The notes under the pieces are model-generated. The model was not told where the DNA came from. It saw only the letters and a list, made by a program, of their open reading frames with translations, and made no database searches. A program made the translations under genes and the position numbers. From Aeromicrobium marinum DSM 15272 (GTDB taxonomy: Bacteria; Actinomycetota; Actinomycetes; Propionibacteriales; Nocardioidaceae): 64,000 bases of DNA. The stretch is taken from the NCBI RefSeq assembly GCF_000160775.2, contig NZ_CM001024.1:1675712-1739711 (forward strand), in the 5' to 3' direction. The first letter of the stretch is position 1. Each line of letters opens with the position of its first letter. Of the stretch, positions 1 through 64,000 are shown piece by piece.

Positions 1-885
1 GCTGAAGTGCACGTCGTCGACCTCGTCGAGGATGTCCTGCACGACCCGCAGACCGCTCTTCGCGCCGGTGGGCAGGTCGACCTGCGTGACGTCGCCGGTG
101 ACCACCATCCGGGAACCGAACCCGAGCCGCGTGAGGAACATCTTCATCTGTTCCTGGGTGGTGTTCTGGGCCTCGTCGAGGATGATGAACGCGTCGTTGA
201 GCGTGCGGCCACGCATGTAGGCCAACGGGGCGACCTCGATCGTGCCGGCCGTCAGCAGCTTGGGGATCGTCTCGGGGTCCAGCATGTCGTGCAGGGCGTC
301 GTAGAGCGGCCTCAGGTAGGGGTCGATCTTCTCGCTGAGCGTGCCCGGCAGGTAACCGAGGTGCTCCCCGGCCTCGACCGCCGGACGCGTGAGGATGATC
401 CGCGAGATCTCCTTCGCCTGCAGGGCCTGCACGGCCTTGGCCATCGCCAGGTAGGTCTTGCCCGTGCCGGCCGGCCCGATGCCGAACACGATGGTGTGGC
501 TGTCGATCGCGTCGACGTAGCGCTTCTGGTTGAGCGTCTTGGGCCGGATGGTCCGCCCACGGTTCGACAGGATGTTGAGGCTCAGCACGTCGGCGGGGCG
601 CTCCTGCGTCTCGGTGCGCAGCATCCCGATCGTGCGCTCGACGATCTCGCGCGACAGCCCCTGCCCGGTGCGCACGATGGTGGTGAGCTCGTCGAGGGCA
701 CGCTCGACCAGGGCCACCTCACCGGGCGGGCCGGTGACCGTGAGCCGGTCACCCCGCAGGTGGATGTCGGCCTCGAAGTCGGCCTCGATCAGGCGGAGGA
801 ACTCGTCCGCGCTCCCGAAGAGCGCGACGGGGGGGATGCTCGACGGCACCGTGAAGACGTGGGTCGAGTGGGGGGCGTCAGTCAT
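1..885 (-). CDS. phoH: PhoH family ATPase (C-terminus beyond window)
   Basis: PhoH-like P-loop ATPase/RNA-associated protein of the phosphate-starvation family; its biochemical role is only partly known. 295 codons lie in the window, starting at the ATG at 885 (MTDAPHSTHVF); the end runs off the left edge. An N-terminal KH-like part (about residues 20-75) precedes the ATPase domain, with Walker A GPAGTGKT near 137-144 and Walker B ILDEAQN near 236-242. In related actinobacteria phoH is followed by ybeY, which would lie outside the window. The upstream neighbour on the same strand is a HIT gene 55 bp away. Family assignment is firm. Confidence 0.95.
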   Translation of the reverse strand, partial: MTDAPHSTHVFTVPSSIPPVALFGSADEFLRLIEADFEADIHLRGDRLTVTGPPGEVALVERALDELTTIVRTGQGLSREIVERTIGMLRTETQERPADVLSLNILSNRGRTIRPKTLNQKRYVDAIDSHTIVFGIGPAGTGKTYLAMAKAVQALQAKEISRIILTRPAVEAGEHLGYLPGTLSEKIDPYLRPLYDALHDMLDPETIPKLLTAGTIEVAPLAYMRGRTLNDAFIILDEAQNTTQEQMKMFLTRLGFGSRMVVTGDVTQVDLPTGAKSGLRVVQDILDEVDDVHFS

Positions 886-940
886 ACGGCGACGAGTCTA
901 CGGTCCGTGGTCACCCGGGCGCGAGTCCTGACCGGACGGC

Positions 941-1282
941 TCACCCGGGCGGCCAGCCGAGGGGGCGACCCGACAGGACGTGGCCGTGGCAGTGGAACAC
1001 CGTCTGGTGGGCGTCCGCCCCGGTGTTGAACACCAGCCGGTAGGACCCGCTGCCGTGCTGGTCGGCGACCGTGCGGGTGAGCCCGATCAGGTCGATCGTG
1101 GCCTCCGGGTCGGCGGCCGCGAGGCTGCTCACGTCCGGCTCGTGCCGCCGTGGGATCACCAGCACGTGGGTCGGCGCCTGCGGGTCGATGTCGCGGAAGG
1201 CCACGCTGTGCTCGGTCTCGGCCACGACGTCGGCCGGCACGTCACCGGCGACGATCCGGCAGAACAGGCAGTCACCGCTCAT
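941..1282 (-). CDS. HIT family protein (histidine triad nucleotide-binding)
   Basis: Short histidine-triad protein, 113 aa, the usual length of HinT-type hydrolases of purine nucleoside phosphoramidates. The triad is seen as HCHGHV at residues 97-102 (H97, H99, H101), and the N-terminal CLFCRI (C5, C8) is typical of the group. The start codon overlaps the end of dnaJ by 11 bp, so the two are probably translated together. In M. tuberculosis the rRNA methyltransferase rsmE sits between dnaJ2 and phoH (from memory); here the HIT gene occupies that place and no rsmE is visible. Substrate in this organism is unknown. Confidence 0.9.
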
Positions 1283-2444
1283 CGTTGACCCCCGCCCGGA
1301 ACGCGTCCTTCATGCGCCCGAAGACGCTGCGATGGGTGGTGCCCAGCCGCGCCTCGGGGCGCTGCTCACCCCGCAGGGCCGCGAGCTGGTGGATCAGCTC
1401 ACGCTGGTCGCCGTCGAGCTTGGACGGCGTCTCGACCACCACCGTGACCTGCAGGTCGCCCTGGCCGACGCCCCGCAGTCGCGGCACGCCCTCGCCCCTG
1501 ACGGTCACGACCTGTCCCGACTGCACGCCGGGTTCGATGTCGACCGACAACGTGTCGGAGCCCTCGTGGCCGGCCAGGTCGGCGCGCAGGGTCGGCAGGT
1601 CCAGGGTGGTGCCCAGCGCAGCGGCGGTCATCGGGATGGTGACGTGGCACATGAGGTGGTCGCCCTTGCGCGAGTACACCGGGTGGCGCGCCACGTTGAT
1701 CTCGATGTAGAGGTCACCGGGCGGTCCGCCCCCGGGCCCCACCTCGCCCTCCCCCGCCAGCTGGATGCGGGTGCCGTGGTCGACGCCGGCAGGGATGTCC
1801 AGCGTCAGGGACCGGCGCGACCGCACCCGCCCCTCGCCGTCGCACTCCGGGCAGGGCTCGGGGATGACCGATCCGTAGCCGTGACAGGTCGGGCACGGCC
1901 GCGAGGTGCGGATGTCGCCCAGCAGGGAGCGCTGCACGTGCTGCACGGCGCCTTGGCCGCGGCAGGTCGTGCAGGTCACCGGCGCGGAACCCTCCGACGC
2001 CCCGGAGCCGTCGCACCGCTCGCACACGACGGCCGTGTCGACCTTGATGTCGTGGGTCACGCCGAAGACCGCCTCGGCGAGGTCGACGTCGAGCCTCAGC
2101 AGGGCGTCCTGGCCGCGCTGAACGCGCGACCGCTGCTGACGACCACCGCCGCCGTTCTGGCCGAAGAAGGCATCCATGATGTCGTCGAAGCTGAACCCCT
2201 GGCCGAAGCCGGCTCCCCCGCGGGCCCCGCCCATGGGGTCGCCTCCACGGTCGAACAGTTGGCGCTTGGCGGGGTCGGACAGCACCTCGTACGCCGTGGT
2301 GACCTCCTTGAAGCGGTCGGCGGCGTCGGGCGCGTCGTTGACGTCGGGGTGCAGCTGACGAGCCAGCCGGCGGTAGGCCTTCTTGATCTCGTCGGCGGCG
2401 GCGGTGCGTTCGACACCGAGTGTCGCGTAGTAGTCCTGTGCCAT
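1272..2444 (-). CDS. dnaJ: Chaperone protein DnaJ (DnaJ2 type, hrcA-linked)
   Basis: Co-chaperone that stimulates DnaK ATPase and presents substrates. 390 aa, full length for type I DnaJ. The J domain occupies residues 1-70 with HPD at 32-34, followed by a Gly-rich stretch (about 70-100), then four CxxCxGxG zinc motifs ([32 protein letters not shown]; about 138-200) and the C-terminal substrate-binding domain. It lies 36 bp downstream of hrcA on the same strand, the usual hrcA-dnaJ2 operon, so it is probably repressed by HrcA through the CIRCE element at 3516-3542. dnaK and grpE are not in the window. Confidence 0.97.
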
Positions 2445-2480
2445 GTGCGGGTCGGGTCCTGGGGTCGGGGGTGGGACGGG

Positions 2481-3491
2481 TCAGTCGTCGAGCATGCGGC
2501 CGACGTAGCGGGCCACGGCGGCGACCGCCGCCATGGTGCCGGGGTAGTCCATGCGCGTGGGACCGACGGTGCCGAGGGTCGCCAGCGAGGTCTCTCCACC
2601 ATAGGTCGAGGCCACGAGCGCGGTGCCGCTGAGTCCCTCGTGGCCGGTCTCGCCACCGATGCGGACGGTCAGGCCGCTGCTGGCCTCGCCGAGCAGCTTC
2701 AGCAGGACCACCTGCTCCTCGATGGCCTCGAGCACGGGGCGGATCGACGAGTCGAAGTCGGCACCGTACCGCGCGAGGTTGGCGGTGCCGCCGACCATGA
2801 TGCGCTCGTCGCTGCGCTCGTTGGAGAACACGTGGGTCAGGGTCGTGACGATCGTGGTGACCACGGGTCGGTCGCGGGGCTCGAACTCCGCGATGAGGTC
2901 GGCCAGCTGGAGCGAGGCCTCGGCCAGACGCCGGCCGACCGTGGCCGCCACGATCCGCGAGCGCAGGTCGGCCAACAGGTGGTCGGTCAGCGGCTCGGCG
3001 AGCTCGACCACCCGCTGCTCGACCCGGCCGGAGCTCGTGATGACGACGACGAGCACCCGGGTGCCCTCGAGGCTCACGAACTCGATGTGACGGACCGTCG
3101 ACCGGGTGAGGGTCGGGTACTGCACGATGGCGACCTGGTTGGTGAGTTGGGCCAGCACCCGGACACTGCGCTGGACGACGTCGTCGACGTCGACCGCGCC
3201 GGTCAGGAACTGCTCGATGGCCCGGCGTTCCGGGGGCGACAGGGCCTTGACGGTGGCCAACCGGTCGACGAACATCCGGTAGCCCTTGTCGGTGGGGATC
3301 CGGCCGGCGCTCGTGTGCGGCTGGGTGATGTAGCCGTCGTCCTCGAGGGCCGCCATGTCGTTGCGGATCGTGGCCGACGAGACGCCCAGGTGATGACGTT
3401 CGACGAGCGCCCGGGAGCCGACCGGCTCCTGGGTGGCCACGTAGTCCTCGACGATCGCGCGCAGCACGTCGAGGCGGCGTTCGTCGGACAT
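2481..3491 (-). CDS. hrcA: Heat-inducible transcription repressor HrcA
   Basis: Repressor of class I heat-shock genes; binds CIRCE operators and responds to GroEL in the established model. 336 aa from the ATG at 3491 ([10 protein letters not shown]), which has an upstream GGGAGA. The N-terminal winged helix spans residues 1-70, including the family signature [13 protein letters not shown] (60-72); the GAF-like domain follows. An open frame continues upstream of this ATG through the divergent gene but has no HrcA similarity, so the start is placed here. The operator sits 25 bp upstream of the start, indicating autoregulation together with dnaJ. Confidence 0.96.
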
Positions 3492-3515
3492 CGGGTCTCC
3501 CTTCGGCGCGTCGGT

Positions 3516-3542
3516 CTGGCACTCGCGGTGGCAGGGTGCCAG
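3516..3542. promoter_or_regulatory. CIRCE operator upstream of hrcA
   Basis: Inverted repeat CTGGCACTC - 9 nt - GGGTGCCAG, 27 bp in total, matching the established CIRCE layout (TTAGCACTC-N9-GAGTGCTAA) with 8 of 9 arm positions symmetric. It lies between the divergent hrcA and the gene at 3552. On the minus strand a TAGACT at 3546-3541 could be the -10 box, so HrcA bound here would block hrcA-dnaJ transcription. No other CIRCE was noticed in the window. Confidence 0.85.
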
Positions 3543-3551
3543 TCTAGCGAG

Positions 3552-3977
3552 GTGAGGGAGATCCGGAGGGTCGGCGACACCGTCGTGGTCGACGGCGCCG
3601 AACGTCGACTCACCTACCGGCCGCGGCGCGTCACCCTCGACGACGGCACCTGGGTGGCCCACGAGTCCCGCGGCGGATCGATGGCCTCGGTCTGGGCGGT
3701 CGACCTGGGCGACCGGTTCGTGGAGGTCGTGCACCTCGGGCACGGGCCCGTGGGCGGCGAGCTCGTCGTGGTGGTGCCCGACGCCGACCAGGTGCTGGTC
3801 GGCGACCTGTACCTGCCCCAGCTGCCCGAGCGGATCGACCCGACCTGGCCGGTGGCCGTCGACCTGCTGATCGGCATGGTCGGCCCCGGCACCCGGGTGC
3901 TCGCCACGGGAGGTCCCGTCGACCGCGACGAGCTGGTCGACTTCCACCAGCTGCTCCTCGGTGCGCTGCATGCCTGA
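3552..3977 (+). CDS. Hypothetical protein, MBL-fold-like fragment
   Basis: 141 aa from the GTG at 3552, divergent from hrcA and overlapping the next gene by 8 bp. The segment [19 protein letters not shown] followed by LVGDLYLP resembles the second half of metallo-beta-lactamase-fold hydrolases (a GH turn, a strand, then GDL), but the HxHxDH zinc motif and the first half of that fold are absent. It may therefore be a non-catalytic relic or a small domain of its own. The N-terminal part is beta-rich and contains many charged residues. Function unknown. Confidence 0.6.
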
Positions 3978-4806
3978 CCGCTACGGCGGCGACGTCCTCG
4001 CCGGGGACTGGCGCCGACCGTCGCGCGGGCGCACCACCGACGTCGTCGTCGAGCTCGGTCAGGTGGTCGAGGACGCCACCACGGGATTCCGCGGTGAGGT
4101 CGTCGGCATCGATCCGCAGATGGGCATGGTGGTGCTGGAGGACCGCCGCAGCACCCGCCGGAGCTTCCCCATGGGCCCGGGCTACCTGCTGGAGGGCCGA
4201 CCGGTCGCGCTGCGCCCGCCGGCGAAGACCGAGCGCCGGCCCTCCCGCACGGCGTCCGGCTCCGTCGCGGTGCACGGCGAACGGGCCCGGGTGGCCTTGC
4301 CGAGCCGCATCTGGGTCGAGGGCCGCCACGACGCCGAGCTGGTCGAGAAGGTGTGGGGCGACGACCTGCGGCTGGAGGGGGTCGCGGTGGAGTTCCTCGG
4401 CGGCATCGACGACCTGGCCGCCGAGGTCTCGACCTTCGCCCCCACCGCCCGGCGCCGACTGGGCGTGCTGGTCGACCACCTCGTACCCGGCTCGAAGGAG
4501 TCCCGGATCGCCGCGGGCCTGCGGGGTGTCCCCCACGTGCTGGTCGTCGGTCACCCGTACGTCGACGTCTGGCAGGCGGTCAAGCCGGACCGGCTCGGTC
4601 TTCGGCAGTGGCCGGAGGTGCCCCGCTCGGTGGAGTGGAAGAAGGGCATCTGTGCCGCCCTCGGGTGGCCGCACGCCGAGCAGGCCGACATCGCCCGGGC
4701 GTGGCAGCAGATCCTGCGTCAGGTCGACTCCTGGACCGACCTCGAGCCGTCGTTCCTGGGCCGGGTCGAGGAGCTCATCGACTTCGTCACCGCTCCCCCC
4801 ACCTGA
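3970..4806 (+). CDS. DUF3097 family protein
   Basis: 278 aa from the ATG at 3970 ([10 protein letters not shown]), overlapping the preceding gene by 8 bp. It belongs by overall sequence to the actinobacterial DUF3097 family. Recognisable blocks are [33 protein letters not shown] and [16 protein letters not shown], which resemble a Toprim-like arrangement (acidic E, then DxD-like residues); that resemblance is my inference. The first 90 residues look like a small beta-barrel. The gene often sits near hrcA and hemW in related genomes. It ends inside the long inverted repeat it shares with convergent hemW. Function unknown. Confidence 0.85.
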
Positions 4807-4888
4807 CCCCCACCCAGATGTGCTCCCGAATCAACCGTTTTCGGACATGAAACGGTTGATTCGGGAGCACATCTGGGTGGGGGTCAGG
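4802..4888. repeat. 39-bp perfect inverted repeat enclosing two convergent stop codons
   Basis: Arms 4802-4840 and 4850-4888 are exact reverse complements (39 bp each) around a 9-nt loop (TCGGACATG). The TGA of the DUF3097 gene (4804-4806) and the TGA of hemW (4886-4884 on the minus strand) lie at equivalent positions in the two arms. It can act as a bidirectional terminator, but it is much longer than needed and its core, GCTCCCGAATCAACCG, recurs at 22261-22276. Confidence 0.9.
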
Positions 4889-6092
4889 CGGTGACGGTGC
4901 GGATGACGTGGTCGGCGAGCAGTCGGCCCGTCAGCGTCAGGGTGACGCGGTCACCCTGTCGCTCCAGCAGGTCGTCCCGGACCAGCTGGTCGACGCCGAT
5001 CAGACCGTCGGCTGCGATGCCCTCACGCAGCCGCATCCGGAGCATGACGTCCTCGAGGCGAGCCGTGTCGGCGTCGATCGCCTCCGATCCCGCCTCGACC
5101 GTCTCCCCTGCCGCCAGCCGTTGGGCGTAGGCCGCGGGGTGCTTGACGTTCCACCACCGCCTCCCCTGCAGGAAGGAGTGCGCACCGGGACCGATGCCCC
5201 ACCACTCGCCCCCGTTCCAGTACAGCTCGTTGTGACGGCAGCGGGCAGCGTCGTCGAGGGCCCAGTTCGACAGCTCGTACCACGACAGGCCTGCTGCACC
5301 GAGCACGTCGTCGGCCAGCAGGTACTTGTCGGCCGTCTCGTCGTCGTCGGGCATGACCAGCTCGCCCCGCGCGACCCGCCGGGCGAAGGCCGTGCCCCGT
5401 TCGACGATCAGCGCATAGGCGCTGACGTGGTCGGGGGCCAGGTCGACGGCGTGGTCGAGGGTGCGTCGCCAGTCGTCGACCGACTCCGTCGGGCTGCCGT
5501 AGATGAGGTCGACGCTCACCTGCTCGAACCCCGCTGCCCTGGCCCACCGCACCGCGTCGGGCACACGGGCGGGGTCGTGGGTCCGGTCCAGGACCGCCAG
5601 CACGTGCGGGACGGCGGACTGGACCCCGAACGAGATGCGGTTGAACCCGCCGGCGCGCAGCGTCTGCAACGCCTGCGGGTCGACCGAGTCGGGGTTGGCC
5701 TCCGTGGTGACCTCCACGTCGTCGGCCAGTCCCCAGGCCTCGTCGATCGCCCGCAGGACTCGGACCAGGTCGGCGGCCGGCAGCTGGGTCGGCGTTCCAC
5801 CACCGAAGAAGACGGTGCTGATCTCCCGCGGTCCGGTGGTGGCGGCGGCCCGGCGGATCTCGGCGATCGCGGTGTCGGCGTAGGACGCGCGCGTCGCCCC
5901 CTCGCCCAGCTCGTCGGCCGTGTAGGTGTTGAAGTCGCAGTACCCGCACCGGACCGTGCAGAACGGGATGTGGACGTAGACGCCGAAGGCGGCTACCGAA
6001 GGCTCCGCGACGCCGAAGGCGGCTACCGACGGCCCCACGACGACGGACGGCCGCCCACCGGGTCGGGTGGGCGGCCGTTCGTCAAGGTTCAC
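4884..6092 (-). CDS. hemW: Radical SAM protein HemW (heme chaperone, HemN-like)
   Basis: HemW-type radical SAM protein, often annotated as oxygen-independent coproporphyrinogen III oxidase; characterised HemW proteins bind and transfer heme. The [4Fe-4S] motif is CTVRCGYC with C45, C49 and C52 when counted from the ATG at 6092; the HemN C-terminal domain follows. The annotated N-terminus is suspicious. Residues 5-15 are encoded by a hairpin (6047-6078) that looks like the fadD terminator, and residues about 21-38 come from a 30-bp-period duplication giving PSVAAFGV twice. A GTG at 6038 is the likelier start, giving a shorter protein of 384 aa. Stop codon lies inside the 4802-4888 inverted repeat. 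Confidence 0.9.
   Translation of the reverse strand: MNLDERPPTRPGGRPSVVVGPSVAAFGVAEPSVAAFGVYVHIPFCTVRCGYCDFNTYTADELGEGATRASYADTAIAEIRRAAATTGPREISTVFFGGGTPTQLPAADLVRVLRAIDEAWGLADDVEVTTEANPDSVDPQALQTLRAGGFNRISFGVQSAVPHVLAVLDRTHDPARVPDAVRWARAAGFEQVSVDLIYGSPTESVDDWRRTLDHAVDLAPDHVSAYALIVERGTAFARRVARGELVMPDDDETADKYLLADDVLGAAGLSWYELSNWALDDAARCRHNELYWNGGEWWGIGPGAHSFLQGRRWWNVKHPAAYAQRLAAGETVEAGSEAIDADTARLEDVMLRMRLREGIAADGLIGVDQLVRDDLLERQGDRVTLTLTGRLLADHVIRTVTA
5979..6029. repeat. Tandem 21-bp repeat (period 30) in the hemW 5' end
   Basis: The 21-bp segment at 5979-5999 (starting GACGCCGAAGGC) is repeated exactly at 6009-6029, with a 9-bp spacer. In the hemW frame it duplicates PSVAAFGV immediately before the conserved YVHIPFC. 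It looks like a recent local duplication in a tolerant N-terminal tail. Confidence 0.8.
6047..6078 (-). terminator. Hairpin downstream of the acyl-CoA synthetase gene
   Basis: Perfect 13-bp arms (ACGGCCGCCCACC at 6047-6059 and its complement at 6066-6078) around a 6-nt loop, 18 bp past the stop of the acyl-CoA synthetase gene. No U-tract follows, as is usual in high-GC actinobacteria. It overlaps the first codons of the longest hemW frame, which argues that hemW starts further downstream. Confidence 0.6.
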
Positions 6093-6095
6093 GCC

Positions 6096-7931
6096 CTAAG
6101 CGTAGAAGCCGTTCAGGATGTCGGCGTACTTCTCCTCGACGACCTTGCGCTTGACCTTCAGGCTGGGGGTGATCTCGCCGCCCTCGACCGAGAGGTCGTT
6201 CGGCAGGATGGCCCACTTCTTGATGGTCTCCCACTGGTTGAGCTTGGAGTTGAGCTCCTTGACGTACCCGTCGACGACCTTCTCCATCTCCGGCGACAGG
6301 ACGATGTCGGTGTAGGACTGGCCGGACTTGCCGTGGCTCTCGGCCCACATGGCGACGGCGTCGGGGTCCAGCGTGATGAGCGCCGAGCAGAAGTTGCGGT
6401 CGTTGCCGTGGACGATCATCTGGCTGGCCAACGGGCACACGCCCTTGAAGACGCCCTCGACGTGCGACGGGGCGACGTACTTGCCGCCGGAGGTCTTGAA
6501 CAGGTCCTTCTTGCGGTCGGTGATCCGCAGGAAGCCCTCGGCGTCGATCTCGCCGATGTCGCCGGTGGCGAGCCACCCGCCGTCGACGAGCGCGGACGCA
6601 CTGGCGGCCTCGAGGTTGTGGTACCCGAGCATGACGTTGGGGCCCTTGATCAGGATCTCGCCGTCGCCCGCGATCTTGACCTCGACGTCGGGGAACGGGT
6701 GTCCGACGGTGCCGAGCTTGAAGCGGTCGGGATGGTTGACGAACGCACCGGCTGACGTCTCGGTGAGGCCGTAGCCCTCGAGGATCAGGACGCCCGCGGC
6801 GTGGAACCACTCCGCGACGTCGGACGACAGCGCGGCCGCTCCGGAGATGAAGAACCGGACCCGACCGCCGAAACGGTCGCGCACCTTGCTGAACACCAGC
6901 TTGTCGGCGATGCCGTGCTGGATCGCCAGGGCCTTCGGGACCGGCTTGCCGGCCCGGACGAGACGCGAGTGCTCGAGGCCGACCTTCTCGGCCCAGCGGA
7001 AGAGCTTGAGCTTGACCCCGCCCTCCTCCTCCATCATGCCGACGACCCGGCCGTAGGCCTTCTCGAAGATGCGCGGGGCAGCACCCATGAACGTCGGCTT
7101 CACGACGGCGAGGTTGTCGACGATCCGGGGGACGCGACCGTCGATCGCGGCGGCGAAACCGATCTGCAGCTGGGTGCAGAGCAGCACCTTGCCGAACGAG
7201 TGGGCCATCGGCAGCCAGCGGAACTCCAGGTCCTCGACGCTGAGGATGCCCTGCGACGCGACCGACGCGCCCTCGAAGGTCCACCCGTCGTGGCTCAGCC
7301 GGACGCCCTTGGGACGGCCGGTGGTGCCGGAGGTGTAGATGAGGGTGGCCAGGGAGCTCGGCTCGGTGGCCGCGACCCGCTCGGTGACGATGTCGGGGTG
7401 CTCGCTCAGGTAGGCCTCGCCGAGCTTCTCGAGGTCGTCGAGGCCGATGATCCAGTCACCGTCGGTGGCGCCGTCGAAGGTGACGACCTTCTCGACCGCG
7501 GGCAGCTCGGCCTTCTGCTCGACCAGCTTGGCGATCTGCTCGTCGTCCTCGGCGAACACGATCTTGCTGCCGGAGTCGGCCAGGATGTAGGCGACGTCGC
7601 CGGCCACGGTGGTGGGGTAGACCGTGGTGGTGGCGCCACCGGCGGCGTTGATGGCCAGGTCGGCGAAGATCCACTCGTAGCGGGTGCCCGACGCGATGGC
7701 GACGCGCTCCTCGGCACCGATGCCCAGCGACACCAGGCCGGCAGCCAGACGGGTGACGTGGTCACCGGTCTCGGCCCACGTCAGGGAGTGCCAGTTCTCG
7801 TCGGCGTCCGGGTAGCGGAAGGCCTCCCGGTGGGGAGTCTCCTTGACCCGGTTGAAGAACATCTCGCCGATGCTGCGGGCGCGGTTGCGGACGAGCTCGA
7901 TCTGCTCGGGCGTGTGGACGTTGACCGTCAT
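6096..7931 (-). CDS. Long-chain fatty acid-CoA ligase (AMP-forming, FadD15-like)
   Basis: ATP-dependent activation of long-chain fatty acids to acyl-CoA through an acyl-adenylate. 611 aa with the AMP-binding P-loop YTSGTTGRPKG at residues 199-209, the downstream YGLTETSAG motif, and ATGDIGEID / ITDRKKDLFKTSGGK blocks near the hinge and C-terminal domain (the catalytic-lysine region). Best resemblance is to FadD15-type enzymes. Start at 7931 has GAGGA 7 nt upstream. A 69-bp gap separates it from the MOSC gene upstream; it contains the direct repeat AACGTAC (near 7946 and 7979), a possible operator. Confidence 0.92.
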   Translation of the reverse strand: MTVNVHTPEQIELVRNRARSIGEMFFNRVKETPHREAFRYPDADENWHSLTWAETGDHVTRLAAGLVSLGIGAEERVAIASGTRYEWIFADLAINAAGGATTTVYPTTVAGDVAYILADSGSKIVFAEDDEQIAKLVEQKAELPAVEKVVTFDGATDGDWIIGLDDLEKLGEAYLSEHPDIVTERVAATEPSSLATLIYTSGTTGRPKGVRLSHDGWTFEGASVASQGILSVEDLEFRWLPMAHSFGKVLLCTQLQIGFAAAIDGRVPRIVDNLAVVKPTFMGAAPRIFEKAYGRVVGMMEEEGGVKLKLFRWAEKVGLEHSRLVRAGKPVPKALAIQHGIADKLVFSKVRDRFGGRVRFFISGAAALSSDVAEWFHAAGVLILEGYGLTETSAGAFVNHPDRFKLGTVGHPFPDVEVKIAGDGEILIKGPNVMLGYHNLEAASASALVDGGWLATGDIGEIDAEGFLRITDRKKDLFKTSGGKYVAPSHVEGVFKGVCPLASQMIVHGNDRNFCSALITLDPDAVAMWAESHGKSGQSYTDIVLSPEMEKVVDGYVKELNSKLNQWETIKKWAILPNDLSVEGGEITPSLKVKRKVVEEKYADILNGFYA

Positions 7932-8000
7932 GAAATCCTCACCAAAACGTACGGGGGGTATGTGGTGCAGAACACCCTAACGTACCCCTCGGACGACCGA

Positions 8001-8630
8001 TCAGTCGTTGCGTCGCGCATCGACCGCGCGACGGATCGCTCCGGAGATCGCGGGCTCCTCGGCCAGTCCGGGCAGCAGCCCACGCTCGGTGGTGAGGGCG
8101 CGGAAGGCATGGCCGACCGTGAGCTCGTGGGCCGGCCGGGAGGTGACGTCGACCCGGTCGCCGGCCGAGATCCGGCCACCCTGGAGCACCCGCAGGTAGG
8201 CGCCCGGGACCCCTCGCTCGGTGAACCGCCGGACCCACCGGGGTTCGTCGAGGAACCCCTGGAACACGCTGCACGGGATGCGGACCCCGCTGACCTGCAG
8301 GACGACGTCGCCGATGGTCCAGCACTCCCCCAGTCGGGCGCCCTGGACGTCCAGACCCAAAGTGGTCAGGTTCTCGCCGAACGTCCCCGCGGGCAGCTGC
8401 CGACCGAGCTCCCGCCCCCAGTCGTCGAGGTCCTCACGGGCGTAGGCGTACACCGCCTGGTCACGCCCGCCGTGGTGCTGGGTGTCGGCGATGCCGTCGC
8501 CGTCCAGGCCCGTCTCGCCGACCAGGACCGGACCGGCCACCGGACGCTTGTCGATGCCGGAGCGGCGCAGGGTCCCCCACGGCACGGGTCGCACGACGCC
8601 GGTGTTGACCGACTCCAGGGATGCGGGCAC
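8001..8630 (-). CDS. MOSC domain-containing protein (YiiM-like)
   Basis: 209-aa protein of the MOSC (molybdenum cofactor sulfurase C-terminal) superfamily. Seen features are GDGIADTQHHGGRDQAVYAY (about residues 44-63), the GTFGENLTTLGLDV block, and the conserved cysteine in VSGVRIPCSVFQ, the expected ligand position for molybdopterin in YiiM-like proteins. YiiM of E. coli reduces N-hydroxylated compounds; whether this one does is inference. It is 6 bp downstream of lepA on the same strand, so probably cotranscribed with it. Confidence 0.88.
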   Translation of the reverse strand: MPASLESVNTGVVRPVPWGTLRRSGIDKRPVAGPVLVGETGLDGDGIADTQHHGGRDQAVYAYAREDLDDWGRELGRQLPAGTFGENLTTLGLDVQGARLGECWTIGDVVLQVSGVRIPCSVFQGFLDEPRWVRRFTERGVPGAYLRVLQGGRISAGDRVDVTSRPAHELTVGHAFRALTTERGLLPGLAEEPAISGAIRRAVDARRND

Positions 8631-8636
8631 GAGGCG

Positions 8637-10483
<1,847 letters not shown>

Positions 10484-10487
<4 letters not shown>

Positions 10488-10822
10488 CACAGCAGGGCGA
10501 TCGCGACGTTGACGACGACCAGTCCGGCGACGACGTGGACCCGCGGGTTGGGTGCGGGCTTGTTCTGCTCGAGGATGGCGAGCACCATCGCCGCCGTGCC
10601 GATGACGAGCTTGACCGCGACCTTGGCGTTGTTCGGGTCGGCCACGACGTCGCTGGCGGAGGCGATCCCGGTGAGCGCAAGGCCGGTGACCAGGGCTGCG
10701 GCGATGGCGTGCCACATGCCGGGGGCGACCCGCGGCGCGCGAAGGCGCATCACCCACGGCACGAGCGCACCCAACCAGCAGAGGATGTGCACGATGACGA
10801 GGACGTCGTAGAAGGTGGCCAC
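10484..10822 (-). CDS. Small integral membrane protein
   Basis: 112 aa with three or four hydrophobic segments (about residues 4-24, 38-58, 68-87 and 93-112) and a short basic loop, RLRAPRV. No catalytic motif is seen. It starts 144 bp from rpsT, which is divergent, and its TGA overlaps the lepA GTG start, so it is translationally coupled to lepA. It looks like a conserved actinobacterial membrane protein of unknown role; I do not recognise a named family. Confidence 0.75.
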
Positions 10823-10849
10823 GGCCTGATTCTAGGTGCCCTGTCGATT

Positions 10850-10877
10850 TGAGGCGCCACCGCCGCGGGTGATAACG
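10850..10877 (+). promoter_or_regulatory. Probable rpsT promoter
   Basis: TTGAGG (10850-10855), 16 nt, then GATAAC (10872-10877), preceded by a T that gives a TGATAAC box. It would give a leader of roughly 80 nt before the rpsT GTG. S20 is autoregulated in E. coli; the leader here could serve that, which is inference only. Confidence 0.55.
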
Positions 10878-10966
10878 TGAGCGGTCGCGTGCCCGCGCAC
10901 GCCCACTCTCTTCACCCCAGCAGTTCCATCAGACGAGTCACCAGACGAAAGAAGCAGGTACGCCCC

Positions 10967-11224
10967 GTGGCGAACATCAAGTCGCAGATCAAGCGCAACC
11001 GCCAGAACGAGGCGGCCCGTGAGCGCAACAAGTCGGTCCGCTCGGCGCTCAAGACGTCGATCCGTCGCTTCACCGAGGCCGCCGACGCCGGCAACGAGGA
11101 CGCCAAGGTCCTGGCCGCCGAGGCCACGCGCAAGCTCGACAAGGCCGCCAGCAAAGGCGTCATCCACAAGAACCAGGCGGCCAACCGCAAGTCGTCGATC
11201 GCCAAGCGGGCCGCCGCTCTCTGA
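10967..11224 (+). CDS. rpsT: 30S ribosomal protein S20
   Basis: 85-aa basic ribosomal protein binding 16S rRNA in the body of the small subunit. Starts at the GTG at 10967 (reading [10 protein letters not shown] after the initiator), the normal N-terminus for S20; an AGCAGG lies a few nt upstream. Upstream in-frame codons encode no S20-like sequence. It is a single plus-strand gene between two minus-strand groups, in the same rpsT-holA arrangement as in mycobacteria. Confidence 0.97.
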
Positions 11225-11242
11225 GCACCGCCGCACCGCACG

Positions 11243-11274
11243 AGGCGCCGTCACCCGCGAGGGGGGCGGCGCCT
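11243..11274 (+). terminator. Hairpin after rpsT
   Basis: Arms AGGCGCCG (11243-11250) and CGGCGCCT (11267-11274), 8 bp perfect, 16-nt loop, 18 bp past the rpsT stop and before the convergent holA end at 11297. It may terminate both directions. Confidence 0.55.
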
Positions 11275-11296
11275 TCGTCGTCCCCCGGCCGGCCGG

Positions 11297-12280
11297 TCAG
11301 CCCCGGGCCGGACGCCGGCGCAGGGCGGCAATCCGCAGCACCATCCGTTCGACCGCGTAGGCCGGATCGGCCGACGCGCCCTTGACGTCGAGGTCGGCCT
11401 GCGCCACGTGGTCGAGGGCCTGGCGCAGCCCGTCAGGATCCCAGGTCTGCAGCTGTCCGCGCAGGGCACGGAGCTTGAACGGCGGTGCACCGACGTGCGC
11501 GGCCAGCTCGGCGTCTCGCAGACCCGGTGGCGCCGTCGCGAGCTTGACGAGCTGACGCAGCCCGGCGGCCATGGCCGAGGTGATGAGCACCGGCGCGACC
11601 TTCGCCGTGGCCGCCCATCGCGCCCGCTCGATGGCGATGTCGATGCGCCCGTCCAGCGTGGCGTCGGCGACCTCGTAGCCGCGGACCTCGGCCCGTCCCC
11701 CGAAGTACCGGCGCACGACCTCCTCGGAGATCTCCGACCCCGGCGGCACCGAGGCGATGAGCTGGTCGGCGGCCCCCGCCAAGGAGCGCAGGTCCTGTCC
11801 GACCGAGGTGACCAGGACCGTGGCCGCCTGCTCGTCGATGACCGCTCCGAGCGCCCGCAGCTCCTCGCGGAGCCACCGGACGACGTCGCGCTCGTACTTG
11901 GGTGCCTCGACCTTCACCTCGGTCACGGCCGGGTGCTTGCGGAGCTTGTCGAGCAGACCGCGCCCCTTGGCGCCGCCGCCGTGGACGAGGACGACCGCGA
12001 TGTCGGGTGACGGGTCGGCCACGTAGGCCAACAGCTCGGCCTGGGGCTGCTCGGGCAGGTCCTGCAGGTCGGTGAGCACCAACGCGCTGGCGGAGCTGAA
12101 CAGTGACGGACTGGTGAGCCCGGCCAGCTCCCCCGGCCCGAGCCCCGCGGCCGAGGACTCGGCGATCTCGCAGTCGGCCTGCTGGGAACGGATCGTGTCG
12201 ACGGCGCGGCGCCTGGTGCGTTCGGCGAGGAACTCGGCATTGCCGGAGATGAGGAGCACCTTGCCGAAGACCGTCGCCAC
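11297..12280 (-). CDS. holA: DNA polymerase III subunit delta
   Basis: Clamp-loader delta subunit that opens the beta clamp. 327 aa, normal length, from the ATG at 12280 (MATVFGKVLLISGN). It has the delta pattern of an N-terminal ATPase-like fold without a functional Walker A, with conserved VVLVHGGGAKGRGLLDKL in the middle and a helical C-terminal collar domain (AYAVERMVLRIAALRR). It lies 9 bp downstream of comEC, in the conserved comEA-comEC-holA operon. Confidence 0.94.
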   Translation of the reverse strand: MATVFGKVLLISGNAEFLAERTRRRAVDTIRSQQADCEIAESSAAGLGPGELAGLTSPSLFSSASALVLTDLQDLPEQPQAELLAYVADPSPDIAVVLVHGGGAKGRGLLDKLRKHPAVTEVKVEAPKYERDVVRWLREELRALGAVIDEQAATVLVTSVGQDLRSLAGAADQLIASVPPGSEISEEVVRRYFGGRAEVRGYEVADATLDGRIDIAIERARWAATAKVAPVLITSAMAAGLRQLVKLATAPPGLRDAELAAHVGAPPFKLRALRGQLQTWDPDGLRQALDHVAQADLDVKGASADPAYAVERMVLRIAALRRRPARG

Positions 12281-12289
12281 GTCGTGATC

Positions 12290-14530
12290 CTAGCCGCGGG
12301 CCCGGACACCCAGCTCGCCGTCGTGCACCACCACGGCCACGTCGCCCTGACGGTCGGTGCGCCACCACGACATGCCGTGGTCGTCCACCAGGTCGACGGC
12401 GGCCGGGGCAGGGTGTCCGTAGGTGTTGTCGCGACCGGCGCTGAACAGGGCGACCCGCGCGCCGGTCGCGAGGAAGAATCCCGGGTCCTGGTCGGCCGAG
12501 CCGTGGTGCGGCACCTTCAGCACGTCGGCGGCGAGGTCGACCCCGGACCGCAGGAGCGCTCGCTGGGCCGTGGGCCCGACGTCGCCGGTCAGCAGGAAGC
12601 GGGTGCCGTCGACCGTCACCGACAGCACGACGCTGACGTCGTTGCGGTCGGCGTCGACCTGCCGGCCGGTCGTCGAGGGGCGGGGCCACAGGACCTGGAA
12701 GTGCACCCCACCGACGGTGAAGGCGTCCCCGGCCGCCACCGGACGCCGGGGGACGCCAGGGACCTCGGGCCCGCCGGAGCTGCCCACCAGCACCAGGTCC
12801 ACCTGCCGGCCGGTCGTCACCCCCGCCCACCCGTCGACGTGGTCGGCGTCGGCGTGGGTGAGCACCAGGGCGCGGACCCGCTCGACACCCAGTCGGCTCA
12901 AGCACCGGTCGACCGGCCGGTCCTCCATGCCCGTGTCGATCACGACGGCCTCGCCCGGTCCGGTCGCGACGACGGTGGCGTCGCCCTGGCCGACGTCGCA
13001 GCTCACGACCGACCAGCCGGGCGGCGGCCAGCCGGGGTCGGGCGGTCGCCACAGGGCCACGGCCAGCCCGCCGGCGAGGCCGAGCAGCAGCACCGGGCGT
13101 CGGGCCGTCCACCACAGGGCCACCCCCGCCACCGGAGTGACGAGCAGCAGGGTCCACCACGGGCCGGGCCACGCGACCGAGGCGCCGTCGAGCGCCGATG
13201 CGGCGCGACCGACCCCGATGATGGCCGCCGCCGGGGCCGCGGCCGCCCACCCGATGGCCGAGCCGACAGGAACCGACACCACGGCCACCAGGCCGGCGAG
13301 GAGGCCGAGGACGGTGGTCGGCGCGACGAAGGGCCCGGCGACGAGGTTGGCCGCCACGGCGACCAGGGACACCTCGCCGGTCAGCTGGGCCAGTGCGGGC
13401 GTCACGGCCAGCTGGGCGGCGGTCGGGACGGCGACGGCCACCGCGAGCCAGCGTGGCAGCCAGGCAGCGAGCCGCGTCGTCAGCGACGGTCCGAGCACCA
13501 GGATCCCGGCGGTCGCACTGACCGACAGCACGAAACCGGCCGAACGGGACAACCAGGGGTCGAGGAAGACCAGGGCGATCACGGCCCAGCCGAGCGCGCG
13601 GAGGCCACCTCGGCTGCCGTAGCCGAGGGCGGCCAGCCCGACGGCGCCCATCGCGGCCGCTCGGACGACGCTCGGGTCGGGACGGGCCAGACAGACGAAC
13701 CCGACGATCGCGAGCACGCCGACCGGCCACAGGAGCCGGCGCCGCACACCGGCCAGACGGGCCAGCACGAGCACGGCACCGAGCACGATCGTCAGGTTGG
13801 TGCCGGAGACCGCCAGCAGGTGGGTGAGCCCGCTGCGCCGGAAGTCCTCGGAGAGGTCGTCGGGCACCGCCGAGTCGTCTCCGTCGACCAGCGCCGGCAC
13901 CAGCGCACGAGGGCCGGCAGGGGCGGCCGACATGCCCTGCCGGATCCCCTCGCGCACCCGCTCGGAACCCTCCCACCACCAGGGGGCGTCCCGCGGGGCG
14001 TCGGCCCGCAGGACGCGCAGGACGGCGACCTCGTCGCTCGAGTCCGACGGCGCAAGCCGGGCCCTGACGACACCACGCCGACCGACCACCCACGACTCGG
14101 CTGTGAGGCCTGCCGGGCCGCCGGCTCCGAACCCGGTCGCCCGTCCGTCGACGTCGATCGTGCGTCCGTCGACGCTCACCCGATCGACCACCAGGCCCAC
14201 CACCACCCCCGGCCGACCCTGGCCCTCGAACACCCGGGCGTCGCGTCGCACCGTCACCTCGGCCGTGACGACGCGGCCCTCCGATGCCAGCTCGCTGACC
14301 GGTGAGGACTCGACGGTCGCCAACCGCCAACCGGTCGAGGCGGCCACCACCGTGACCACGAGGCACAGCAGGACGAGCCATGGGCGCCGACCGGCCACTC
14401 CCGCCACGAGCAGCGCCACGACGGCGACCAGCACCGCCGTGCGGGAGGACGGTCCTGCCGGTCCGACGAGCAGCGCCGCCGTGAGCCAGCCGGCGACGGC
14501 CGGCGCGACCACTCGCAGGTCGGTGCTCAC
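12290..14530 (-). CDS. comEC: ComEC/Rec2 family DNA uptake channel
   Basis: Inner-membrane channel for single-stranded DNA uptake in competent bacteria; in most actinobacteria no competence has been shown. 746 aa from the GTG at 14530 (MSTDLRVVAP), which overlaps comEA by 4 bp. Order: N-terminal membrane segments, an OB-like extracellular part (DUF4131), a multi-helix Competence domain with the block LTHLLAVSGTNLTIVLG, then a C-terminal metallo-beta-lactamase domain with THADADHVDGW near residue 557. All expected parts are present, so the gene looks intact. Confidence 0.94.
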   Translation of the reverse strand: MSTDLRVVAPAVAGWLTAALLVGPAGPSSRTAVLVAVVALLVAGVAGRRPWLVLLCLVVTVVAASTGWRLATVESSPVSELASEGRVVTAEVTVRRDARVFEGQGRPGVVVGLVVDRVSVDGRTIDVDGRATGFGAGGPAGLTAESWVVGRRGVVRARLAPSDSSDEVAVLRVLRADAPRDAPWWWEGSERVREGIRQGMSAAPAGPRALVPALVDGDDSAVPDDLSEDFRRSGLTHLLAVSGTNLTIVLGAVLVLARLAGVRRRLLWPVGVLAIVGFVCLARPDPSVVRAAAMGAVGLAALGYGSRGGLRALGWAVIALVFLDPWLSRSAGFVLSVSATAGILVLGPSLTTRLAAWLPRWLAVAVAVPTAAQLAVTPALAQLTGEVSLVAVAANLVAGPFVAPTTVLGLLAGLVAVVSVPVGSAIGWAAAAPAAAIIGVGRAASALDGASVAWPGPWWTLLLVTPVAGVALWWTARRPVLLLGLAGGLAVALWRPPDPGWPPPGWSVVSCDVGQGDATVVATGPGEAVVIDTGMEDRPVDRCLSRLGVERVRALVLTHADADHVDGWAGVTTGRQVDLVLVGSSGGPEVPGVPRRPVAAGDAFTVGGVHFQVLWPRPSTTGRQVDADRNDVSVVLSVTVDGTRFLLTGDVGPTAQRALLRSGVDLAADVLKVPHHGSADQDPGFFLATGARVALFSAGRDNTYGHPAPAAVDLVDDHGMSWWRTDRQGDVAVVVHDGELGVRARG

Positions 14531-15288
14531 ACCGTGACGAGGTCGCGGAGCCGGTCGAGCGTGGCCTCGCCGATGCCGCTGACGTCCAGCAGGTCGTCGA
14601 CGGAGGTGAACCGACCGTTCTCGGCACGCCACGTGAGGATCGACTCGGCCGTGACGGGTCCGACTCCGGGCAGCTCGTCGAGGTCGGCCGCCGTGGCCGT
14701 GTTGAGGTTCACCGGACCGGTGGCGCCGGAAGGCCCTCCGCCGGGCACCACCGGCACGACCGGGTCGATGCCGACCAGCAGCTGTTCGCCGTCGGACAGG
14801 ACCCGCGCCATGTTCAGGGCGGTGGTGTCGACGTCGCCGACGACTCCCCCGGCGGCAGCGAGCGCCTCGTGGACCCGGGAACCCGGCGGCAGGGTCACGA
14901 TGCCCGGCCGCGCGACGCGGCCGACCACGTCGACGACGAGGTCGGGACCCGCGGCAGCTGTCGGGCCCGCGGTGGTGGACTCGGCCACCGTGCCCGACGA
15001 GCTCGCGAACGCCACCGGACCCCCGGCCGGTTCCTCGCTGGGGCGCCCGGCCAGCAGGTGCCACGCCAGCAGCACGCCCGCCGCGGTCGCCAGCACCCCG
15101 ACCGCCCGGACGTGGCCGCCGGTCAGTCGTCGGCGAACCTGCTCGTCGGTGTGCACAGGCGCCTCGTCGTCCGGCGGCGGCAGCTGGGCGTCGAACGACG
15201 CCGCGAGCCGGGCCAACCGGCGCCGCGCCACCTCGGCTCGGGTCTCCTCCGGTTCGCTGAACACGCGGTCGACGCTAGGCCTCCGCAA
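14527..15288 (-). CDS. comEA: ComEA family helix-hairpin-helix DNA-binding protein
   Basis: Membrane-anchored DNA receptor partner of ComEC. 253 aa: a charged cytoplasmic tail (1-58), one membrane segment (about 61-80), a Ser/Thr/Ala linker, an SLBB domain starting DLVVDVVGRVARPGIV (about 115-175) and tandem helix-hairpin-helix motifs (NLNTATAADLDELPGVGP, then the second ending in GIGEATLDRLRDLV). Ends in the GTGA overlap with comEC. The gap to degV is 84 bp and holds nothing recognised. Confidence 0.93.
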   Translation of the reverse strand: MRRPSVDRVFSEPEETRAEVARRRLARLAASFDAQLPPPDDEAPVHTDEQVRRRLTGGHVRAVGVLATAAGVLLAWHLLAGRPSEEPAGGPVAFASSSGTVAESTTAGPTAAAGPDLVVDVVGRVARPGIVTLPPGSRVHEALAAAGGVVGDVDTTALNMARVLSDGEQLLVGIDPVVPVVPGGGPSGATGPVNLNTATAADLDELPGVGPVTAESILTWRAENGRFTSVDDLLDVSGIGEATLDRLRDLVTV

Positions 15289-15372
15289 CGCTCGGGGCCA
15301 CGACCCTCGGCCGGCCTGTGGACAGTCTGGCGGGCGGTCGCTCCTGAGGACAACGGCCCGAACTTCAGCGGG

Positions 15373-16251
15373 TCAGTGCGGAGTGACGGTGACGGCGACC
15401 GTGCCCGGGCCGACGTGCGCCCCGATGACGGCACCCACCTCGTCGACGGGCACCGACTCACGCCCGAGCGATGTGGCCAGACGCGCCGCGAAGGCCTCGG
15501 CCACCTGGGGGTTGGCGAGGTGCTGGACACCGATGTCGGCGGGACCGTCGCCCGCTGCCTCGGTGGCGAGCACCTCCATGCGGGCCATCGCTCGCGTGCT
15601 GGTGCGCACCTTCTCCAGCGGCACCACGAGTCCGTCGGAGATCGTCAGCAGCGGCTTGACGGCCAACGCCGATCCGAGCAGCGCTGCAGCGGCGCCGACG
15701 CGGCCGCCCCGGCGCAGGTAGTCGAGGGTGTCGACGTAGATGAGCGCGGTCGAGGCCGCGCCGGCGGCCCGGGCGACCTCGGCGACTTCCTCGGGCGTGA
15801 CTCCCTCACCCCGGGCGCGGGCCGCGCGGCCAGCCGCGAATCCCGTCGCCAGTCCGACCTGGCGGGAGTCGACCACCGTGACCGGCACGGGGGCATCCTT
15901 GGCGGCCAGCACGGCGGAGTCCAGCGTGCCGGACATCCGGCTGGACAGGTGCACCGAGACGATCGACGTCGCACCGTCGTCGGCGAGCCGCCGGTACACC
16001 TCGCCGAACTCTTCGGGGTTCGGCCGGGACGTGCTGACCGGCAGGAAGTCCTTCAGGGCTGCGGCGATGACGTCGGCGGAGACGTCGTGACCCTCGGTGA
16101 AGGTGTTGGCACCCACGATGACGCGCAGCGGCACCACCACGATGCCCTCGCGCCGGGCGTCCTCGGCCGACAGTGACGCTGTGGAGTCGGTGACCACCGC
16201 GACTCCCCCGGGGAACGCGGAGGACTTCTGGGTACGTCGTCGCCCGGCCAT
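15373..16251 (-). CDS. DegV family fatty-acid-binding protein
   Basis: DegV-like protein binding fatty acids; in Gram-positive bacteria relatives (FakB) hand fatty acids to a fatty acid kinase. 292 aa with the N-terminal VAVVTDSTASLS motif, SRPNPEEF and SVHLSSRMSGTLDSA (fatty-acid head-group region) and VDTLDYLRRGGRVG. The conserved order degV-comEA-comEC-holA also occurs in mycobacteria. No fakA kinase is in the window, so the partner is unknown. Confidence 0.92.
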   Translation of the reverse strand: MAGRRRTQKSSAFPGGVAVVTDSTASLSAEDARREGIVVVPLRVIVGANTFTEGHDVSADVIAAALKDFLPVSTSRPNPEEFGEVYRRLADDGATSIVSVHLSSRMSGTLDSAVLAAKDAPVPVTVVDSRQVGLATGFAAGRAARARGEGVTPEEVAEVARAAGAASTALIYVDTLDYLRRGGRVGAAAALLGSALAVKPLLTISDGLVVPLEKVRTSTRAMARMEVLATEAAGDGPADIGVQHLANPQVAEAFAARLATSLGRESVPVDEVGAVIGAHVGPGTVAVTVTPH

Positions 16252-16388
16252 GCGAGGAGTCTAGCGAGCGAGCACGACGCACCTGATCCACCGAACCCGA
16301 CCACGGGCCGAGCGTGCACAGCCCACGCGACCACGCCGACGCGACCATGGGCCGAGCGCAGCGAGGCAGGGGCCCGGGCGAAGCCCGG

Positions 16389-16464
16389 CACCGGCGAGGA
16401 ACGAGCCGGTGGTGCGGCGAGCCTGAGCACCGGCGAGGAACGAGCCGGTGGTGCGGCGAGCCTG
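16389..16464. repeat. Two tandem 37-bp hairpin repeats between leuS and degV
   Basis: A 37-bp unit (CACCGGCGAGGAACGAGCCG then GTGGTGCGGCGAGCCTG) occurs exactly at 16389-16425 and 16428-16464. Each unit folds as CACCGGC / GCCGGTG around the loop GAGGAACGA. The rest of the 226-bp gap (16252-16477) contains a degenerate double copy of CGACCACGGGCCGAGCG near 16299 and 16340 and no gene. It follows the leuS stop by 14 bp, so it may also end leuS transcription. Confidence 0.85.
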
Positions 16465-16477
16465 CGAGTCGCGCCCC

Positions 16478-19267
16478 CTAGACGACCACGTTCACCAGCT
16501 TCGGCGCGCGGACGATGATCCGCCGGATCTCCTGGCCGTCGATCGCCCGTTGCACGTTCGGTTCGGCGAGCGCCAGCGCGGTCAGCTCGTCGTCGCCGGC
16601 GTCGGGCGCGACGTCGAGCGTGGCCCGCACCTTGCCCCGGACCTGCACGACGCAGGTCACGGTGTCCTCGACCAGCAGGGCGGGGTCGGCCACCGGGTAC
16701 GGCTCCCGGGTGAGCGAGTCGTGGTGCCCGAGTCGCGCCCACAGCTCCTCGGCGAGGTGGGGGGCGAACGGCGCCAGCATCAGCACCAGGGGCTCCACGG
16801 CACCCCGGGTCGCGCCGCCGACCTTGGTGAGGTGGTTCGTCAGCTCGATGAGCTTGGCGATCGCGGTGTTGAAGCGCAGGGCCTCCATGTCGGCCGCGAC
16901 CCCGTCGATCGTGCGGTGGACGACCCGCATCGTCGCGGGATCGGTGTCGGTGTCCGTGACGACCGACTCCCCCGTCTCCTCGTCGACCGTGAGGCGCCAC
17001 ACCCGCTGCAGGAAGCGCTGGGCCCCGACGACGGCGCGGGTGTCCCACGGGCGGGACACGTCGAGCGGACCCATGCTCATCTCGTAGACCCGGAACGTGT
17101 CGGCGCCGTAGGCCTCGTACATCTCGTCGGGGGTCACGACGTTCTTCAGGCTCTTGCCCATCTTGCCGTACTCGCGCTGCACCGGACTGCCCTCATGGGT
17201 CCAGGTGGTCGTGCCGTCGCCGGCGACGTGCTCCTCGACCTCGTCGGCCGGCACGTAGGCGCCCCGGGCGTCGGTGAAGGCGTAGGCCTGGATGTAGCCC
17301 TGGTTGAACAGCCGCTGGAACGGCTCCTCGCTGCTCACGTGGCCGAGGTCGAACAGCACCTTGTGCCAGAAGCGGACGTAGAGCAGGTGCAGCACCATGT
17401 GCTCGACGCCGCCGATGTAGAAGTCCACACCTCCGGCGTCGTCGGGCCGCCGGTCGGTCTGGGGGCCCATCCAGTACCGCTCGTTCTCGGGGTCGGCGAT
17501 CCGGTCGGGGTGGTGCGGGTCGGTGTAGCGCAGCTCGTACCAGCTGGAGCCGGCCCAGTTGGGCATGGTGTTGGTCTCGCGGCGGTACCGCTGGACGCCG
17601 TCGCCGAGGTCCAGGTCGACCTCGACCCACTCACGGACCCGGCCGAGCGGCGGTTCGGGCTCGCTGCCCGCGTCCTCGGGCTCGAAGGTGCGGGGCGAGT
17701 AGTCCGGCACCTCCGGCAGCTCCACCGGCAACATCGACTCCGGGAGGGCGACCGGGTGCCCGGCGGCGTCGTACACGATGGGGAACGGCTCGCCCCAGTA
17801 GCGTTGGCGGCTGAACAGCCAGTCCCGCAGCCGGTAGGTGGTGGTGCCGGTGCCGTGGCCGTGGGTCTCCAGCCACTGCACGACGGTGGCCTTGGCGTCG
17901 GCGACGGCCAGTCCGTCGAGGTCGAGATCGCCGTGGCGGGACCCGGTCGCGACGCCGTCGCCCATCCAGGGCAACGAGCCGTCGCCACCGTCGACCACGA
18001 CGGGCATGGGCAGCCCGAAGGCGGTCGCGAACTCGAAGTCGCGCGCGTCGTGGGCGGGGACGGCCATGATCGCCCCGGTGCCGTAGCCGGTCAGCACGTA
18101 GTCGGCCACGAAGACCGGGACCTGCTCGCCGTTGACCGGGTTGGTGGCGAACGAACCGGTGAACACGCCGGTCTTCTCGCGGTTCTCCTGCCGCTCGACC
18201 TCGGTCTTGGCGGCGGCGCGGGCCCGGTACTGCGCGACGGCCTCCGCCGGATCACTCGCGCCACCCGTCCAGCGTGGGTCGGTGTCGTCGGGCCAGGCGT
18301 CGGCGACGAGGGCGTCGACCAGCTCGTGCTCCGGGGCCAGCACGAGGTAGGTGGCACCGAACAGGGTGTCCGGTCGGGTGGTGAACACGCGCACCGGCTC
18401 GACCGAGGTCGCGAAGTCGACCTCGGCGCCGCGCGACCGACCGATCCAGTTGCGCTGCATCTGCTTGCCGGACTCGGGCCAGTCGACGCGGTCGAGGTCG
18501 TCGATCAGGCGATCGCCGTAGGCCGTGATGCGCAGGTTCCACTGCCGCATCCGTCGCTTGAAGACCGGGAAGTTGCCGCGCTCCGACCGGCCCTCGGCCG
18601 TGACCTCCTCGTTGGCCAGCACCGTGCCGAGACCGGGGCACCAGTTGACCGGCGAGTCGCTCACGTAGGCCAGCCGGTGGCCGTCGATGACGTCGGGGTC
18701 GTCGGTCCCCAGCTGGTCGACGAGCTCGGCGATGGGGCGGGCACGCTGCTGATCAGGATCGAACCAGGACCCGAACAGCTGCAGGAAGATCCACTGCGTC
18801 CACCGCACGAAGTCGGGGTCGATCGTCGCGAACGACCGACGGTCGTCGTGACCGAGTCCGAGCCGGCGCAGCTGCCGGCGCATGTTGGCCATGTTGGCCT
18901 CGGTGTTCGCACGGGGGTGCTCGCCGGTCGAGATCGCGTGCAGCTCGGCCGGCAGTCCGAACGCGTCGTACCCGAGCGCGTGCAGCACGTTGTGGCCGAG
19001 CATGCGGCGGTGACGGCCGACGACGTCGGTCGCGATGTAGCCGAGCGGGTGCCCGACGTGCAGTCCGGCGCCCGAGGGGTACGGGAACATGTCCATCAGG
19101 AAGTACTTGGGGGCCGAGGCGTCGCCCGCGAGGTCACCCACGGGGTTCGCGGCGTGGAAGGTGCCCTCGGCCTCCCAGCGGTCCTGCCAGCGCGCCTCGA
19201 TCTCGGCGGCCAGCTCGGCGGTGTAGCGCTGCGGCGACGGGACGGACGACATCGGCGGGGTGGTCAC
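16478..19267 (-). CDS. leuS: Leucine-tRNA ligase
   Basis: Class I aminoacyl-tRNA synthetase charging tRNA-Leu, with a CP1 editing domain. 929 aa, full length. The HIGH-type motif is HVGH at residues 70-73 and the KMSKS-type loop is GKMGKS near 701-706. The CP1 segment carries [21 protein letters not shown], the editing threonine-rich motif, and [15 protein letters not shown]. Encoded alone on the minus strand, 41 bp from glf. The start at 19267 is chosen as the first ATG; a second ATG at codon 6 is equally possible. Confidence 0.97.
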
Positions 19268-19308
19268 CGGTCGATCCTATCGACGCGGCCGGCGACCCCG
19301 GCGCGGGC

Positions 19309-20562
<1,254 letters not shown>

Positions 20563-20627
20563 CTAGACTCGCTCCGATCCCGCGGGCCTCGACGTCCCGC
20601 AGCCACGCAGCCCAGGAGTCCCTGTTG

Positions 20628-21494
20628 GTGGAACGAACCACACCCGGCACGACCGAGCTCGTCGACCCGGGACGCGGTGCGGGGCTGGTCGACGTGGTGC
20701 GTCGGCGCTACCTGCTGAGCCTGCTGATCCGCAAGGACGTCCAGGTCCGGTACCGCGGCTCGGTGCTCGGATGGGCCTGGTCGTTCGTCAAGCCCGCTGC
20801 TCAGTTCACGGTGTTCTACTTCGCCCTGGGCGTGTTCCTGCGGCTCAACCAGAGCATCGAGAACTACCCGATCTACCTGTTCTCCGGGTTGATCCTCATC
20901 AACTTCTTCAGCGAGGCGTTCTCCAACGCCACCAAGGCGCTGGTCGACAACGGGGCCCTGATCAAGAAGATCTACCTGCCCCGCGAGCTCTTCCCGGTGT
21001 CCATGATCGTCGTGGCGCTGGTCAACTTCCTGCCGCAGATGCTGATCCTGCTGGGGGTGTGCCTGTTCAACGGCTGGGACCCCAGCGTCGGTCAGGTGGC
21101 CGGTCTGTTCCTCGCCGGGTTGATCATCATGATCTTCGCCCTGGGGCTCGGCATGCTGTTCGGCGCGGCGAACGTCTCGTTCCGCGACTCCCAGAACTTC
21201 GTCGAGCTGATCGTCATGGTCGCCCCGTGGGCGTCGCCGGTCCTCTACCAGTGGAGCATGGTGCGCGACGTCGTGCCGCAGTGGTTGTTCACGCTGTACC
21301 AGCTCAACCCGATCACGTCGGCGGTCAACCTGATGCACTCGGGGTTCTGGGAGCCCACCACGGGTGAGGCCAGCACCGCGGCACCCGACACGGCGCTGTT
21401 CGCGGCGATCGGCCTCACGACCTCGCTGCTCGTGCTCGCGACCGGTCAGTACGTCTTCCGTCGTCTGGAGGGTCGCTTTGCCCAAGACCTCTGA
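20628..21494 (+). CDS. Polysaccharide ABC transporter permease (Wzm-like, ABC-2 type)
   Basis: Membrane subunit of a polysaccharide (O-antigen/galactan-type) exporter. 288 aa from the GTG at 20628, with AGGAG 9 nt upstream; a TTG one codon earlier is an alternative. About six membrane segments. Typical blocks are LIRKDVQVRYRGSVLGWAWS at the N-terminus and ASPVLYQWSMV near the end. The following ATPase gene overlaps it by 17 bp. The 152-bp gap to divergent glf should contain both promoters. Similar to the Rv3783 permease of M. tuberculosis, from memory. Confidence 0.92.
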   Translation: MERTTPGTTELVDPGRGAGLVDVVRRRYLLSLLIRKDVQVRYRGSVLGWAWSFVKPAAQFTVFYFALGVFLRLNQSIENYPIYLFSGLILINFFSEAFSNATKALVDNGALIKKIYLPRELFPVSMIVVALVNFLPQMLILLGVCLFNGWDPSVGQVAGLFLAGLIIMIFALGLGMLFGAANVSFRDSQNFVELIVMVAPWASPVLYQWSMVRDVVPQWLFTLYQLNPITSAVNLMHSGFWEPTTGEASTAAPDTALFAAIGLTTSLLVLATGQYVFRRLEGRFAQDL

Positions 21495-22239
21495 CGCGCC
21501 CGTGGTCGTCACCGACCCCCGGGCGTGCATCGTCGTGAGCGAGGTGCGCAAGACCTTCCTGCTGCGCCACACGCACTCGCTCAAGGAGTCGTTCATCGCG
21601 CTGATCCGCAAGAAGCAGATCAGCTCGACGTTCAACGCGCTCGAGGGGGTCGACGTGACCGTCCGCGAGGGTGAGTCGGTCGCGCTGCTGGGGTTCAACG
21701 GTTCGGGCAAGTCGACCCTGCTGAAGCTGATCTCGGGCGTCCTGCGCCCCGACGCGGGCAGCATCCGCACCCGCGGTCGCATCGCCGGTCTGATCGAGGT
21801 CGGGGCAGGGTTCCACCCCGACCTGTCGGGCCGCGAGAACATCTACCTCAACGCGGCGATCCTGGGCATGGGTCGAGACGAGATCGACGAACGCTTCGAC
21901 GACATCGTCGCGTTCAGCGAGATCGAGAAGTTCATCGACACCGAGGTCAAGCACTACTCCTCGGGCATGTTCCTGCGCCTGGCGTTCTCGGTCGCCATCC
22001 ACACCGAGGTCGACATCCTGCTGGTCGACGAGATCCTGTCGGTGGGCGACGAGCCGTTCCAGGCCAAGTGCCTCGCCCGCATCCGCGAGCTGCACGACGC
22101 CGGCAAGACCCTCGTGGTCGTGAGCCACGACCTGGACATGGTCGCGCGGCTGTGCGACCGCGGGGTGGTGCTGCGCGAGGGCCGGGTCGTCTTCGACGGC
22201 GACGCCACCGAGGCGGTCGAGCACCTCCGCGCCCGCTGA
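21478..22239 (+). CDS. Polysaccharide ABC transporter ATP-binding protein (Wzt-like)
   Basis: Energises the Wzm-like permease. 253 aa from the TTG at 21478 (preceded by GGAGGG), overlapping the permease by 17 bp. Walker A GFNGSGKST at residues 72-80, signature SSGM at 161-164 (the abbreviated form typical of glycan exporters), Walker B ILLVDEIL at 180-187 and VVSHD as H-loop. It lacks the C-terminal carbohydrate-binding domain of Wzt proteins that recognise a capped glycan, so export is probably of the lipid-linked type without such gating (inference). Its stop lies in the 22236-22341 inverted repeat. Confidence 0.93.
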   Translation: MPKTSDAPVVVTDPRACIVVSEVRKTFLLRHTHSLKESFIALIRKKQISSTFNALEGVDVTVREGESVALLGFNGSGKSTLLKLISGVLRPDAGSIRTRGRIAGLIEVGAGFHPDLSGRENIYLNAAILGMGRDEIDERFDDIVAFSEIEKFIDTEVKHYSSGMFLRLAFSVAIHTEVDILLVDEILSVGDEPFQAKCLARIRELHDAGKTLVVVSHDLDMVARLCDRGVVLREGRVVFDGDATEAVEHLRAR

Positions 22240-22341
22240 CCCCCACCCCGACCCAGAAGTGCTCCCGAATCAACCGATCGCGCTGTCAGAACGGTTGATT
22301 CGGGAGCACTTCTGGGTCGGGGTCTGGGGGGTGGGGGTCAG
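22236..22341. repeat. Long inverted repeat enclosing two convergent stop codons, second copy
   Basis: Inner arms 22245-22276 and 22292-22323 are perfect 32-bp complements with a 15-nt loop. Outer arms CTGACCCCC (22236-22244) and GGGGGTCAG (22333-22341) pair as well, with a 9-nt bulge on the right. The ATPase-gene TGA (22237-22239) and the TrkA-like gene TGA (22340-22338 on the minus strand) sit in the outer arms. The core GCTCCCGAATCAACCG at 22261-22276 is identical to that of the repeat at 4802-4888. Confidence 0.9.
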
Positions 22342-23012
22342 CTCAGGGCGCAGTATGCCTCGACCTTCGGGGTCGGCCCCGACACGATCAGCTCGTCCCC
22401 GACCGTCACGTAGGTGTCGGCCTTCGCGTAGGTGAAGTCCTCGCCCCGCGTCTTGAGGCCCACGACCGTCACCCCGTACTTCTGACGGACGTTGGACTCC
22501 GTCAGGGTGCGGTTGGTCGTGCACTCCGGCGCCTTGGTGCGTGCGATGGCGAAGCCGTCGTCGAACTCGATGAAGTCGGTCATCGTCCCGGTGACGAGGT
22601 GGGCGACCCGCTTGCCCATCTGCGACTCGGGCCGGATCACGTGCGTCGCCCCGACCCGCTCCAGGATCGCCGCGTGCTTGCCGCTGATGGCCTTGGCCCA
22701 GACCTCCTGGACCCCGAGGTCGAGCAGGCCCAGCACCGTGAGGACGCTGGCCTCGATGTCGGTACCGATGCCGACGACCGCGATGCTGAACTGGTCGGCA
22801 CCGATCTGGCGCAGGGCCTCGGTGTCGGTCGTGTCCGCCGCGACCACGTGCGTGAAGTCGCTGGCGTACTTCTGGACGATGTCGGCCCGCTCGTCGACGG
22901 CCAGCACGTCGTGGCCCAGCTGCACGAGCGAACGCGCCACCGCCGAGCCGAACCGGCCCAGCCCCAGCACGATGACCGGTGCGGTGGGTGAGGTGTCCTT
23001 TGACTTAGCCAA
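22338..23012 (-). CDS. Potassium uptake regulatory subunit (TrkA/KtrA-like RCK protein)
   Basis: Cytoplasmic nucleotide-binding regulator of a Ktr/Trk potassium transporter. 224 aa: an RCK-N Rossmann domain with GLGRFGSAVARSL near residue 17 and DERAD at the ribose-binding end of the next strand, then an RCK-C domain (about 140-224). Length matches single-RCK KtrA rather than the double-length E. coli TrkA. It overlaps the transporter gene by 8 bp, so the two are coupled. Its stop lies in the 22236-22341 inverted repeat. Confidence 0.93.
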   Translation of the reverse strand: MAKSKDTSPTAPVIVLGLGRFGSAVARSLVQLGHDVLAVDERADIVQKYASDFTHVVAADTTDTEALRQIGADQFSIAVVGIGTDIEASVLTVLGLLDLGVQEVWAKAISGKHAAILERVGATHVIRPESQMGKRVAHLVTGTMTDFIEFDDGFAIARTKAPECTTNRTLTESNVRQKYGVTVVGLKTRGEDFTYAKADTYVTVGDELIVSGPTPKVEAYCALS

Positions 23013-24351
23013 TGATCGGTTGCTCCTCGGGAAGGTGGTAGCGCGGCACCCGGCGACGCAGCACGAATGCCGACGCTGCCGCGATCGTACCGACGCGTCC
23101 CACGAACATCAGGACCACGAGCACCATCTGGGCACTCGCGGGTAGGTCAGGTGTGAGTCCGGTGCTCAGCCCGGCCGTCGCGAAGGCGGACGTGCACTCG
23201 AACAGTACGTCCTCGAACGTGCCGCCGGACAGCAGCATCACCGCCATGGTCGCCGACGTCACCAACATGACGGCGAGCAGGGCGATCGTGAGGGCCGTGC
23301 GGATGACCGGTGCGCTGATCCGGCGGACGCCGACCGTCACGTCGGGATCACCGCGCAGCTCGGCCAGGATCACGTAGGCGAGCAGCAGGAAGGTGGTGAT
23401 CTTGATGCCCCCGGCCATGCTGGCGCTGCCTCCGCCGATGAACATCAGGATCGTGCCCAGGGTCAGGGTCTCGCCCCGCACACCACCCCAGTCGAAGCTG
23501 TTGAGGCCACCCGAGCGCGGCATGATGCCCCCCTCGAGCCCGGACACCAGCTTCTGTCCCCACGACAGCGGGCCCAGCGTGTCGGGGTTGCCCCACTCCA
23601 GCAGCAGGAAGGCCACCGCGCTGGACCCCAGCAGGAAGAGCGATCCCCACACCGTCAACCGCGCGTGGATCGTCCACCGGCTCGGTCGTCGCCACCCGCG
23701 GAACAGCTCGGCCAGCACCGGGAAACCCATGGCGCCGAAGAACACCCCCACGCAGATCGGCAGGATGATCAGTCCGTCGCCGGCGTACCCGACGAGGCTG
23801 TCGCTGTTCAGCGAGAATCCGGCGTTGTTGAAGGCCATCACCCCGTGGAACACGCCGTGCCACAGGGAGGTGCCGAAGTCGTCGAAGTAGGTCGCCCGGT
23901 ACCGGGCCGTCAGCATGATCGTGACCGCGGTCTGGAACAGCAGCATGGTGATGGCGACCCGTCGGAACAGCGGGCGCACCTCCCCCAGGCTCACCACGTG
24001 CATGTCGACCTGCGCGACCATCTGGGTGCGAAGACCCAACCGGCCGCCGATGAACAGGCCGAGGACGGTGGCCATCGCCACGATGCCGAGGCCTCCCACC
24101 TGCACGAGGAACAGGATGATGCCCTGCCCGGCGGGCGACCAGTAGGTGGAGGTGTCGACCGAGGCGAGCCCGGTGATGGTCACCGCGGAGGTGGAGGTGA
24201 ACAACGCGGGCATGAACTCCGGTCCACCGCCGCCGGACCGGGCGAACGGCATCAGCAACAGCAGGGTGCCGAGGGTGATGAGAGCCAGGAAGCTCAGGGG
24301 AAGCAGCCGGACCGGATGGGCGATCGCGGCCGGGATAGCCGGTCGACGCAC
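23005..24351 (-). CDS. Potassium transporter, TrkH/KtrB family
   Basis: Membrane subunit of the potassium uptake system, 448 aa. The four M-P-M repeats each keep a selectivity-filter glycine in recognisable P-loops: SAVTITGLASVDT, GVMAFNNAGFSLNSD, GIMPRSGGLNSFD and ECTSAFATAGLSTGL. Gene order is transporter then RCK subunit on the minus strand with 8 bp overlap. The start is the ATG at 24351; 76 bp separate it from the next gene, and this gap should hold the promoter. Confidence 0.94.
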   Translation of the reverse strand: MRRPAIPAAIAHPVRLLPLSFLALITLGTLLLLMPFARSGGGGPEFMPALFTSTSAVTITGLASVDTSTYWSPAGQGIILFLVQVGGLGIVAMATVLGLFIGGRLGLRTQMVAQVDMHVVSLGEVRPLFRRVAITMLLFQTAVTIMLTARYRATYFDDFGTSLWHGVFHGVMAFNNAGFSLNSDSLVGYAGDGLIILPICVGVFFGAMGFPVLAELFRGWRRPSRWTIHARLTVWGSLFLLGSSAVAFLLLEWGNPDTLGPLSWGQKLVSGLEGGIMPRSGGLNSFDWGGVRGETLTLGTILMFIGGGSASMAGGIKITTFLLLAYVILAELRGDPDVTVGVRRISAPVIRTALTIALLAVMLVTSATMAVMLLSGGTFEDVLFECTSAFATAGLSTGLTPDLPASAQMVLVVLMFVGRVGTIAAASAFVLRRRVPRYHLPEEQPIIG

Positions 24352-24427
24352 ACCGCGACGCTACACCGGACCCGGGGTCGACGTGGCAGGATCCCCCAGC
24401 CCGTCGCTCGGCACGCCCGACCGACCG

Positions 24428-25261
24428 TCAGCCGGACCGTCGGGCGAAGGCGGCCCGGTAGGCCAGCTTGCGCAGCCGTTCCGGCACCAGCCGGTAGATC
24501 CCCCGCACGGCCACGTTGCGCCAGCGCTGGACAGGGGTCGTGAACCCGATCCGCGCGAAGGCGGCCTGCAGGGCCAGCTCGGACCGCAGCAGGGCCCAGC
24601 CGCCGCGCCGGCCGTAGGCCCCGTCGCCGATCCGGTAGAGGACCAGCGCGTCCGGGACGTTGTCGACCTGCGCGCCGGCCATCAGCATCCGCGCCCACAG
24701 CCAGTAGTCCTCGAGCATCGCGAGGTCGCGGTAGCCGCCGGCTGCCGCGACGGCGCTCGCCCGGTACACCACCGACGGGTGGTGGAACGGCGACCTCAGC
24801 CGCGCCTGCTGCGCGATCGCCTCGGCACCCTGCGGGACCGGTCGGGTCCGGGTCGTGCCGGCTGCGTCGCCGAACTCGGTGATGGCGCTGCCCACCACGT
24901 CGAGCCCGGCCGCGATCCGGGGGATCTGGACGGCGAACCGTTCGGGCACCGACACGTCGTCGGCGTCCATCCGCGCGACCACGTCGTGGGCGACCTCGGC
25001 GAGTCCCGCGGCCAGGGCCTCGGCGAGCCCGCTGTTGCGGGACAGGGTCACCAGCCGCACGGGGACGACGGACCCGGCGACGATGCCGGCCACGGTGGCG
25101 GACAGGTCGTCGCCGACCGGCCCGTCCTGGACCAGGACGACCTCGTCCGGTCGCAGGTGCTGGTCGACCGTGACGCTCCTGAAGGCCTGCTCGACCTGCT
25201 CGGGCCTGTCCCCGGCGTAGAACGGCATCAGGACGCTGAAGGACGGCAGATCGGCGTTCAT
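24428..25261 (-). CDS. Glycosyltransferase family 2 protein
   Basis: GT-A fold glycosyltransferase, 277 aa, from the ATG at 25261 that overlaps the upstream gene by 4 bp (ATGA). N-terminal SFSVLMPFYAGDRPEQ, then VVLVQDGPVG and the metal-binding DADD at residues 99-102 (ARMDADDVSVPERF). The block DLAMLEDYWLWARM (about 178-191) contains the likely catalytic ED. Overall it resembles amylovoran/teichuronic-type transferases. Donor and acceptor are unknown; the cluster with UDP-Galf synthesis and an exporter points to a cell-surface glycan. Confidence 0.88.
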   Translation of the reverse strand: MNADLPSFSVLMPFYAGDRPEQVEQAFRSVTVDQHLRPDEVVLVQDGPVGDDLSATVAGIVAGSVVPVRLVTLSRNSGLAEALAAGLAEVAHDVVARMDADDVSVPERFAVQIPRIAAGLDVVGSAITEFGDAAGTTRTRPVPQGAEAIAQQARLRSPFHHPSVVYRASAVAAAGGYRDLAMLEDYWLWARMLMAGAQVDNVPDALVLYRIGDGAYGRRGGWALLRSELALQAAFARIGFTTPVQRWRNVAVRGIYRLVPERLRKLAYRAAFARRSG

Positions 25262-26241
25262 CGCCCGTGCTCCCAGGCCTGCTGCACCCGATCGAGCTCG
25301 GCGACCACGTCGAGCACGTCGGGCGGGACACCGGCCCCGGCCAGCACGACCGCGTTGGGGCGCGGCGGACGGCTGCGTGCGTCGCCGACCCCCCGCCGCC
25401 AACCGTCGGCGATGACGGCGCGGTCCTGCGAGCGTCGCCAGGTGCGGATCCACCGCCGGGCCGTCGACAGCACGAACACCGCCTTCTCGCGCGGCAGCAG
25501 TCCGCGGGCGTGGCGGAACACCCAGAGCTTGTTGCGGACCTCGAAGTAGAAGCGCGGCCCCGGATCGGCATCGGTGTCGGCGAGCGCTGCGGTCTGGTGC
25601 AGGACCACACTGGCCGGGACGGCCAGACCGAGCGAGCCCGCGATGATCCGGGTCGAGTACTCGAAGTCGTCGTTCCAGATGAAGTAGTCGGCGATGGGCA
25701 GCCCTCGCTCCCGGACGGCCGAGACCCGGTAGATCGAGGAGACGAACGAGACGGACCGCACCGCGACACCGCCTGCGGCGCTCGCGTTCTCCCGCGCCGT
25801 CCGGGACGCGAGGGCCCAGGGCCGGGGGGTATTCATCGGGTGCTCGCGCCCGTCGGTCCACTCGGCCCTCGAGCACAGGGCGTCGACCGGCGTCGCGCTG
25901 GCGTCGGCGGCGGCCAGGAGCGCGGCCAACGCTCCCGGGGCCGGCACCACGTCGTCGTCCATGACCCAGATCCAGGTCGGGTCGTGCCGGGCCAGGGCGG
26001 TCGCCATCGCCGTGGCGAAGCCTCCCGCACCGCCGGTGTTGACCTCGAGCCGGACGAGGTCGACCCCGTCGCGCTCGGCGACCTCGGCGGACCCGTCGGT
26101 GGACGCGTTGTCGACGACCACGACCGCCGCCGGCCGGTGCGTCTGGGCGGCCAGGGCCTCCAGCGTCTCGGCCAGCAGCGGCCCCCGGTTGTACGAGACG
26201 ACGACGGCGGCGACCCGGGTCGGGCGGGCGGGGCCGGTCAC
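25258..26241 (-). CDS. Glycosyltransferase family 2 protein (GlfT1-like)
   Basis: 327-aa GT2 enzyme from the GTG at 26241, overlapping ispD by 4 bp. VAAVVVSYNRGPLLAETL and VVVDNASTDG begin the nucleotide-sugar domain, MDDD at residues 94-97 is the metal site, and WNDDFEYSTRI (189-199) followed by HQTA is the pattern seen in galactofuranosyl- and rhamnosyl-type transferases such as GlfT1. With glf and the Wzm/Wzt pair nearby, a galactofuranosyltransferase role is a reasonable inference but not shown. It lies in an ispD-GT2-GT2 operon. Confidence 0.85.
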   Translation of the reverse strand: MTGPARPTRVAAVVVSYNRGPLLAETLEALAAQTHRPAAVVVVDNASTDGSAEVAERDGVDLVRLEVNTGGAGGFATAMATALARHDPTWIWVMDDDVVPAPGALAALLAAADASATPVDALCSRAEWTDGREHPMNTPRPWALASRTARENASAAGGVAVRSVSFVSSIYRVSAVRERGLPIADYFIWNDDFEYSTRIIAGSLGLAVPASVVLHQTAALADTDADPGPRFYFEVRNKLWVFRHARGLLPREKAVFVLSTARRWIRTWRRSQDRAVIADGWRRGVGDARSRPPRPNAVVLAGAGVPPDVLDVVAELDRVQQAWEHGR

Positions 26242-26948
26242 GGGACCACCGGGGAGCGACCGGCGAGCAGACGCTCCGCGAGCTCCAGGTCGCCGGGCAG
26301 GGTGATCTTGAGGTTCGTCTCCTCGCCGTCGACCAGGCCGATCGTCACGTCCGGCAGATGGCGGGCCACGACCCCGCAGTCGTCGGTCGCGGTGTCGTCG
26401 CCCTCACGGACGGCGGCCGCGTGGGCGGCTCGCAGCACCTCGGCCCGGAAGGCCTGCGGGGTCTGCACCCGTCGCACGCGGTCCCGCACGAGCACCCGTT
26501 CGAGGGTCCGACCGTCGGCGGAGGCCTCGACCACGGTGTCGGCCGGAGCGACCACGGGGGTCACGGCACCGAACTCCCGCAGCGCCGTCCGGCAGGCCTC
26601 GACCAGCGCCCGGCTGACCAGCGGTCGGGCGACGTCGTGCACGAGCAGGTGGGTGACGTCCTCGCCGATCACGGCCAGGGCCTGACGAGTGCTCTCGGCA
26701 CGCGTCGCTCCCCCGGCCACGACGGCCGCGACCCGGGGGTGGGCCCCACCGCCCACGAGCCGGCGCGCCTCGGCCAGATGGTCCGGTTCCATCACCAGCA
26801 CGATCTCGTCGACGGCGGAGCACCCACCGAACACCTCGAGGCACTGCTCGAGCACGGTGTGCGGACCCAGGGGAAGGAACTGCTTGGGGCGACCGGCGCC
26901 CAGGCGGGTGCCCGTGCCGCCCGCGAGCAGGACGGCGACGGTCGTCAT
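26238..26948 (-). CDS. ispD: 2-C-methyl-D-erythritol 4-phosphate cytidylyltransferase
   Basis: Third enzyme of the MEP isoprenoid pathway, making CDP-methylerythritol. 236 aa with the nucleotide-binding LLAGGTGTRLGAGRPKQF (residues 7-24), LVHDVARPLVS and the C-terminal NLKITLPGDLELAERLL. The usual partner ispF is not next to it, and carD, a common neighbour in actinobacteria, is also absent. Instead it heads an operon with two glycosyltransferases, overlapping the first by GTGA. Isoprenoid lipid carriers for the glycan give a loose functional link (inference). Confidence 0.95.
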   Translation of the reverse strand: MTTVAVLLAGGTGTRLGAGRPKQFLPLGPHTVLEQCLEVFGGCSAVDEIVLVMEPDHLAEARRLVGGGAHPRVAAVVAGGATRAESTRQALAVIGEDVTHLLVHDVARPLVSRALVEACRTALREFGAVTPVVAPADTVVEASADGRTLERVLVRDRVRRVQTPQAFRAEVLRAAHAAAVREGDDTATDDCGVVARHLPDVTIGLVDGEETNLKITLPGDLELAERLLAGRSPVVP

Positions 26949-27022
26949 GCCACGGCCCCGTCGCCCGGGTGCGTGTCGCCCAGCGCCAGATTGCCGTGTC
27001 CCATGCTGTGTAGCCTACTGAC

Positions 27023-28981
27023 GTGAATCCGGGAATCGACATCACGCAGTTCGACCAGGGTGTCCGCGTGCAGGACGACCTCTTCCGCCACGTCAACGGG
27101 CCCTGGCTCCGCGACGCACCGATCGCGCCCGACCGGGCCACCGCCGGCTCCTTCGTGGCCCTGGTCGACGAGGCCGAGGTCACGGTCCGTCGCATCATCG
27201 AGGCCTGTGTGGCCGGCGAGGTCGAGGACGAGACGGGCGAGGCGGACAAGATCGGCGACCTGTACACCTCCTTCCTCGACCCCGACCGCATCGAGGCGCT
27301 GGGCGCCACGCCGCTGGCCGACGACCTGGACCGCATCTCGCGGGTCAGCGAGATCGACGAGTTCGTGGGGCTGCTGGGCGACCTCGAGCGCACCGGCACC
27401 CGGGGGGTGATCGGCCTCTACGTGGCGCCCGACCGCGGCCGGCCGGACCGCTACGTGACCCACGTGTTCCAGGGCGGGCTCAGCCTGCCCGACGAGTCCT
27501 ACTACTCCGGCGACGACTCCGCCGAGCTCCGCGCGGCGTTCGTCGAGCACGTCGCCACCATGCTCGACCTCGCGGGTCTGGAGGACGCGGCCGGCCGCGC
27601 CGCGAACGTGCTCGATCTCGAGACCGCCCTCGCCGAGCACCACTGGGACCGGGTCGCCTGCCGTGACGCCCAGAAGACCTACAACCTGCTGACACGGCCC
27701 GACCTGCAGGCACTCGTGCCCACGTTCGACCTCGCCCGCTGGGCCGAGGCCGGTGACGTCCCCGACGCAGCTCTCGCGGAGGTCGTGCTGGCCCAGCCGT
27801 CCTTCCTCTCCGGTCTGGAGCAGCTGCTGACCGTCGACCGGTTGCCCGACTGGCTGGACTGGCTGCGGTGGCAGGTCGTCCACAGCAGCGCGCCGTACCT
27901 GTCCGACGCGTTCGTCGAGGCGAACTTCGAGTTCTACGGCCGCACGCTGAGCGGCACCGACGAGCTGAGGCCCCGGTGGAAGCGCGCCGTCGGGTTCGTG
28001 GAGTCGGCGATGGGCGAGGCCGTCGGTCGTCTGTACGTGCGGACGGAGTACCCGCCGGAGTCGCGGGCCCGCATGGACGACCTGATCGCCCACCTGATCG
28101 AGGCCTACCGGCAGAGCATCACCGAGCTGCCGTGGATGAGCGACGAGACCAAGGCACGGGCGCTGGAGAAGCTCGAGGCGTTCACCCCGAAGATCGGTCA
28201 CCCCGAGCGGTTCAAGTCGTACGCCGACCTGGTGACCGACCCCACCGACCTGCTCGGGAACGCCCGCCGGTCCCTCGCCGTCGAGACCGCACGGGAGCTG
28301 GCGAAGATCGGCTCACCGATCGACCGCGACGAGTGGTACATGACGCCCCAGACCGTCAACGCGTACTACAACCCCACGATGAACGAGATCGTGTTCCCGG
28401 CGGCGATCCTGCAGCCGCCGTTCTTCCATGCCGACGCAGACGACGCCGTCAACTACGGGGCCATCGGCGCGGTCATCGGTCACGAGATCGGTCACGGGTT
28501 CGACGACCAGGGCTCGCACTACGACGGGACGGGCGCGCTGCGCAACTGGTGGACCGACGCCGACCGTGCGGCCTTCGACGAGCTGACCTCGGCCCTCGTG
28601 GCCCAGTACGACGGCCTCACCCCGGAGGGCGTCGACGGCAGGACGGTCAACGGTGCGCTCACGATCGGCGAGAACATCGGCGACCTCGGCGGACTGTCGA
28701 TCGCCCACCGGGCCTTCCGGCTCACCGAACCGGCCGACGAGCCGGTCGACGGCCTGACCCCCGACCAGCGGTTCTTCATCTCGTGGGCGCAGGCCTGGCA
28801 GAGCAAGGTGCGGCCGGCGGAGACCCTGCGGCGACTCACCGTCGACCCCCACTCCCCGCCGGAGTTCCGCTGCAACCAGGTGGTCCGCAACCTCGACGCC
28901 TTCTACGACGCCTTCGACGTGACCCCTGACGACGCGCTCTGGCTCGACCCGGAGCTGCGGGTCACGGTCTGGTCGTCATGA
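27023..28981 (+). CDS. M13 family metallopeptidase (PepO/neprilysin-like)
   Basis: Zinc endopeptidase of oligopeptides, 652 aa. Zinc motif HEIGH at residues 487-491, third ligand in ENIGDLGG (E550), and the family NAYYNP block near residue 448. The N-terminal peptidase_M13_N domain starts VQDDLFRHVNGPWL. There is no signal peptide or membrane anchor, so it is cytoplasmic, unlike eukaryotic relatives. The GTG at 27023 is divergent from ispD; 74 bp lie between. The MFS gene follows after 13 bp. Confidence 0.95.
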   Translation: MNPGIDITQFDQGVRVQDDLFRHVNGPWLRDAPIAPDRATAGSFVALVDEAEVTVRRIIEACVAGEVEDETGEADKIGDLYTSFLDPDRIEALGATPLADDLDRISRVSEIDEFVGLLGDLERTGTRGVIGLYVAPDRGRPDRYVTHVFQGGLSLPDESYYSGDDSAELRAAFVEHVATMLDLAGLEDAAGRAANVLDLETALAEHHWDRVACRDAQKTYNLLTRPDLQALVPTFDLARWAEAGDVPDAALAEVVLAQPSFLSGLEQLLTVDRLPDWLDWLRWQVVHSSAPYLSDAFVEANFEFYGRTLSGTDELRPRWKRAVGFVESAMGEAVGRLYVRTEYPPESRARMDDLIAHLIEAYRQSITELPWMSDETKARALEKLEAFTPKIGHPERFKSYADLVTDPTDLLGNARRSLAVETARELAKIGSPIDRDEWYMTPQTVNAYYNPTMNEIVFPAAILQPPFFHADADDAVNYGAIGAVIGHEIGHGFDDQGSHYDGTGALRNWWTDADRAAFDELTSALVAQYDGLTPEGVDGRTVNGALTIGENIGDLGGLSIAHRAFRLTEPADEPVDGLTPDQRFFISWAQAWQSKVRPAETLRRLTVDPHSPPEFRCNQVVRNLDAFYDAFDVTPDDALWLDPELRVTVWSS

Positions 28982-28994
28982 CGCCCCGACGGCC

Positions 28995-30224
28995 ATGACC
29001 ACCGACCTGCGGGAGTTCCCCCAGGCCCGGACCCTGTCGGTGCTCTCGCTCGTCCAGGTCGTCGGCGGCATCGGCAACGGCGCCGGCCTGGCCGTCGGCG
29101 CCCTGCTCGTCAAGGACATCAGCGGCTCGTCCGGATGGGCCGGGACCGCCACCGTCATGCTGACGCTGGGGGCCGCCGCCGCGACCATCCCGCTGTCACG
29201 CCTCGCGGTCAGGGCCGGTCGGCGACCGGCGCTCGCGACCGGGTGGCTGCTGGGCGCCTCCGGTGCCGCCGTCACCGTCATGGCGGCCGACCGCGCCTCG
29301 CTGTGGCTGGTCCTGCTCGGTCTGCTGTTCTTCGGTGCCAGCACGGCCGCCACCCTGCAGTCCCGGTTCGCCGCCGTGGACCGCGCCGCACCCTCGACGG
29401 TGGGCCGTTCGCTGTCGATCGTGGTCTGGTCGACCACGGTCGGGGCGGTCGCCGGCCCCAATCTCACCGGACCGGGCGCCGCGGTCGCCGCGCGCGTGGG
29501 TGTGCCGGACCTCGCCGGCCCCATGCTGTTCTCCGTCGCCGCGTTCGGCCTCGCCGGGATGTTGACCCTCCTGACCTTGCGACCGGACCCTCTGGTGCGG
29601 CGCACCGCCGCCGACCGGGGACCACGCGTCCGTGCGCTGGACCACCTCCACGGTCCCGCGCTCACCGCGGTCGGCGCCATCGCCGCCTCCCACGCCGTGA
29701 TGGTCGGCGTCATGTCGCTCACCCCCGTGCACCTGGCCGACCACGGCGCGTCGCTGCAGCTGATCGGTCTGACGATCAGTCTGCACATCGCCGGCATGTT
29801 CGCCCTGTCCCCGGTGTTCGGGTGGCTCAGTGACCGCCTCGGACCGGTGCCCATGATCGTGGCCGGCCAGATCGTCCTGGTCCTCGCGGTGGCCGTGGCC
29901 GGCACGGCCGGCGACTCCCACCTCTGGGTCACGATCGGTCTGGTGCTGCTCGGCCTGGGCTGGTCCGCGTCGGTCATCGCCGGCGCCGCCCTGCTGACGC
30001 TCGTGGTCGACGCCGAGGCCCGGCCCGCGGTACAGGGTTTCGCCGACCTGGCCATGAACCTCGCGGGTGCCGGCGGGGGGCTCCTGGCGGGGCTGGTGAT
30101 GGCATGGAGCGGCTTCGGCGCGCTCAACGCCGCCGCGGCGGCCCTGACCCTGCCGGTGGCGGGTCTGGTGCTCGCCGGACGGCGTGCAGCGGCCGAGCTG
30201 GCCGCCGCCGACCGGGTGGCCTGA
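28995..30224 (+). CDS. MFS transporter
   Basis: 409-aa major facilitator superfamily protein with about 12 hydrophobic segments. SVLSLVQVVGGIGNGAGLAVG starts the first helix, RLAVRAGRRPAL is the loop 2-3 signature, and SPVFGWLSDRLGPVPMI is its counterpart in the second half. Substrate unknown; the set of helices resembles drug or metabolite exporters. It follows the M13 peptidase by 13 bp. Its TGA is directly adjacent to the convergent TAG of the HTTM gene (stop codons at 30222-30224 and 30225-30227), so there is no room for a terminator. Confidence 0.88.
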   Translation: MTTDLREFPQARTLSVLSLVQVVGGIGNGAGLAVGALLVKDISGSSGWAGTATVMLTLGAAAATIPLSRLAVRAGRRPALATGWLLGASGAAVTVMAADRASLWLVLLGLLFFGASTAATLQSRFAAVDRAAPSTVGRSLSIVVWSTTVGAVAGPNLTGPGAAVAARVGVPDLAGPMLFSVAAFGLAGMLTLLTLRPDPLVRRTAADRGPRVRALDHLHGPALTAVGAIAASHAVMVGVMSLTPVHLADHGASLQLIGLTISLHIAGMFALSPVFGWLSDRLGPVPMIVAGQIVLVLAVAVAGTAGDSHLWVTIGLVLLGLGWSASVIAGAALLTLVVDAEARPAVQGFADLAMNLAGAGGGLLAGLVMAWSGFGALNAAAAALTLPVAGLVLAGRRAAAELAAADRVA

Positions 30225-31316
30225 CTAGCGCCTCAGCAGGTCGTGCCGGACCCAGTCGCGCACCCTGGCCCTGGCGTCGGTCCCGACGTCGACGAGGGTG
30301 TAGGCGCGGTCGGTGACCGCATCGGTCACCGGACTCAGGCGGTCGGTCACCGGCGAGACCAGGTCGACCCACCACCAGAACCACCGGTCCAGCACGTCCT
30401 CGGGCACCACCAGCAGGGTCACCGCGATGATCGCGAGGGAGGCGGTGACCGAGCCGAACACCACCGCGAAGAAGACGTTCGTGCCGATCGCCAGCACACC
30501 GACGATGATCCGCGAGGTGCGGGTGAGCAGCAGCGGGGCGAAGAACAGCTGGACCACGAGCACGGTGTAGGTCAGGACGGCCAGGACGACGGGACTGGCA
30601 CTGACCAGGTCCGAGAGCCACGGCAACGGCCGGAACTCCGGCAGCTGCGTGGTGGCGTACAACGCCTCGCCCTGCCGCCACACGCTGCGGGCGATCTTGT
30701 CGAGACCGGCCGTGGTGTACAGCAGCACCGTCTGCACGAGCAGGCCGAGGAGGCCGATGTTGTGCAACCCCGTGAACAGCCACGGCGGCAGCGCAGCCTC
30801 GGCCGACCAGTCGCGACCCCGCGCCTCGGACCGGGCCACCCGGCGCGAGTCCAGGGACAGCTCTGCACCGGCGTGGGTCAGCAGCAGCCACAGCAGCGAC
30901 AGCCGGACGGCGTTGTCGCTGGGGCTGCCGACCATGGGGTTCTGGCCGACGATCGCGATGAACCCGACCAGGGTCACCAGGTTGGCAGCCCTGGTGCGCC
31001 ACCCCGCCACGAGCGCCGCAGAGGCCAGCAGGGTCGCCCCGTAGACCAGCGTGACGACGTCGTCGCTCGCGTCACGCATGAGCGCCAGCTCGGGGAAGTC
31101 GCTGACGTCGCGTGCGGGGTCGGCCCAGACCGAGGCCTCGCCCACCCAGAGGGCCCGGTCGCCGAAGTTGACCACCAGGACGCCCAGGACGGACAGCCCG
31201 AGCCCGATCCGGCACAGCGCGAGGGCGAACGAGGCGTGCCGCTCGGTGAACAGCCACTCCTCCGCACCCTCGCGGAGGCGCGTGAGGAGGTCCAGCAGGG
31301 CCCACCAGGCATTCAT
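30225..31316 (-). CDS. HTTM domain membrane protein (copy 1, vitamin-K-carboxylase-like)
   Basis: 363-aa polytopic protein from the ATG at 31316, overlapping its DUF5819 partner by 4 bp. HTTM proteins share the membrane core of vitamin K-dependent gamma-carboxylase; bacterial members mostly lack an assigned reaction. Conserved residues shared with copy 2 are LHN (184-186), YTTAGLDKIARSVWRQG with K207, and the following ALY. K207 aligns with the catalytic lysine K218 of human carboxylase by the AG-x-x-K-x6-W-x-x-G pattern (my manual alignment). Compared with copy 2 it has a longer C-terminal tail containing SPVTDRLSPVTDAVTDRAYT, a short internal repeat. Confidence 0.85.
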   Translation of the reverse strand: MNAWWALLDLLTRLREGAEEWLFTERHASFALALCRIGLGLSVLGVLVVNFGDRALWVGEASVWADPARDVSDFPELALMRDASDDVVTLVYGATLLASAALVAGWRTRAANLVTLVGFIAIVGQNPMVGSPSDNAVRLSLLWLLLTHAGAELSLDSRRVARSEARGRDWSAEAALPPWLFTGLHNIGLLGLLVQTVLLYTTAGLDKIARSVWRQGEALYATTQLPEFRPLPWLSDLVSASPVVLAVLTYTVLVVQLFFAPLLLTRTSRIIVGVLAIGTNVFFAVVFGSVTASLAIIAVTLLVVPEDVLDRWFWWWVDLVSPVTDRLSPVTDAVTDRAYTLVDVGTDARARVRDWVRHDLLRR

Positions 31317-32065
31317 GCGGTCTCCCTCTCCACGTAGTCGTTGAACGCCCTCTGGGCTCCCTCGCCGGCGGGCACGGCCTGTCGCCAGCCCAGGTCGATG
31401 CTCTCGAACTCCAGGTCGGTGAGCTCGGTGTCTCCCCGCTCGTCGTAGTCGGGGACCCGGCGCAGGCCGATCCGCACCTGGATCTGCTCGACGATGCCAC
31501 CCCATCGCGCCGTCGCGTAGAGCGTGCCGTACCGCGTGGCCATGAAGTGGGAGGCGAAGTACCGGCGTGTCTCGTCGGACGTGGCGCCGCCCTCGAACAG
31601 CAGGCCCTCCAGCTCGACCAGGTCGATCTCGCCGTAGTCCTCGGCCAGCAGCGGTTGCAGCTCCTCGGGGATCTCGCGCACCGCGGCATTGAGGTTGGTC
31701 GCGAGCGAGCGGGGTGCACGGAGGATGCGCGGGCCGACGGTCCCGTGACGCTCGAGCTCCTCGGCCGTGAGGTCGACCCAGGCCGTCTCCTCCAGCTCTC
31801 CGGACTCCCCACGGATCCGCGCGCGCAGCTCCAGTGACTCGTCGGCGAACTGGGCGCCGGGGTCCAGTGCCCTCGGTGACTGCTGGAAGTACGGGTTGAC
31901 GTACGCCGCGAGGGTCCGCCCGCCGACGGACTCCCGGATCGGGTTGTCCGGCGAGAGCCAGAGACCCACCACGGCGGAGTGCACCACGACGGCACCACCA
32001 AGGACGAGCATCAGCCACCGCTGCCACGCGCGGGGCGGCGTCGCGGTTTCGGGCATGGGGATCAT
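31313..32065 (-). CDS. DUF5819 family protein (copy 1)
   Basis: 250 aa; one N-terminal membrane segment (about 14-34) and an extracytoplasmic domain of unknown function. The motif NPYFQQSPRALDPG, then ESLELRARIRGESGELEETAWVDLTAEE, parallels copy 2 (DPFFTQNWRLFAPNP and ETEWIDWTEVE). It is coupled by an ATGA overlap to HTTM copy 1. The domain is predicted to lie outside the membrane next to the HTTM active site, so it may present substrate to it (inference). Its start follows the terminator hairpin at 32097-32134, which separates it from the LPXTG gene. Confidence 0.82.
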   Translation of the reverse strand: MIPMPETATPPRAWQRWLMLVLGGAVVVHSAVVGLWLSPDNPIRESVGGRTLAAYVNPYFQQSPRALDPGAQFADESLELRARIRGESGELEETAWVDLTAEELERHGTVGPRILRAPRSLATNLNAAVREIPEELQPLLAEDYGEIDLVELEGLLFEGGATSDETRRYFASHFMATRYGTLYATARWGGIVEQIQVRIGLRRVPDYDERGDTELTDLEFESIDLGWRQAVPAGEGAQRAFNDYVERETA

Positions 32066-32096
32066 CCTAGGTGGGCCGTCGAAGGTGCTGGGAACA

Positions 32097-32134
32097 GACG
32101 ACTGCCGGTGACCCGAGGGTCACCGGCAGTCGTC
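32097..32134 (-). terminator. Strong hairpin after the LPXTG-protein gene
   Basis: Perfect 18-bp complementary arms (32097-32114 and 32117-32134; GACGACTGCCGG and complement) with only two bases between, so the real loop opens the last pairs. It begins 12 bp past the stop of the wall-anchored protein gene and lies before DUF5819 copy 1. Confidence 0.75.
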
Positions 32135-32146
32135 GTCAGTCCGGAA

Positions 32147-33460
32147 TCAGACGTCCAGGCTGCTCATGCGTCGCTTCTCGTTGATGAGCACGGCGCCGCC
32201 GAACATCATCAGCGCCAGACCCAGCAGCCAGAACGGCGTCAGGTTGGCCGAGCCGGTGGCCGGCAGGGTGTCGACGGGGCTGTCGATGAACCCGCCCTGG
32301 GCGTCGGCGTTGCCGTCGGCGACCGCGTCGGCGTTGGCGTCGGCCACCGCGTCGGCGTCGGCCACCGCGTCGGCGTCGGCCACCGCGTCGGCGTCGCTCA
32401 CGGCGTCGACGTTGTTGTCGTCGGCGACCTCGAAGAAGCCGTTGGGGCCACAGGCCGAGCGGGCCACGTCGAGGGTGGCGACGGTGCCGAGGATGTCGAG
32501 GCTGAGCGCCGTGACCTCCACCGAGCCGTCGGGGTTGGTGACCTGGCCGTTGACGGTGCCGGTGAGGATCGGGACGATCGCCTCACCGAGGGTGTCGATG
32601 ACCGGGCCGAGCGCCGCGAGGACGCCTTCGACCAGGATGTCCTCGATCAGCGGCACGAGGTCGGCGAGGGTGCCGAGCGCACCACCCAAGCTCTCGCGCA
32701 GCGTGGCCTCGATGCCCTCGAGCGCGCCGGTGGCGAGCTGCGAGATGGCGACCTGACCGACCAGCGGGGAGTTGGGGTCGGTGCCGAGCTGGATCGGGAC
32801 GACCAGCAGCGGGTCGTCCGACGGGCCGACGACGATGTCGATGCCGGCGACCGAGGAGCTCATGGTGGCGGGGCTTCCGGCCACGGCCGAGCAGGTGCTG
32901 CTGACGGCGCCGATCTCGATCGAGACCGGGATGGCGCCCTGGAGCGCCTCCAGGATCGGGCTGAGAGCCGCGTCCTGGATGCCGGCCAGCAGCGGGGTCA
33001 GCGCCAGCTCGAACAGCGGGCCGGTGATCGGGTCGAGCCCGGCGAGCACGTCGTCGAGGATCGTGCCGGTGTTGATGGCGTCGAGATCGCCACCCAGGGT
33101 CGACAGGTCGATCGTGGTCAGGGCGGGGATGTCGATGGACTCGACCGACGAGCTCGCGGTCGAGGTGCCGTTGATCCCGTCCAGACCGGTCGACGCCGTC
33201 TGGTTGAAGGTGCCGGTGCCCTGGGTCGCGAGGCCCGTGCCGCAGATGTCGAGGGTGCCCTCGGTGGCCGGGCCGGTGGACTCGACGCGGCACACGGAGG
33301 TGTCGACGATGCCGGTCAGACCGGTCGCGGTGATGGCGCTGGACTCGGCCCGTGCGATGACGTCGCCCGGCGCACTGTTGGCCGAGAACGACAGGCCCGT
33401 CGTGACGATCAACGTCGTCAGCCCGAGAGCCAAGGAATTCTTGGCGAGCTTGTTCTTCAT
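32147..33460 (-). CDS. LPXTG cell-wall-anchored protein (choice-of-anchor G type)
   Basis: 437-aa secreted protein. N-terminal signal peptide (MKNKLAKNSLALGL..., cleavage expected near ANSA), a mature part starting APGDVIARAESSAITATG as in choice-of-anchor G proteins, then a hydrophobic, Gly/Leu/Ile-rich, cysteine-poor domain to about residue 345. An Asp/Ala repeat region (DAVADADAVADADAVADA, about 350-385) follows and the sorting signal LPATG is at 399-403, then a membrane segment and KRR. A sortase is not in the window. AAGGAG lies upstream of the ATG and a TAGAAT -10 box at 33559-33554. It lies between two DUF5819/HTTM pairs. Role unknown. Confidence 0.85.
   Translation of the reverse strand: MKNKLAKNSLALGLTTLIVTTGLSFSANSAPGDVIARAESSAITATGLTGIVDTSVCRVESTGPATEGTLDICGTGLATQGTGTFNQTASTGLDGINGTSTASSSVESIDIPALTTIDLSTLGGDLDAINTGTILDDVLAGLDPITGPLFELALTPLLAGIQDAALSPILEALQGAIPVSIEIGAVSSTCSAVAGSPATMSSSVAGIDIVVGPSDDPLLVVPIQLGTDPNSPLVGQVAISQLATGALEGIEATLRESLGGALGTLADLVPLIEDILVEGVLAALGPVIDTLGEAIVPILTGTVNGQVTNPDGSVEVTALSLDILGTVATLDVARSACGPNGFFEVADDNNVDAVSDADAVADADAVADADAVADANADAVADGNADAQGGFIDSPVDTLPATGSANLTPFWLLGLALMMFGGAVLINEKRRMSSLDV
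32341..32394. repeat. Three exact 18-bp tandem repeats encoding DAVADA
   Basis: CGGCCACCGCGTCGGCGT is repeated exactly three times (32341-32358, 32359-32376, 32377-32394) with degenerate copies on both sides. It encodes the Asp/Ala spacer just before the LPATG motif of the wall protein, so copy number would change the stalk length. Confidence 0.9.
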
Positions 33461-33553
33461 CGAGGACTACTCCTTGCAAACTGTGGTGTGTGTCCCGCCA
33501 TGACGGTGTCTCCCCCGCACACGACTGAGGGCAGTCGTGGACTGCCGGTCGCC

Positions 33554-33559
33554 ATTCTA
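33554..33559 (-). promoter_or_regulatory. Probable -10 element for the LPXTG-protein gene
   Basis: TAGAAT on the minus strand, 94 bp upstream of the ATG at 33460; no clear -35 box. The 165-bp gap between HTTM copy 2 and this gene also has a small hairpin GGCAGTC-GTG-GACTGCC (33530-33546). The presence of a separate promoter argues that the wall protein is not simply part of the upstream DUF5819/HTTM operon. Confidence 0.4.
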
Positions 33560-33625
33560 ACCACACTCTCAGGTTTCGCCGCACACTCCGGCGTCATCGG
33601 ACGGCCAACAGGCGTATCGGGTACG

Positions 33626-34573
33626 TCACACCGAGATGGTCTTGCGCGATCGGGCACGACGGTGCTGCCACCAGCGCGAGACCATCCGCTGGCCGTTGCG
33701 CCAGGAGGCGTCGCTCACCAGGATCATGTCGACGGCGATCATCACCAGCGAGAAGTAGAGGATGCCCATGAGGACGCCGATGCCCACGTGCATCCCCGTC
33801 ACCAGGACCAGCGCCACCAGTCTGGTCGGCCGATAGATCAGCAGCACGGGGAAGAACAGCTGGATGGCGATCGCCAGGTAGGTCGACGCCGCGATGACCG
33901 GGCCGTTGGAGATCAGCGGCTGCAACCAGTCGCCCCAGGGTGAGTAGGCATCGGTCTGCAGCGGGAAGTACACCGCTGTCCCGTCGAGCCAGACCGAGCT
34001 CTGCACCTTCCACAACGCCGAGGCCACGTAGACCATCACGACCTGGTGGATGATCAAGATCGTCGCGAGGTTGTGCAACGTCGCGGGGAACCAGACCGGG
34101 AACCACGGGCGCACCTCACCGCGACGGCTGCGCAGCCGGGCGTCGACCGACCACACCCGGCCCGCGTCGGTGAAGCACAGGTAGAACAGCACCATCCGCA
34201 GGACGGAGTCGCCGCCGGACCCCACGAACGGGTCGGTCACGTACAGCGACATCCACAGGAACAAGGTCATGATCGTGGAGGCGCGGGTCGAGAATCCGAC
34301 CATCAGGGCCAGGCCGAACAGGATCGTCACCACGTAGGCCAGGTCGAACGCCGGTCCGGACAGCTGCTGGAACAGGCCGAGGAACTCCGGCCACGCCCGC
34401 GTCTGGCGCACCTGGTCGGTCCAGTCGGCGCCGTCGCCCCAGGTGTAGCTGCGGTCGGGCCAGTTGGTGATCAGCTGGCTGGCGACGATGAAGCCCAGGA
34501 TCATCCGGGTGACGGCCAGCCCGTAGGTCGAGCGCTTGTCCTCGGTCAGCCACTGCAGGCCGGCGCCGATCAT
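33626..34573 (-). CDS. HTTM domain membrane protein (copy 2, vitamin-K-carboxylase-like)
   Basis: 315-aa polytopic protein from the ATG at 34573, overlapping DUF5819 copy 2 by 4 bp. Shares with copy 1 the pattern LHN (167-169), a Gln at 177, and YVASALWKVQSSVWLDG with K189, then AVY. K189 is at the position of K218 of human gamma-carboxylase by the same manual alignment. The two paralogues are otherwise strongly diverged, so the duplication is old. Ends with a basic tail (RRARSRKTISV). Reaction unknown. Confidence 0.85.
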   Translation of the reverse strand: MIGAGLQWLTEDKRSTYGLAVTRMILGFIVASQLITNWPDRSYTWGDGADWTDQVRQTRAWPEFLGLFQQLSGPAFDLAYVVTILFGLALMVGFSTRASTIMTLFLWMSLYVTDPFVGSGGDSVLRMVLFYLCFTDAGRVWSVDARLRSRRGEVRPWFPVWFPATLHNLATILIIHQVVMVYVASALWKVQSSVWLDGTAVYFPLQTDAYSPWGDWLQPLISNGPVIAASTYLAIAIQLFFPVLLIYRPTRLVALVLVTGMHVGIGVLMGILYFSLVMIAVDMILVSDASWRNGQRMVSRWWQHRRARSRKTISV

Positions 34574-35322
34574 CGGTGCCTCGCATCGAAGTCCGCGACT
34601 GCCCGGCGCTCGGCGTCGGAGCCCGGCGTCGGCACCCGCCAGCCGCCGGTGCTCTGCGAGGCCGGCGGTCGCGCTGCGGCCCGTTCCTCGTCGTCACCAC
34701 TCCGGGCGTCGTAGGGAGTGACACCCTGGCTGCGCGTGGCGTACCGGACCGCGACGAACTCACGACCGGGGTGGCGCGACAGCAGCACGTTGGTGGCCAG
34801 CTGGGCCGTGGCGCGCTCGTACCGCAGGAAGGAGTCGGCGGCCCGCGACACCCGACCGTCCTCGGCCAGGTCCAGTCGGAGCTCGGCCCACTCCGGCGGA
34901 TCCTCGACCGACGTGGCGTCGACGACCTGCTGCTGGTCCGGCGGCAGCGCGCCGAATCGGGCACGCAGCGGGGAGTACAGCTTGTTGGTGATGTAGCCGG
35001 CCCGGCCGCCCACGAGCTGGTGCCGGACGAGGTCGAGCTCGACCTCGGTCCAGTCGATCCACTCGGTCTCGACGATGTCGCCGTCCTCGTCGCGGTAGGC
35101 GCCCTGGAACAGGACTGCGCGGTCCTCCGAGACCGGGTTCGGCGCGAACAGTCGCCAGTTCTGAGTGAAGAACGGGTCGAGGTAGCCGGTCTGGTCGGCG
35201 ACGGCCGCGGAGTAGCGGTTCGGCGGCAGCGACTCCATCGTCACCGCCGTCAGGTGGACACCGGCCGTGACCACGGCGGCCGCGACGAACGTCGTACGCA
35301 GACTCGGCCAGGACACGCGCAC
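34570..35322 (-). CDS. DUF5819 family protein (copy 2)
   Basis: 250 aa (the same length as copy 1) from the GTG at 35322, with GAGG 8 nt upstream; a second GTG at 35316 is possible. One N-terminal membrane helix (about residues 5-25), then YLDPFFTQNWRLFAPNPVSE, the typical DUF5819 motif, and ETEWIDWTEVELDLVRHQLV. The longer upstream open frame runs through repeat DNA and was rejected. TATACC lies 4 bp upstream of the GTG on the minus strand, so transcription may begin close to the start codon (nearly leaderless). Coupled to HTTM copy 2 by ATGA. Confidence 0.82.
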   Translation of the reverse strand: MRVSWPSLRTTFVAAAVVTAGVHLTAVTMESLPPNRYSAAVADQTGYLDPFFTQNWRLFAPNPVSEDRAVLFQGAYRDEDGDIVETEWIDWTEVELDLVRHQLVGGRAGYITNKLYSPLRARFGALPPDQQQVVDATSVEDPPEWAELRLDLAEDGRVSRAADSFLRYERATAQLATNVLLSRHPGREFVAVRYATRSQGVTPYDARSGDDEERAAARPPASQSTGGWRVPTPGSDAERRAVADFDARHR

Positions 35323-35348
35323 ACGGTATACCTCGACGTCGACCGGAC

Positions 35349-35996
35349 ACCGAGTTCGCCTCGCTGCGCTGGCTGGCGGTCGCCAGGGAACGCAGCGACC
35401 GTGAGGGCGAAACCCGAGGCGACCCTCGCGCAAGGTTCGCCTCGCTGCGCTCACGTCCGCTCGTCCCTCGCGGACTGGCGAACACCAGCTCGCGAGCGAT
35501 CTCGGTGGTTGAGGTGCTGCGAGGAACGAGCAGCCTCGAAACCACGCCCCCTTGCGGTCGCCAGGGAGCGCAGCGACCGTGAGGGCGAAGCCCGAGGCGA
35601 CCCTCACCCAAGGTTCGCCTCGCTCCGCTCACGCCCTCGCAAGCTCGGGCTGGCGAACACAGGCCGCGCCAGTTGACCGTGGCGCGCGAGACTGCGGTCG
35701 CCAGGGAGCGCAGCGACCGTGAGGGCGGAGCCCGAGGCGACCCTCACGCAAGGTTCGCCTCGCTTCGCTCACGCCCTCGTTCCTCGGGCTGGCGAACGGT
35801 GCCTACGGTCGCCAGGGAGCGCAGCGACCGTGAGGGCGGAGCCCGAGGCGGCCCTCACGCGAGGTTCGCCTCGCTGCGCTCACGCCCTCGCCAGCTCGGG
35901 CTGGCGAACACGGAGCCGCGCGCGGTCGCCAGGGAGCGCAGCGACCGTGAGGGCGGAGCCCGAGGCGACCCCCACGCAAGATTCGGCTCGGTCAGC
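35349..35996. repeat. Mosaic repeat region with five copies of a roughly 110-bp element
   Basis: A unit beginning CGGTCGCCAGGGAGCGCAGC starts at 35377, 35555, 35695, 35806 and 35923 (the last truncated). Each contains self-complementary parts (GACCGTGAGGG, GAGGCGACCCTC, AAGGTTCGCCTCGCT) and ends with CTCGGGCTGGCGAAC. Spacing is uneven (178, 140, 111, 117), and between the first two copies lies a different hairpin repeat (35504-35545) also found near 58.6 kb. No gene is supported in the whole 733-bp gap between DUF5819 copy 2 and the tRNA. Confidence 0.9.
35504..35545. repeat. Hairpin repeat with GAGGAACGAG loop core (family also at 58.6 kb)
   Basis: Contains GGTTGAGGTGCTGCGAGGAA, then CGAGCAGCCTCGAAACCAC; GAGGAACGAG is at 35521-35530. 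The reverse-orientation relatives are at 58562-58604 and 58653-58695. Confidence 0.85.
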
Positions 35997-36010
35997 GGGG
36001 GCGCAGGGAA

Positions 36011-36052
36011 CGACGAAGGGCCCGGGCCGATGGCCCGGACCCTCCTTCGTCG
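36011..36052 (-). terminator. Terminator hairpin after tRNA-Ala
   Basis: CGACGAAGG (36011-36019) pairs with CCTTCGTCG (36044-36052), and the inner CCGGGCC pairs with GGCCCGG around GAT. It starts 3 nt beyond the tRNA 3' end on the minus strand. Confidence 0.75.
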
Positions 36053-36055
36053 ATG

Positions 36056-36128
36056 TGGAGCATAGGAGATTCGAACTCCTGACCTCTTCCATGCCATGGA
36101 AGCGCGCTACCAACTGCGCCAATGCCCC
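36056..36128 (-). tRNA. tRNA-Ala (anticodon GGC)
   Basis: 73-nt cloverleaf read from 36128: acceptor GGGGCAT pairs with ATGCTCC (one G-T), D arm with TTGGTAG, anticodon stem CTTCC/GGAAG with loop ATGGCAT (anticodon GGC for GCC codons), and T arm with GTTCGAATC. The CCA end is not encoded. It follows the repeat mosaic and precedes the histidine phosphatase gene on the same strand, a position where actinobacteria often have this tRNA next to the rsfS-phosphatase operon. Confidence 0.95.
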
Positions 36129-36193
36129 GCGGGTGCTGACCCGAAGGCCGATCACCGATCTTAGTACGTGCCCGGGACGGGCGACAAACCGGG

Positions 36194-36838
36194 TCAGGAG
36201 TCGTCGGACATGACCGGTTCGGGCAGACTGCCCGCGTTCCACTCCGTCAGCCGCCACCACCGCTGGTGCGGCGGTCCGCTCTCGGTGAGGACCGCCCAGG
36301 AGCAGTTGGACAGCGCACCGAAGGTCCGCCAGTGCTCCTCGGGGAACCCGAGGAAGGTGCAGGCGCCGGTGCGGATGACCGCGCCGTGCGCCACCACCAC
36401 CATCGTCGCGTCGGCGGGCAGGACCTCCAGCGCCTCACGCACACCGGCAGCGAACCGCTCCCCCGCCTGGGCGTGGGTCTCGGAGTCCGGGATCTGGGTC
36501 TCGTCACCCTCCATCCACGCGCGCATGCCGTCGGGGTAGCGGTCCCACGCCTCCTGCCACGTGAGCCCCTCCCGCGCACCGAAGTCCATCTCGCGCAGGC
36601 GCGGGTCGGGCTCGGCCGGCACGCCCACCAGCTCCGCCAGCGCCTCGGCGGTGTGACGGGCCCGCTCCAGGTCCGAGCACAGGATCCGGTGGGGGGCGAG
36701 CGACGCCAAGCGGCGGGCCGCAGCCGCAGCCTGTTCACGTCCCACGTCGTCCAGCGAGGTGTCGGTCTGCCCCTGCACCCGGCCGGCCACGTTCCACGCC
36801 GTCCGCCCGTGGCGCCACAGGATGATCTGACGGCTCAC
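36194..36838 (-). CDS. Histidine phosphatase family protein (phosphoglycerate mutase-like)
   Basis: Branch-2 type phosphatase of the phosphoglycerate mutase superfamily, 214 aa from the GTG at 36838 (MSRQIILWRHGRTAWN). The RHG motif is at residues 9-11 (catalytic H10); the second histidine is in VVVAHGAVIRTG, and REMDFGAREG is the conserved Glu loop. In mycobacteria the gene downstream of rsfS is glucosyl-3-phosphoglycerate phosphatase (GpgP, from memory); this could be the same activity, but related mutases are broad. It starts 19 bp after rsfS. Confidence 0.9.
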   Translation of the reverse strand: MSRQIILWRHGRTAWNVAGRVQGQTDTSLDDVGREQAAAAARRLASLAPHRILCSDLERARHTAEALAELVGVPAEPDPRLREMDFGAREGLTWQEAWDRYPDGMRAWMEGDETQIPDSETHAQAGERFAAGVREALEVLPADATMVVVAHGAVIRTGACTFLGFPEEHWRTFGALSNCSWAVLTESGPPHQRWWRLTEWNAGSLPEPVMSDDS

Positions 36839-36857
36839 CGGACGGCCCGCCCGTCGG

Positions 36858-37211
36858 TCACGCGACCGGCACCGTGGGGCAGTCGCTCCACAGTCGCTCG
36901 AGCGCGTAGAAGGCCCGCTCCTCGGTGTGCTGGACGTGCACGACGATGTCGGCGAAGTCCAGCAGGATCCACCGGCCCTCACGGGATCCTTCACGGCGCA
37001 CGGCCTTGGCGCCCATGGTGTGCAACCGCTCCTCCACGGCGTCCTGCACGGCACGCGCCTGGGTGGGACTGGTGGTGGTGCACAGCACGAAGACGTCGGT
37101 GATGTAGATCTGCTCGGAGACGTCGAAGGCCACGATGCCGGTGGCGGACTTGTCGTCGGCGGCGGCGGCCGCGGCGCGGGTCAGCTCGACGGCACGGTCG
37201 GAGGCGGTCAT
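36858..37211 (-). CDS. rsfS: Ribosome silencing factor RsfS
   Basis: Binds L14 on the 50S subunit and blocks subunit joining under starvation. 117 aa with the family blocks [39 protein letters not shown] and [11 protein letters not shown] (normally YxLExLW). Overlaps nadD by 4 bp (ATGA), as in most actinobacteria. Complete. Confidence 0.95.
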
Positions 37212-37807
37212 GAGGGGTGTGGTCCTTTCGAGGACTCGGAGGCGTAGAGGCCGTGCTTGGCGATGTACTGCACGACTCCGTCGGGAACGAGGTACCAGAC
37301 CGGTTCGCCGGCTCCCACCCGTTCGCGGCAGTCGGTGGAGGAGATCGCCAGTGCAGGGATCTCCAGCAGGGTGATGCGGTCCACCGGCAGGCCCACGAGG
37401 GAGTTCTCGTCCAGCTCGTGTCCGGGCCGGGTGCAGCCGACGAACTGCGCCAGCTCGAACAGCTCGTCGTGGTCCCGCCAGCTGAGCAGGGCCGCCATGG
37501 CGTCGGCGCCGGTGATGAAGTAGAGGTCGGCGTCGGGGTGCGCGGCCGACAGGTCGCGCAGGGTGTCGATCGTGTAGGTGGGTCCGTCACGGTCGATGTC
37601 GACGCGGCTCACCTCGAACAGCGGGTTCGAGGCGGTCGCGATGACGGTCATCAGGTAGCGGTCCTCGGCCGGTGAGACCTGACGGTCGAGCTTCTGCCAG
37701 GGCAGGCCGGTCGGCACGAAGATCACCTCATCGAGCCCGAAGGACGCCTGCACCTCGCTGGCCGCCACGAGGTGACCGTGGTGGATCGGGTCGAACGTTC
37801 CGCCCAT
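37208..37807 (-). CDS. nadD: Nicotinate-nucleotide adenylyltransferase
   Basis: Adenylates nicotinate mononucleotide to deamido-NAD. From the ATG at 37807 the protein has 199 aa and begins directly at the nucleotide-binding motif [12 protein letters not shown], omitting the first beta strand. ISSTDCRER near residue 165 is the C-terminal ISSTxxR motif. In frame upstream is RRRVGV followed by a CTG at 37858 that overlaps the stop of the preceding small gene (CTGA); a start there would give 216 aa and a normal N-terminus. No ATG, GTG or TTG lies between. The real start is therefore probably non-canonical. Confidence 0.93.
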
Positions 37808-37854
37808 GACGCCGACGCGACGCCGGCGACCGGGCGAACCCGTGCGGTGCGTGC

Positions 37855-37995
37855 TCAGGTGTGCTCGCGGCCCTTGCCGAAGGCGAGCAGACCGAACAGC
37901 AGCGTCAGCAGGATGACCAGGGTCACGGCCCCGATGACGTACGGCATGTTGGTGTGCTCGGCCTCTTCGGCCGCGAGGAGCATCGTGGTCAGCAT
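37855..37995 (-). CDS. Small membrane protein, 46 aa
   Basis: 46 codons from the ATG at 37995: a short acidic start ([16 protein letters not shown]), one membrane helix (about residues 18-39, [22 protein letters not shown]) and a KGREHT tail. It lies between proA and nadD, a position where actinobacteria commonly have such a small protein (from memory). Its TGA overlaps the possible CTG start of nadD. Function unknown; it is easily missed by gene finders. Confidence 0.7.
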
Positions 37996-38036
37996 GGGAG
38001 CAATCTACCAGCGCCGACCGGGCGGGCGACCCGCGC

Positions 38037-39320
38037 TCAGCGGATCTGTCCGTCGCCCTCGACCAGGTAGGTGGTGGTGGTCATCTCGGTGAGCCCCATC
38101 GGCCCCCGGGCGTGCAGCTTCTGCGTCGAGATGCCGATCTCGGCACCGAAGCCGAACTCGCCGCCGTCGGTGAAGCGGGTGGAGGCGTTGACCATCACGG
38201 CGGCGGAGTCCACGCCGAGCGTGAAGCGGCGCGCCGTGGCCATCGAGGACGTGACGATCGCCTCGGTGTGGCCCGACGAGTAGGTCCGGACGTGCTCGAT
38301 CGCCTCGTCGACGGAGCCGACCACGGCGGCGGAGATGTCGAGGTCGAGGTACTCGGTGGCGTGGTCCTCCTCGGTCACCGCCACGACCGAGGGGTCGGCG
38401 GCACGGAAGGTGGCGTCACCGTGGATCGTGACACCGCGGGCGACGAGGGCGGCGACGATCCGCGGCACGAACGTCTCGGCCACGTCGGCGTGCACCAGCA
38501 GCGACTCCGCGGCGTTGCAGACGCTCGTGCGATGCGTCTTGGAGTTCAGCACGATCGCCTCGGCCATGTCGAGGTCGGCATCGGCGTCGACGTACACGTG
38601 GCAGTTGCCCGTGCCGGTCTCGATCACCGGGACCGTCGACTCCTGCACGACCGTGCGGATCAGGCCGGCGCCCCCGCGCGGGATCACGAGGTCGACGAGC
38701 CCGCGGGCCCTCATCAGGGCGGTCGCCGACGCGCGGTCCTCCGACGGCAGCAGCTGGACCAGGTCCGACGGCAGTCCGCAGCCGGCGATCGCGCCGGCCA
38801 TGACGTCGACGATGGCGCGGTTGGACCGCGCGGCGGACGACGAGCCGCGCAGCAGCACCGCGCTGCCCGCCTTCAGGCAGATCGCTGCCGCGTCGGCGGT
38901 GACGTTGGGGCGACCCTCGTAGATCATGCCGATGACCCCCATCGGCACCCGCACCTGCTGCAGCCGCAGGCCGTTGGGCAGCACCGATCCACGGACCACC
39001 TCGCCCACCGGGTCGGGCAGCCCGGCCACGTCGCGCACCCCGTCGGCGAAGGCCGCCACGCGGTCGGCGTCCAGGCGCAGGCGGTCGAGGACGTTCTCGG
39101 GTGTCCCGGCCGCACGTGCCCTGTCGACGTCGACGCGGTTGGCCTCGAGGATCGACCCGGTCGCCTCGACGAGCGCGTCGGCCGCGGCCAGCAGCGCGGC
39201 GTCCTTGGTGTGTCGGGTCGCCGTGGCCAGCTGCCGGGAGGCCGTCCTGGCCCGTCGGGCTGCGTCGTGCACGTGCTGGGTCACGGGATCGTCCTGCATG
39301 GCGACGATCGTACGGTTCAC
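38037..39320 (-). CDS. proA: Glutamate-5-semialdehyde dehydrogenase (gamma-glutamyl phosphate reductase)
   Basis: Second step of proline synthesis, NADPH reduction of gamma-glutamyl phosphate. 427 aa with catalytic C268 in [13 protein letters not shown], the nucleotide-binding [20 protein letters not shown] and [14 protein letters not shown]. The GTG at 39320 overlaps the proB stop (GTGA), favouring this start; the ATG at 39299 (MQDDPVTQ) is an alternative with a more usual N-terminus. It forms the proB-proA operon, downstream of obg. Confidence 0.96.
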
Positions 39321-40408
39321 AGCACCATCAGGTCGTCGCGGTGCACGACCTCGCGCTCGTACTCCGGTCCGAGGTCGGCCAGCAGGTCGCGGGTCGAGCG
39401 GCCGAGCATCACCGGCAGCTCGGTGCTGTCGAAGTTGACCAACCCGCGGGCGACGACGGCGCCGTCGAGCCCGACCAGGTCGACCGGGTCGCCGGCGACG
39501 AAGTCGCCCTCGACCGCCGTGATGCCGGCGGGCAGCAGGGAGGCGGTGCCGCGGGCCACGGCGCCGACGGCACCGTCGTCCAGGACGAGCCGACCCTTGG
39601 TCTCACTGGCGTGCGCGAGCCACAACAGCCGGGCGGGGCGACGCTTGCCGGTCGGATGGAACCGGGTACCGACCTGTTCGCCGGCCAGCGCGGCCCGCAT
39701 GGTGCCCTCCGCCGCGCGAGTGAGCACGACAGGGATGCCGGCCGCCGAGGCGATGCGGGCGGCCTCGACCTTGGTCACCATGCCACCGGTGCCGACGGCA
39801 GATCCGATCCGCGCGATGTCGACCCCCTCCAGGTCCGCGGGACCGCGGACGTCGGAGATCGGCCGGGACCCGGGCTCGTCGGGATGACCGGTGTGCAGGG
39901 CGTCGACGTCGGAGAGCAGGACCAGCAGGTCCGCGTGCACGAGGTGCGCCACCAACGCGGCGAGCCGGTCGTTGTCGCCGAACCGGATCTCGGTGGTCGC
40001 CACGGTGTCGTTCTCGTTGACGACCGGGACGATGCCGAGCTCGAGCAGCTTGACGAAGGTGTGCTGGGCGTTGCGGTAGTGGCTGCGCCGGGTGACGTCG
40101 TCGACGGTGAGCAGCACCTGCCCGACGGTGAGTCCGTGCGCGGCGAATCCCGCGGCGTAGCGGGCGATCAGCGCCCCCTGCCCGACGCTCGCCGCGGCCT
40201 GCTGGGTGGGCAGGTCACCGGGACGACGCGCCAGACCCAGAGGACCCAGGCCGGCGGCGATCGCCCCCGAGCTGACCAGGACCACCTCGTGGCCCTCGGC
40301 CCGGGCCGCAGCCAGTGCATCGGCCACGGCGACGACCCGCTCGTCGTCGAGGTGACCCTCGGGGGTCGCCAGGGACGACGACCCGACCTTGACGACGATG
40401 CGACTCAC
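39317..40408 (-). CDS. proB: Glutamate 5-kinase
   Basis: First step of proline synthesis, phosphorylating glutamate. 363 aa from the GTG at 40408 ([13 protein letters not shown]), which overlaps the obg stop by GTGA. Amino acid kinase domain with [29 protein letters not shown] and [12 protein letters not shown], then a C-terminal PUA domain (about 275-363), which is linked to proline feedback control in characterised enzymes. Confidence 0.97.
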
Positions 40409-42006
40409 GGGGCGTCCCGATCGGTCGCGTCCACTCCCCCGGTCTGCGTCGAGGCAGGGTCGTCGGCATCGGGCTCGTCGGCATGGGGGTCGTCGCCCGC
40501 GGGACCTGCATCGCGGACGAGCGCGCCGGACGCCGCCCGCTCCTCGGCAGCCCGGATCTCGCGGGCCTCCGCCTCGTACGCACGCTTCTCGGCCAGCTGC
40601 TGACGGCGTTCGGCGTTGGTGCGGCGGTCCGACTGGTCGATGCGCAGGTCCTCGCCGCGACGACCGAGCACCTCGGCGCCGGCCGGGGTCTCCGGGTCGA
40701 AGTCGAAGATCACCGAGTCCTCGTCGGTACCGATGACGACGTCGTCGCCGGCCTCGGCGCCCAGCTCGAGCAGCTTGGCCTCGACGCCGAGCCGGTTGAG
40801 CCGGTCGGCCAGGAACCCGACCGCCTCGTCGTTGCTGAAATCGGTCTGGTGCACCCAGCGCGTGGGCTTCTCGCCGCGGACCACCCACTGGCCGGCCCGG
40901 TTCTCGATCGTGAACTCCTCACCCAGGCCGCTCTCGGCCCGGGGGCGCAGCACGATGCGGGTCGGCTCGGCCTCGGGCAGCGCCTCGCGGCGGGCCTTGA
41001 CGATCTCGGCCATGGCGAAGCCGAGCTCGCGCAGGCCTGCGTGGCTGGCTGCCGACACCACGAACACCTCGAGCCCTCGGGCCTCCAGGTCCCCGCGCAC
41101 GAAGCCGGCGATCTCGGCGGCGTCGGGCACGTCGGCCTTGTTGAGCGCCACGATGCGCGGGCGGTCGGAGAAGTCCGTCCCGGTCTGCTCGCCGTAGCGG
41201 GTGAGCTCGTTCTCGATCACGTCGAGGTCGGTGAGCGGATCCCGACCGGGCTGGACCGTCGCGCAGTCGATGACGTGCACGAGGGCCGCGCACCGCTCGA
41301 CGTGGCGCAGGAAGTCGTGCCCGAGCCCCTTGCCCTCGCTGGCGCCCTCGATCAGTCCGGGCACGTCGGCCACGGTGAAGGTCGTCTGGCCCGCGGTGAC
41401 CACCCCGAGGTTCGGCACGAGGGTGGTGAACGGGTAGTCGGCGATCTTGGGGCGGGCGCGCGAGATCGACGCGATCAGGCTGGACTTGCCCGCGCTGGGG
41501 AACCCGATGAGGCCGATGTCGGCGACGACCTTGAGCTCCAGGGTCAGCGTCATCGACTGTCCGGGCTCGCCCTTGAGGGCGAATCCGGGGGCCTTGCGCT
41601 TGCTCGACGCGAGAGCCGCGTTGCCCAGACCGCCGCGTCCGCCGGCGGCGATGACGAGCTCGGTGCCGGCGCCCACCAGGTCGGCGAGCACCTCACCGTC
41701 ACCGGCACGCACCACGGTGCCGTCGGGCACGAGCAGCACCAGGTCCGATCCCTTGCCGCCGCTACGGTTGGAGCCGGCACCGGGCGCGCCGTTGCCGGCC
41801 TTGCGGTGCGGTTCGTGGTGGTAGTCGACCAGGGTGGTGACGTCACGGGCGACCCGCAGGATCACGTCACCGCCGTGACCGCCGTTGCCGCCGTCGGGCC
41901 CACCGAGCGGCTTGAACTTCTCGCGGTGCACGGAGGCGACGCCGTGCCCACCGTCACCGGCCGCGACGTGCAGCGTCACCTGGTCGACGAAACTGGGAAT
42001 CGCCAC
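40405..42006 (-). CDS. obg: GTPase Obg (CgtA)
   Basis: Essential GTPase in 50S assembly and stress control. 533 aa: glycine-rich Obg fold (1-158), G domain with G1 GFPSAGKSS (168-176), DVPGLIEGA and NKADVPD, OCT domain (about 345-425) and an acidic, variable C-terminal tail ending DATDRDAP. Conserved order rplU-rpmA-obg-proB. Between rpmA and obg lies a strong hairpin (42062-42095), so full transcription of obg may depend on readthrough or a promoter close to it. Confidence 0.97.
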
Positions 42007-42061
42007 GACCCGTCCTCTCTGATCGATGGTCCCCGCCCGGGCCGGAGGCCGTGGAACGGGA

Positions 42062-42095
42062 GAAGGGGCAGCCCGCCTCTGCGGACTGCCCCTTC
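42062..42095 (-). terminator. Hairpin between rpmA and obg
   Basis: Arms GAAGGGGCAG (42062-42071) and CTGCCCCTTC (42086-42095), continued inside by CCGC/GCGG after one mismatch, 4-nt loop CTCT. It lies 23 bp after rpmA. Probably a partial terminator that lowers obg expression relative to the ribosomal proteins (inference). Confidence 0.7.
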
Positions 42096-42118
42096 ACATG
42101 AGCTTCAGTGGTCCCGGA

Positions 42119-42403
42119 TCACTCCGCGGCTGCGAGGGGGGCCGCAGCGACGTCGGCCGGGACGATGTTGACGACCTTGCGGCCGCGCTTGCGACCGAAC
42201 TCCACGGCGCCCGAAGACAGGGCGAACAGGGTGTCGTCGCCACCGCGACCGACGTTCGTGCCGGGGTGGAAGTGGGTCCCCCGCTGGCGGACGATGATCT
42301 CGCCGGCGTTGACCTGCTGGCCGCCGAACCGCTTCACGCCGAGTCGCTGTGCGTTGGAGTCGCGACCGTTCTTGGTGGACGCAGCGCCCTTCTTGTGTGC
42401 CAT
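42119..42403 (-). CDS. rpmA: 50S ribosomal protein L27
   Basis: 94-aa ribosomal protein whose N-terminus reaches the peptidyl transferase centre. Begins [17 protein letters not shown], without the cleavable extension found in Firmicutes, followed by [10 protein letters not shown] and [11 protein letters not shown]. It lies 24 bp after rplU on the same strand. Confidence 0.98.
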
Positions 42404-42427
42404 GTGTTCAGTCCCTGCTGTGTCGGG

Positions 42428-42736
42428 TTAGGCGGAGATGCCGGTGATCTTGACCTGGGTGTACTTCTGACGGTGCCCCTGGCGCTTCTTGTAGCCGGTC
42501 TTGTTCTTGTACTTCTGGATGATGATCTTGGGGCCCTTGGTGCCGCCCAGGACCTCGGCCGTCACGGACGCCTTGGCGAGCGCCGCGGTGTCGGACGTGA
42601 CGGTGTCGCCGTCGACGAGGAGGACGGCCGGCAGCGAGAGCTGCTCGCCCTCGGCCTGGGCGACCTGGTCGATCTGGATGACGTCGCCGACGGCCACCTT
42701 CTGCTGGCCACCACCACTGCGCACGATTGCGTACAC
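42428..42736 (-). CDS. rplU: 50S ribosomal protein L21
   Basis: 102-aa ribosomal protein binding 23S rRNA. The start is the GTG at 42736 ([14 protein letters not shown]), with AAGGA 9 nt upstream; the neighbouring GTG at 42739 is possible. Conserved C-terminus [15 protein letters not shown]. Upstream in-frame codons lack L21 similarity. The 99-bp gap to rne contains two small hairpins (GGGCGC-TGT-GCGCCC at 42770-42784 and another near 42805-42824) that may end rne transcription or shape the rplU leader. Confidence 0.98.
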
Positions 42737-42835
42737 CACGGGAAATCCTTCATGTCGAACTGCTGCGGCGGGCGCTGTGCGCCCAGGAAAAAGGGAGTGG
42801 GTGCCACGGGAACGGGCACGCACCGACGGTCCAGT

Positions 42836-45433
42836 CTACGGAGCCTGACCCTCGTCGGTCAAAACGGGGTGGTCGGACGACGGCTCGGGTGTCTGCTCCG
42901 GTGCTGACGCCGTCCCGACCGGGCTGGCCGGGGCCACCACGTCGGTCGACTCCGGCGCCACGACCTGGTCGCTGCCGTCGGGCTCGTGCACCGACGGATC
43001 GGCCACTGCCTCGGCGGAGTCGTCGGCCCCCGACTCGTCGACCACAGGCTCCCCCGCACCGGAACCGCGGCCCTGGCCCTGGGAACGGCCGTTGCCGTTG
43101 TTGCCGTTGTTGTTGCCGTTGTTGCGACCTCCGCCGCCGGAGCGGTTGCCCCCGGAACGTCCGCCCTGCTGGTTGCCGCCCTGGTTGCCGCCGTCCTGGC
43201 CGGACCCCTGACCGTCACCACCGCCGCCGCGACCGCCGCGACCGCCACGCCCGCCCCGACGGCCCTCGTCCTTGCGGGGCTCGATCGGCTCGGCCTGGAT
43301 GACGATGCCACGACCCTTGCAGTGCTCGCAGTCGGTGCTGAACGACTCGACCAGGCCGGTACCGATCCGCTTGCGGGTCATCTGGACCAGGCCCAGCGAG
43401 GTCACCTCGGCCACCTGGTGACGGGTGCGGTCGCGACCGAGGCACTCCACCAGACGGCGCAGCACCAGGTCGCGGTTGCTCTCCAGCACCATGTCGATGA
43501 AGTCGATGACGATGATCCCGCCGATGTCGCGCAGACGCAGCTGGCGCACGATCTCCTCGGCGGCCTCGAGGTTGTTCTTGGTGACGGTCTCCTCGAGGTT
43601 GCCACCCGAGCCGGTGAACTTGCCGGTGTTGACGTCGACGACGGTCATCGCCTCGGTGCGGTCGATGACGAGCGACCCTCCGGACGGCAGCCAGACCTTG
43701 CGGTCGAGTGCCTTGTGGATCTGCTCCTCGATGCGGAACCCGGCGAAGGCGTGCCGCCCGTCGTGCTCCTCCGGCTCCCAGCGCTCGAGGCGCTCGGCCA
43801 GGTCAGGGGCCACGTGCTGGACATAGCCGGAGATGTTGTCCCAGGCGTCACGACCCTCCACGACCAAGGAGGTGAAGTCCTCGTTGAACAGGTCGCGCAC
43901 GACCTTGATCATCAGGTCCGGCTCGGAGTAGAGCAGCTCGGGTGCCTTGCCGGCCTCGACCTTGCGCTCGATGTCCTCCCAGCGTGCCTTCAGCGACGCG
44001 ACGTCGCGGGTCAGCTGGTCCTCCGAGGCTCCCTCGGCCGCCGTGCGCACGATGACGCCCGCATCAGCGGGCAGCACCTCCTTGAGCAGCGTCTTCAGAC
44101 GCGTGCGCTCGGTGTCGGGCAGCTTGCGCGAGATGCCGTTGGTCTGTCCGCCGGGGACGTAGACGAGAAACCGTCCCGGCAGGCTGACCTGGCTGGTGAG
44201 GCGGGCGCCCTTCTGCCCGACCGGGTCCTTGGACACCTGCACCAGCACGGTCTGGCCGGACGTGAGGACGTCCTCGATCTTGCGCTGCTTGCCGTTGCCG
44301 AGACCCGACCAGTCGATCTCGCCGGCGTAGATGACGGCGTTGCGGCCCGCACCGATGTCGATGAAGGCGGCCTCCATGCTCGGCAGGACGTTCTGCACCT
44401 TGCCCAGGTACACGTTGCCGATGAGCGACGTCTGCGACTCGCGGGCCACGTAGTGCTCCACCAGGACCTTGTCCTCGAGCACGGCGATCTGCGTGTAGTC
44501 GTCGTGCTGACACACGACCATCTGGCGGTTGACCGACTCACGGCGAGCCAGGAACTCCGACTCCGAGACGATCGGCGCCCGCCGGCGGCCCTGCTCACGG
44601 CCCTCTCGGCGGCGCTGCTTCTTGGCCTCCAACCGGGTCGAGCCGGCGACGCTGGTGATCTCGTCCTCGGCCGTGCGTCCGTCCCGGACGCGCACCACGG
44701 TGTTCTCGGGGTCGTCGCCCGCCCCGGACCCACCGTCACCGCTGCGGCGGCGGGACCGGCGACGTCGGCTGCCGGCCGATCCGGAGCCGTCGCCGGAGTC
44801 GTCGCTGTCCTGGTCGTCGCTGTCGCCCGTCTCGGCGTCACGGTCGCCGGAGTCCTCGTCGCTGTCGGGCTTGCGGCGACGGCGACCTCCGCGGCTGCGG
44901 CGCCGGCGGCGTGGACCGCCCTCGCCGGACTCGTCGTCGGACCCGTCGTCGGTCGAGTCGTCGTCGGCATCGTCCTCGATGTCGTCGTCGGCGTCGTCCT
45001 CCACCACGGTGGGGCGGGCGCGGCGCGGAGCCACGACCGGCTCCGGGGCCTGGAACATCAGGCCACCGGCGGGCACCACGGGCGCCCGCGGCGCGGGCGA
45101 GGCCTCGGCGGGCGCGGTCGCCGAGGCGTCGTCGCCCGTCTCGTCATCCTCGGGGGCGGCGGCCGGCTCGGCCTGCTTCGCCGTCTGCTTCTTCGGTGCC
45201 GCCTTGGCGGCGGTCTTCTTGGTCGCCGCCTTCTTGGCGGGCTTCTCGGCCGCCGGAGCCGGTTCGCTGTCAGCCGTGGTGGCGGCGGCGACTTCCTCCG
45301 TCGCAGCCGGGGCCGGCGTGGAGTCGCTGTCACCGGCGACGGGCGGACCGGCCGGGCGACCGGCCGCTCGGCGACGCGTCCTCGTCGTGCTGGTGGTCGT
45401 CGCGGTGGTGGGGGCGTCGTTCTCGTCGAGCAT
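42836..45433 (-). CDS. rne: Ribonuclease E/G family endoribonuclease
   Basis: Main endoribonuclease for mRNA turnover and rRNA/tRNA processing. 865 aa from the ATG at 45433 (MLDENDAPTT), with GAGGAGAG upstream. Long disordered N-terminal extension (1 to about 290) of Ala/Lys- and Asp/Ser-rich and then Arg-rich tracts; catalytic core with an S1 domain (VYLGKVQNVLPSMEAAFIDIG), the metal-binding aspartates in TVVDVNTGKFTG and IVIDFIDMV, and the Zn-link DCEHCKGRG. A Gly/Asn/Arg-rich C-terminal tail of about 130 residues follows. This layout, with the extension on both sides, is typical of actinobacterial RNase E. Confidence 0.95.
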   Translation of the reverse strand: MLDENDAPTTATTTSTTRTRRRAAGRPAGPPVAGDSDSTPAPAATEEVAAATTADSEPAPAAEKPAKKAATKKTAAKAAPKKQTAKQAEPAAAPEDDETGDDASATAPAEASPAPRAPVVPAGGLMFQAPEPVVAPRRARPTVVEDDADDDIEDDADDDSTDDGSDDESGEGGPRRRRRSRGGRRRRKPDSDEDSGDRDAETGDSDDQDSDDSGDGSGSAGSRRRRSRRRSGDGGSGAGDDPENTVVRVRDGRTAEDEITSVAGSTRLEAKKQRRREGREQGRRRAPIVSESEFLARRESVNRQMVVCQHDDYTQIAVLEDKVLVEHYVARESQTSLIGNVYLGKVQNVLPSMEAAFIDIGAGRNAVIYAGEIDWSGLGNGKQRKIEDVLTSGQTVLVQVSKDPVGQKGARLTSQVSLPGRFLVYVPGGQTNGISRKLPDTERTRLKTLLKEVLPADAGVIVRTAAEGASEDQLTRDVASLKARWEDIERKVEAGKAPELLYSEPDLMIKVVRDLFNEDFTSLVVEGRDAWDNISGYVQHVAPDLAERLERWEPEEHDGRHAFAGFRIEEQIHKALDRKVWLPSGGSLVIDRTEAMTVVDVNTGKFTGSGGNLEETVTKNNLEAAEEIVRQLRLRDIGGIIVIDFIDMVLESNRDLVLRRLVECLGRDRTRHQVAEVTSLGLVQMTRKRIGTGLVESFSTDCEHCKGRGIVIQAEPIEPRKDEGRRGGRGGRGGRGGGGDGQGSGQDGGNQGGNQQGGRSGGNRSGGGGRNNGNNNGNNGNGRSQGQGRGSGAGEPVVDESGADDSAEAVADPSVHEPDGSDQVVAPESTDVVAPASPVGTASAPEQTPEPSSDHPVLTDEGQAP

Positions 45434-45758
45434 CTGCTCTCCTCGGCCCTCGGACGGTCGTCGGACCATCCGGGGCGGTGTCAGTGGTCCGTCCAGCGGA
45501 CCCAAGCCTTCGGTCTGCGACGAACACGCGGCCTGTCACTACGACGGGCTCCCACCGCCGCGGTCAGCACCCGGTCGGATGCGTCGCGGTCGAGGGTGAG
45601 GTCCCGTCGGCCGTGCCGGTGACCCGAGGGGCAGTCCGCGCGGGCTGCGCGGTGCCGAGGATCGGGAACCGGCGGATCGTCGTCCGGTCGAACAGCGTCG
45701 GTGGACGCAGGAACGACCGTGTCCAGTATCGCACAGTCACCCCGGCTTCACGCGCTCG
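45434..45758 (-). promoter_or_regulatory. Long rne leader and probable promoter
   Basis: This 325-bp gap has no supported gene. On the minus strand GATACT at 45730-45725 is a good -10 element without a clear -35 box; starting there, the rne leader would be about 285 nt. E. coli rne is autoregulated through its long leader; the same here would be inference. Confidence 0.45.
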
Positions 45759-46493
45759 TCACCTGAGGGGGTCGCCGACCGTTCCGTCCACGAGCGGGCC
45801 CTGGGCGGCCCGGGTCGCCACCGGCGCTCCCGGCACCTGCAGCCCGTGGGCGCGCAGTGCCGTGACCACGTCGTCCGGCCGGACCGTGGGCACGGTGACG
45901 GCCACGACCGCGGCGATCTGCACCCCGTCACCGGTGTCCTCGCAGGTCAGCGACACGAGGGCGGACCGGACGTCGATGTCGCGCAGTCCGCGCTTGGTCA
46001 TCCGTTCGACGGTCAGCGCCTCGGCGGCGAGGGCGGCGTCGATCGCCGCCCGTACCTCGCCGACGTCGGCCCCGGGCAGGTCCACCAGCCACAGCGAGGC
46101 CTCCAGACGATCGGCCAACGCCCCGGGCGCGGCGACCGCCACGTCGATCAGATCGAGGTCCGGCGGCAGGGACGCGTCGAGCGCTGCCCTGACCTCCTCG
46201 GGGTCGCAGACGCGGGTGAGGCCGATCTCGAGGAACTCCGCCTCGCTGGCCGCACCGGTGGGTGCCGCATTGGCGTAGGAGATCTTCGGGTGCGGGCTGA
46301 AGCCGGACGAGTGTCCGATCGGCACCCCGGCGCGGCGGACCGCCCGCTCGAAGGCGCGGCTGAAGTCGCGGTGGCTGGTGAATCTCAGCCGGCCGCGCTT
46401 GGCGTAGCGCAGGCGGATCTTCTGCACGATCGGCAGCTGGGGGTTCGGCGCCTCGGGGTTCGGCGTCCCCTCCAGCGTGGTGGCACCCGTCAC
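45759..46493 (-). CDS. TIGR03936 family radical SAM-associated protein (DUF2344)
   Basis: 244 aa from the GTG at 46493, overlapping the upstream radical SAM gene by GTGA. The DUF2344 signature is KIRLRYAKRGRLRFTSHRDF, then RAVRRAGVPIGHSSGFSPHP and ISYANAAPTG. In many bacteria this domain is fused or adjacent to a B12-binding radical SAM protein, and the pair lies upstream of rne, rplU and rpmA, suggesting a role in RNA modification or ribosome biogenesis; the actual reaction is unknown. Confidence 0.93.
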   Translation of the reverse strand: MTGATTLEGTPNPEAPNPQLPIVQKIRLRYAKRGRLRFTSHRDFSRAFERAVRRAGVPIGHSSGFSPHPKISYANAAPTGAASEAEFLEIGLTRVCDPEEVRAALDASLPPDLDLIDVAVAAPGALADRLEASLWLVDLPGADVGEVRAAIDAALAAEALTVERMTKRGLRDIDVRSALVSLTCEDTGDGVQIAAVVAVTVPTVRPDDVVTALRAHGLQVPGAPVATRAAQGPLVDGTVGDPLR

Positions 46494-48421
46494 CGGACGA
46501 CGCTCAGCGGCAGGAGCTGCTGACCGGTGGGGCCGATCTGGATGTCGGTGTCCATCGACGGGCAGACCCCGCAGTCGAAGCACGGGGTCCACCGGCAGTC
46601 CTCGACCTCGACCGGGTCGTCGGCCAGCGCGTCCAGCCAGTCCTCCCAGAGCCAGTCCTTGTCCAACCCGGAGTCGAGGTGGTCCCACGGCAGGATCTCG
46701 TCGGCGCCCCGCTCGCGGGTCGTGTACCAGTCGAGGTCGACCCCGGTGCCGGCCAGCACCTCCGCGGCCTTGGCCTCCCAGCGATCGAACGAGAAGTGCT
46801 CGCTCCACCCGTCGAAACGGCCTCCGTCGCGCCACACGGCCTCGATGACCCGGCCCACCCGACGGTCGCCGCGGGACAACAGGCCCTCGACGATCCCGGG
46901 GCGGCCGTCGTGGTAGCGGAAGCCGATCGCACGGCCGTACTTCTTGTCGGACTGGACCGACGCCCGCAGCTTGCGCAGCCGCTCGTCGGTGGTCTCGTGG
47001 TCGAGCTGTGCCGCCCACTGGAAGGGGGTGTGCGGCTTGGGGACGAAGCCACCGATCGACACGGTGCAGCGGATGTCCTTGTGTCCGGCGACCTCCCGAC
47101 CGGTGTCGATGACCCGCTTGGCGAGCTCGCCGATCTGCAGCACGTCCTCGTCGGTCTCGGTGGGGAGTCCGCACATGAAGTAGAGCTTCACCTGACGCCA
47201 CCCGTGCGAGTAGGCGGCGGCCACGGTGTTGATGAGGTCGTCCTCGCTGACCATCTTGTTGATGACCCTGCGCATCCGCTCGCTGCCGCCCTCGGGGGCG
47301 AACGTCAGTCCGGAACGTCGTCCGTTGCGGCTGAACTCGTTGGCCAGCGTGATGTTGAAGGCGTCGACCCGGGTCGACGGCAGCGACATCGAGGTGTTGG
47401 TGCCCTCGTACCGGTCCGCGAGCTGGGTGGCCATCTCACCGATCTCGGAGTGGTCGGCGCTGGAGAGGCTCAGCAGCCCGACCTCGTCGAACCCGCTCGC
47501 CGCCAGTCCGTTGTCGATCATCTGACCGATGCTCTGCAGGGACCGCTCCCGTACCGGCCGGGTGATCATGCCCGCCTGGCAGAACCGGCAGCCGCGGGTG
47601 CAGCCGCGGAAGATCTCGACGCTGAACCGCTCGTGCACCGTCTCGGCCAACGGCACGAGGGGCTTGCGCGGGTACGGCCACGCGTCGAGGTCCATCAGCG
47701 TGTGCTTGGCGACCCGGACGGGGGCGTCCTGGTGGTTCGGCACGATCGCCTCGATCGAGGCGTCGGGGCCGTAGGTGACGTCGTAGAACCGTGGCACGTA
47801 CACGCCGCCGGAGGCCGCCAGACGGCGCAGCAGCTCCAGCCTGCCGCCGGGTGAACCCTCGGCCTTGTGCTCCCGGACGACCTCGCTCACGGCCAGGACG
47901 ATCTCCTCGCCGTCGCCCAGGACGACGGCGTCGACGAAGTCGGCCACCGGCTCGGGGTTGAAGGCGCTGTGCCCGCCGGCGATCACGACGGGGTCCTCGT
48001 CGCGGCGGTCGACCGCGTGCAGCGGGATGCCCGCGAGGTCCAGCGCCGTGAGCATGTTGGTGTAGCCGAGCTCCGTGGCGAAGGACAGACCCAGCACGTC
48101 GAACGCGCCGACGGGGCGGTGGCCGTCGACCGTGAACTGGGGGATGTCGTGGTCCCGCATGACCTGTTCCATGTCGGCGAACACGGCATAGGTGCGCTCG
48201 GCGAGGATCCAGTCCCGCTCGTTGAGGACCTCGTAGAGGATCTGGACACCCTGGTTGGGCAGGCCGACCTCGTAGGCGTCGGGGTACATCAGGGCCCACC
48301 GCACGCTCACGGAGTCCCAGTCCTTGACGGTGGCGTTCAGCTCGCCGCCGACGTACTGGATCGGCTTGGACACCGAGGGCAGCAACGGCTCCAGGCGGGG
48401 GAAGACGGACTCGACGGACAT
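46490..48421 (-). CDS. TIGR03960 family B12-binding-like radical SAM protein
   Basis: 643 aa from the ATG at 48421 (MSVESVFPRLEPLL); an ATG-equivalent 7 codons upstream is possible. N-terminal region with Rossmann-like features of a B12-binding domain but without the DxHxxG motif, then radical SAM motif CTRGCRFC at residues 274-281 (C274, C278, C281), and a C-terminal part with several cysteines (CRWTPCFDCGVCPSMD), which may hold a second cluster. Coupled to the DUF2344 gene. Function unknown; conserved linkage with rne/rplU suggests RNA work. Confidence 0.93.
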   Translation of the reverse strand: MSVESVFPRLEPLLPSVSKPIQYVGGELNATVKDWDSVSVRWALMYPDAYEVGLPNQGVQILYEVLNERDWILAERTYAVFADMEQVMRDHDIPQFTVDGHRPVGAFDVLGLSFATELGYTNMLTALDLAGIPLHAVDRRDEDPVVIAGGHSAFNPEPVADFVDAVVLGDGEEIVLAVSEVVREHKAEGSPGGRLELLRRLAASGGVYVPRFYDVTYGPDASIEAIVPNHQDAPVRVAKHTLMDLDAWPYPRKPLVPLAETVHERFSVEIFRGCTRGCRFCQAGMITRPVRERSLQSIGQMIDNGLAASGFDEVGLLSLSSADHSEIGEMATQLADRYEGTNTSMSLPSTRVDAFNITLANEFSRNGRRSGLTFAPEGGSERMRRVINKMVSEDDLINTVAAAYSHGWRQVKLYFMCGLPTETDEDVLQIGELAKRVIDTGREVAGHKDIRCTVSIGGFVPKPHTPFQWAAQLDHETTDERLRKLRASVQSDKKYGRAIGFRYHDGRPGIVEGLLSRGDRRVGRVIEAVWRDGGRFDGWSEHFSFDRWEAKAAEVLAGTGVDLDWYTTRERGADEILPWDHLDSGLDKDWLWEDWLDALADDPVEVEDCRWTPCFDCGVCPSMDTDIQIGPTGQQLLPLSVVR

Positions 48422-48486
48422 GGTCACCAGCCTAACGGCCACGCGCCACTGCGGGCCCGGGCGACAGGGCTGGCTAGGCTCGGGGC

Positions 48487-49116
48487 ATGGGCCTGTTCTC
48501 CCGCGGCAAGGCGCCGCTCACCGTCACCTACCGTGCCAAGAGCGAGTCCGGTGGCCTCGACCAGGTCCTGTCGTTCCGCAACGACACGGAGACCGCGTTG
48601 CTGCCGACCCTGCGGTTCGTGGCCCGCGACCACTACGGCCGCGAGCTGCCCCACGTGGTGCCGCACAGCGTGCTGGGCATGGACCGGGGCGCCGTGTGCG
48701 TGCCGCCGGGCTCCACCGGCATCGACGTGCTGGCGTTCACCGGCGAGGGGAACCGCTCGGTGCGCGGCGTCGAGGCGCACGTGGTGGAGATCATGGAGGC
48801 CGAGCACCCGCCCCTCACGCAGGACGTGACGGTCGTGATGATCGACCTCGAGCAGCGCAAGACCTACGAGCCGGCCGACTTCTGGGGCGTGGGCCTGGCC
48901 AATCCCAACGACGTCGAGGTCGAGATGCGGGTCGTGCTCATCCAGCACGAGCCGCAGGCGCCGAAGGACGACCCGCGACAGGTCGTCGACGTGGTCGAGA
49001 TGACCGAGACCGTGACGGTCGCCCCGCAGGGCCATCAGGTCATCTGGCTGCCCGAGGACGTCCGCGGTCAGTACGACGGCGTGCTCGGCGCTCCGGTGCC
49101 CGCCCTGCGCCTCTGA
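48487..49116 (+). CDS. Hypothetical protein
   Basis: 209 aa, soluble, no signal peptide. Starts MGLFSRGKAPLTVTYRAKSESGG. It is beta-rich, with recurring pattern of alternating hydrophobic residues, and contains FRNDTETALLPTLRFVARDHYGRELP and DVTVVMIDLEQRKTYEPADFWG. This reads like two immunoglobulin-like or beta-sandwich domains (my impression). It is divergent from the radical SAM gene (65 bp) and convergent with ndk, and ends at the 49117-49234 hairpin cluster. I do not recognise a family. Confidence 0.7.
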   Translation: MGLFSRGKAPLTVTYRAKSESGGLDQVLSFRNDTETALLPTLRFVARDHYGRELPHVVPHSVLGMDRGAVCVPPGSTGIDVLAFTGEGNRSVRGVEAHVVEIMEAEHPPLTQDVTVVMIDLEQRKTYEPADFWGVGLANPNDVEVEMRVVLIQHEPQAPKDDPRQVVDVVEMTETVTVAPQGHQVIWLPEDVRGQYDGVLGAPVPALRL

Positions 49117-49234
49117 CCCCCGCCGCAGTTTCCCAGGATGACCTGGGAATCCGTCACCGGGCACAGAAAACTGGCACCTGACCCCTGTTGCAACCGGGGT
49201 GAGGTGTCAGTTTCCCAGGATCACCTGGGAAACA
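49117..49234. repeat. Cluster of three hairpins between convergent genes
   Basis: A 24-bp unit (CAGTTTCCCAGGAT-S-ACCTGGGAA) occurs at 49126-49149 and 49208-49231 with one difference, and each is palindromic (TTCCCAGG/CCTGGGAA; 10-bp arms in the second copy). Between them an 18-bp inverted repeat (49068+100 to 49213: arms 49168-49185 and 49196-49213, 16 of 18 paired) surrounds TGTTGCAACC. The flanking gene ends are the hypothetical gene (stop 49114-49116) and ndk (stop 49237-49235). Confidence 0.85.
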
Positions 49235-49648
49235 TCAGGCGGGGAGGTCGGGGAACCACAGGGCGATCTCGCGAGCGGCGGACTCCTCGGAGTCCGAGGC
49301 GTGCACGAGGTTCTCGCGGTTGGACAGGGAGAGGTCCCCCCGGATCGTGCCGGGAGCGGCGGCGCGCCCGTCGGTGGCGCCGTTGAGTGCCCGCACCACG
49401 CCGATGGCCTCGTCGCCCTCGAGCACGACGGCGACGAGCGGTCCCGACACCGCGAACTCCCGCAGCGGCGGGTACCAGGGCTGCTCGACGTGCTCGGCGT
49501 AGTGCGCGTCGGCCATCGCCGCGTCGATCGACCGCAGCTGCATCGCGACGAGCGTCAGGCCCTTGGCCTCGAAGCGGGACAGGATCGCGCCGGTGAGTCC
49601 GCGGCGGACCGCATCGGGCTTGAGCAGGACGAGCGTGCGCTGGGTCAT
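49235..49648 (-). CDS. ndk: Nucleoside-diphosphate kinase
   Basis: Transfers the gamma phosphate between nucleoside triphosphates and diphosphates. 137 aa, normal length, from the ATG at 49648 (MTQRTLVLLKPDAV). Active-site histidine H116 in RENLVHASDS; VEQPWYPPLREF and RGDL are family blocks. Conserved order folC-DUF4233-ndk as in M. tuberculosis. A longer open frame upstream is only a GC-rich shadow. Confidence 0.97.
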   Translation of the reverse strand: MTQRTLVLLKPDAVRRGLTGAILSRFEAKGLTLVAMQLRSIDAAMADAHYAEHVEQPWYPPLREFAVSGPLVAVVLEGDEAIGVVRALNGATDGRAAAPGTIRGDLSLSNRENLVHASDSEESAAREIALWFPDLPA

Positions 49649-49752
49649 GGCCGCGAGCCTATCGACCGCAGCCGGTCCCGCTGCCCGCCGGGAGCCGCCA
49701 CGACCGCTGCGTCCTCGTCGGCCACCGCCAGCACCCGGACCATCGATCCAGA

Positions 49753-50118
49753 CTAACCCGCGGTGTCCGTCTCGTCGCCCTGCTCGGCTGCCTCCCGGGC
49801 CCAGCGGGCCTTGTCCTCGTCGATGCGGGCACCGAGTCGGAACGCCGCGATCCAGAGGGCGGCGAACATGCCACCGACGAAGAACATGATCGGCACGAGG
49901 AAGCCCAGCCCGATCGACGCGACCTGGATCCCGTGGCCCACCCAGTACGCCTGCGGCCGGCGCAGGGATCCCGCGGTCAGCAGGCACAGCACCGTGAGGC
50001 CCAGGCCCATGACCAGCGCAGGGGTGCGGTCCACGCCCTCCACCGAGATCATCACAGGGGTCGAGAGTCCGAGGACGATGGACTGGAAGAACAGCATCGC
50101 GGCGCACAGACCTCTCAC
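49753..50118 (-). CDS. DUF4233 family membrane protein
   Basis: 121 aa, GTG start at 50118 overlapping the folC stop (GTGA). Three or four membrane helices (about 3-22, 33-49, 61-80, 83-98) and a charged C-terminal tail (RIDEDKARWAREAAEQGDE). Its constant place between folC and ndk in actinobacteria identifies the family; function unknown. The 104 bp to ndk hold nothing recognised. Confidence 0.9.
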   Translation of the reverse strand: MRGLCAAMLFFQSIVLGLSTPVMISVEGVDRTPALVMGLGLTVLCLLTAGSLRRPQAYWVGHGIQVASIGLGFLVPIMFFVGGMFAALWIAAFRLGARIDEDKARWAREAAEQGDETDTAG

Positions 50119-51464
50119 GACCGCCGACCTTCCGCCGCGGTGCCCGCGAGGGTGCGGGCCTCCCCCACCGTGACCACCGAGCCGGTGACCAGCACACCGC
50201 CGCTGCCGATCGCGTCCTCGAAGCCCTCGGACGCCTCCGCCAGGAGGATCGCGCGCTCGAGCGCGTCGTCGAGTCGGGGCGAGACGCTGACCCGGTCGTC
50301 ACCGAGGCGGTCGGCCACGATGCCCGCGAGCTCGTCGGCGGGCATGCAGCGGTCACTGGAGTTCTGGGTGCAGACGACGTGGGCGACCGCCGGATCGAGC
50401 ACCTCGACCATCTCCTCGACGTCCTTGTCGGCCATGACGCCGAGCACGACGACCAACGGGCTGAAGGCGAACTCCTCGGCCACCCCGGCGACGGCGGCCC
50501 GGAGTCCGTGCGGGTTGTGGGCCGCGTCGAGCAGCACGGTGGGGCTGCGGCGCACGACCTCCAGCCGGCCCGGTGAGGTGACGGTGGCGAAGGCCGCCCG
50601 CACGACGTCGGGATCGAGCTCCTTGCCGCCGGTGAACGCCTCGACGGCGGCCAGGGCCAGCGCGGCGTTGTGGGCCTGGTGCGCGCCGTGCAGCGGCAGG
50701 AAGATCTCCTCGTAGTGCCCCGCGAGGCCCTGCAGGTCGACCTGCTGACCTCCGAGGGCGGCGATCCGGGCGGCGACACCGAAGTCGACCCCCTCGCGCA
50801 GCAGGGTGGCGCCGACCTCGGCCACCCGCTGCCCGATGACGTCGAGCACCTCGGTGTCCTGCTCGGCCACGACGACGTGGGCCCCGGGCTTGACGATGCC
50901 CACCTTCTCGTGGGCGATCGCCAGGGGCGAGTCGCCGAGGTACTGGGCGTGGTCGACCGAGATCGGACCGATGACCGCGACCTGCCCGTCGGCCACGTTG
51001 GTGGCGTCCCACGTACCGCCCATGCCGACCTCCACGATCGCGGCGTCGACGGGCGCGTCGGCGAACGCCGCGTAGGCCATCGCGACGGTCATCTCGAAGA
51101 ACGACAGGGGGTGCGCCTGGCTGTCGTCGACGATCTGCGCGTACGCCGCCACGTCGGCGAAGGCGTCGACGAAGCCGTCCTCGCTGAGCGGGGACCCGTC
51201 GATGCTGATGCGCTCGGTCATGCTCTGCAGGTGGGGGCTCGTGAAGCGTCCGGTGCGCAGGTCCAACGCCGTGAGCAGCGCGTCGATCATCCGCCCGGTC
51301 GAGGTCTTGCCGTTGGTGCCGGTGAGGTGGATCAGCGGCGCCGAGTCCTGAGGGTCACCGAGCAGGCGGCACAGGGCCGAGATGCGTTCGAGGGACGGCT
51401 CGAGGCGGGATTCGGGCCAACGACCGAGCAACGCGTGCTCGACCTCGGCGTACGTGGGTCTCAT
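50115..51464 (-). CDS. folC: Bifunctional folylpolyglutamate/dihydrofolate synthase
   Basis: Adds glutamates to folates, and possibly L-glutamate to dihydropteroate. 449 aa with the Mur-ligase-like P-loop TGTNGKTST at residues 48-56, RTGRFTSPHL, EVGMGGTWDATN and LLDAAHNPHG. Starts at the ATG at 51464. In mycobacteria folC is directly preceded by valS; here a serine hydrolase, a TetR gene and an MMPL gene come between, and valS is inverted. Confidence 0.96.
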   Translation of the reverse strand: MRPTYAEVEHALLGRWPESRLEPSLERISALCRLLGDPQDSAPLIHLTGTNGKTSTGRMIDALLTALDLRTGRFTSPHLQSMTERISIDGSPLSEDGFVDAFADVAAYAQIVDDSQAHPLSFFEMTVAMAYAAFADAPVDAAIVEVGMGGTWDATNVADGQVAVIGPISVDHAQYLGDSPLAIAHEKVGIVKPGAHVVVAEQDTEVLDVIGQRVAEVGATLLREGVDFGVAARIAALGGQQVDLQGLAGHYEEIFLPLHGAHQAHNAALALAAVEAFTGGKELDPDVVRAAFATVTSPGRLEVVRRSPTVLLDAAHNPHGLRAAVAGVAEEFAFSPLVVVLGVMADKDVEEMVEVLDPAVAHVVCTQNSSDRCMPADELAGIVADRLGDDRVSVSPRLDDALERAILLAEASEGFEDAIGSGGVLVTGSVVTVGEARTLAGTAAEGRRS

Positions 51465-51519
51465 CGACCCCAGTATCGCAGGGACCGCCCATGTCGGCGC
51501 CGTCGCGGGCGGGCCCGGC

Positions 51520-52893
51520 TCAGCCGCTGCCCGCGGTGGTGACGAACCCCAGCACCGCGGCGAGGTTCATCGCCAGTCCCCGGGTCTCCAGCCGGCCGTC
51601 GCAGGTGGCCAGCAGGCATCCCTGCGGAGCGAACTCGCCGACCCCCAGCGCACCCAGTGCGACACGGATGTCGGCGACCGTCTCCGGGGTCACCTCGAAG
51701 CTCACGACGTCCTCGTAGGGGCCGAGGTCCGGGAGGTCGACGTCGGTGTACGCGGGCAGCAACCGTCGGAAGAACTCGTGGTAGAGCTCGGAGCTGACGT
51801 TGGCGGTGAGCAGCGTCTGCGGGTCCGGCGAGACGTCGCCGGCCACACCCATCCACGTGACCTGCGTGCCGAGGCTCGGGGAGACGAAGGTGTTCTGCTG
51901 CAGGAAGCCGACGGTGGCGAACGCGTCGGACCCGAACCCCGGAAGAGGTTCGCGATCGAACGTACGTCGGGAGGGGACGTCGGGGGTGATGCACGGCGTC
52001 CGGTTGACCCAGAAGAGCATGCCGTAGCAGGCGTTGGTCGGGCTCGGGCCGGTCGCGGCACCCAGGTAGTCCGCCGACACGATCTGCCGGTCCGCCCACC
52101 GGCCGTCGTTCGCCAGGAGCATGCCGACGCGGGCGAACTCCGTCGGTCGCATGATCAGGTGGGCGTGCCCGTAGGTGTTGCCCGCACGGTCGCGCAGCCA
52201 GATGTACGACCCGGGCCGGATGCCGATGGGCGTGAAGATCTCCCGCTGGACGAAGTCCTGGATGTCCTCCCCCACCGCACGCCCGACGACGTAGGCCGCG
52301 ATGTCGGGATTGCGCTGTCCGTACTCGAAGTAGGTGCCCGGCTCGTGCTCGAGCGGGAGCGCGAGCCCCTGCCGGACGATGTTCGCGTCGAGGGCGACGG
52401 TGCCCGCCTCGGTGATGATGCTGGTCTTCAGACCGCTGTTCTCCTGCAGGAGCTGACGCACGGTGATCGCGCGCCGCTCGGCGTCGCCCCATCCCGGGGG
52501 CAGGTAGAGGTCGATCGGGTCGTCGAGGTCGAGCAGCCCGCGGTCGACGGCGACACCGACCGCCAGGCTGACGACGCTCTTCGTGGAGCTCCACAGGTCG
52601 AGCGGGACGAGGTCCCCCAGAAGGTTGCCCGGACCCGTGCCGACGAGGCAGTGGTGTCGGAAGACCATGACGGAGGTGCGCAGCCGGCTCGACGCGAAAC
52701 CGGTGGCGACGTCGAGCTGCGCCGGGTCGAGGCCGACCTCCTCGGGCGCGGCGGTCTCGAACGGTTCGCCGGGAGCCGGGACGTCGCACTGCTTCTGGCC
52801 CGCAGCCGCGACATCGGTGGTCGAGGCGGCCGCGGACCATGGCGCCACCAGGACGGCACCGACCAGGGCGGACACGAGAGCGATGCGGCGCAT
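51520..52893 (-). CDS. Secreted serine hydrolase (class C beta-lactamase/PBP4-like)
   Basis: 457 aa with signal peptide (about 1-24, MRRIALVSALVGAVLVAPWS then AAA) and a beta-lactamase-fold domain. SSTK at residues 102-105 is the SxxK nucleophile motif; YGQ at 191-193 stands where YxN is usual, and a late HxG-type motif is not obvious, so the activity is probably esterase or D-amino-peptidase rather than lactamase (inference). Several cysteines (36, 82 and others) may form disulfides. It is divergent from a tetR gene with 90 bp between; the TetR protein probably controls it. Confidence 0.87.
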   Translation of the reverse strand: MRRIALVSALVGAVLVAPWSAAASTTDVAAAGQKQCDVPAPGEPFETAAPEEVGLDPAQLDVATGFASSRLRTSVMVFRHHCLVGTGPGNLLGDLVPLDLWSSTKSVVSLAVGVAVDRGLLDLDDPIDLYLPPGWGDAERRAITVRQLLQENSGLKTSIITEAGTVALDANIVRQGLALPLEHEPGTYFEYGQRNPDIAAYVVGRAVGEDIQDFVQREIFTPIGIRPGSYIWLRDRAGNTYGHAHLIMRPTEFARVGMLLANDGRWADRQIVSADYLGAATGPSPTNACYGMLFWVNRTPCITPDVPSRRTFDREPLPGFGSDAFATVGFLQQNTFVSPSLGTQVTWMGVAGDVSPDPQTLLTANVSSELYHEFFRRLLPAYTDVDLPDLGPYEDVVSFEVTPETVADIRVALGALGVGEFAPQGCLLATCDGRLETRGLAMNLAAVLGFVTTAGSG

Positions 52894-52924
52894 GGGACCT
52901 CCGGGGAACGTGTGAGATCAATTA

Positions 52925-52941
52925 CTTTACCTGTAGTCAAG
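52925..52941. promoter_or_regulatory. Candidate TetR operator in the divergent promoter
   Basis: Imperfect palindrome CTTTAC-CTGTA-GTCAAG in an AT-rich island between the serine hydrolase and tetR genes. On the minus strand TTGCCT (52951-52946) and TAAAGT (52929-52924) with 16 nt between could be the hydrolase promoter, so the operator would overlap its spacer. Symmetry is modest. Confidence 0.4.
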
Positions 52942-52983
52942 CAAAAGGCAAGCAGCGAGCTTCCCACACGGCACACTGGTGCC

Positions 52984-53577
52984 ATGGCCCGCGGACGACC
53001 TCGTACCTTCAGCGACGACGTGCTGCTCGCCGCCGCACGGTCGGCCCTCGTCGACCACGGCTACCACGAGGTCACGATGGACGAGATCGCACGGCGCGCG
53101 GGCACCAGCAAGCAGACCCTGTACGCACGGTACGAGGACAAGGCCGGACTCGTCACCGAGTGCGTACGGCAGGACTGTGCGGCGATGGCCGACCACCTGC
53201 GGTCGTCCTACCGGGAGGTCCGCGGCCGCTCCCTGCACACCCAGGTGCGCGCGGGCATGTTCGCGGTCGCCGAGTTCGCGGCGCTGGAGCCGGAGCGGTT
53301 CCAGCTCGTCATGCAGGTCGACTGGCCCGAGAAGTTCACCACGCTCGAGCGGCTGCAGGCCGAGCTGGCCGACGAGATCGCCGCGAGCTTCACCGCAGGC
53401 TTCCCCGACATCGACCCCCGTCGCGCCGTCGACCTCTCGGCGCTGCTGGTCTCGCTCGGCTGGCGAACGGCCCTGCAGGCGGACGGGTCCGGTGCCGACC
53501 GGGTCGCCGAGCTGGCCGGCCTCGCCACCGGTCTCACGATGCACGGACTGGCCGGCCTCCTCACCGCGTCGGAGTGA
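52984..53577 (+). CDS. TetR/AcrR family transcriptional regulator
   Basis: 197 aa from the ATG at 52984 (MARGRPRTFSDDVLL). N-terminal helix-turn-helix EVTMDEIARRAGTSKQTLYARYEDKAGLV (in part: residues about 24-52) and a ligand-binding domain of the TetR_C type. It lies between the divergent serine hydrolase and, 116 bp downstream, the MMPL transporter on the same strand. Regulation of one or both neighbours is the natural inference. Ligand unknown. Confidence 0.9.
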   Translation: MARGRPRTFSDDVLLAAARSALVDHGYHEVTMDEIARRAGTSKQTLYARYEDKAGLVTECVRQDCAAMADHLRSSYREVRGRSLHTQVRAGMFAVAEFAALEPERFQLVMQVDWPEKFTTLERLQAELADEIAASFTAGFPDIDPRRAVDLSALLVSLGWRTALQADGSGADRVAELAGLATGLTMHGLAGLLTASE

Positions 53578-53693
53578 TCGTGGTCACCCCGACCGGTTCA
53601 GGGTCGGTTCAGGGGTCCACCTGATGCACATCTGTCCTCGCTGTTCGCCATGATGGTTCCGCGCCACCGGGGCGCCCGTCGGAGAGGACCGTC

Positions 53694-55811
53694 ATGAATC
53701 GTCAGATCGCCGGCTGGATCGCCCACCCGTGGGCCAAGTGGGTCGTGCTCGTGGTGGCCCTGGTGTTCATCGGCGGGGTCGGGTCGTTCGGCGCGAAGCT
53801 CGCCGACGTGCAGGAGAACGACATCGCGTCGTTCCTGCCGAGCGACGCCGAGTCGACCGAGGTCATCAACCAGGCCGGATCGTTCTCCGACCCCGACGCC
53901 GTGCCCCTCGTCGTCCTCTACGTCCGCGAGGGCGGCCTGACCCCTGAGGACCTCGCCAAGATCTCGGCCGACACCGCGGCGTTCGCCGACATCGAGGACT
54001 TCGCCGACGACGCCGTGGGCCCGATCCCGTCCGCGGACGGCGAGGCTGCCCAGGTCATCGCCACCGTGGTGCTCGGCAGCGACGGCTGGGAGGTCCTCCC
54101 CGACCGGGTCGAGGCCGCGGGAGAGCTCGCCGACGCGGGGGCCGACGGCCTCGAGGTGTACCTGGCCGGACCTGCGGCCCTCGGCGCCGACCAGTCCGAG
54201 GCGTTCGCCGGCATCGACGGTATCCTGCTGATCGCCGCGATCAGCGTGGTGGTCGTGATGCTCCTGCTGACCTACCGGAGCCCGATCCTGTGGATCATCC
54301 CGCTGTTCTGCGGGGTGGCCAGCGTCTTCACCGCGCAGGGCATCGTCTACCTGCTCGCCCGGTACGCCGACCTGACCGTCAACGGTCAGAGCGCCGGCAT
54401 CCTCAGCGTGCTCGTCCTCGGTGCCGGGATCGACTACGCGCTGCTGCTGGTGGCCCGCTACCGCGAGGAGCTGCGCCGCTACGAGGACCGTCACGAGGCC
54501 ATGGCCCATGCCCTCCACCGTGCCGCGCCGGCCATCCTGGCCAGCGGTGCCACGGTCATCATCGGCCTGCTGTGCCTGGTGTTCGCGCAGCTGAACTCCA
54601 CGGCCGGCCTCGGACCCGTGGCGGCCTCCGGCATCGCCGTCGCGCTGCTGCTCATGCTGGTGCTCCTCCCCGCGCTGCTCGTCATCTGCGGGCGGTGGGT
54701 CTTCTGGCCCTTCATCCCCCACTTCGGCGACCCCGAGCGCATCGACACCGGGTTCTGGGCACGGATCGGTCGCCGCATCGCCGTCCGGCCGCGCGTCGTC
54801 TGGGCCGTCACCACTGCGGCACTCGCGGCCGGCACGCTCGGGCTGTTCCAGCTCGACGCCGACGGTCTGACCAACGAGGAGTCGTTCACCACCGAGCAGC
54901 CCTCCATCGAGGCCGGGAAGATCGTGAACGAGTACTTCCCCGTCAGCACCGACTCGCCGCTGCAGGTCATCGCCGCGGTCGACACCGCCGACGAGGTCGT
55001 GGCCGCCCTGGCCGAGGTCGACGGCGTGGAGCCCAGCGCGATCGAGGTGCTCGGCCAGGACGACGAGGTCGCCTACGTCGAGGCTGCCCTCGTCGACGCG
55101 CCCGACTCGCCGGAGGCGTACGAGACCGTCGACCGGGCCCGTTCGGCCCTCGACGACGTGGGCGACGGAGCGGCCCTCGTCGGCGGCCAGACCGCGCTGA
55201 TCAAGGACGTCCAGGACGCGTCGGCCGCGGACAACCAGCTGATCATCCCGATCATCCTGGTGGTCGTGCTGCTGGTCCTGGTGGTGCTGCTGCGAGCGAT
55301 CGTCGCGCCGGTGATCCTGCTCGGCACCGTGGTGCTGTCGTTCGGTGCGGCGCTCGGCATCAGTGCCCTGGTCTTCACCCACGTGTTCGGGTTCGCCGGT
55401 GCCGACACCTCGTTGCCGCTGTTCGCGTTCGTGTTCCTGGTGGCGCTGGGCATCGACTACAACATCTTCCTCATGACCCGGGTGCGCGAGGAGGCCCTGA
55501 AGTACGGGACCCGGCGCGGCGCCCTGATCGGGCTCTCGGCCACCGGCGGGGTGATCACCTCGGCCGGACTCGTCCTGGCGGGCACCTTCGCGGCACTCGG
55601 CTCCCTGCCGATCGTGTTCCTCGCCGAACTGGGCTTCGCGGTGGCCCTGGGCGTGCTGCTCGACACCATCATCGTGCGGTCGGTGCTGGTGACGGCGCTC
55701 AACCTCGACATCGGCCGGCACATGTGGTGGCCGTCCGCGCTCGGCCGCAAGGAGGACATCGAGCCGGTCACCACCGACACCACTGGGACCGCCTCACTCG
55801 TCCCCCGCTGA
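53694..55811 (+). CDS. MMPL family RND transporter
   Basis: 705-aa RND protein with two halves, each with one helix, an extracytoplasmic domain and five helices (about 12 in total). N-terminal WAKWVVLVVALVFIGGVGSFG, then GAGIDYALLLVARYREEL and, in the second half, LGIDYNIFLMTRVREEALKYG, the conserved D-Y motifs of helices 4 and 10 that carry proton translocation. Likely exports a lipid or drug. The gene starts with GAGAGGA upstream. Its stop codon is the first TGA of an 11-bp tandem repeat. Confidence 0.92.
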   Translation: MNRQIAGWIAHPWAKWVVLVVALVFIGGVGSFGAKLADVQENDIASFLPSDAESTEVINQAGSFSDPDAVPLVVLYVREGGLTPEDLAKISADTAAFADIEDFADDAVGPIPSADGEAAQVIATVVLGSDGWEVLPDRVEAAGELADAGADGLEVYLAGPAALGADQSEAFAGIDGILLIAAISVVVVMLLLTYRSPILWIIPLFCGVASVFTAQGIVYLLARYADLTVNGQSAGILSVLVLGAGIDYALLLVARYREELRRYEDRHEAMAHALHRAAPAILASGATVIIGLLCLVFAQLNSTAGLGPVAASGIAVALLLMLVLLPALLVICGRWVFWPFIPHFGDPERIDTGFWARIGRRIAVRPRVVWAVTTAALAAGTLGLFQLDADGLTNEESFTTEQPSIEAGKIVNEYFPVSTDSPLQVIAAVDTADEVVAALAEVDGVEPSAIEVLGQDDEVAYVEAALVDAPDSPEAYETVDRARSALDDVGDGAALVGGQTALIKDVQDASAADNQLIIPIILVVVLLVLVVLLRAIVAPVILLGTVVLSFGAALGISALVFTHVFGFAGADTSLPLFAFVFLVALGIDYNIFLMTRVREEALKYGTRRGALIGLSATGGVITSAGLVLAGTFAALGSLPIVFLAELGFAVALGVLLDTIIVRSVLVTALNLDIGRHMWWPSALGRKEDIEPVTTDTTGTASLVPR

Positions 55812-55904
55812 CTCCCCGCTGACTCCCCGCTGACTCCCCGCTGAGCGTGACGTTTCCGCCCCGATTCCGTCGATTCGAGGGCGGAAACGTCACGCCCAGC
55901 GGGG
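55808..55904. repeat. 11-bp tandem repeat and 25-bp hairpin after the MMPL gene
   Basis: CTGACTCCCCG is repeated exactly three times (55808-55840); the first copy includes the MMPL stop codon. Then a hairpin: 17-bp perfect inner arms (55845-55861 and 55879-55895; GCGTGACGTTTCCGCCC) and 8-bp outer arms (55836-55843 and 55897-55904), one mismatch between, 17-nt loop. Together they fill the space before the valS promoter region. Confidence 0.85.
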
Positions 55905-55958
55905 GCGGGGGCCGAGGCGGAGTGGGCCGGGGCGGCCGGCGGCCTAGACTGTTCCCTC

Positions 55959-58541
55959 GTGACTGCCACCCCCGCCAACCGCGTCCCGGAGAAGCCCGCC
56001 CTCGAAGGCCTCGAGGCGGCGTGGTCGGCCCGCTGGGAGGACCAGGGCACCTACCGCTTCGACCGCAGCCGGAGCCGCGACGAGGTCTACTCGATCGACA
56101 CACCGCCGCCGACCGTGTCCGGATCGCTGCACGTCGGCCACGTGTTCAGCTACACCCACACCGACCTGATCGCCCGCTACCAGCGCATGCGCGGCAAGGA
56201 GGTCTTCTACCCGATGGGGTGGGACGACAACGGTCTGCCGACCGAGCGACGGGTGCAGAACTACTACGGGGTGCGGTGTGACCCGTCGCTGCCGTACGAC
56301 CCCGGCTTCACCCCTCCCGCCGAGCCCGACGCGAAGAAGCAGGTGCCGATCAGCCGGCGCAACTTCATCGAGCTGTGCAACGAGCTGGTCGCCCAGGACG
56401 AGCTGGTCTTCGAGGAGCTCTGGCGCACGTTGGGACTCAGCGTCGACTGGACCCAGACCTACACGACCATCGGCCCGGCGGCGCAGACCACCAGCCAGCG
56501 GGCGTTCCTGCGCAACCTGGCCCGCGGAGAGGCCTACAGCCAGGACGCGCCGACCCTCTGGGACGTCACCTTCCAGACGGCCGTGGCCCAGGCCGAGCTC
56601 GAGGCGCGCGACTACCCGGGCGCCTACCACCGGGTGGCGTACCACGGCCCCGCCGGCACCGTGCACGTGGAGACCACGCGACCCGAGCTGACCCCCGCCG
56701 CCGTGGCGCTGGTCGCCCATCCCGACGACGAGCGGTACCAGCCGCTGTTCGGCACCACGGTCACCTCGCCGATCTTCGGCGTCGAGGTCCCGGTGATCGC
56801 CCACACCCTCGCCGACCCCGAGAAGGGGTCCGGCATCGTGCACTGCTGCACCTTCGGCGACCTGACCGACGTGCAGTGGTGGCGCGAGTTCGCCCTGCCC
56901 AACCGCACCGTGATCGGGCGGGACGGGCGCATCCTGCGCGAGGTCCCCGACTGGATCGCCACCGACGCCGGTCGCGACCTGTTCTCCGAGCTGTCGGGCA
57001 AGACCACGTTCACCGCCCGCGAGCTGATCGTCGAGGCCCTGCGCGCCAGCGGCGACCTCGACGGTGATCCGGTGCCGACCCAGCGGGTGGCCAACTTCTA
57101 CGAGAAGGGCGACAAGCCGCTCGAGATCGTCTCGACCCGGCAGTGGTACCTCTCCAACGGTGGGCGCGATCCCGAGCTGCGGTCCGCCCTCGTCGCCCGG
57201 GGCGACGAGATCTCGTGGAAGCCCGGCTACATGCAGTCCCGCTTCACCAACTGGATCGAGGGCCTGAACGGCGACTGGCTGGTCTCCCGCCAGCGGTTCT
57301 TCGGCATCCCGTTCCCGGTCTGGTACCGCCTGGACGCCGACGGACTGCCCGACCACGAGAACCCGATCCTGGCCGACGAGGCCGACCTCCCGGTCGATCC
57401 TGCGTCCCAGGTGCCGCCCGGGTTCAGCGAGGACCAGCGAGGGGTCCCCGGCGGCTTCATGGCCGACCCCGACGTCCTCGACACGTGGGCCACCTCCTCG
57501 CTCACCCCGCAGCTGGTGACCGGCTGGGAGCGGGACCCCGAGCTGTTCGCGGCCACCTACCCGATGGACCTGCGGCCCCAGGGTCACGACATCATCCGGA
57601 CCTGGCTGTTCAGCTCGGTCGTGCGGTCGCACGCCGAGTTCGGTGGAGTGCCGTGGACCCACACCGCGCTCTCGGGCTTCGTGGTCGATCCCGACCGCAA
57701 GAAGATGAGCAAGTCCAAGGGCAACGTGGTGGTGCCGGACGAGATCCTCCGCACCTACGGCGCCGATGCCGTCCGCTGGCGCGCCGCCGGAGCCCGGCCG
57801 GGAGCCGACTCGCCGTTCGACGAGGCCCAGATGAAGGTCGGGCGACGACTGGCGATGAAGGTGCTCAACGCCAGCAAGTTCGTGCTGGCCGCCGAGGACG
57901 CCTACGGGCTGGGCGCCGGCGTGGCCGACCTCGACCCGGCCGCGGTGACCGTGCCGCTCGACCGGGCGATGCTGACCCGGCTGAGCGGCGTGGTCGACGC
58001 CGCCACGGCCCACTTCGAGGACTACGACTACGCCTCCGCGCTGGAGGTGACCGAGAAGTTCTTCTGGGACTTCTGCGACGACTATCTGGAGCTGGTCAAG
58101 GAGCGGGCCCGCCGCGACGATGCCGAGGGGGCCTCGGCCCGGTCGGCCTTCGCCCTCGCCCTCGCCGTGCAGCTGCGGCTCCTGGCGCCCTTCCTGCCCT
58201 ACGTGACCGAGGAGGTCTGGTCGTGGTGGCAGGAGGGGTCGATCCATCGCGCGTCCTGGCCCGAGGCCTCCGCCGACCTGGCGGTCGAGCCGGGCGATCC
58301 GGCGCTCCAGGACGTCGCCGCCCAGGCGTTGGCCGGCCTCCGGGGGGCCAAGTCCGTGGCCAAGGTGGGCATGAAGACCGAGATCTCCGCCGCCACGGTC
58401 ACCGCTCGGCAGCGTGACCTCGACCTGTTGTCCTCAGCCCTGCCCGACGTGACCGCCGCCGGCCGGGTCGTCGGGGAGGTCACCCTGGTGGCCGACGAGT
58501 CGGCCGACGCGCTGACCGTCGAGGCCACCCTGGCCGTCTGA
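55959..58541 (+). CDS. valS: Valine-tRNA ligase, type 2 (archaeal-like)
   Basis: Class I synthetase charging tRNA-Val. 860 aa from the GTG at 55959. HVGH at residues 58-61 and KMSKS at 582-586. The stretch FSIDT-type [17 protein letters not shown] and [20 protein letters not shown] is that of the archaeal/alphaproteobacterial type 2 ValS rather than the form in M. tuberculosis and Streptomyces (PPPNVTGSLH, then MDHAGIATQ). It lacks the C-terminal coiled coil of the usual bacterial enzyme. It stands on the opposite strand from folC, near the place where the standard valS would be. Whether it is the only ValS cannot be seen here. Confidence 0.95.
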
Positions 58542-58760
58542 GCGCTGCCCCGAACCGTCGGTGTGGTCTCGAGGCTGCTCGTTCCTCGCAGCACCTCGAC
58601 CACCGAGGGGCAGGCGACCGTCGAGGCCACCTTGGCCGTCGGTGTGGTCTCGAGGCTGCTCGTTCCTCGCAGCACCTCGACCACCGAGGAGCGGGCGACC
58701 ACCGAGGCCACCCTGGCCGTCTGAGCGCAGCACCTCGACCACCGGGGAGCAGGCGACCGG
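58515..58760. repeat. Repeat array carrying copies of the valS 3' end and two hairpin repeats
   Basis: The last codons of valS (ACCGTCGAGGCCACCCTGGC...TCTGAGCG at 58515-58544) recur at 58617-58639 and, with the TGA and following GCG, at 58698-58727. Between them lie two exact copies of a GTGTGGTCTCGAGGCTGCTC-type hairpin (58561-58605 and 58652-58696), with CTCGTTCCTC cores at 58578-58587 and 58669-58678, and a partial third near 58727-58745. No gene is supported between valS and ptsI. Confidence 0.85.
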
Positions 58761-58761
58761 G

Positions 58762-60435
58762 TCAGGCGAGGGCTGCCGCCGCGGCCTCCCGGGCGGCAGC
58801 CGGATCGCCTGCGGCGAGCGCGGCGCGGGCCGCGGCCCGGCACTGCTCGAGGGTGACGGCCGAGAGCTTCGACCCCACCAGCGGCGCGGCGGTCGCGGCC
58901 GCCGAGAGTGAGGTGACCCCCAACCCGACCAGCACGCAGGCCAGGGACGCGTCGGCGGCCGCCTCGCCGCACACACCGACCGGCTTCCCGGCGTCCTGAC
59001 CGGCACGGGCCACCAGCTCGACCAGGGTGAGCAGCGCAGGCTGCCACGGATCGGTGAGCCGCGACAGCGACGGCGCCATCCGGTCGGCGGCGAACGTGTA
59101 CTGGCTCAGGTCGTTGGTCCCGATCGAGACGAAGTCCACGTGGCGCAGGATCCGGTCGGCCAGCAGGGCCGCGCTCGGGATCTCGACCATCACGCCCGGG
59201 ACCAGTCCCCGTGACCTGGCCCGGTCGCCGAACCAGGCCGCCTCCTGCTCGGTCGCGACCATCGGCGCCATGACCCAGACCGGGGCGTCGTGGTCCGCGG
59301 CGGCCGTCGCGATCGCGTCGAGCTGGCGGTCCAGCATGGCCGGGTCCCGCAGGCCGAGCCGCAGGCCCCTCACGCCGAGCGCCGGGTTGGGCTCGTCGCT
59401 GATGGTGGCGAAGCTGACCGGCTTGTCGGACCCGGCGTCGAGGGTGCGGATCACCACCTTGCGGCCCCTCATCGCGGCCAGGACCTCGCCGTAGATGTCG
59501 GCCTGCTCGACGACGGTGGGTTCGACGTCGCGGTCGAGGAAGCACAGCTCGGTGCGGAACAGCCCGACCCCCTGCACCGGACGCTCCGCAGCCGCGCGGG
59601 CACCGGCCCCGTCCTGGACGTTGGCCAGCACGTCGACCCGGTGGCCGTCGGACGTGGCCCCGGGCCCCGTCCACGACCGCGCGGCCTCGCCGACCGCGGC
59701 AGCCGCCTCGGTGCGCAGCCGGACCACGTCGACGGCGGGGTGGGTCACCACCTCACCCGTCGCCCCGTCGACCAGCACCGGGGTCCCGACCTCGAGGTCG
59801 TCCAGACCGGTGACCCCCACGACGCACGGGATGCCGAGCTGTCGGGCGATGATCGTGGTGTGGCTGGTTGCTCCGCCGAGCGAGGTCGCGATCGCCACGA
59901 TCACGGCGGGGTCCAGGCCGGCGGTGTCCGCCGGAGCCAGGTCGTCGGCACACAGCACGGACGGCTCGGTCGGCTGCGGGATGCCCGGCTCCGGCTGGCC
60001 GGTGAGCTCGGCGACGATCCGGTCGCGCACGTCGGCGAGGTCGGTGACCCGCTCGGCCATCAGTCCTCCGACGGAAGCGAACATCGCGCTGAGCTCCTCG
60101 ACCGCACCGGCGGTCGCGGCGCACACGCCATGGCCGTCGGCCAACCGCTTCTCGACCAGGGCGGCCAGTCCGCGGTCCCGAGCGAGCGAGGAGGTGGCCA
60201 TCAGCACCCCGGCCGCCGCACCGCTGGCCCGGGCGGCCCGGGTCGCCAGTCGGTCGGCCACCGTCGCGGCCGCCTCGGAGAACTGGGCCGACCCCTTCGA
60301 GACGGCCACCAGCGGATCGCGGTCCGGCATCGAGGGGCGCGGCATGGGCCGGACGACCGGCCCCGACCCGACCCCGGGAACCACCCCGGCGCCCCGCAGC
60401 ACCTGACGGTCAGGGGTGGTGGTCAGCGGCTCCAT
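58762..60435 (-). CDS. ptsI: Phosphoenolpyruvate-protein phosphotransferase (PTS enzyme I)
   Basis: First component of the sugar phosphotransferase system, passing phosphate from PEP to HPr. 557 aa with the N-terminal HPr-binding/phosphohistidine domain (H192 in GGATSHTTIIARQLG) and the PEP-binding domain with VGLFRTELCFLDRD and DFVSIGTNDLSQYTFAADR. Divergent from fruR, with 171 bp between, so both may be controlled from that region. HPr and the fructose EIIABC (fruA) are not in the window. Confidence 0.95.
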   Translation of the reverse strand: MEPLTTTPDRQVLRGAGVVPGVGSGPVVRPMPRPSMPDRDPLVAVSKGSAQFSEAAATVADRLATRAARASGAAAGVLMATSSLARDRGLAALVEKRLADGHGVCAATAGAVEELSAMFASVGGLMAERVTDLADVRDRIVAELTGQPEPGIPQPTEPSVLCADDLAPADTAGLDPAVIVAIATSLGGATSHTTIIARQLGIPCVVGVTGLDDLEVGTPVLVDGATGEVVTHPAVDVVRLRTEAAAAVGEAARSWTGPGATSDGHRVDVLANVQDGAGARAAAERPVQGVGLFRTELCFLDRDVEPTVVEQADIYGEVLAAMRGRKVVIRTLDAGSDKPVSFATISDEPNPALGVRGLRLGLRDPAMLDRQLDAIATAAADHDAPVWVMAPMVATEQEAAWFGDRARSRGLVPGVMVEIPSAALLADRILRHVDFVSIGTNDLSQYTFAADRMAPSLSRLTDPWQPALLTLVELVARAGQDAGKPVGVCGEAAADASLACVLVGLGVTSLSAAATAAPLVGSKLSAVTLEQCRAAARAALAAGDPAAAREAAAAALA

Positions 60436-60472
60436 CGGGGTCCTCCTGGTGATCTACAACACGCGGCAGTCC

Positions 60473-60501
60473 TTGACTTTACACGTATTCCCACGTAGAA
60501 C
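60473..60501 (+). promoter_or_regulatory. Probable fruR promoter with CCCACGT repeats
   Basis: TTGACT (60473-60478), 17 nt, TAGAAC (60496-60501). Around it CCCACGT occurs at 60490-60496 and 60532-60538, with the relatives TACACGT (60480-60486) and CCCACAC (60522-60528). These are candidate operator half-sites for the DeoR-type FruR and would lie between ptsI and fruRK. The operator role is inference. Confidence 0.55.
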
Positions 60502-60606
60502 AATGGCCAGAAGCCACAAATCCCACACAAACCCACGTGCAGAACGCGACGCACCGAGCGCGACAGGTCGTGCCGTCACGGTTCCGCCGCTGGGGCCAGG
60601 AGGATC

Positions 60607-61374
60607 GTGTACGCACCCGAACGCCAGCAGCTGCTCACCGAGCGGCTGCACCTGCACGGACGGGTGGCCGTCCTCGATCTGGCCGAGGAGCTCGGCGTGT
60701 CGACCGAGACCATCCGTCGCGACCTCGCCGTCCTGGAGCGCGACGGACTGGCCCAGCGGGTCCACGGGGGCGCGGTCAGCGCGCGAGGGCTCCCGGTCCT
60801 CGAGCCGGGGCTGGCGCAGCGCGCCGCCACCAACGCCGACCAGAAGGAACGCATCGCGGACGCTGCCGCGACCTTCCTGCCGGCTGCCGGGGGCAGCATG
60901 CTCCTGGACGCCGGGACGACCATCAGCCATCTGGTCGACCGGATCCCGCTCGACCGCCCCGTGACCGCGGTGACGCACTCGGTGCCCGTCGCGGGCAAGC
61001 TGACCGCCATCGCCTCGGTGACGCTCCAGCTGATCGGCGGTCGCGTCCGGGGCGTCACGGCGGCCGCCGTCGGACCCGCCGCCACGGGCGCCCTGGCCTC
61101 GATCCGGGCCGACGTCTGCTTCCTCGGCACGAACGCGGCAACCCCCGGGCACGGCCTCAGCACCCCCGACGACGAGGAGGCCGCCGTCAAGGCCGCCCTG
61201 GTGCGATCGGGACGCCGGGTGGTCGCCCTGTTCGACTCCTCGAAGTTCGGCCACGAACACCTGCACACCTTTGCCTCCTACGCCGACCTCGACGTCGTGG
61301 TCACCGATCACGGCGCCGATCCTGCCCAGCTCTCAGCGCTCCGGGACCACGGGGTCGAGGTCGTCCTCGCATGA
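60607..61374 (+). CDS. DeoR family transcriptional regulator (FruR-like)
   Basis: 255-aa DeoR-type sugar-catabolism regulator. GTG start at 60607 after AGGAGG. N-terminal HTH with VAVLDLAEELGVSTETIRRD and the DeoR signature RVHGGAV; C-terminal sensor (isomerase-like) domain with DAGTTISHLVDRI, which binds phosphosugars in relatives. Coupled to the 1-phosphofructokinase gene by ATGA and divergent from ptsI, so it is expected to regulate fructose use, probably releasing DNA on fructose 1-phosphate (by analogy). Confidence 0.92.
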   Translation: MYAPERQQLLTERLHLHGRVAVLDLAEELGVSTETIRRDLAVLERDGLAQRVHGGAVSARGLPVLEPGLAQRAATNADQKERIADAAATFLPAAGGSMLLDAGTTISHLVDRIPLDRPVTAVTHSVPVAGKLTAIASVTLQLIGGRVRGVTAAAVGPAATGALASIRADVCFLGTNAATPGHGLSTPDDEEAAVKAALVRSGRRVVALFDSSKFGHEHLHTFASYADLDVVVTDHGADPAQLSALRDHGVEVVLA

Positions 61375-62303
61375 TCGTCACCCTGACCCCCAACCCCAGC
61401 ATCGACCGCACGGTCACCCTCGCCGGGGCGCTGGAGCGCGGCGGTGTCGTCCGGTCCACCTCGACCGTCGACGAGCCGGGCGGCAAGGGTGTGAACGTGG
61501 CGCAGGTCGTGCGTCTCGCCGGTCATCGCGCCGTCGCCGTGCTCCCCGGTGACCACGACGACCCGCTGCTGCGTCTGCTCCGCGAGCTCGGACTGCCGCA
61601 CCGGACCGTCGCCACCGGCTCGCCGGCCCGGGTCAACCTGACCCTCACCGAGGCCGACGGCACCACCACCAAGATCAACGCGCCCGGTCCGGCCCTGGCG
61701 ACCGAGCACCACAGGGCGCTCATCCGCGACGTGGCGCGCGAGGCGTCCGGGGCGCGGTGGGCGGTGCTCTGCGGCTCTCTGCCGCCCGGCGTGCACCCCG
61801 GCTACTACGCGGACGTCGTCGACCGGGTGGACGGGGCACGGATCGCCCTCGACACCTCCGGTCCGGCCCTCGCCGCCGCTCTGGAGCGCTGCGCCGACCG
61901 CATCGCCGTGATCAAGCCCAACGCCCACGAGCTCGGCGAGCTGCTCGGGGTGCCGTCGACGATCCTCGAGGAGGATCCGTCCCGCGCGCACCGTCTCGTG
62001 CAGCCGTTGCTCGACCGCGGCCTCGGGGAGGTCCTGCTGACCCTCGGGTCCCGTGGCGCGCTCCTGCTCACCGCGGACGGCGCCTGGTCGGCTGCACCAC
62101 CGCCCGTCACTCCGCGCAGCACCGTCGGCGCCGGGGACTCCGCGTTGGCCGGATATCTGATCGCCGACCTGATGGGCCGGGGGCCGGCCGAGCGTCTGGC
62201 CAGTGCCGTGGCCCATGGCAGCGCGGCGGCATCGCTGCCGGGCTCCAGGATGCCGGGCCCGGACGACCTGCCGGACGTGCCGCCGGCGCAGCGCCTGGTG
62301 TGA
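61371..62303 (+). CDS. fruK: 1-phosphofructokinase family hexose kinase
   Basis: PfkB-family kinase converting fructose 1-phosphate to fructose 1,6-bisphosphate. 310 aa from the ATG at 61371 overlapping fruR by 4 bp. N-terminal MIVTLTPNPSIDRTV, GGKGVNVAQVV, and the C-terminal PfkB signature TVGAGDSALAGYL with catalytic Asp. A fruA gene would be expected next but the following gene is convergent (3 bp between). A tagatose-6-phosphate role is possible by sequence, but context favours fructose. Confidence 0.93.
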   Translation: MIVTLTPNPSIDRTVTLAGALERGGVVRSTSTVDEPGGKGVNVAQVVRLAGHRAVAVLPGDHDDPLLRLLRELGLPHRTVATGSPARVNLTLTEADGTTTKINAPGPALATEHHRALIRDVAREASGARWAVLCGSLPPGVHPGYYADVVDRVDGARIALDTSGPALAAALERCADRIAVIKPNAHELGELLGVPSTILEEDPSRAHRLVQPLLDRGLGEVLLTLGSRGALLLTADGAWSAAPPPVTPRSTVGAGDSALAGYLIADLMGRGPAERLASAVAHGSAAASLPGSRMPGPDDLPDVPPAQRLV

Positions 62304-62306
62304 GCG

Positions 62307-63464
62307 CTAGGAGACCTCGGTCTCGAAGCTGATGCCCGCCGCCTGCAGACGTTCGATGAGCGGGACACCCATCGCGACCGCCGTGGTGACCTGACCGGAA
62401 ACCGCGGGCAGGTCGTCGAACGCCAGGCACAGCGCCGACTCCGCCAACATGCGGGACGTCTCGGTGTAGCCCGGGTCGCCGCCCTTGACGAGGGTTCGGG
62501 CGGTGCGTCCGCCGCCCTCGCCGATCACGGTCAGCCGGAACCAGGACTTCTCACGGGTCGCCTCGCTGGGACCGTCGCCCGGATCCTTGGCCTTGAGCAT
62601 CAACGCCCGCAGCGGACGGACCTGTGCGGCCAGCGTCGCCACCCCCAGACCCAGACCACCTGCGACCGTCATCCGCAGGGTCTTGAGGTGGGCGTAGTGC
62701 TCGTACCGGAAGTCGGGGCCGTACCGCTCCAACGCGCGGGCGGACCGCAGCACGACCAAGGGGTCGAGGGTCGGCAGGGGAATGCCCCAGCCCTCGACGC
62801 CGTCGGCCCTCCCGGCCCGACCGCCGCCCTTGACGACCCGGCCGGCGGGCCGCTCCTCGGCGGACCGGCGCTCGCCGGCGACGCGTGCGGACTGTCGCAG
62901 CGAGGACATCTGGTTGATGGCCGAGTGGTAGGTGCCCCCGGAGAACTCCGCGGCGGCCCGGATGTACCCCCGGACCCTCAGCGGGACGCCTTCGGGCAGC
63001 GCCAGCACGGTCGCGAGGACACCGAGATCGTAGGGGATGGAGTCGAAGCCGCAGGCGTGCACGATGCGGGCTCCGCTGGCCTCGGCCGTGGCGTGGTACC
63101 TGAGCCACATCTCGTCGACGAACTGCGGCTCTCCGGTGAGGTCGACGTAGGCGATGCCGGCCTCGGCGGCCGCCCTGACGACGCCCTCGCCGTACTTCAG
63201 GTACGGCCCGACCGTCGTGACGACCACCCGGGTGCGGGCGGCCATGGCCGCGAGGGACTCGTCGTCACCGGTGTCGGCCTCGACGATCTCGGGACGGACA
63301 CCGCCGGCCGCGTCGATGCGGCGCGCGACCTCCTCGAGCTTGCTCCGGCTGCGGCCCGCGATGGCCCAGGTGGCGCCTTCGGGCAGGTGCTTCGCGAGGT
63401 AGTCGGCCGTCAGTCCGCCGGTGAACCCGGTGGCACCGAGCAGGGTGATGTCGGTGTGCGCCAC
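62307..63464 (-). CDS. Saccharopine dehydrogenase-like / trans-acting enoyl reductase family protein
   Basis: 385 aa with N-terminal Rossmann motif GATGFTGGLTADYL (residues 10-23), VVVTTVGPYLKYGEGVV and HACGFDSIPYDLGV. The overall pattern is that of the Rv2449c/Rv2953 group, in which Rv2953 is the trans-acting enoyl reductase for phenolic lipids; substrate here is unknown. In M. tuberculosis the homologue lies next to valS (from memory), consistent with this position between valS and clpX. Its 5' end is 4 bp from the clpX stop. Confidence 0.9.
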   Translation of the reverse strand: MAHTDITLLGATGFTGGLTADYLAKHLPEGATWAIAGRSRSKLEEVARRIDAAGGVRPEIVEADTGDDESLAAMAARTRVVVTTVGPYLKYGEGVVRAAAEAGIAYVDLTGEPQFVDEMWLRYHATAEASGARIVHACGFDSIPYDLGVLATVLALPEGVPLRVRGYIRAAAEFSGGTYHSAINQMSSLRQSARVAGERRSAEERPAGRVVKGGGRAGRADGVEGWGIPLPTLDPLVVLRSARALERYGPDFRYEHYAHLKTLRMTVAGGLGLGVATLAAQVRPLRALMLKAKDPGDGPSEATREKSWFRLTVIGEGGGRTARTLVKGGDPGYTETSRMLAESALCLAFDDLPAVSGQVTTAVAMGVPLIERLQAAGISFETEVS

Positions 63465-63468
63465 GGGA

Positions 63469-64000
<532 letters not shown>

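Follow-up and report, generated by a model that had tools for sequence, protein, structure and literature searches.

Dispersed gene-end hairpins of Aeromicrobium, REP-like in placement, are gained, decay and change in concert among close relatives

Short palindromes at the ends of bacterial genes are usually put down either to RAYT transposases or to terminators that arose independently. Among the closest described systems, the GTAG-tagged members of the REP/BIME/REPIN class have units of 20-40 bp and are moved by a REP-associated tyrosine transposase (RAYT), and CGTC-tagged REPs are described as palindromic repeats at gene ends, reportedly without a dedicated transposase (PMC3733652). The stem-loop repeats Ype, Efa and Bor lie preferentially near the 3' ends of coding sequences, as far as their description goes, and an RNA-level role in mRNA stability has been proposed for them (PMC1590033). 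In mycobacteria, U-less 'I-shaped' hairpins at most 50 bp from a stop codon are presented in one review as the main intrinsic terminators, although the same review has Rho-dependent termination dominating and cites a paper whose title opposes it on the U-tract (PMC12288462).

Here we describe a hairpin family of Aeromicrobium marinum and its relatives that is undescribed in the open-access literature searched, where no family with such a sequence was found, in agreement with the sequence-only reading of this DNA, and that is nevertheless of a known gene-end hairpin kind. Its location and dispersal match those of REPs and of the stem-loop repeat families of earlier surveys, in what these report of placement (PMC3733652, PMC1590033, PMC3116915). 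With GTAG REPs it shares palindromes dispersed over the genome, chiefly after genes and between convergent or unidirectional pairs, as well as species-specific versions and presence/absence variation, but it differs from them in having no detected Y1_Tnp (in 49 genus genomes) and no GTAG tag, and in its longer single hairpin (65 bp), its fewer copies (14) and its concerted change at orthologous sites. Unlike the CGTC-tagged REPs, it has no enrichment of CGTC at the hairpin edges (22/103 copies near the core versus 20/103 at a control distance), and its hairpin is longer. Ype, Efa and Bor have other hosts (Yersinia, Enterococcus and Bordetella) and are set apart by their published description rather than base by base (PMC1590033). 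The mycobacterial terminators resemble it in being U-tract-free hairpins close to the stop (within 50 bp for 12 of the 14 A. marinum copies) in an actinobacterial host, but the account of them describes no repeat family, and the hairpins treated here are predicted ones (PMC12288462).

Two copies lie in the window, a stretch of 64,000 nucleotides of the A. marinum genome that was analysed as a whole, together with these features (window coordinates; genome coordinates of the cores in brackets):

22235..22342, no strand: element copy 2 including its outer arms, with both stop codons within the symmetric outer arms
22252..22316 (G000:1697963-1698027): conserved 65-bp core of copy 2, CCCAGAAGTGCTCCCGAATCAACCG, 15 nt, then the inverse
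4799..4891, no strand: element copy 1 including its outer arms
4813..4877 (G000:1680524-1680588): conserved 65-bp core of copy 1
21364..22239, + strand: ABC transporter ATPase (Wzt-like), stop within the left outer arm of copy 2
22338..23012, - strand: TrkA-like protein (TrkA_N, TrkA_C), stop within the right outer arm of copy 2
3961..4806, + strand: DUF3097 protein, stop within the left outer arm of copy 1
4884..6092, - strand: radical SAM protein, presumably HemW-like, stop within the right outer arm of copy 1

The sequence-only reading had placed palindromes with a common core at 22236..22341 and 4802-4888, and both are indeed near-perfect, with arms of 40-42 nt and a shared 65-bp core, CCCAGA(A/T)GTGCTCCCGAATCAACCG followed by 15 nt and the inverse. 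The arms of copy 1 (4799-4840/4850-4891) are 98% complementary and those of copy 2 (22240-22279/22289-22328) 93%, the latter with a perfect outer 15-nt pair (22235-22249/22328-22342) that contains both TGA stops (22237-22239 on the + strand, 22338-22340 on the - strand). That reading was also right in placing the stops of both convergent genes in the symmetric outer arms, at both copies, and in naming the neighbours of the second site Wzt-like and TrkA-like, but not in giving the loops different lengths (9 and 15 nt): in each copy a distance of 15 nt separates the core arms, and the apparent 9-nt loop of copy 1 reflects three additional pairs there. The 16-mer GCTCCCGAATCAACCG has four exact matches in the window, every one within these two palindromes (the chance expectation of about one match applies to the search at up to 3 mismatches). 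Predicted RNA hairpins from each strand of the two copies reach about -81 to -86 kcal/mol, with z of -11 to -17 relative to shuffles on either strand and none of 200 shuffles equalling them. An Rfam search of the window at gathering score returned a single tRNA and no other known structured RNA family. Copy 1 matched none of 72,556 plasmid and 50,697 phage records at E 1e-5, and a plasmid or phage origin of the element was rejected on this basis.

The A. marinum genome, searched as the one 3.08-Mb contig that holds the window, contains not two but 14 copies, scattered singly and all intergenic; the dispersed family proposed from the window thus exists, with further copies and none within genes. 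They align without gaps over 77 columns, so that the spacing of the arms is constant. A first covariance model built from these copies recovered the same 14 and one weak match (1868054, E 0.014) that was left out of the count. The latter looks to be another palindrome (1868051-1868129; L065, L104), whose arms contain ACGTTTC and which possibly belongs to a second family. With an 18-mer at up to 3 mismatches, 25 of 25 arm matches lay inside the 14 palindromes; a shorter 16-mer, allowed 2 mismatches, gave 23 matches, of which 3 lay outside them and look like chance.

According to a gene caller whose codon usage was learned from the window, eight of the 14 copies stand between convergent genes, four between co-directional and two between divergent ones. 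A position 'precisely at convergent gene ends', as had been claimed, therefore holds for eight copies, and not for the four behind a single stop or the two between divergent genes. For the 12 non-divergent copies the nearest stop is at most 8 bp from the 77-bp element, with a 2-bp overlap in one. The divergent pairs (YqeY/metallophosphatase and DUF2834/glutamate dehydrogenase) have good Pfam matches and are genuine exceptions; a terminator between divergent genes makes little sense, and these two copies count against a role at transcript ends. Pfam matches exist for each of the 28 gene slots at their flanks, with one gene common to two copies; the neighbours resemble ordinary genes of metabolism, transport and regulation, and none matches a transposase family in Pfam.

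Position was further assessed in 104 copies at 98 loci of 34 genomes (207 strand matches), a non-random sample of best-scoring or deliberately fetched copies made up of all 14 A. marinum copies, 17 from G017, 18 from G054 (one weak), 12 from G015 and 1-3 from each other genome. Both neighbours could be placed for 102 copies: 65 stand at convergent junctions, 32 at co-directional and 5 at divergent ones. Of the 55 junctions in the window, 7 are convergent; the element occupies two of these, and one depends on a small gene call that is doubtful. Relative to this background the convergent excess has a binomial p of ~4e-33, for a sample of copies that is not random. A stop codon is found within 25 bp of the core in 89 of the 99 copies adjoining a gene 3' end, the other ten being six that overlap the gene by over 5 bp, in some cases probably through an error in the gene call, and four that lie farther off; the upstream stop is within 25 bp for 27 of the 32 co-directional copies. 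Eight copies of G053, one of which belongs to the sample, tell against this preference: they comprise four convergent, two co-directional, one divergent and one overlapping a gene call. The concentration at convergent gene ends and the compatibility with a bidirectional terminator that had been noted at the two window copies are upheld.

Across species the element has a length of about 65 bp (65-66 bp in most copies), with a 25-bp stem and a loop of about 15 nt. Each arm keeps a near-invariant outer GAWKTGC-like block and a near-invariant inner CACC block, the eight or so bases between them and the loop vary between species, and each genome has its own sequence version. This middle segment, which diverges most from species to species, also shows the lowest conservation among the copies of G017 and among those of G054. 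Among 28 copies from 13 genomes, found by a structure model and hence biased towards paired copies, 92.7% of cells are paired, two-sided changes occur in 19 of 25 pairs, and the covariation score is 0.493 versus 0.121 for shuffles (reached by 0/500; slid controls ≤0.131). Within single genomes the scores are 0.136 versus 0.089 shuffled in G017 (0/500, the two-sided pair count being reached by 16/500 shuffles) and 0.128 versus 0.062 in G054 (0/500, pair count reached by 99/500). In A. marinum itself (0.088 versus 0.071, reached by 35/500) pair changes are not clearly above shuffles, and so give no clear sign of selection on each copy. In a palindrome, covariation is expected of pairing in RNA and in single-stranded DNA alike, and it would likewise result if one arm were copied onto the other.

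The block pattern with exact spacing, searched in a contig collection of 84,980 species, matched Aeromicrobium only, in 12 contigs (11 from one MAG and one from strain Root495). The first model was positive in 13 of 39 genomes, A. marinum included, these being 13 of the 25 from the genus and none of the 14 others from the order. A model termed R2, built from 28 copies of 13 genomes, found matches in 39 of 49 Aeromicrobium genomes, again including A. marinum, and in 33 of the 37 of good quality (≥90% complete), with at most 88 strand-hits, or about 44 copies, per genus genome; G018 has four weak strand-hits only. An order-wide scan with R2, in which up to 17 candidates were scored per genome, was positive in at least 36 of 293 genomes, 20 of them Aeromicrobium. 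Two genomes of the neighbouring genus g11 have at least 15-17 strand-hits each, and the four g11 copies inspected resemble the Aeromicrobium hairpins; in the same scan four genomes of genus g9 gave 1-2 weak matches each, and ten genomes of genus g3 (8-9 Mb) gave at least 1-11 strand-hits, the single g3 copy inspected (G135) being a doubtful member of the family.

Orthology of both window sites was examined in 41 genomes, with matches in 40 and 39, and 30 loci were inspected per site. Read by eye, the DUF3097/radical-SAM junction carries other hairpins in G002, G019, G046 and G048, and in G021, G022, G024 and G050 it has two nearly abutting stops and no hairpin. The palindromes at this junction in G019 (L119) and G048 (L143) contain ACGTTTC and possibly belong to the second family mentioned above; in G012, tandem palindromes (GATGAGGGTTTCGGGC..GCAAACCCTCATC and TCAGCGGACCGG repeats; L166, L132) occupy the orthologous Trk and radical-SAM gene ends. 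Because the flanks of the window sites are too diverged for exact empty sites, we turned to a sister trio, G053, G042 and G005, close relatives with flank pieces 76-97% identical, and compared nine sites (S231-S239). At S232, G053 has a full element, accompanied by a short tandem duplication of the flank, and the junctions of G042 and G005 are clean and element-free; since two relatives are empty, this is a gain in G053 (or, less simply, two losses). Decayed hairpins are found at S231 in G042 and at S233 in G042 and G005, the two at S233 being visible in the alignment and missed by the arm finder. An apparent single-arm remnant is left at S231 in G005, and a less clear one at S237 in G042, where the arm-finder row is spurious. 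G005 has no hairpin at S235 and S239, and the full element is present in G053 alone at S237 and S238. At S234 and S236 (two of the nine sites) G005 has an unrelated palindrome with a GGACACTTCCGGGG arm beside the same left-hand gene, the right-hand flank at S236 differing too. Copies have thus been gained, have decayed, have apparently shrunk to one arm and have been replaced by other palindromes. Since some orthologous junctions, in G021, G022, G024 and G050 as well as at the trio sites, have no hairpin, the element is dispensable.

The replacing palindrome, CGGACACTTCCGGG...CCCGGAAGTGTCCG, of about 50 bp, is itself dispersed. Its CGGACACTTCCGGG arm has 15 matches in G005 and 36 in G018, of which 10 and 24 are in pairs 36 bp apart, as well as 6 in G042, 8 in G053, 1 in A. 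marinum and none in G017; among these six genomes it is most frequent in G018, and a reversed control gave 0-1 matches per genome. Eighteen loci in G005, G018, G042 and G053 (L297, L299-L303, L306, L308, L309, L311, L314, L315, L319, L321-L324 and L326) comprise 6 convergent, 11 co-directional and 1 divergent.

The hairpins of G053 and G042 have evolved in concert at five of their six shared orthologous sites. At S231, S234, S235, S236 and S239, GGTA is present on 10/10 arms of G053 and 0/10 of G042, which at the same place has GGAA on 8/10 and GGGA on 2/10; at the sixth, S233, G053 retains GGAA on both arms and has not changed with the rest. Some copies elsewhere have two different arms, each of them identical to, or one base away from, an arm found elsewhere in the respective genome's set of copies (such as L099 of G017, L113 of G015 and L056 of A. 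marinum). Such mixed arms hint at arm-wise exchange between copies, and the copying of already mismatched copies could be another source of them.

On balance we favour seeing in these elements a REP-like family of 3'-end hairpins that probably serve as two-way transcript-end signals, as U-less terminators or stabilisers, and are spread and homogenised without a RAYT. Transcription from either side would give a nearly identical and very stable hairpin, which is why we infer that the hairpins are probably two-way signals. They may mark RNA 3' ends as 'I-shaped' terminators that lack a U-tract, such as have been proposed in mycobacteria, and alternatively or additionally may block 3'-to-5' RNA decay; with the U-tract absent and the mycobacterial literature mixed, we give neither role preference. 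A canonical intrinsic terminator was rejected, as a terminator scan found no site with a U-tract and at most 4 T in the 8 nt after the core. Elements would persist where insertions at gene ends are tolerated or useful, and new copies and sameness within a genome would arise by copying between loci rather than through a RAYT, along a route that may be another transposase, or else template switching or conversion acting perhaps on one arm at a time. A more specific proposal, tentative and in our estimate rather improbable, is of a transposase-free concerted evolution in which gene-end hairpins of Aeromicrobium, and probably of related genera, would rewrite each other throughout the genome, arm by arm, through template switching between hairpins. 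The two-way transcript ends of a species would then co-evolve as a single population, which a new palindrome family would periodically take over.

That the hairpins are MITEs, non-autonomous elements moved in trans by a DDE-type or other transposase recognising the conserved outer and inner blocks, is unlikely but the strongest of the alternatives: they are short and dispersed with inverted arms, two conserved blocks per arm and species-specific expansion, and the gain at S232 is clean. However, target-site duplications of 3-9 bp do not exceed the highest value among 30 shuffles. In the A. marinum genome no larger element bounded by these ends, and hence no parent, is seen, since each of the 25 arm matches of the 18-mer falls inside one of the 14 palindromes; the genes flanking these match no transposase family, and orthologous sites alter their sequence in place. 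Membership in the REP/BIME/REPIN class, with mobilisation by a RAYT, we regard as very unlikely. The species-specific dispersed palindromes are placed as REPs are described to be, between convergent or unidirectional genes (PMC3733652), and the A. marinum copies are, as expected of REPs, all intergenic; the family is palindromic, extragenic and enriched behind genes. It shows, however, neither a RAYT gene, the GTAG end nor the 20-40 bp unit: Y1_Tnp (PF01797), the transposase that the sequence-only reading had suggested looking for, was detected neither in A. marinum (0/1) nor in any of the 49 genus genomes (0/49), although 5 of 14 control genomes were positive by the same search, GTAG is found no more than 8 bp from the core in 2/103 copies, CGTC near the core is at its control level, and the core measures 65 bp. 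Strict REP/BIME identity is therefore not supported, and a present-day RAYT as mover was rejected; one may have been present formerly and since lost. The hairpins would function like REP-type or terminator-type gene-end hairpins, and are not REPs by membership since the defining features tested (RAYT, GTAG tag, unit size) are lacking. Of the earlier REP/BIME-like description, location and dispersal stand and strict identity does not, so that as a whole that interpretation is partly supported.

If the elements were sites of a sequence-specific DNA- or RNA-binding protein, with all sites of a genome tracking changes in its specificity, the near-invariant blocks, the 65-66 bp length of most copies, the two-way symmetry and the concerted change in sister species would follow; this would require an identical double change at many sites individually, and the species-variable middle is also least conserved within G017 and G054 and the element is absent at some orthologous junctions, which makes it improbable. 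That they are ordinary intrinsic terminators, independently evolved and alike by chance or composition, accords with stable hairpins behind stop codons, but sequence identity across loci, constant spacing and blocks shared genus-wide, together with the absent U-tract, leave it hardly credible. The family shows homogenisation particular to each species at orthologous positions, with no Y1_Tnp detectable in the genus. It offers a test case for how short repeats spread and stay alike in bacteria that have no dedicated transposase, and for the question whether transcripts of actinobacteria end at U-tract-free hairpins; close relatives whose sites are full, decayed, seemingly one-armed or empty have already been identified.

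Other repeats are present in the window. At 49116-49235 a long hairpin of other sequence (CAGTTTCCCAGGAT...) lies between convergent genes, one of them encoding nucleoside diphosphate kinase, and at 58555-58762 a convergent junction holds two tandem 81-nt repeats, each with GTGTGGTCTCGAGGCTGC..GCAGCACCTCGACCAC inside. Two tandem 39-nt copies (100% match) occupy a co-directional intergenic region at 16388-16464, and five 106-nt repeats at 35377-36028, 74-94% identical to the reference copy, end beside a tRNA-Ala(ggc) at 36055-36128.
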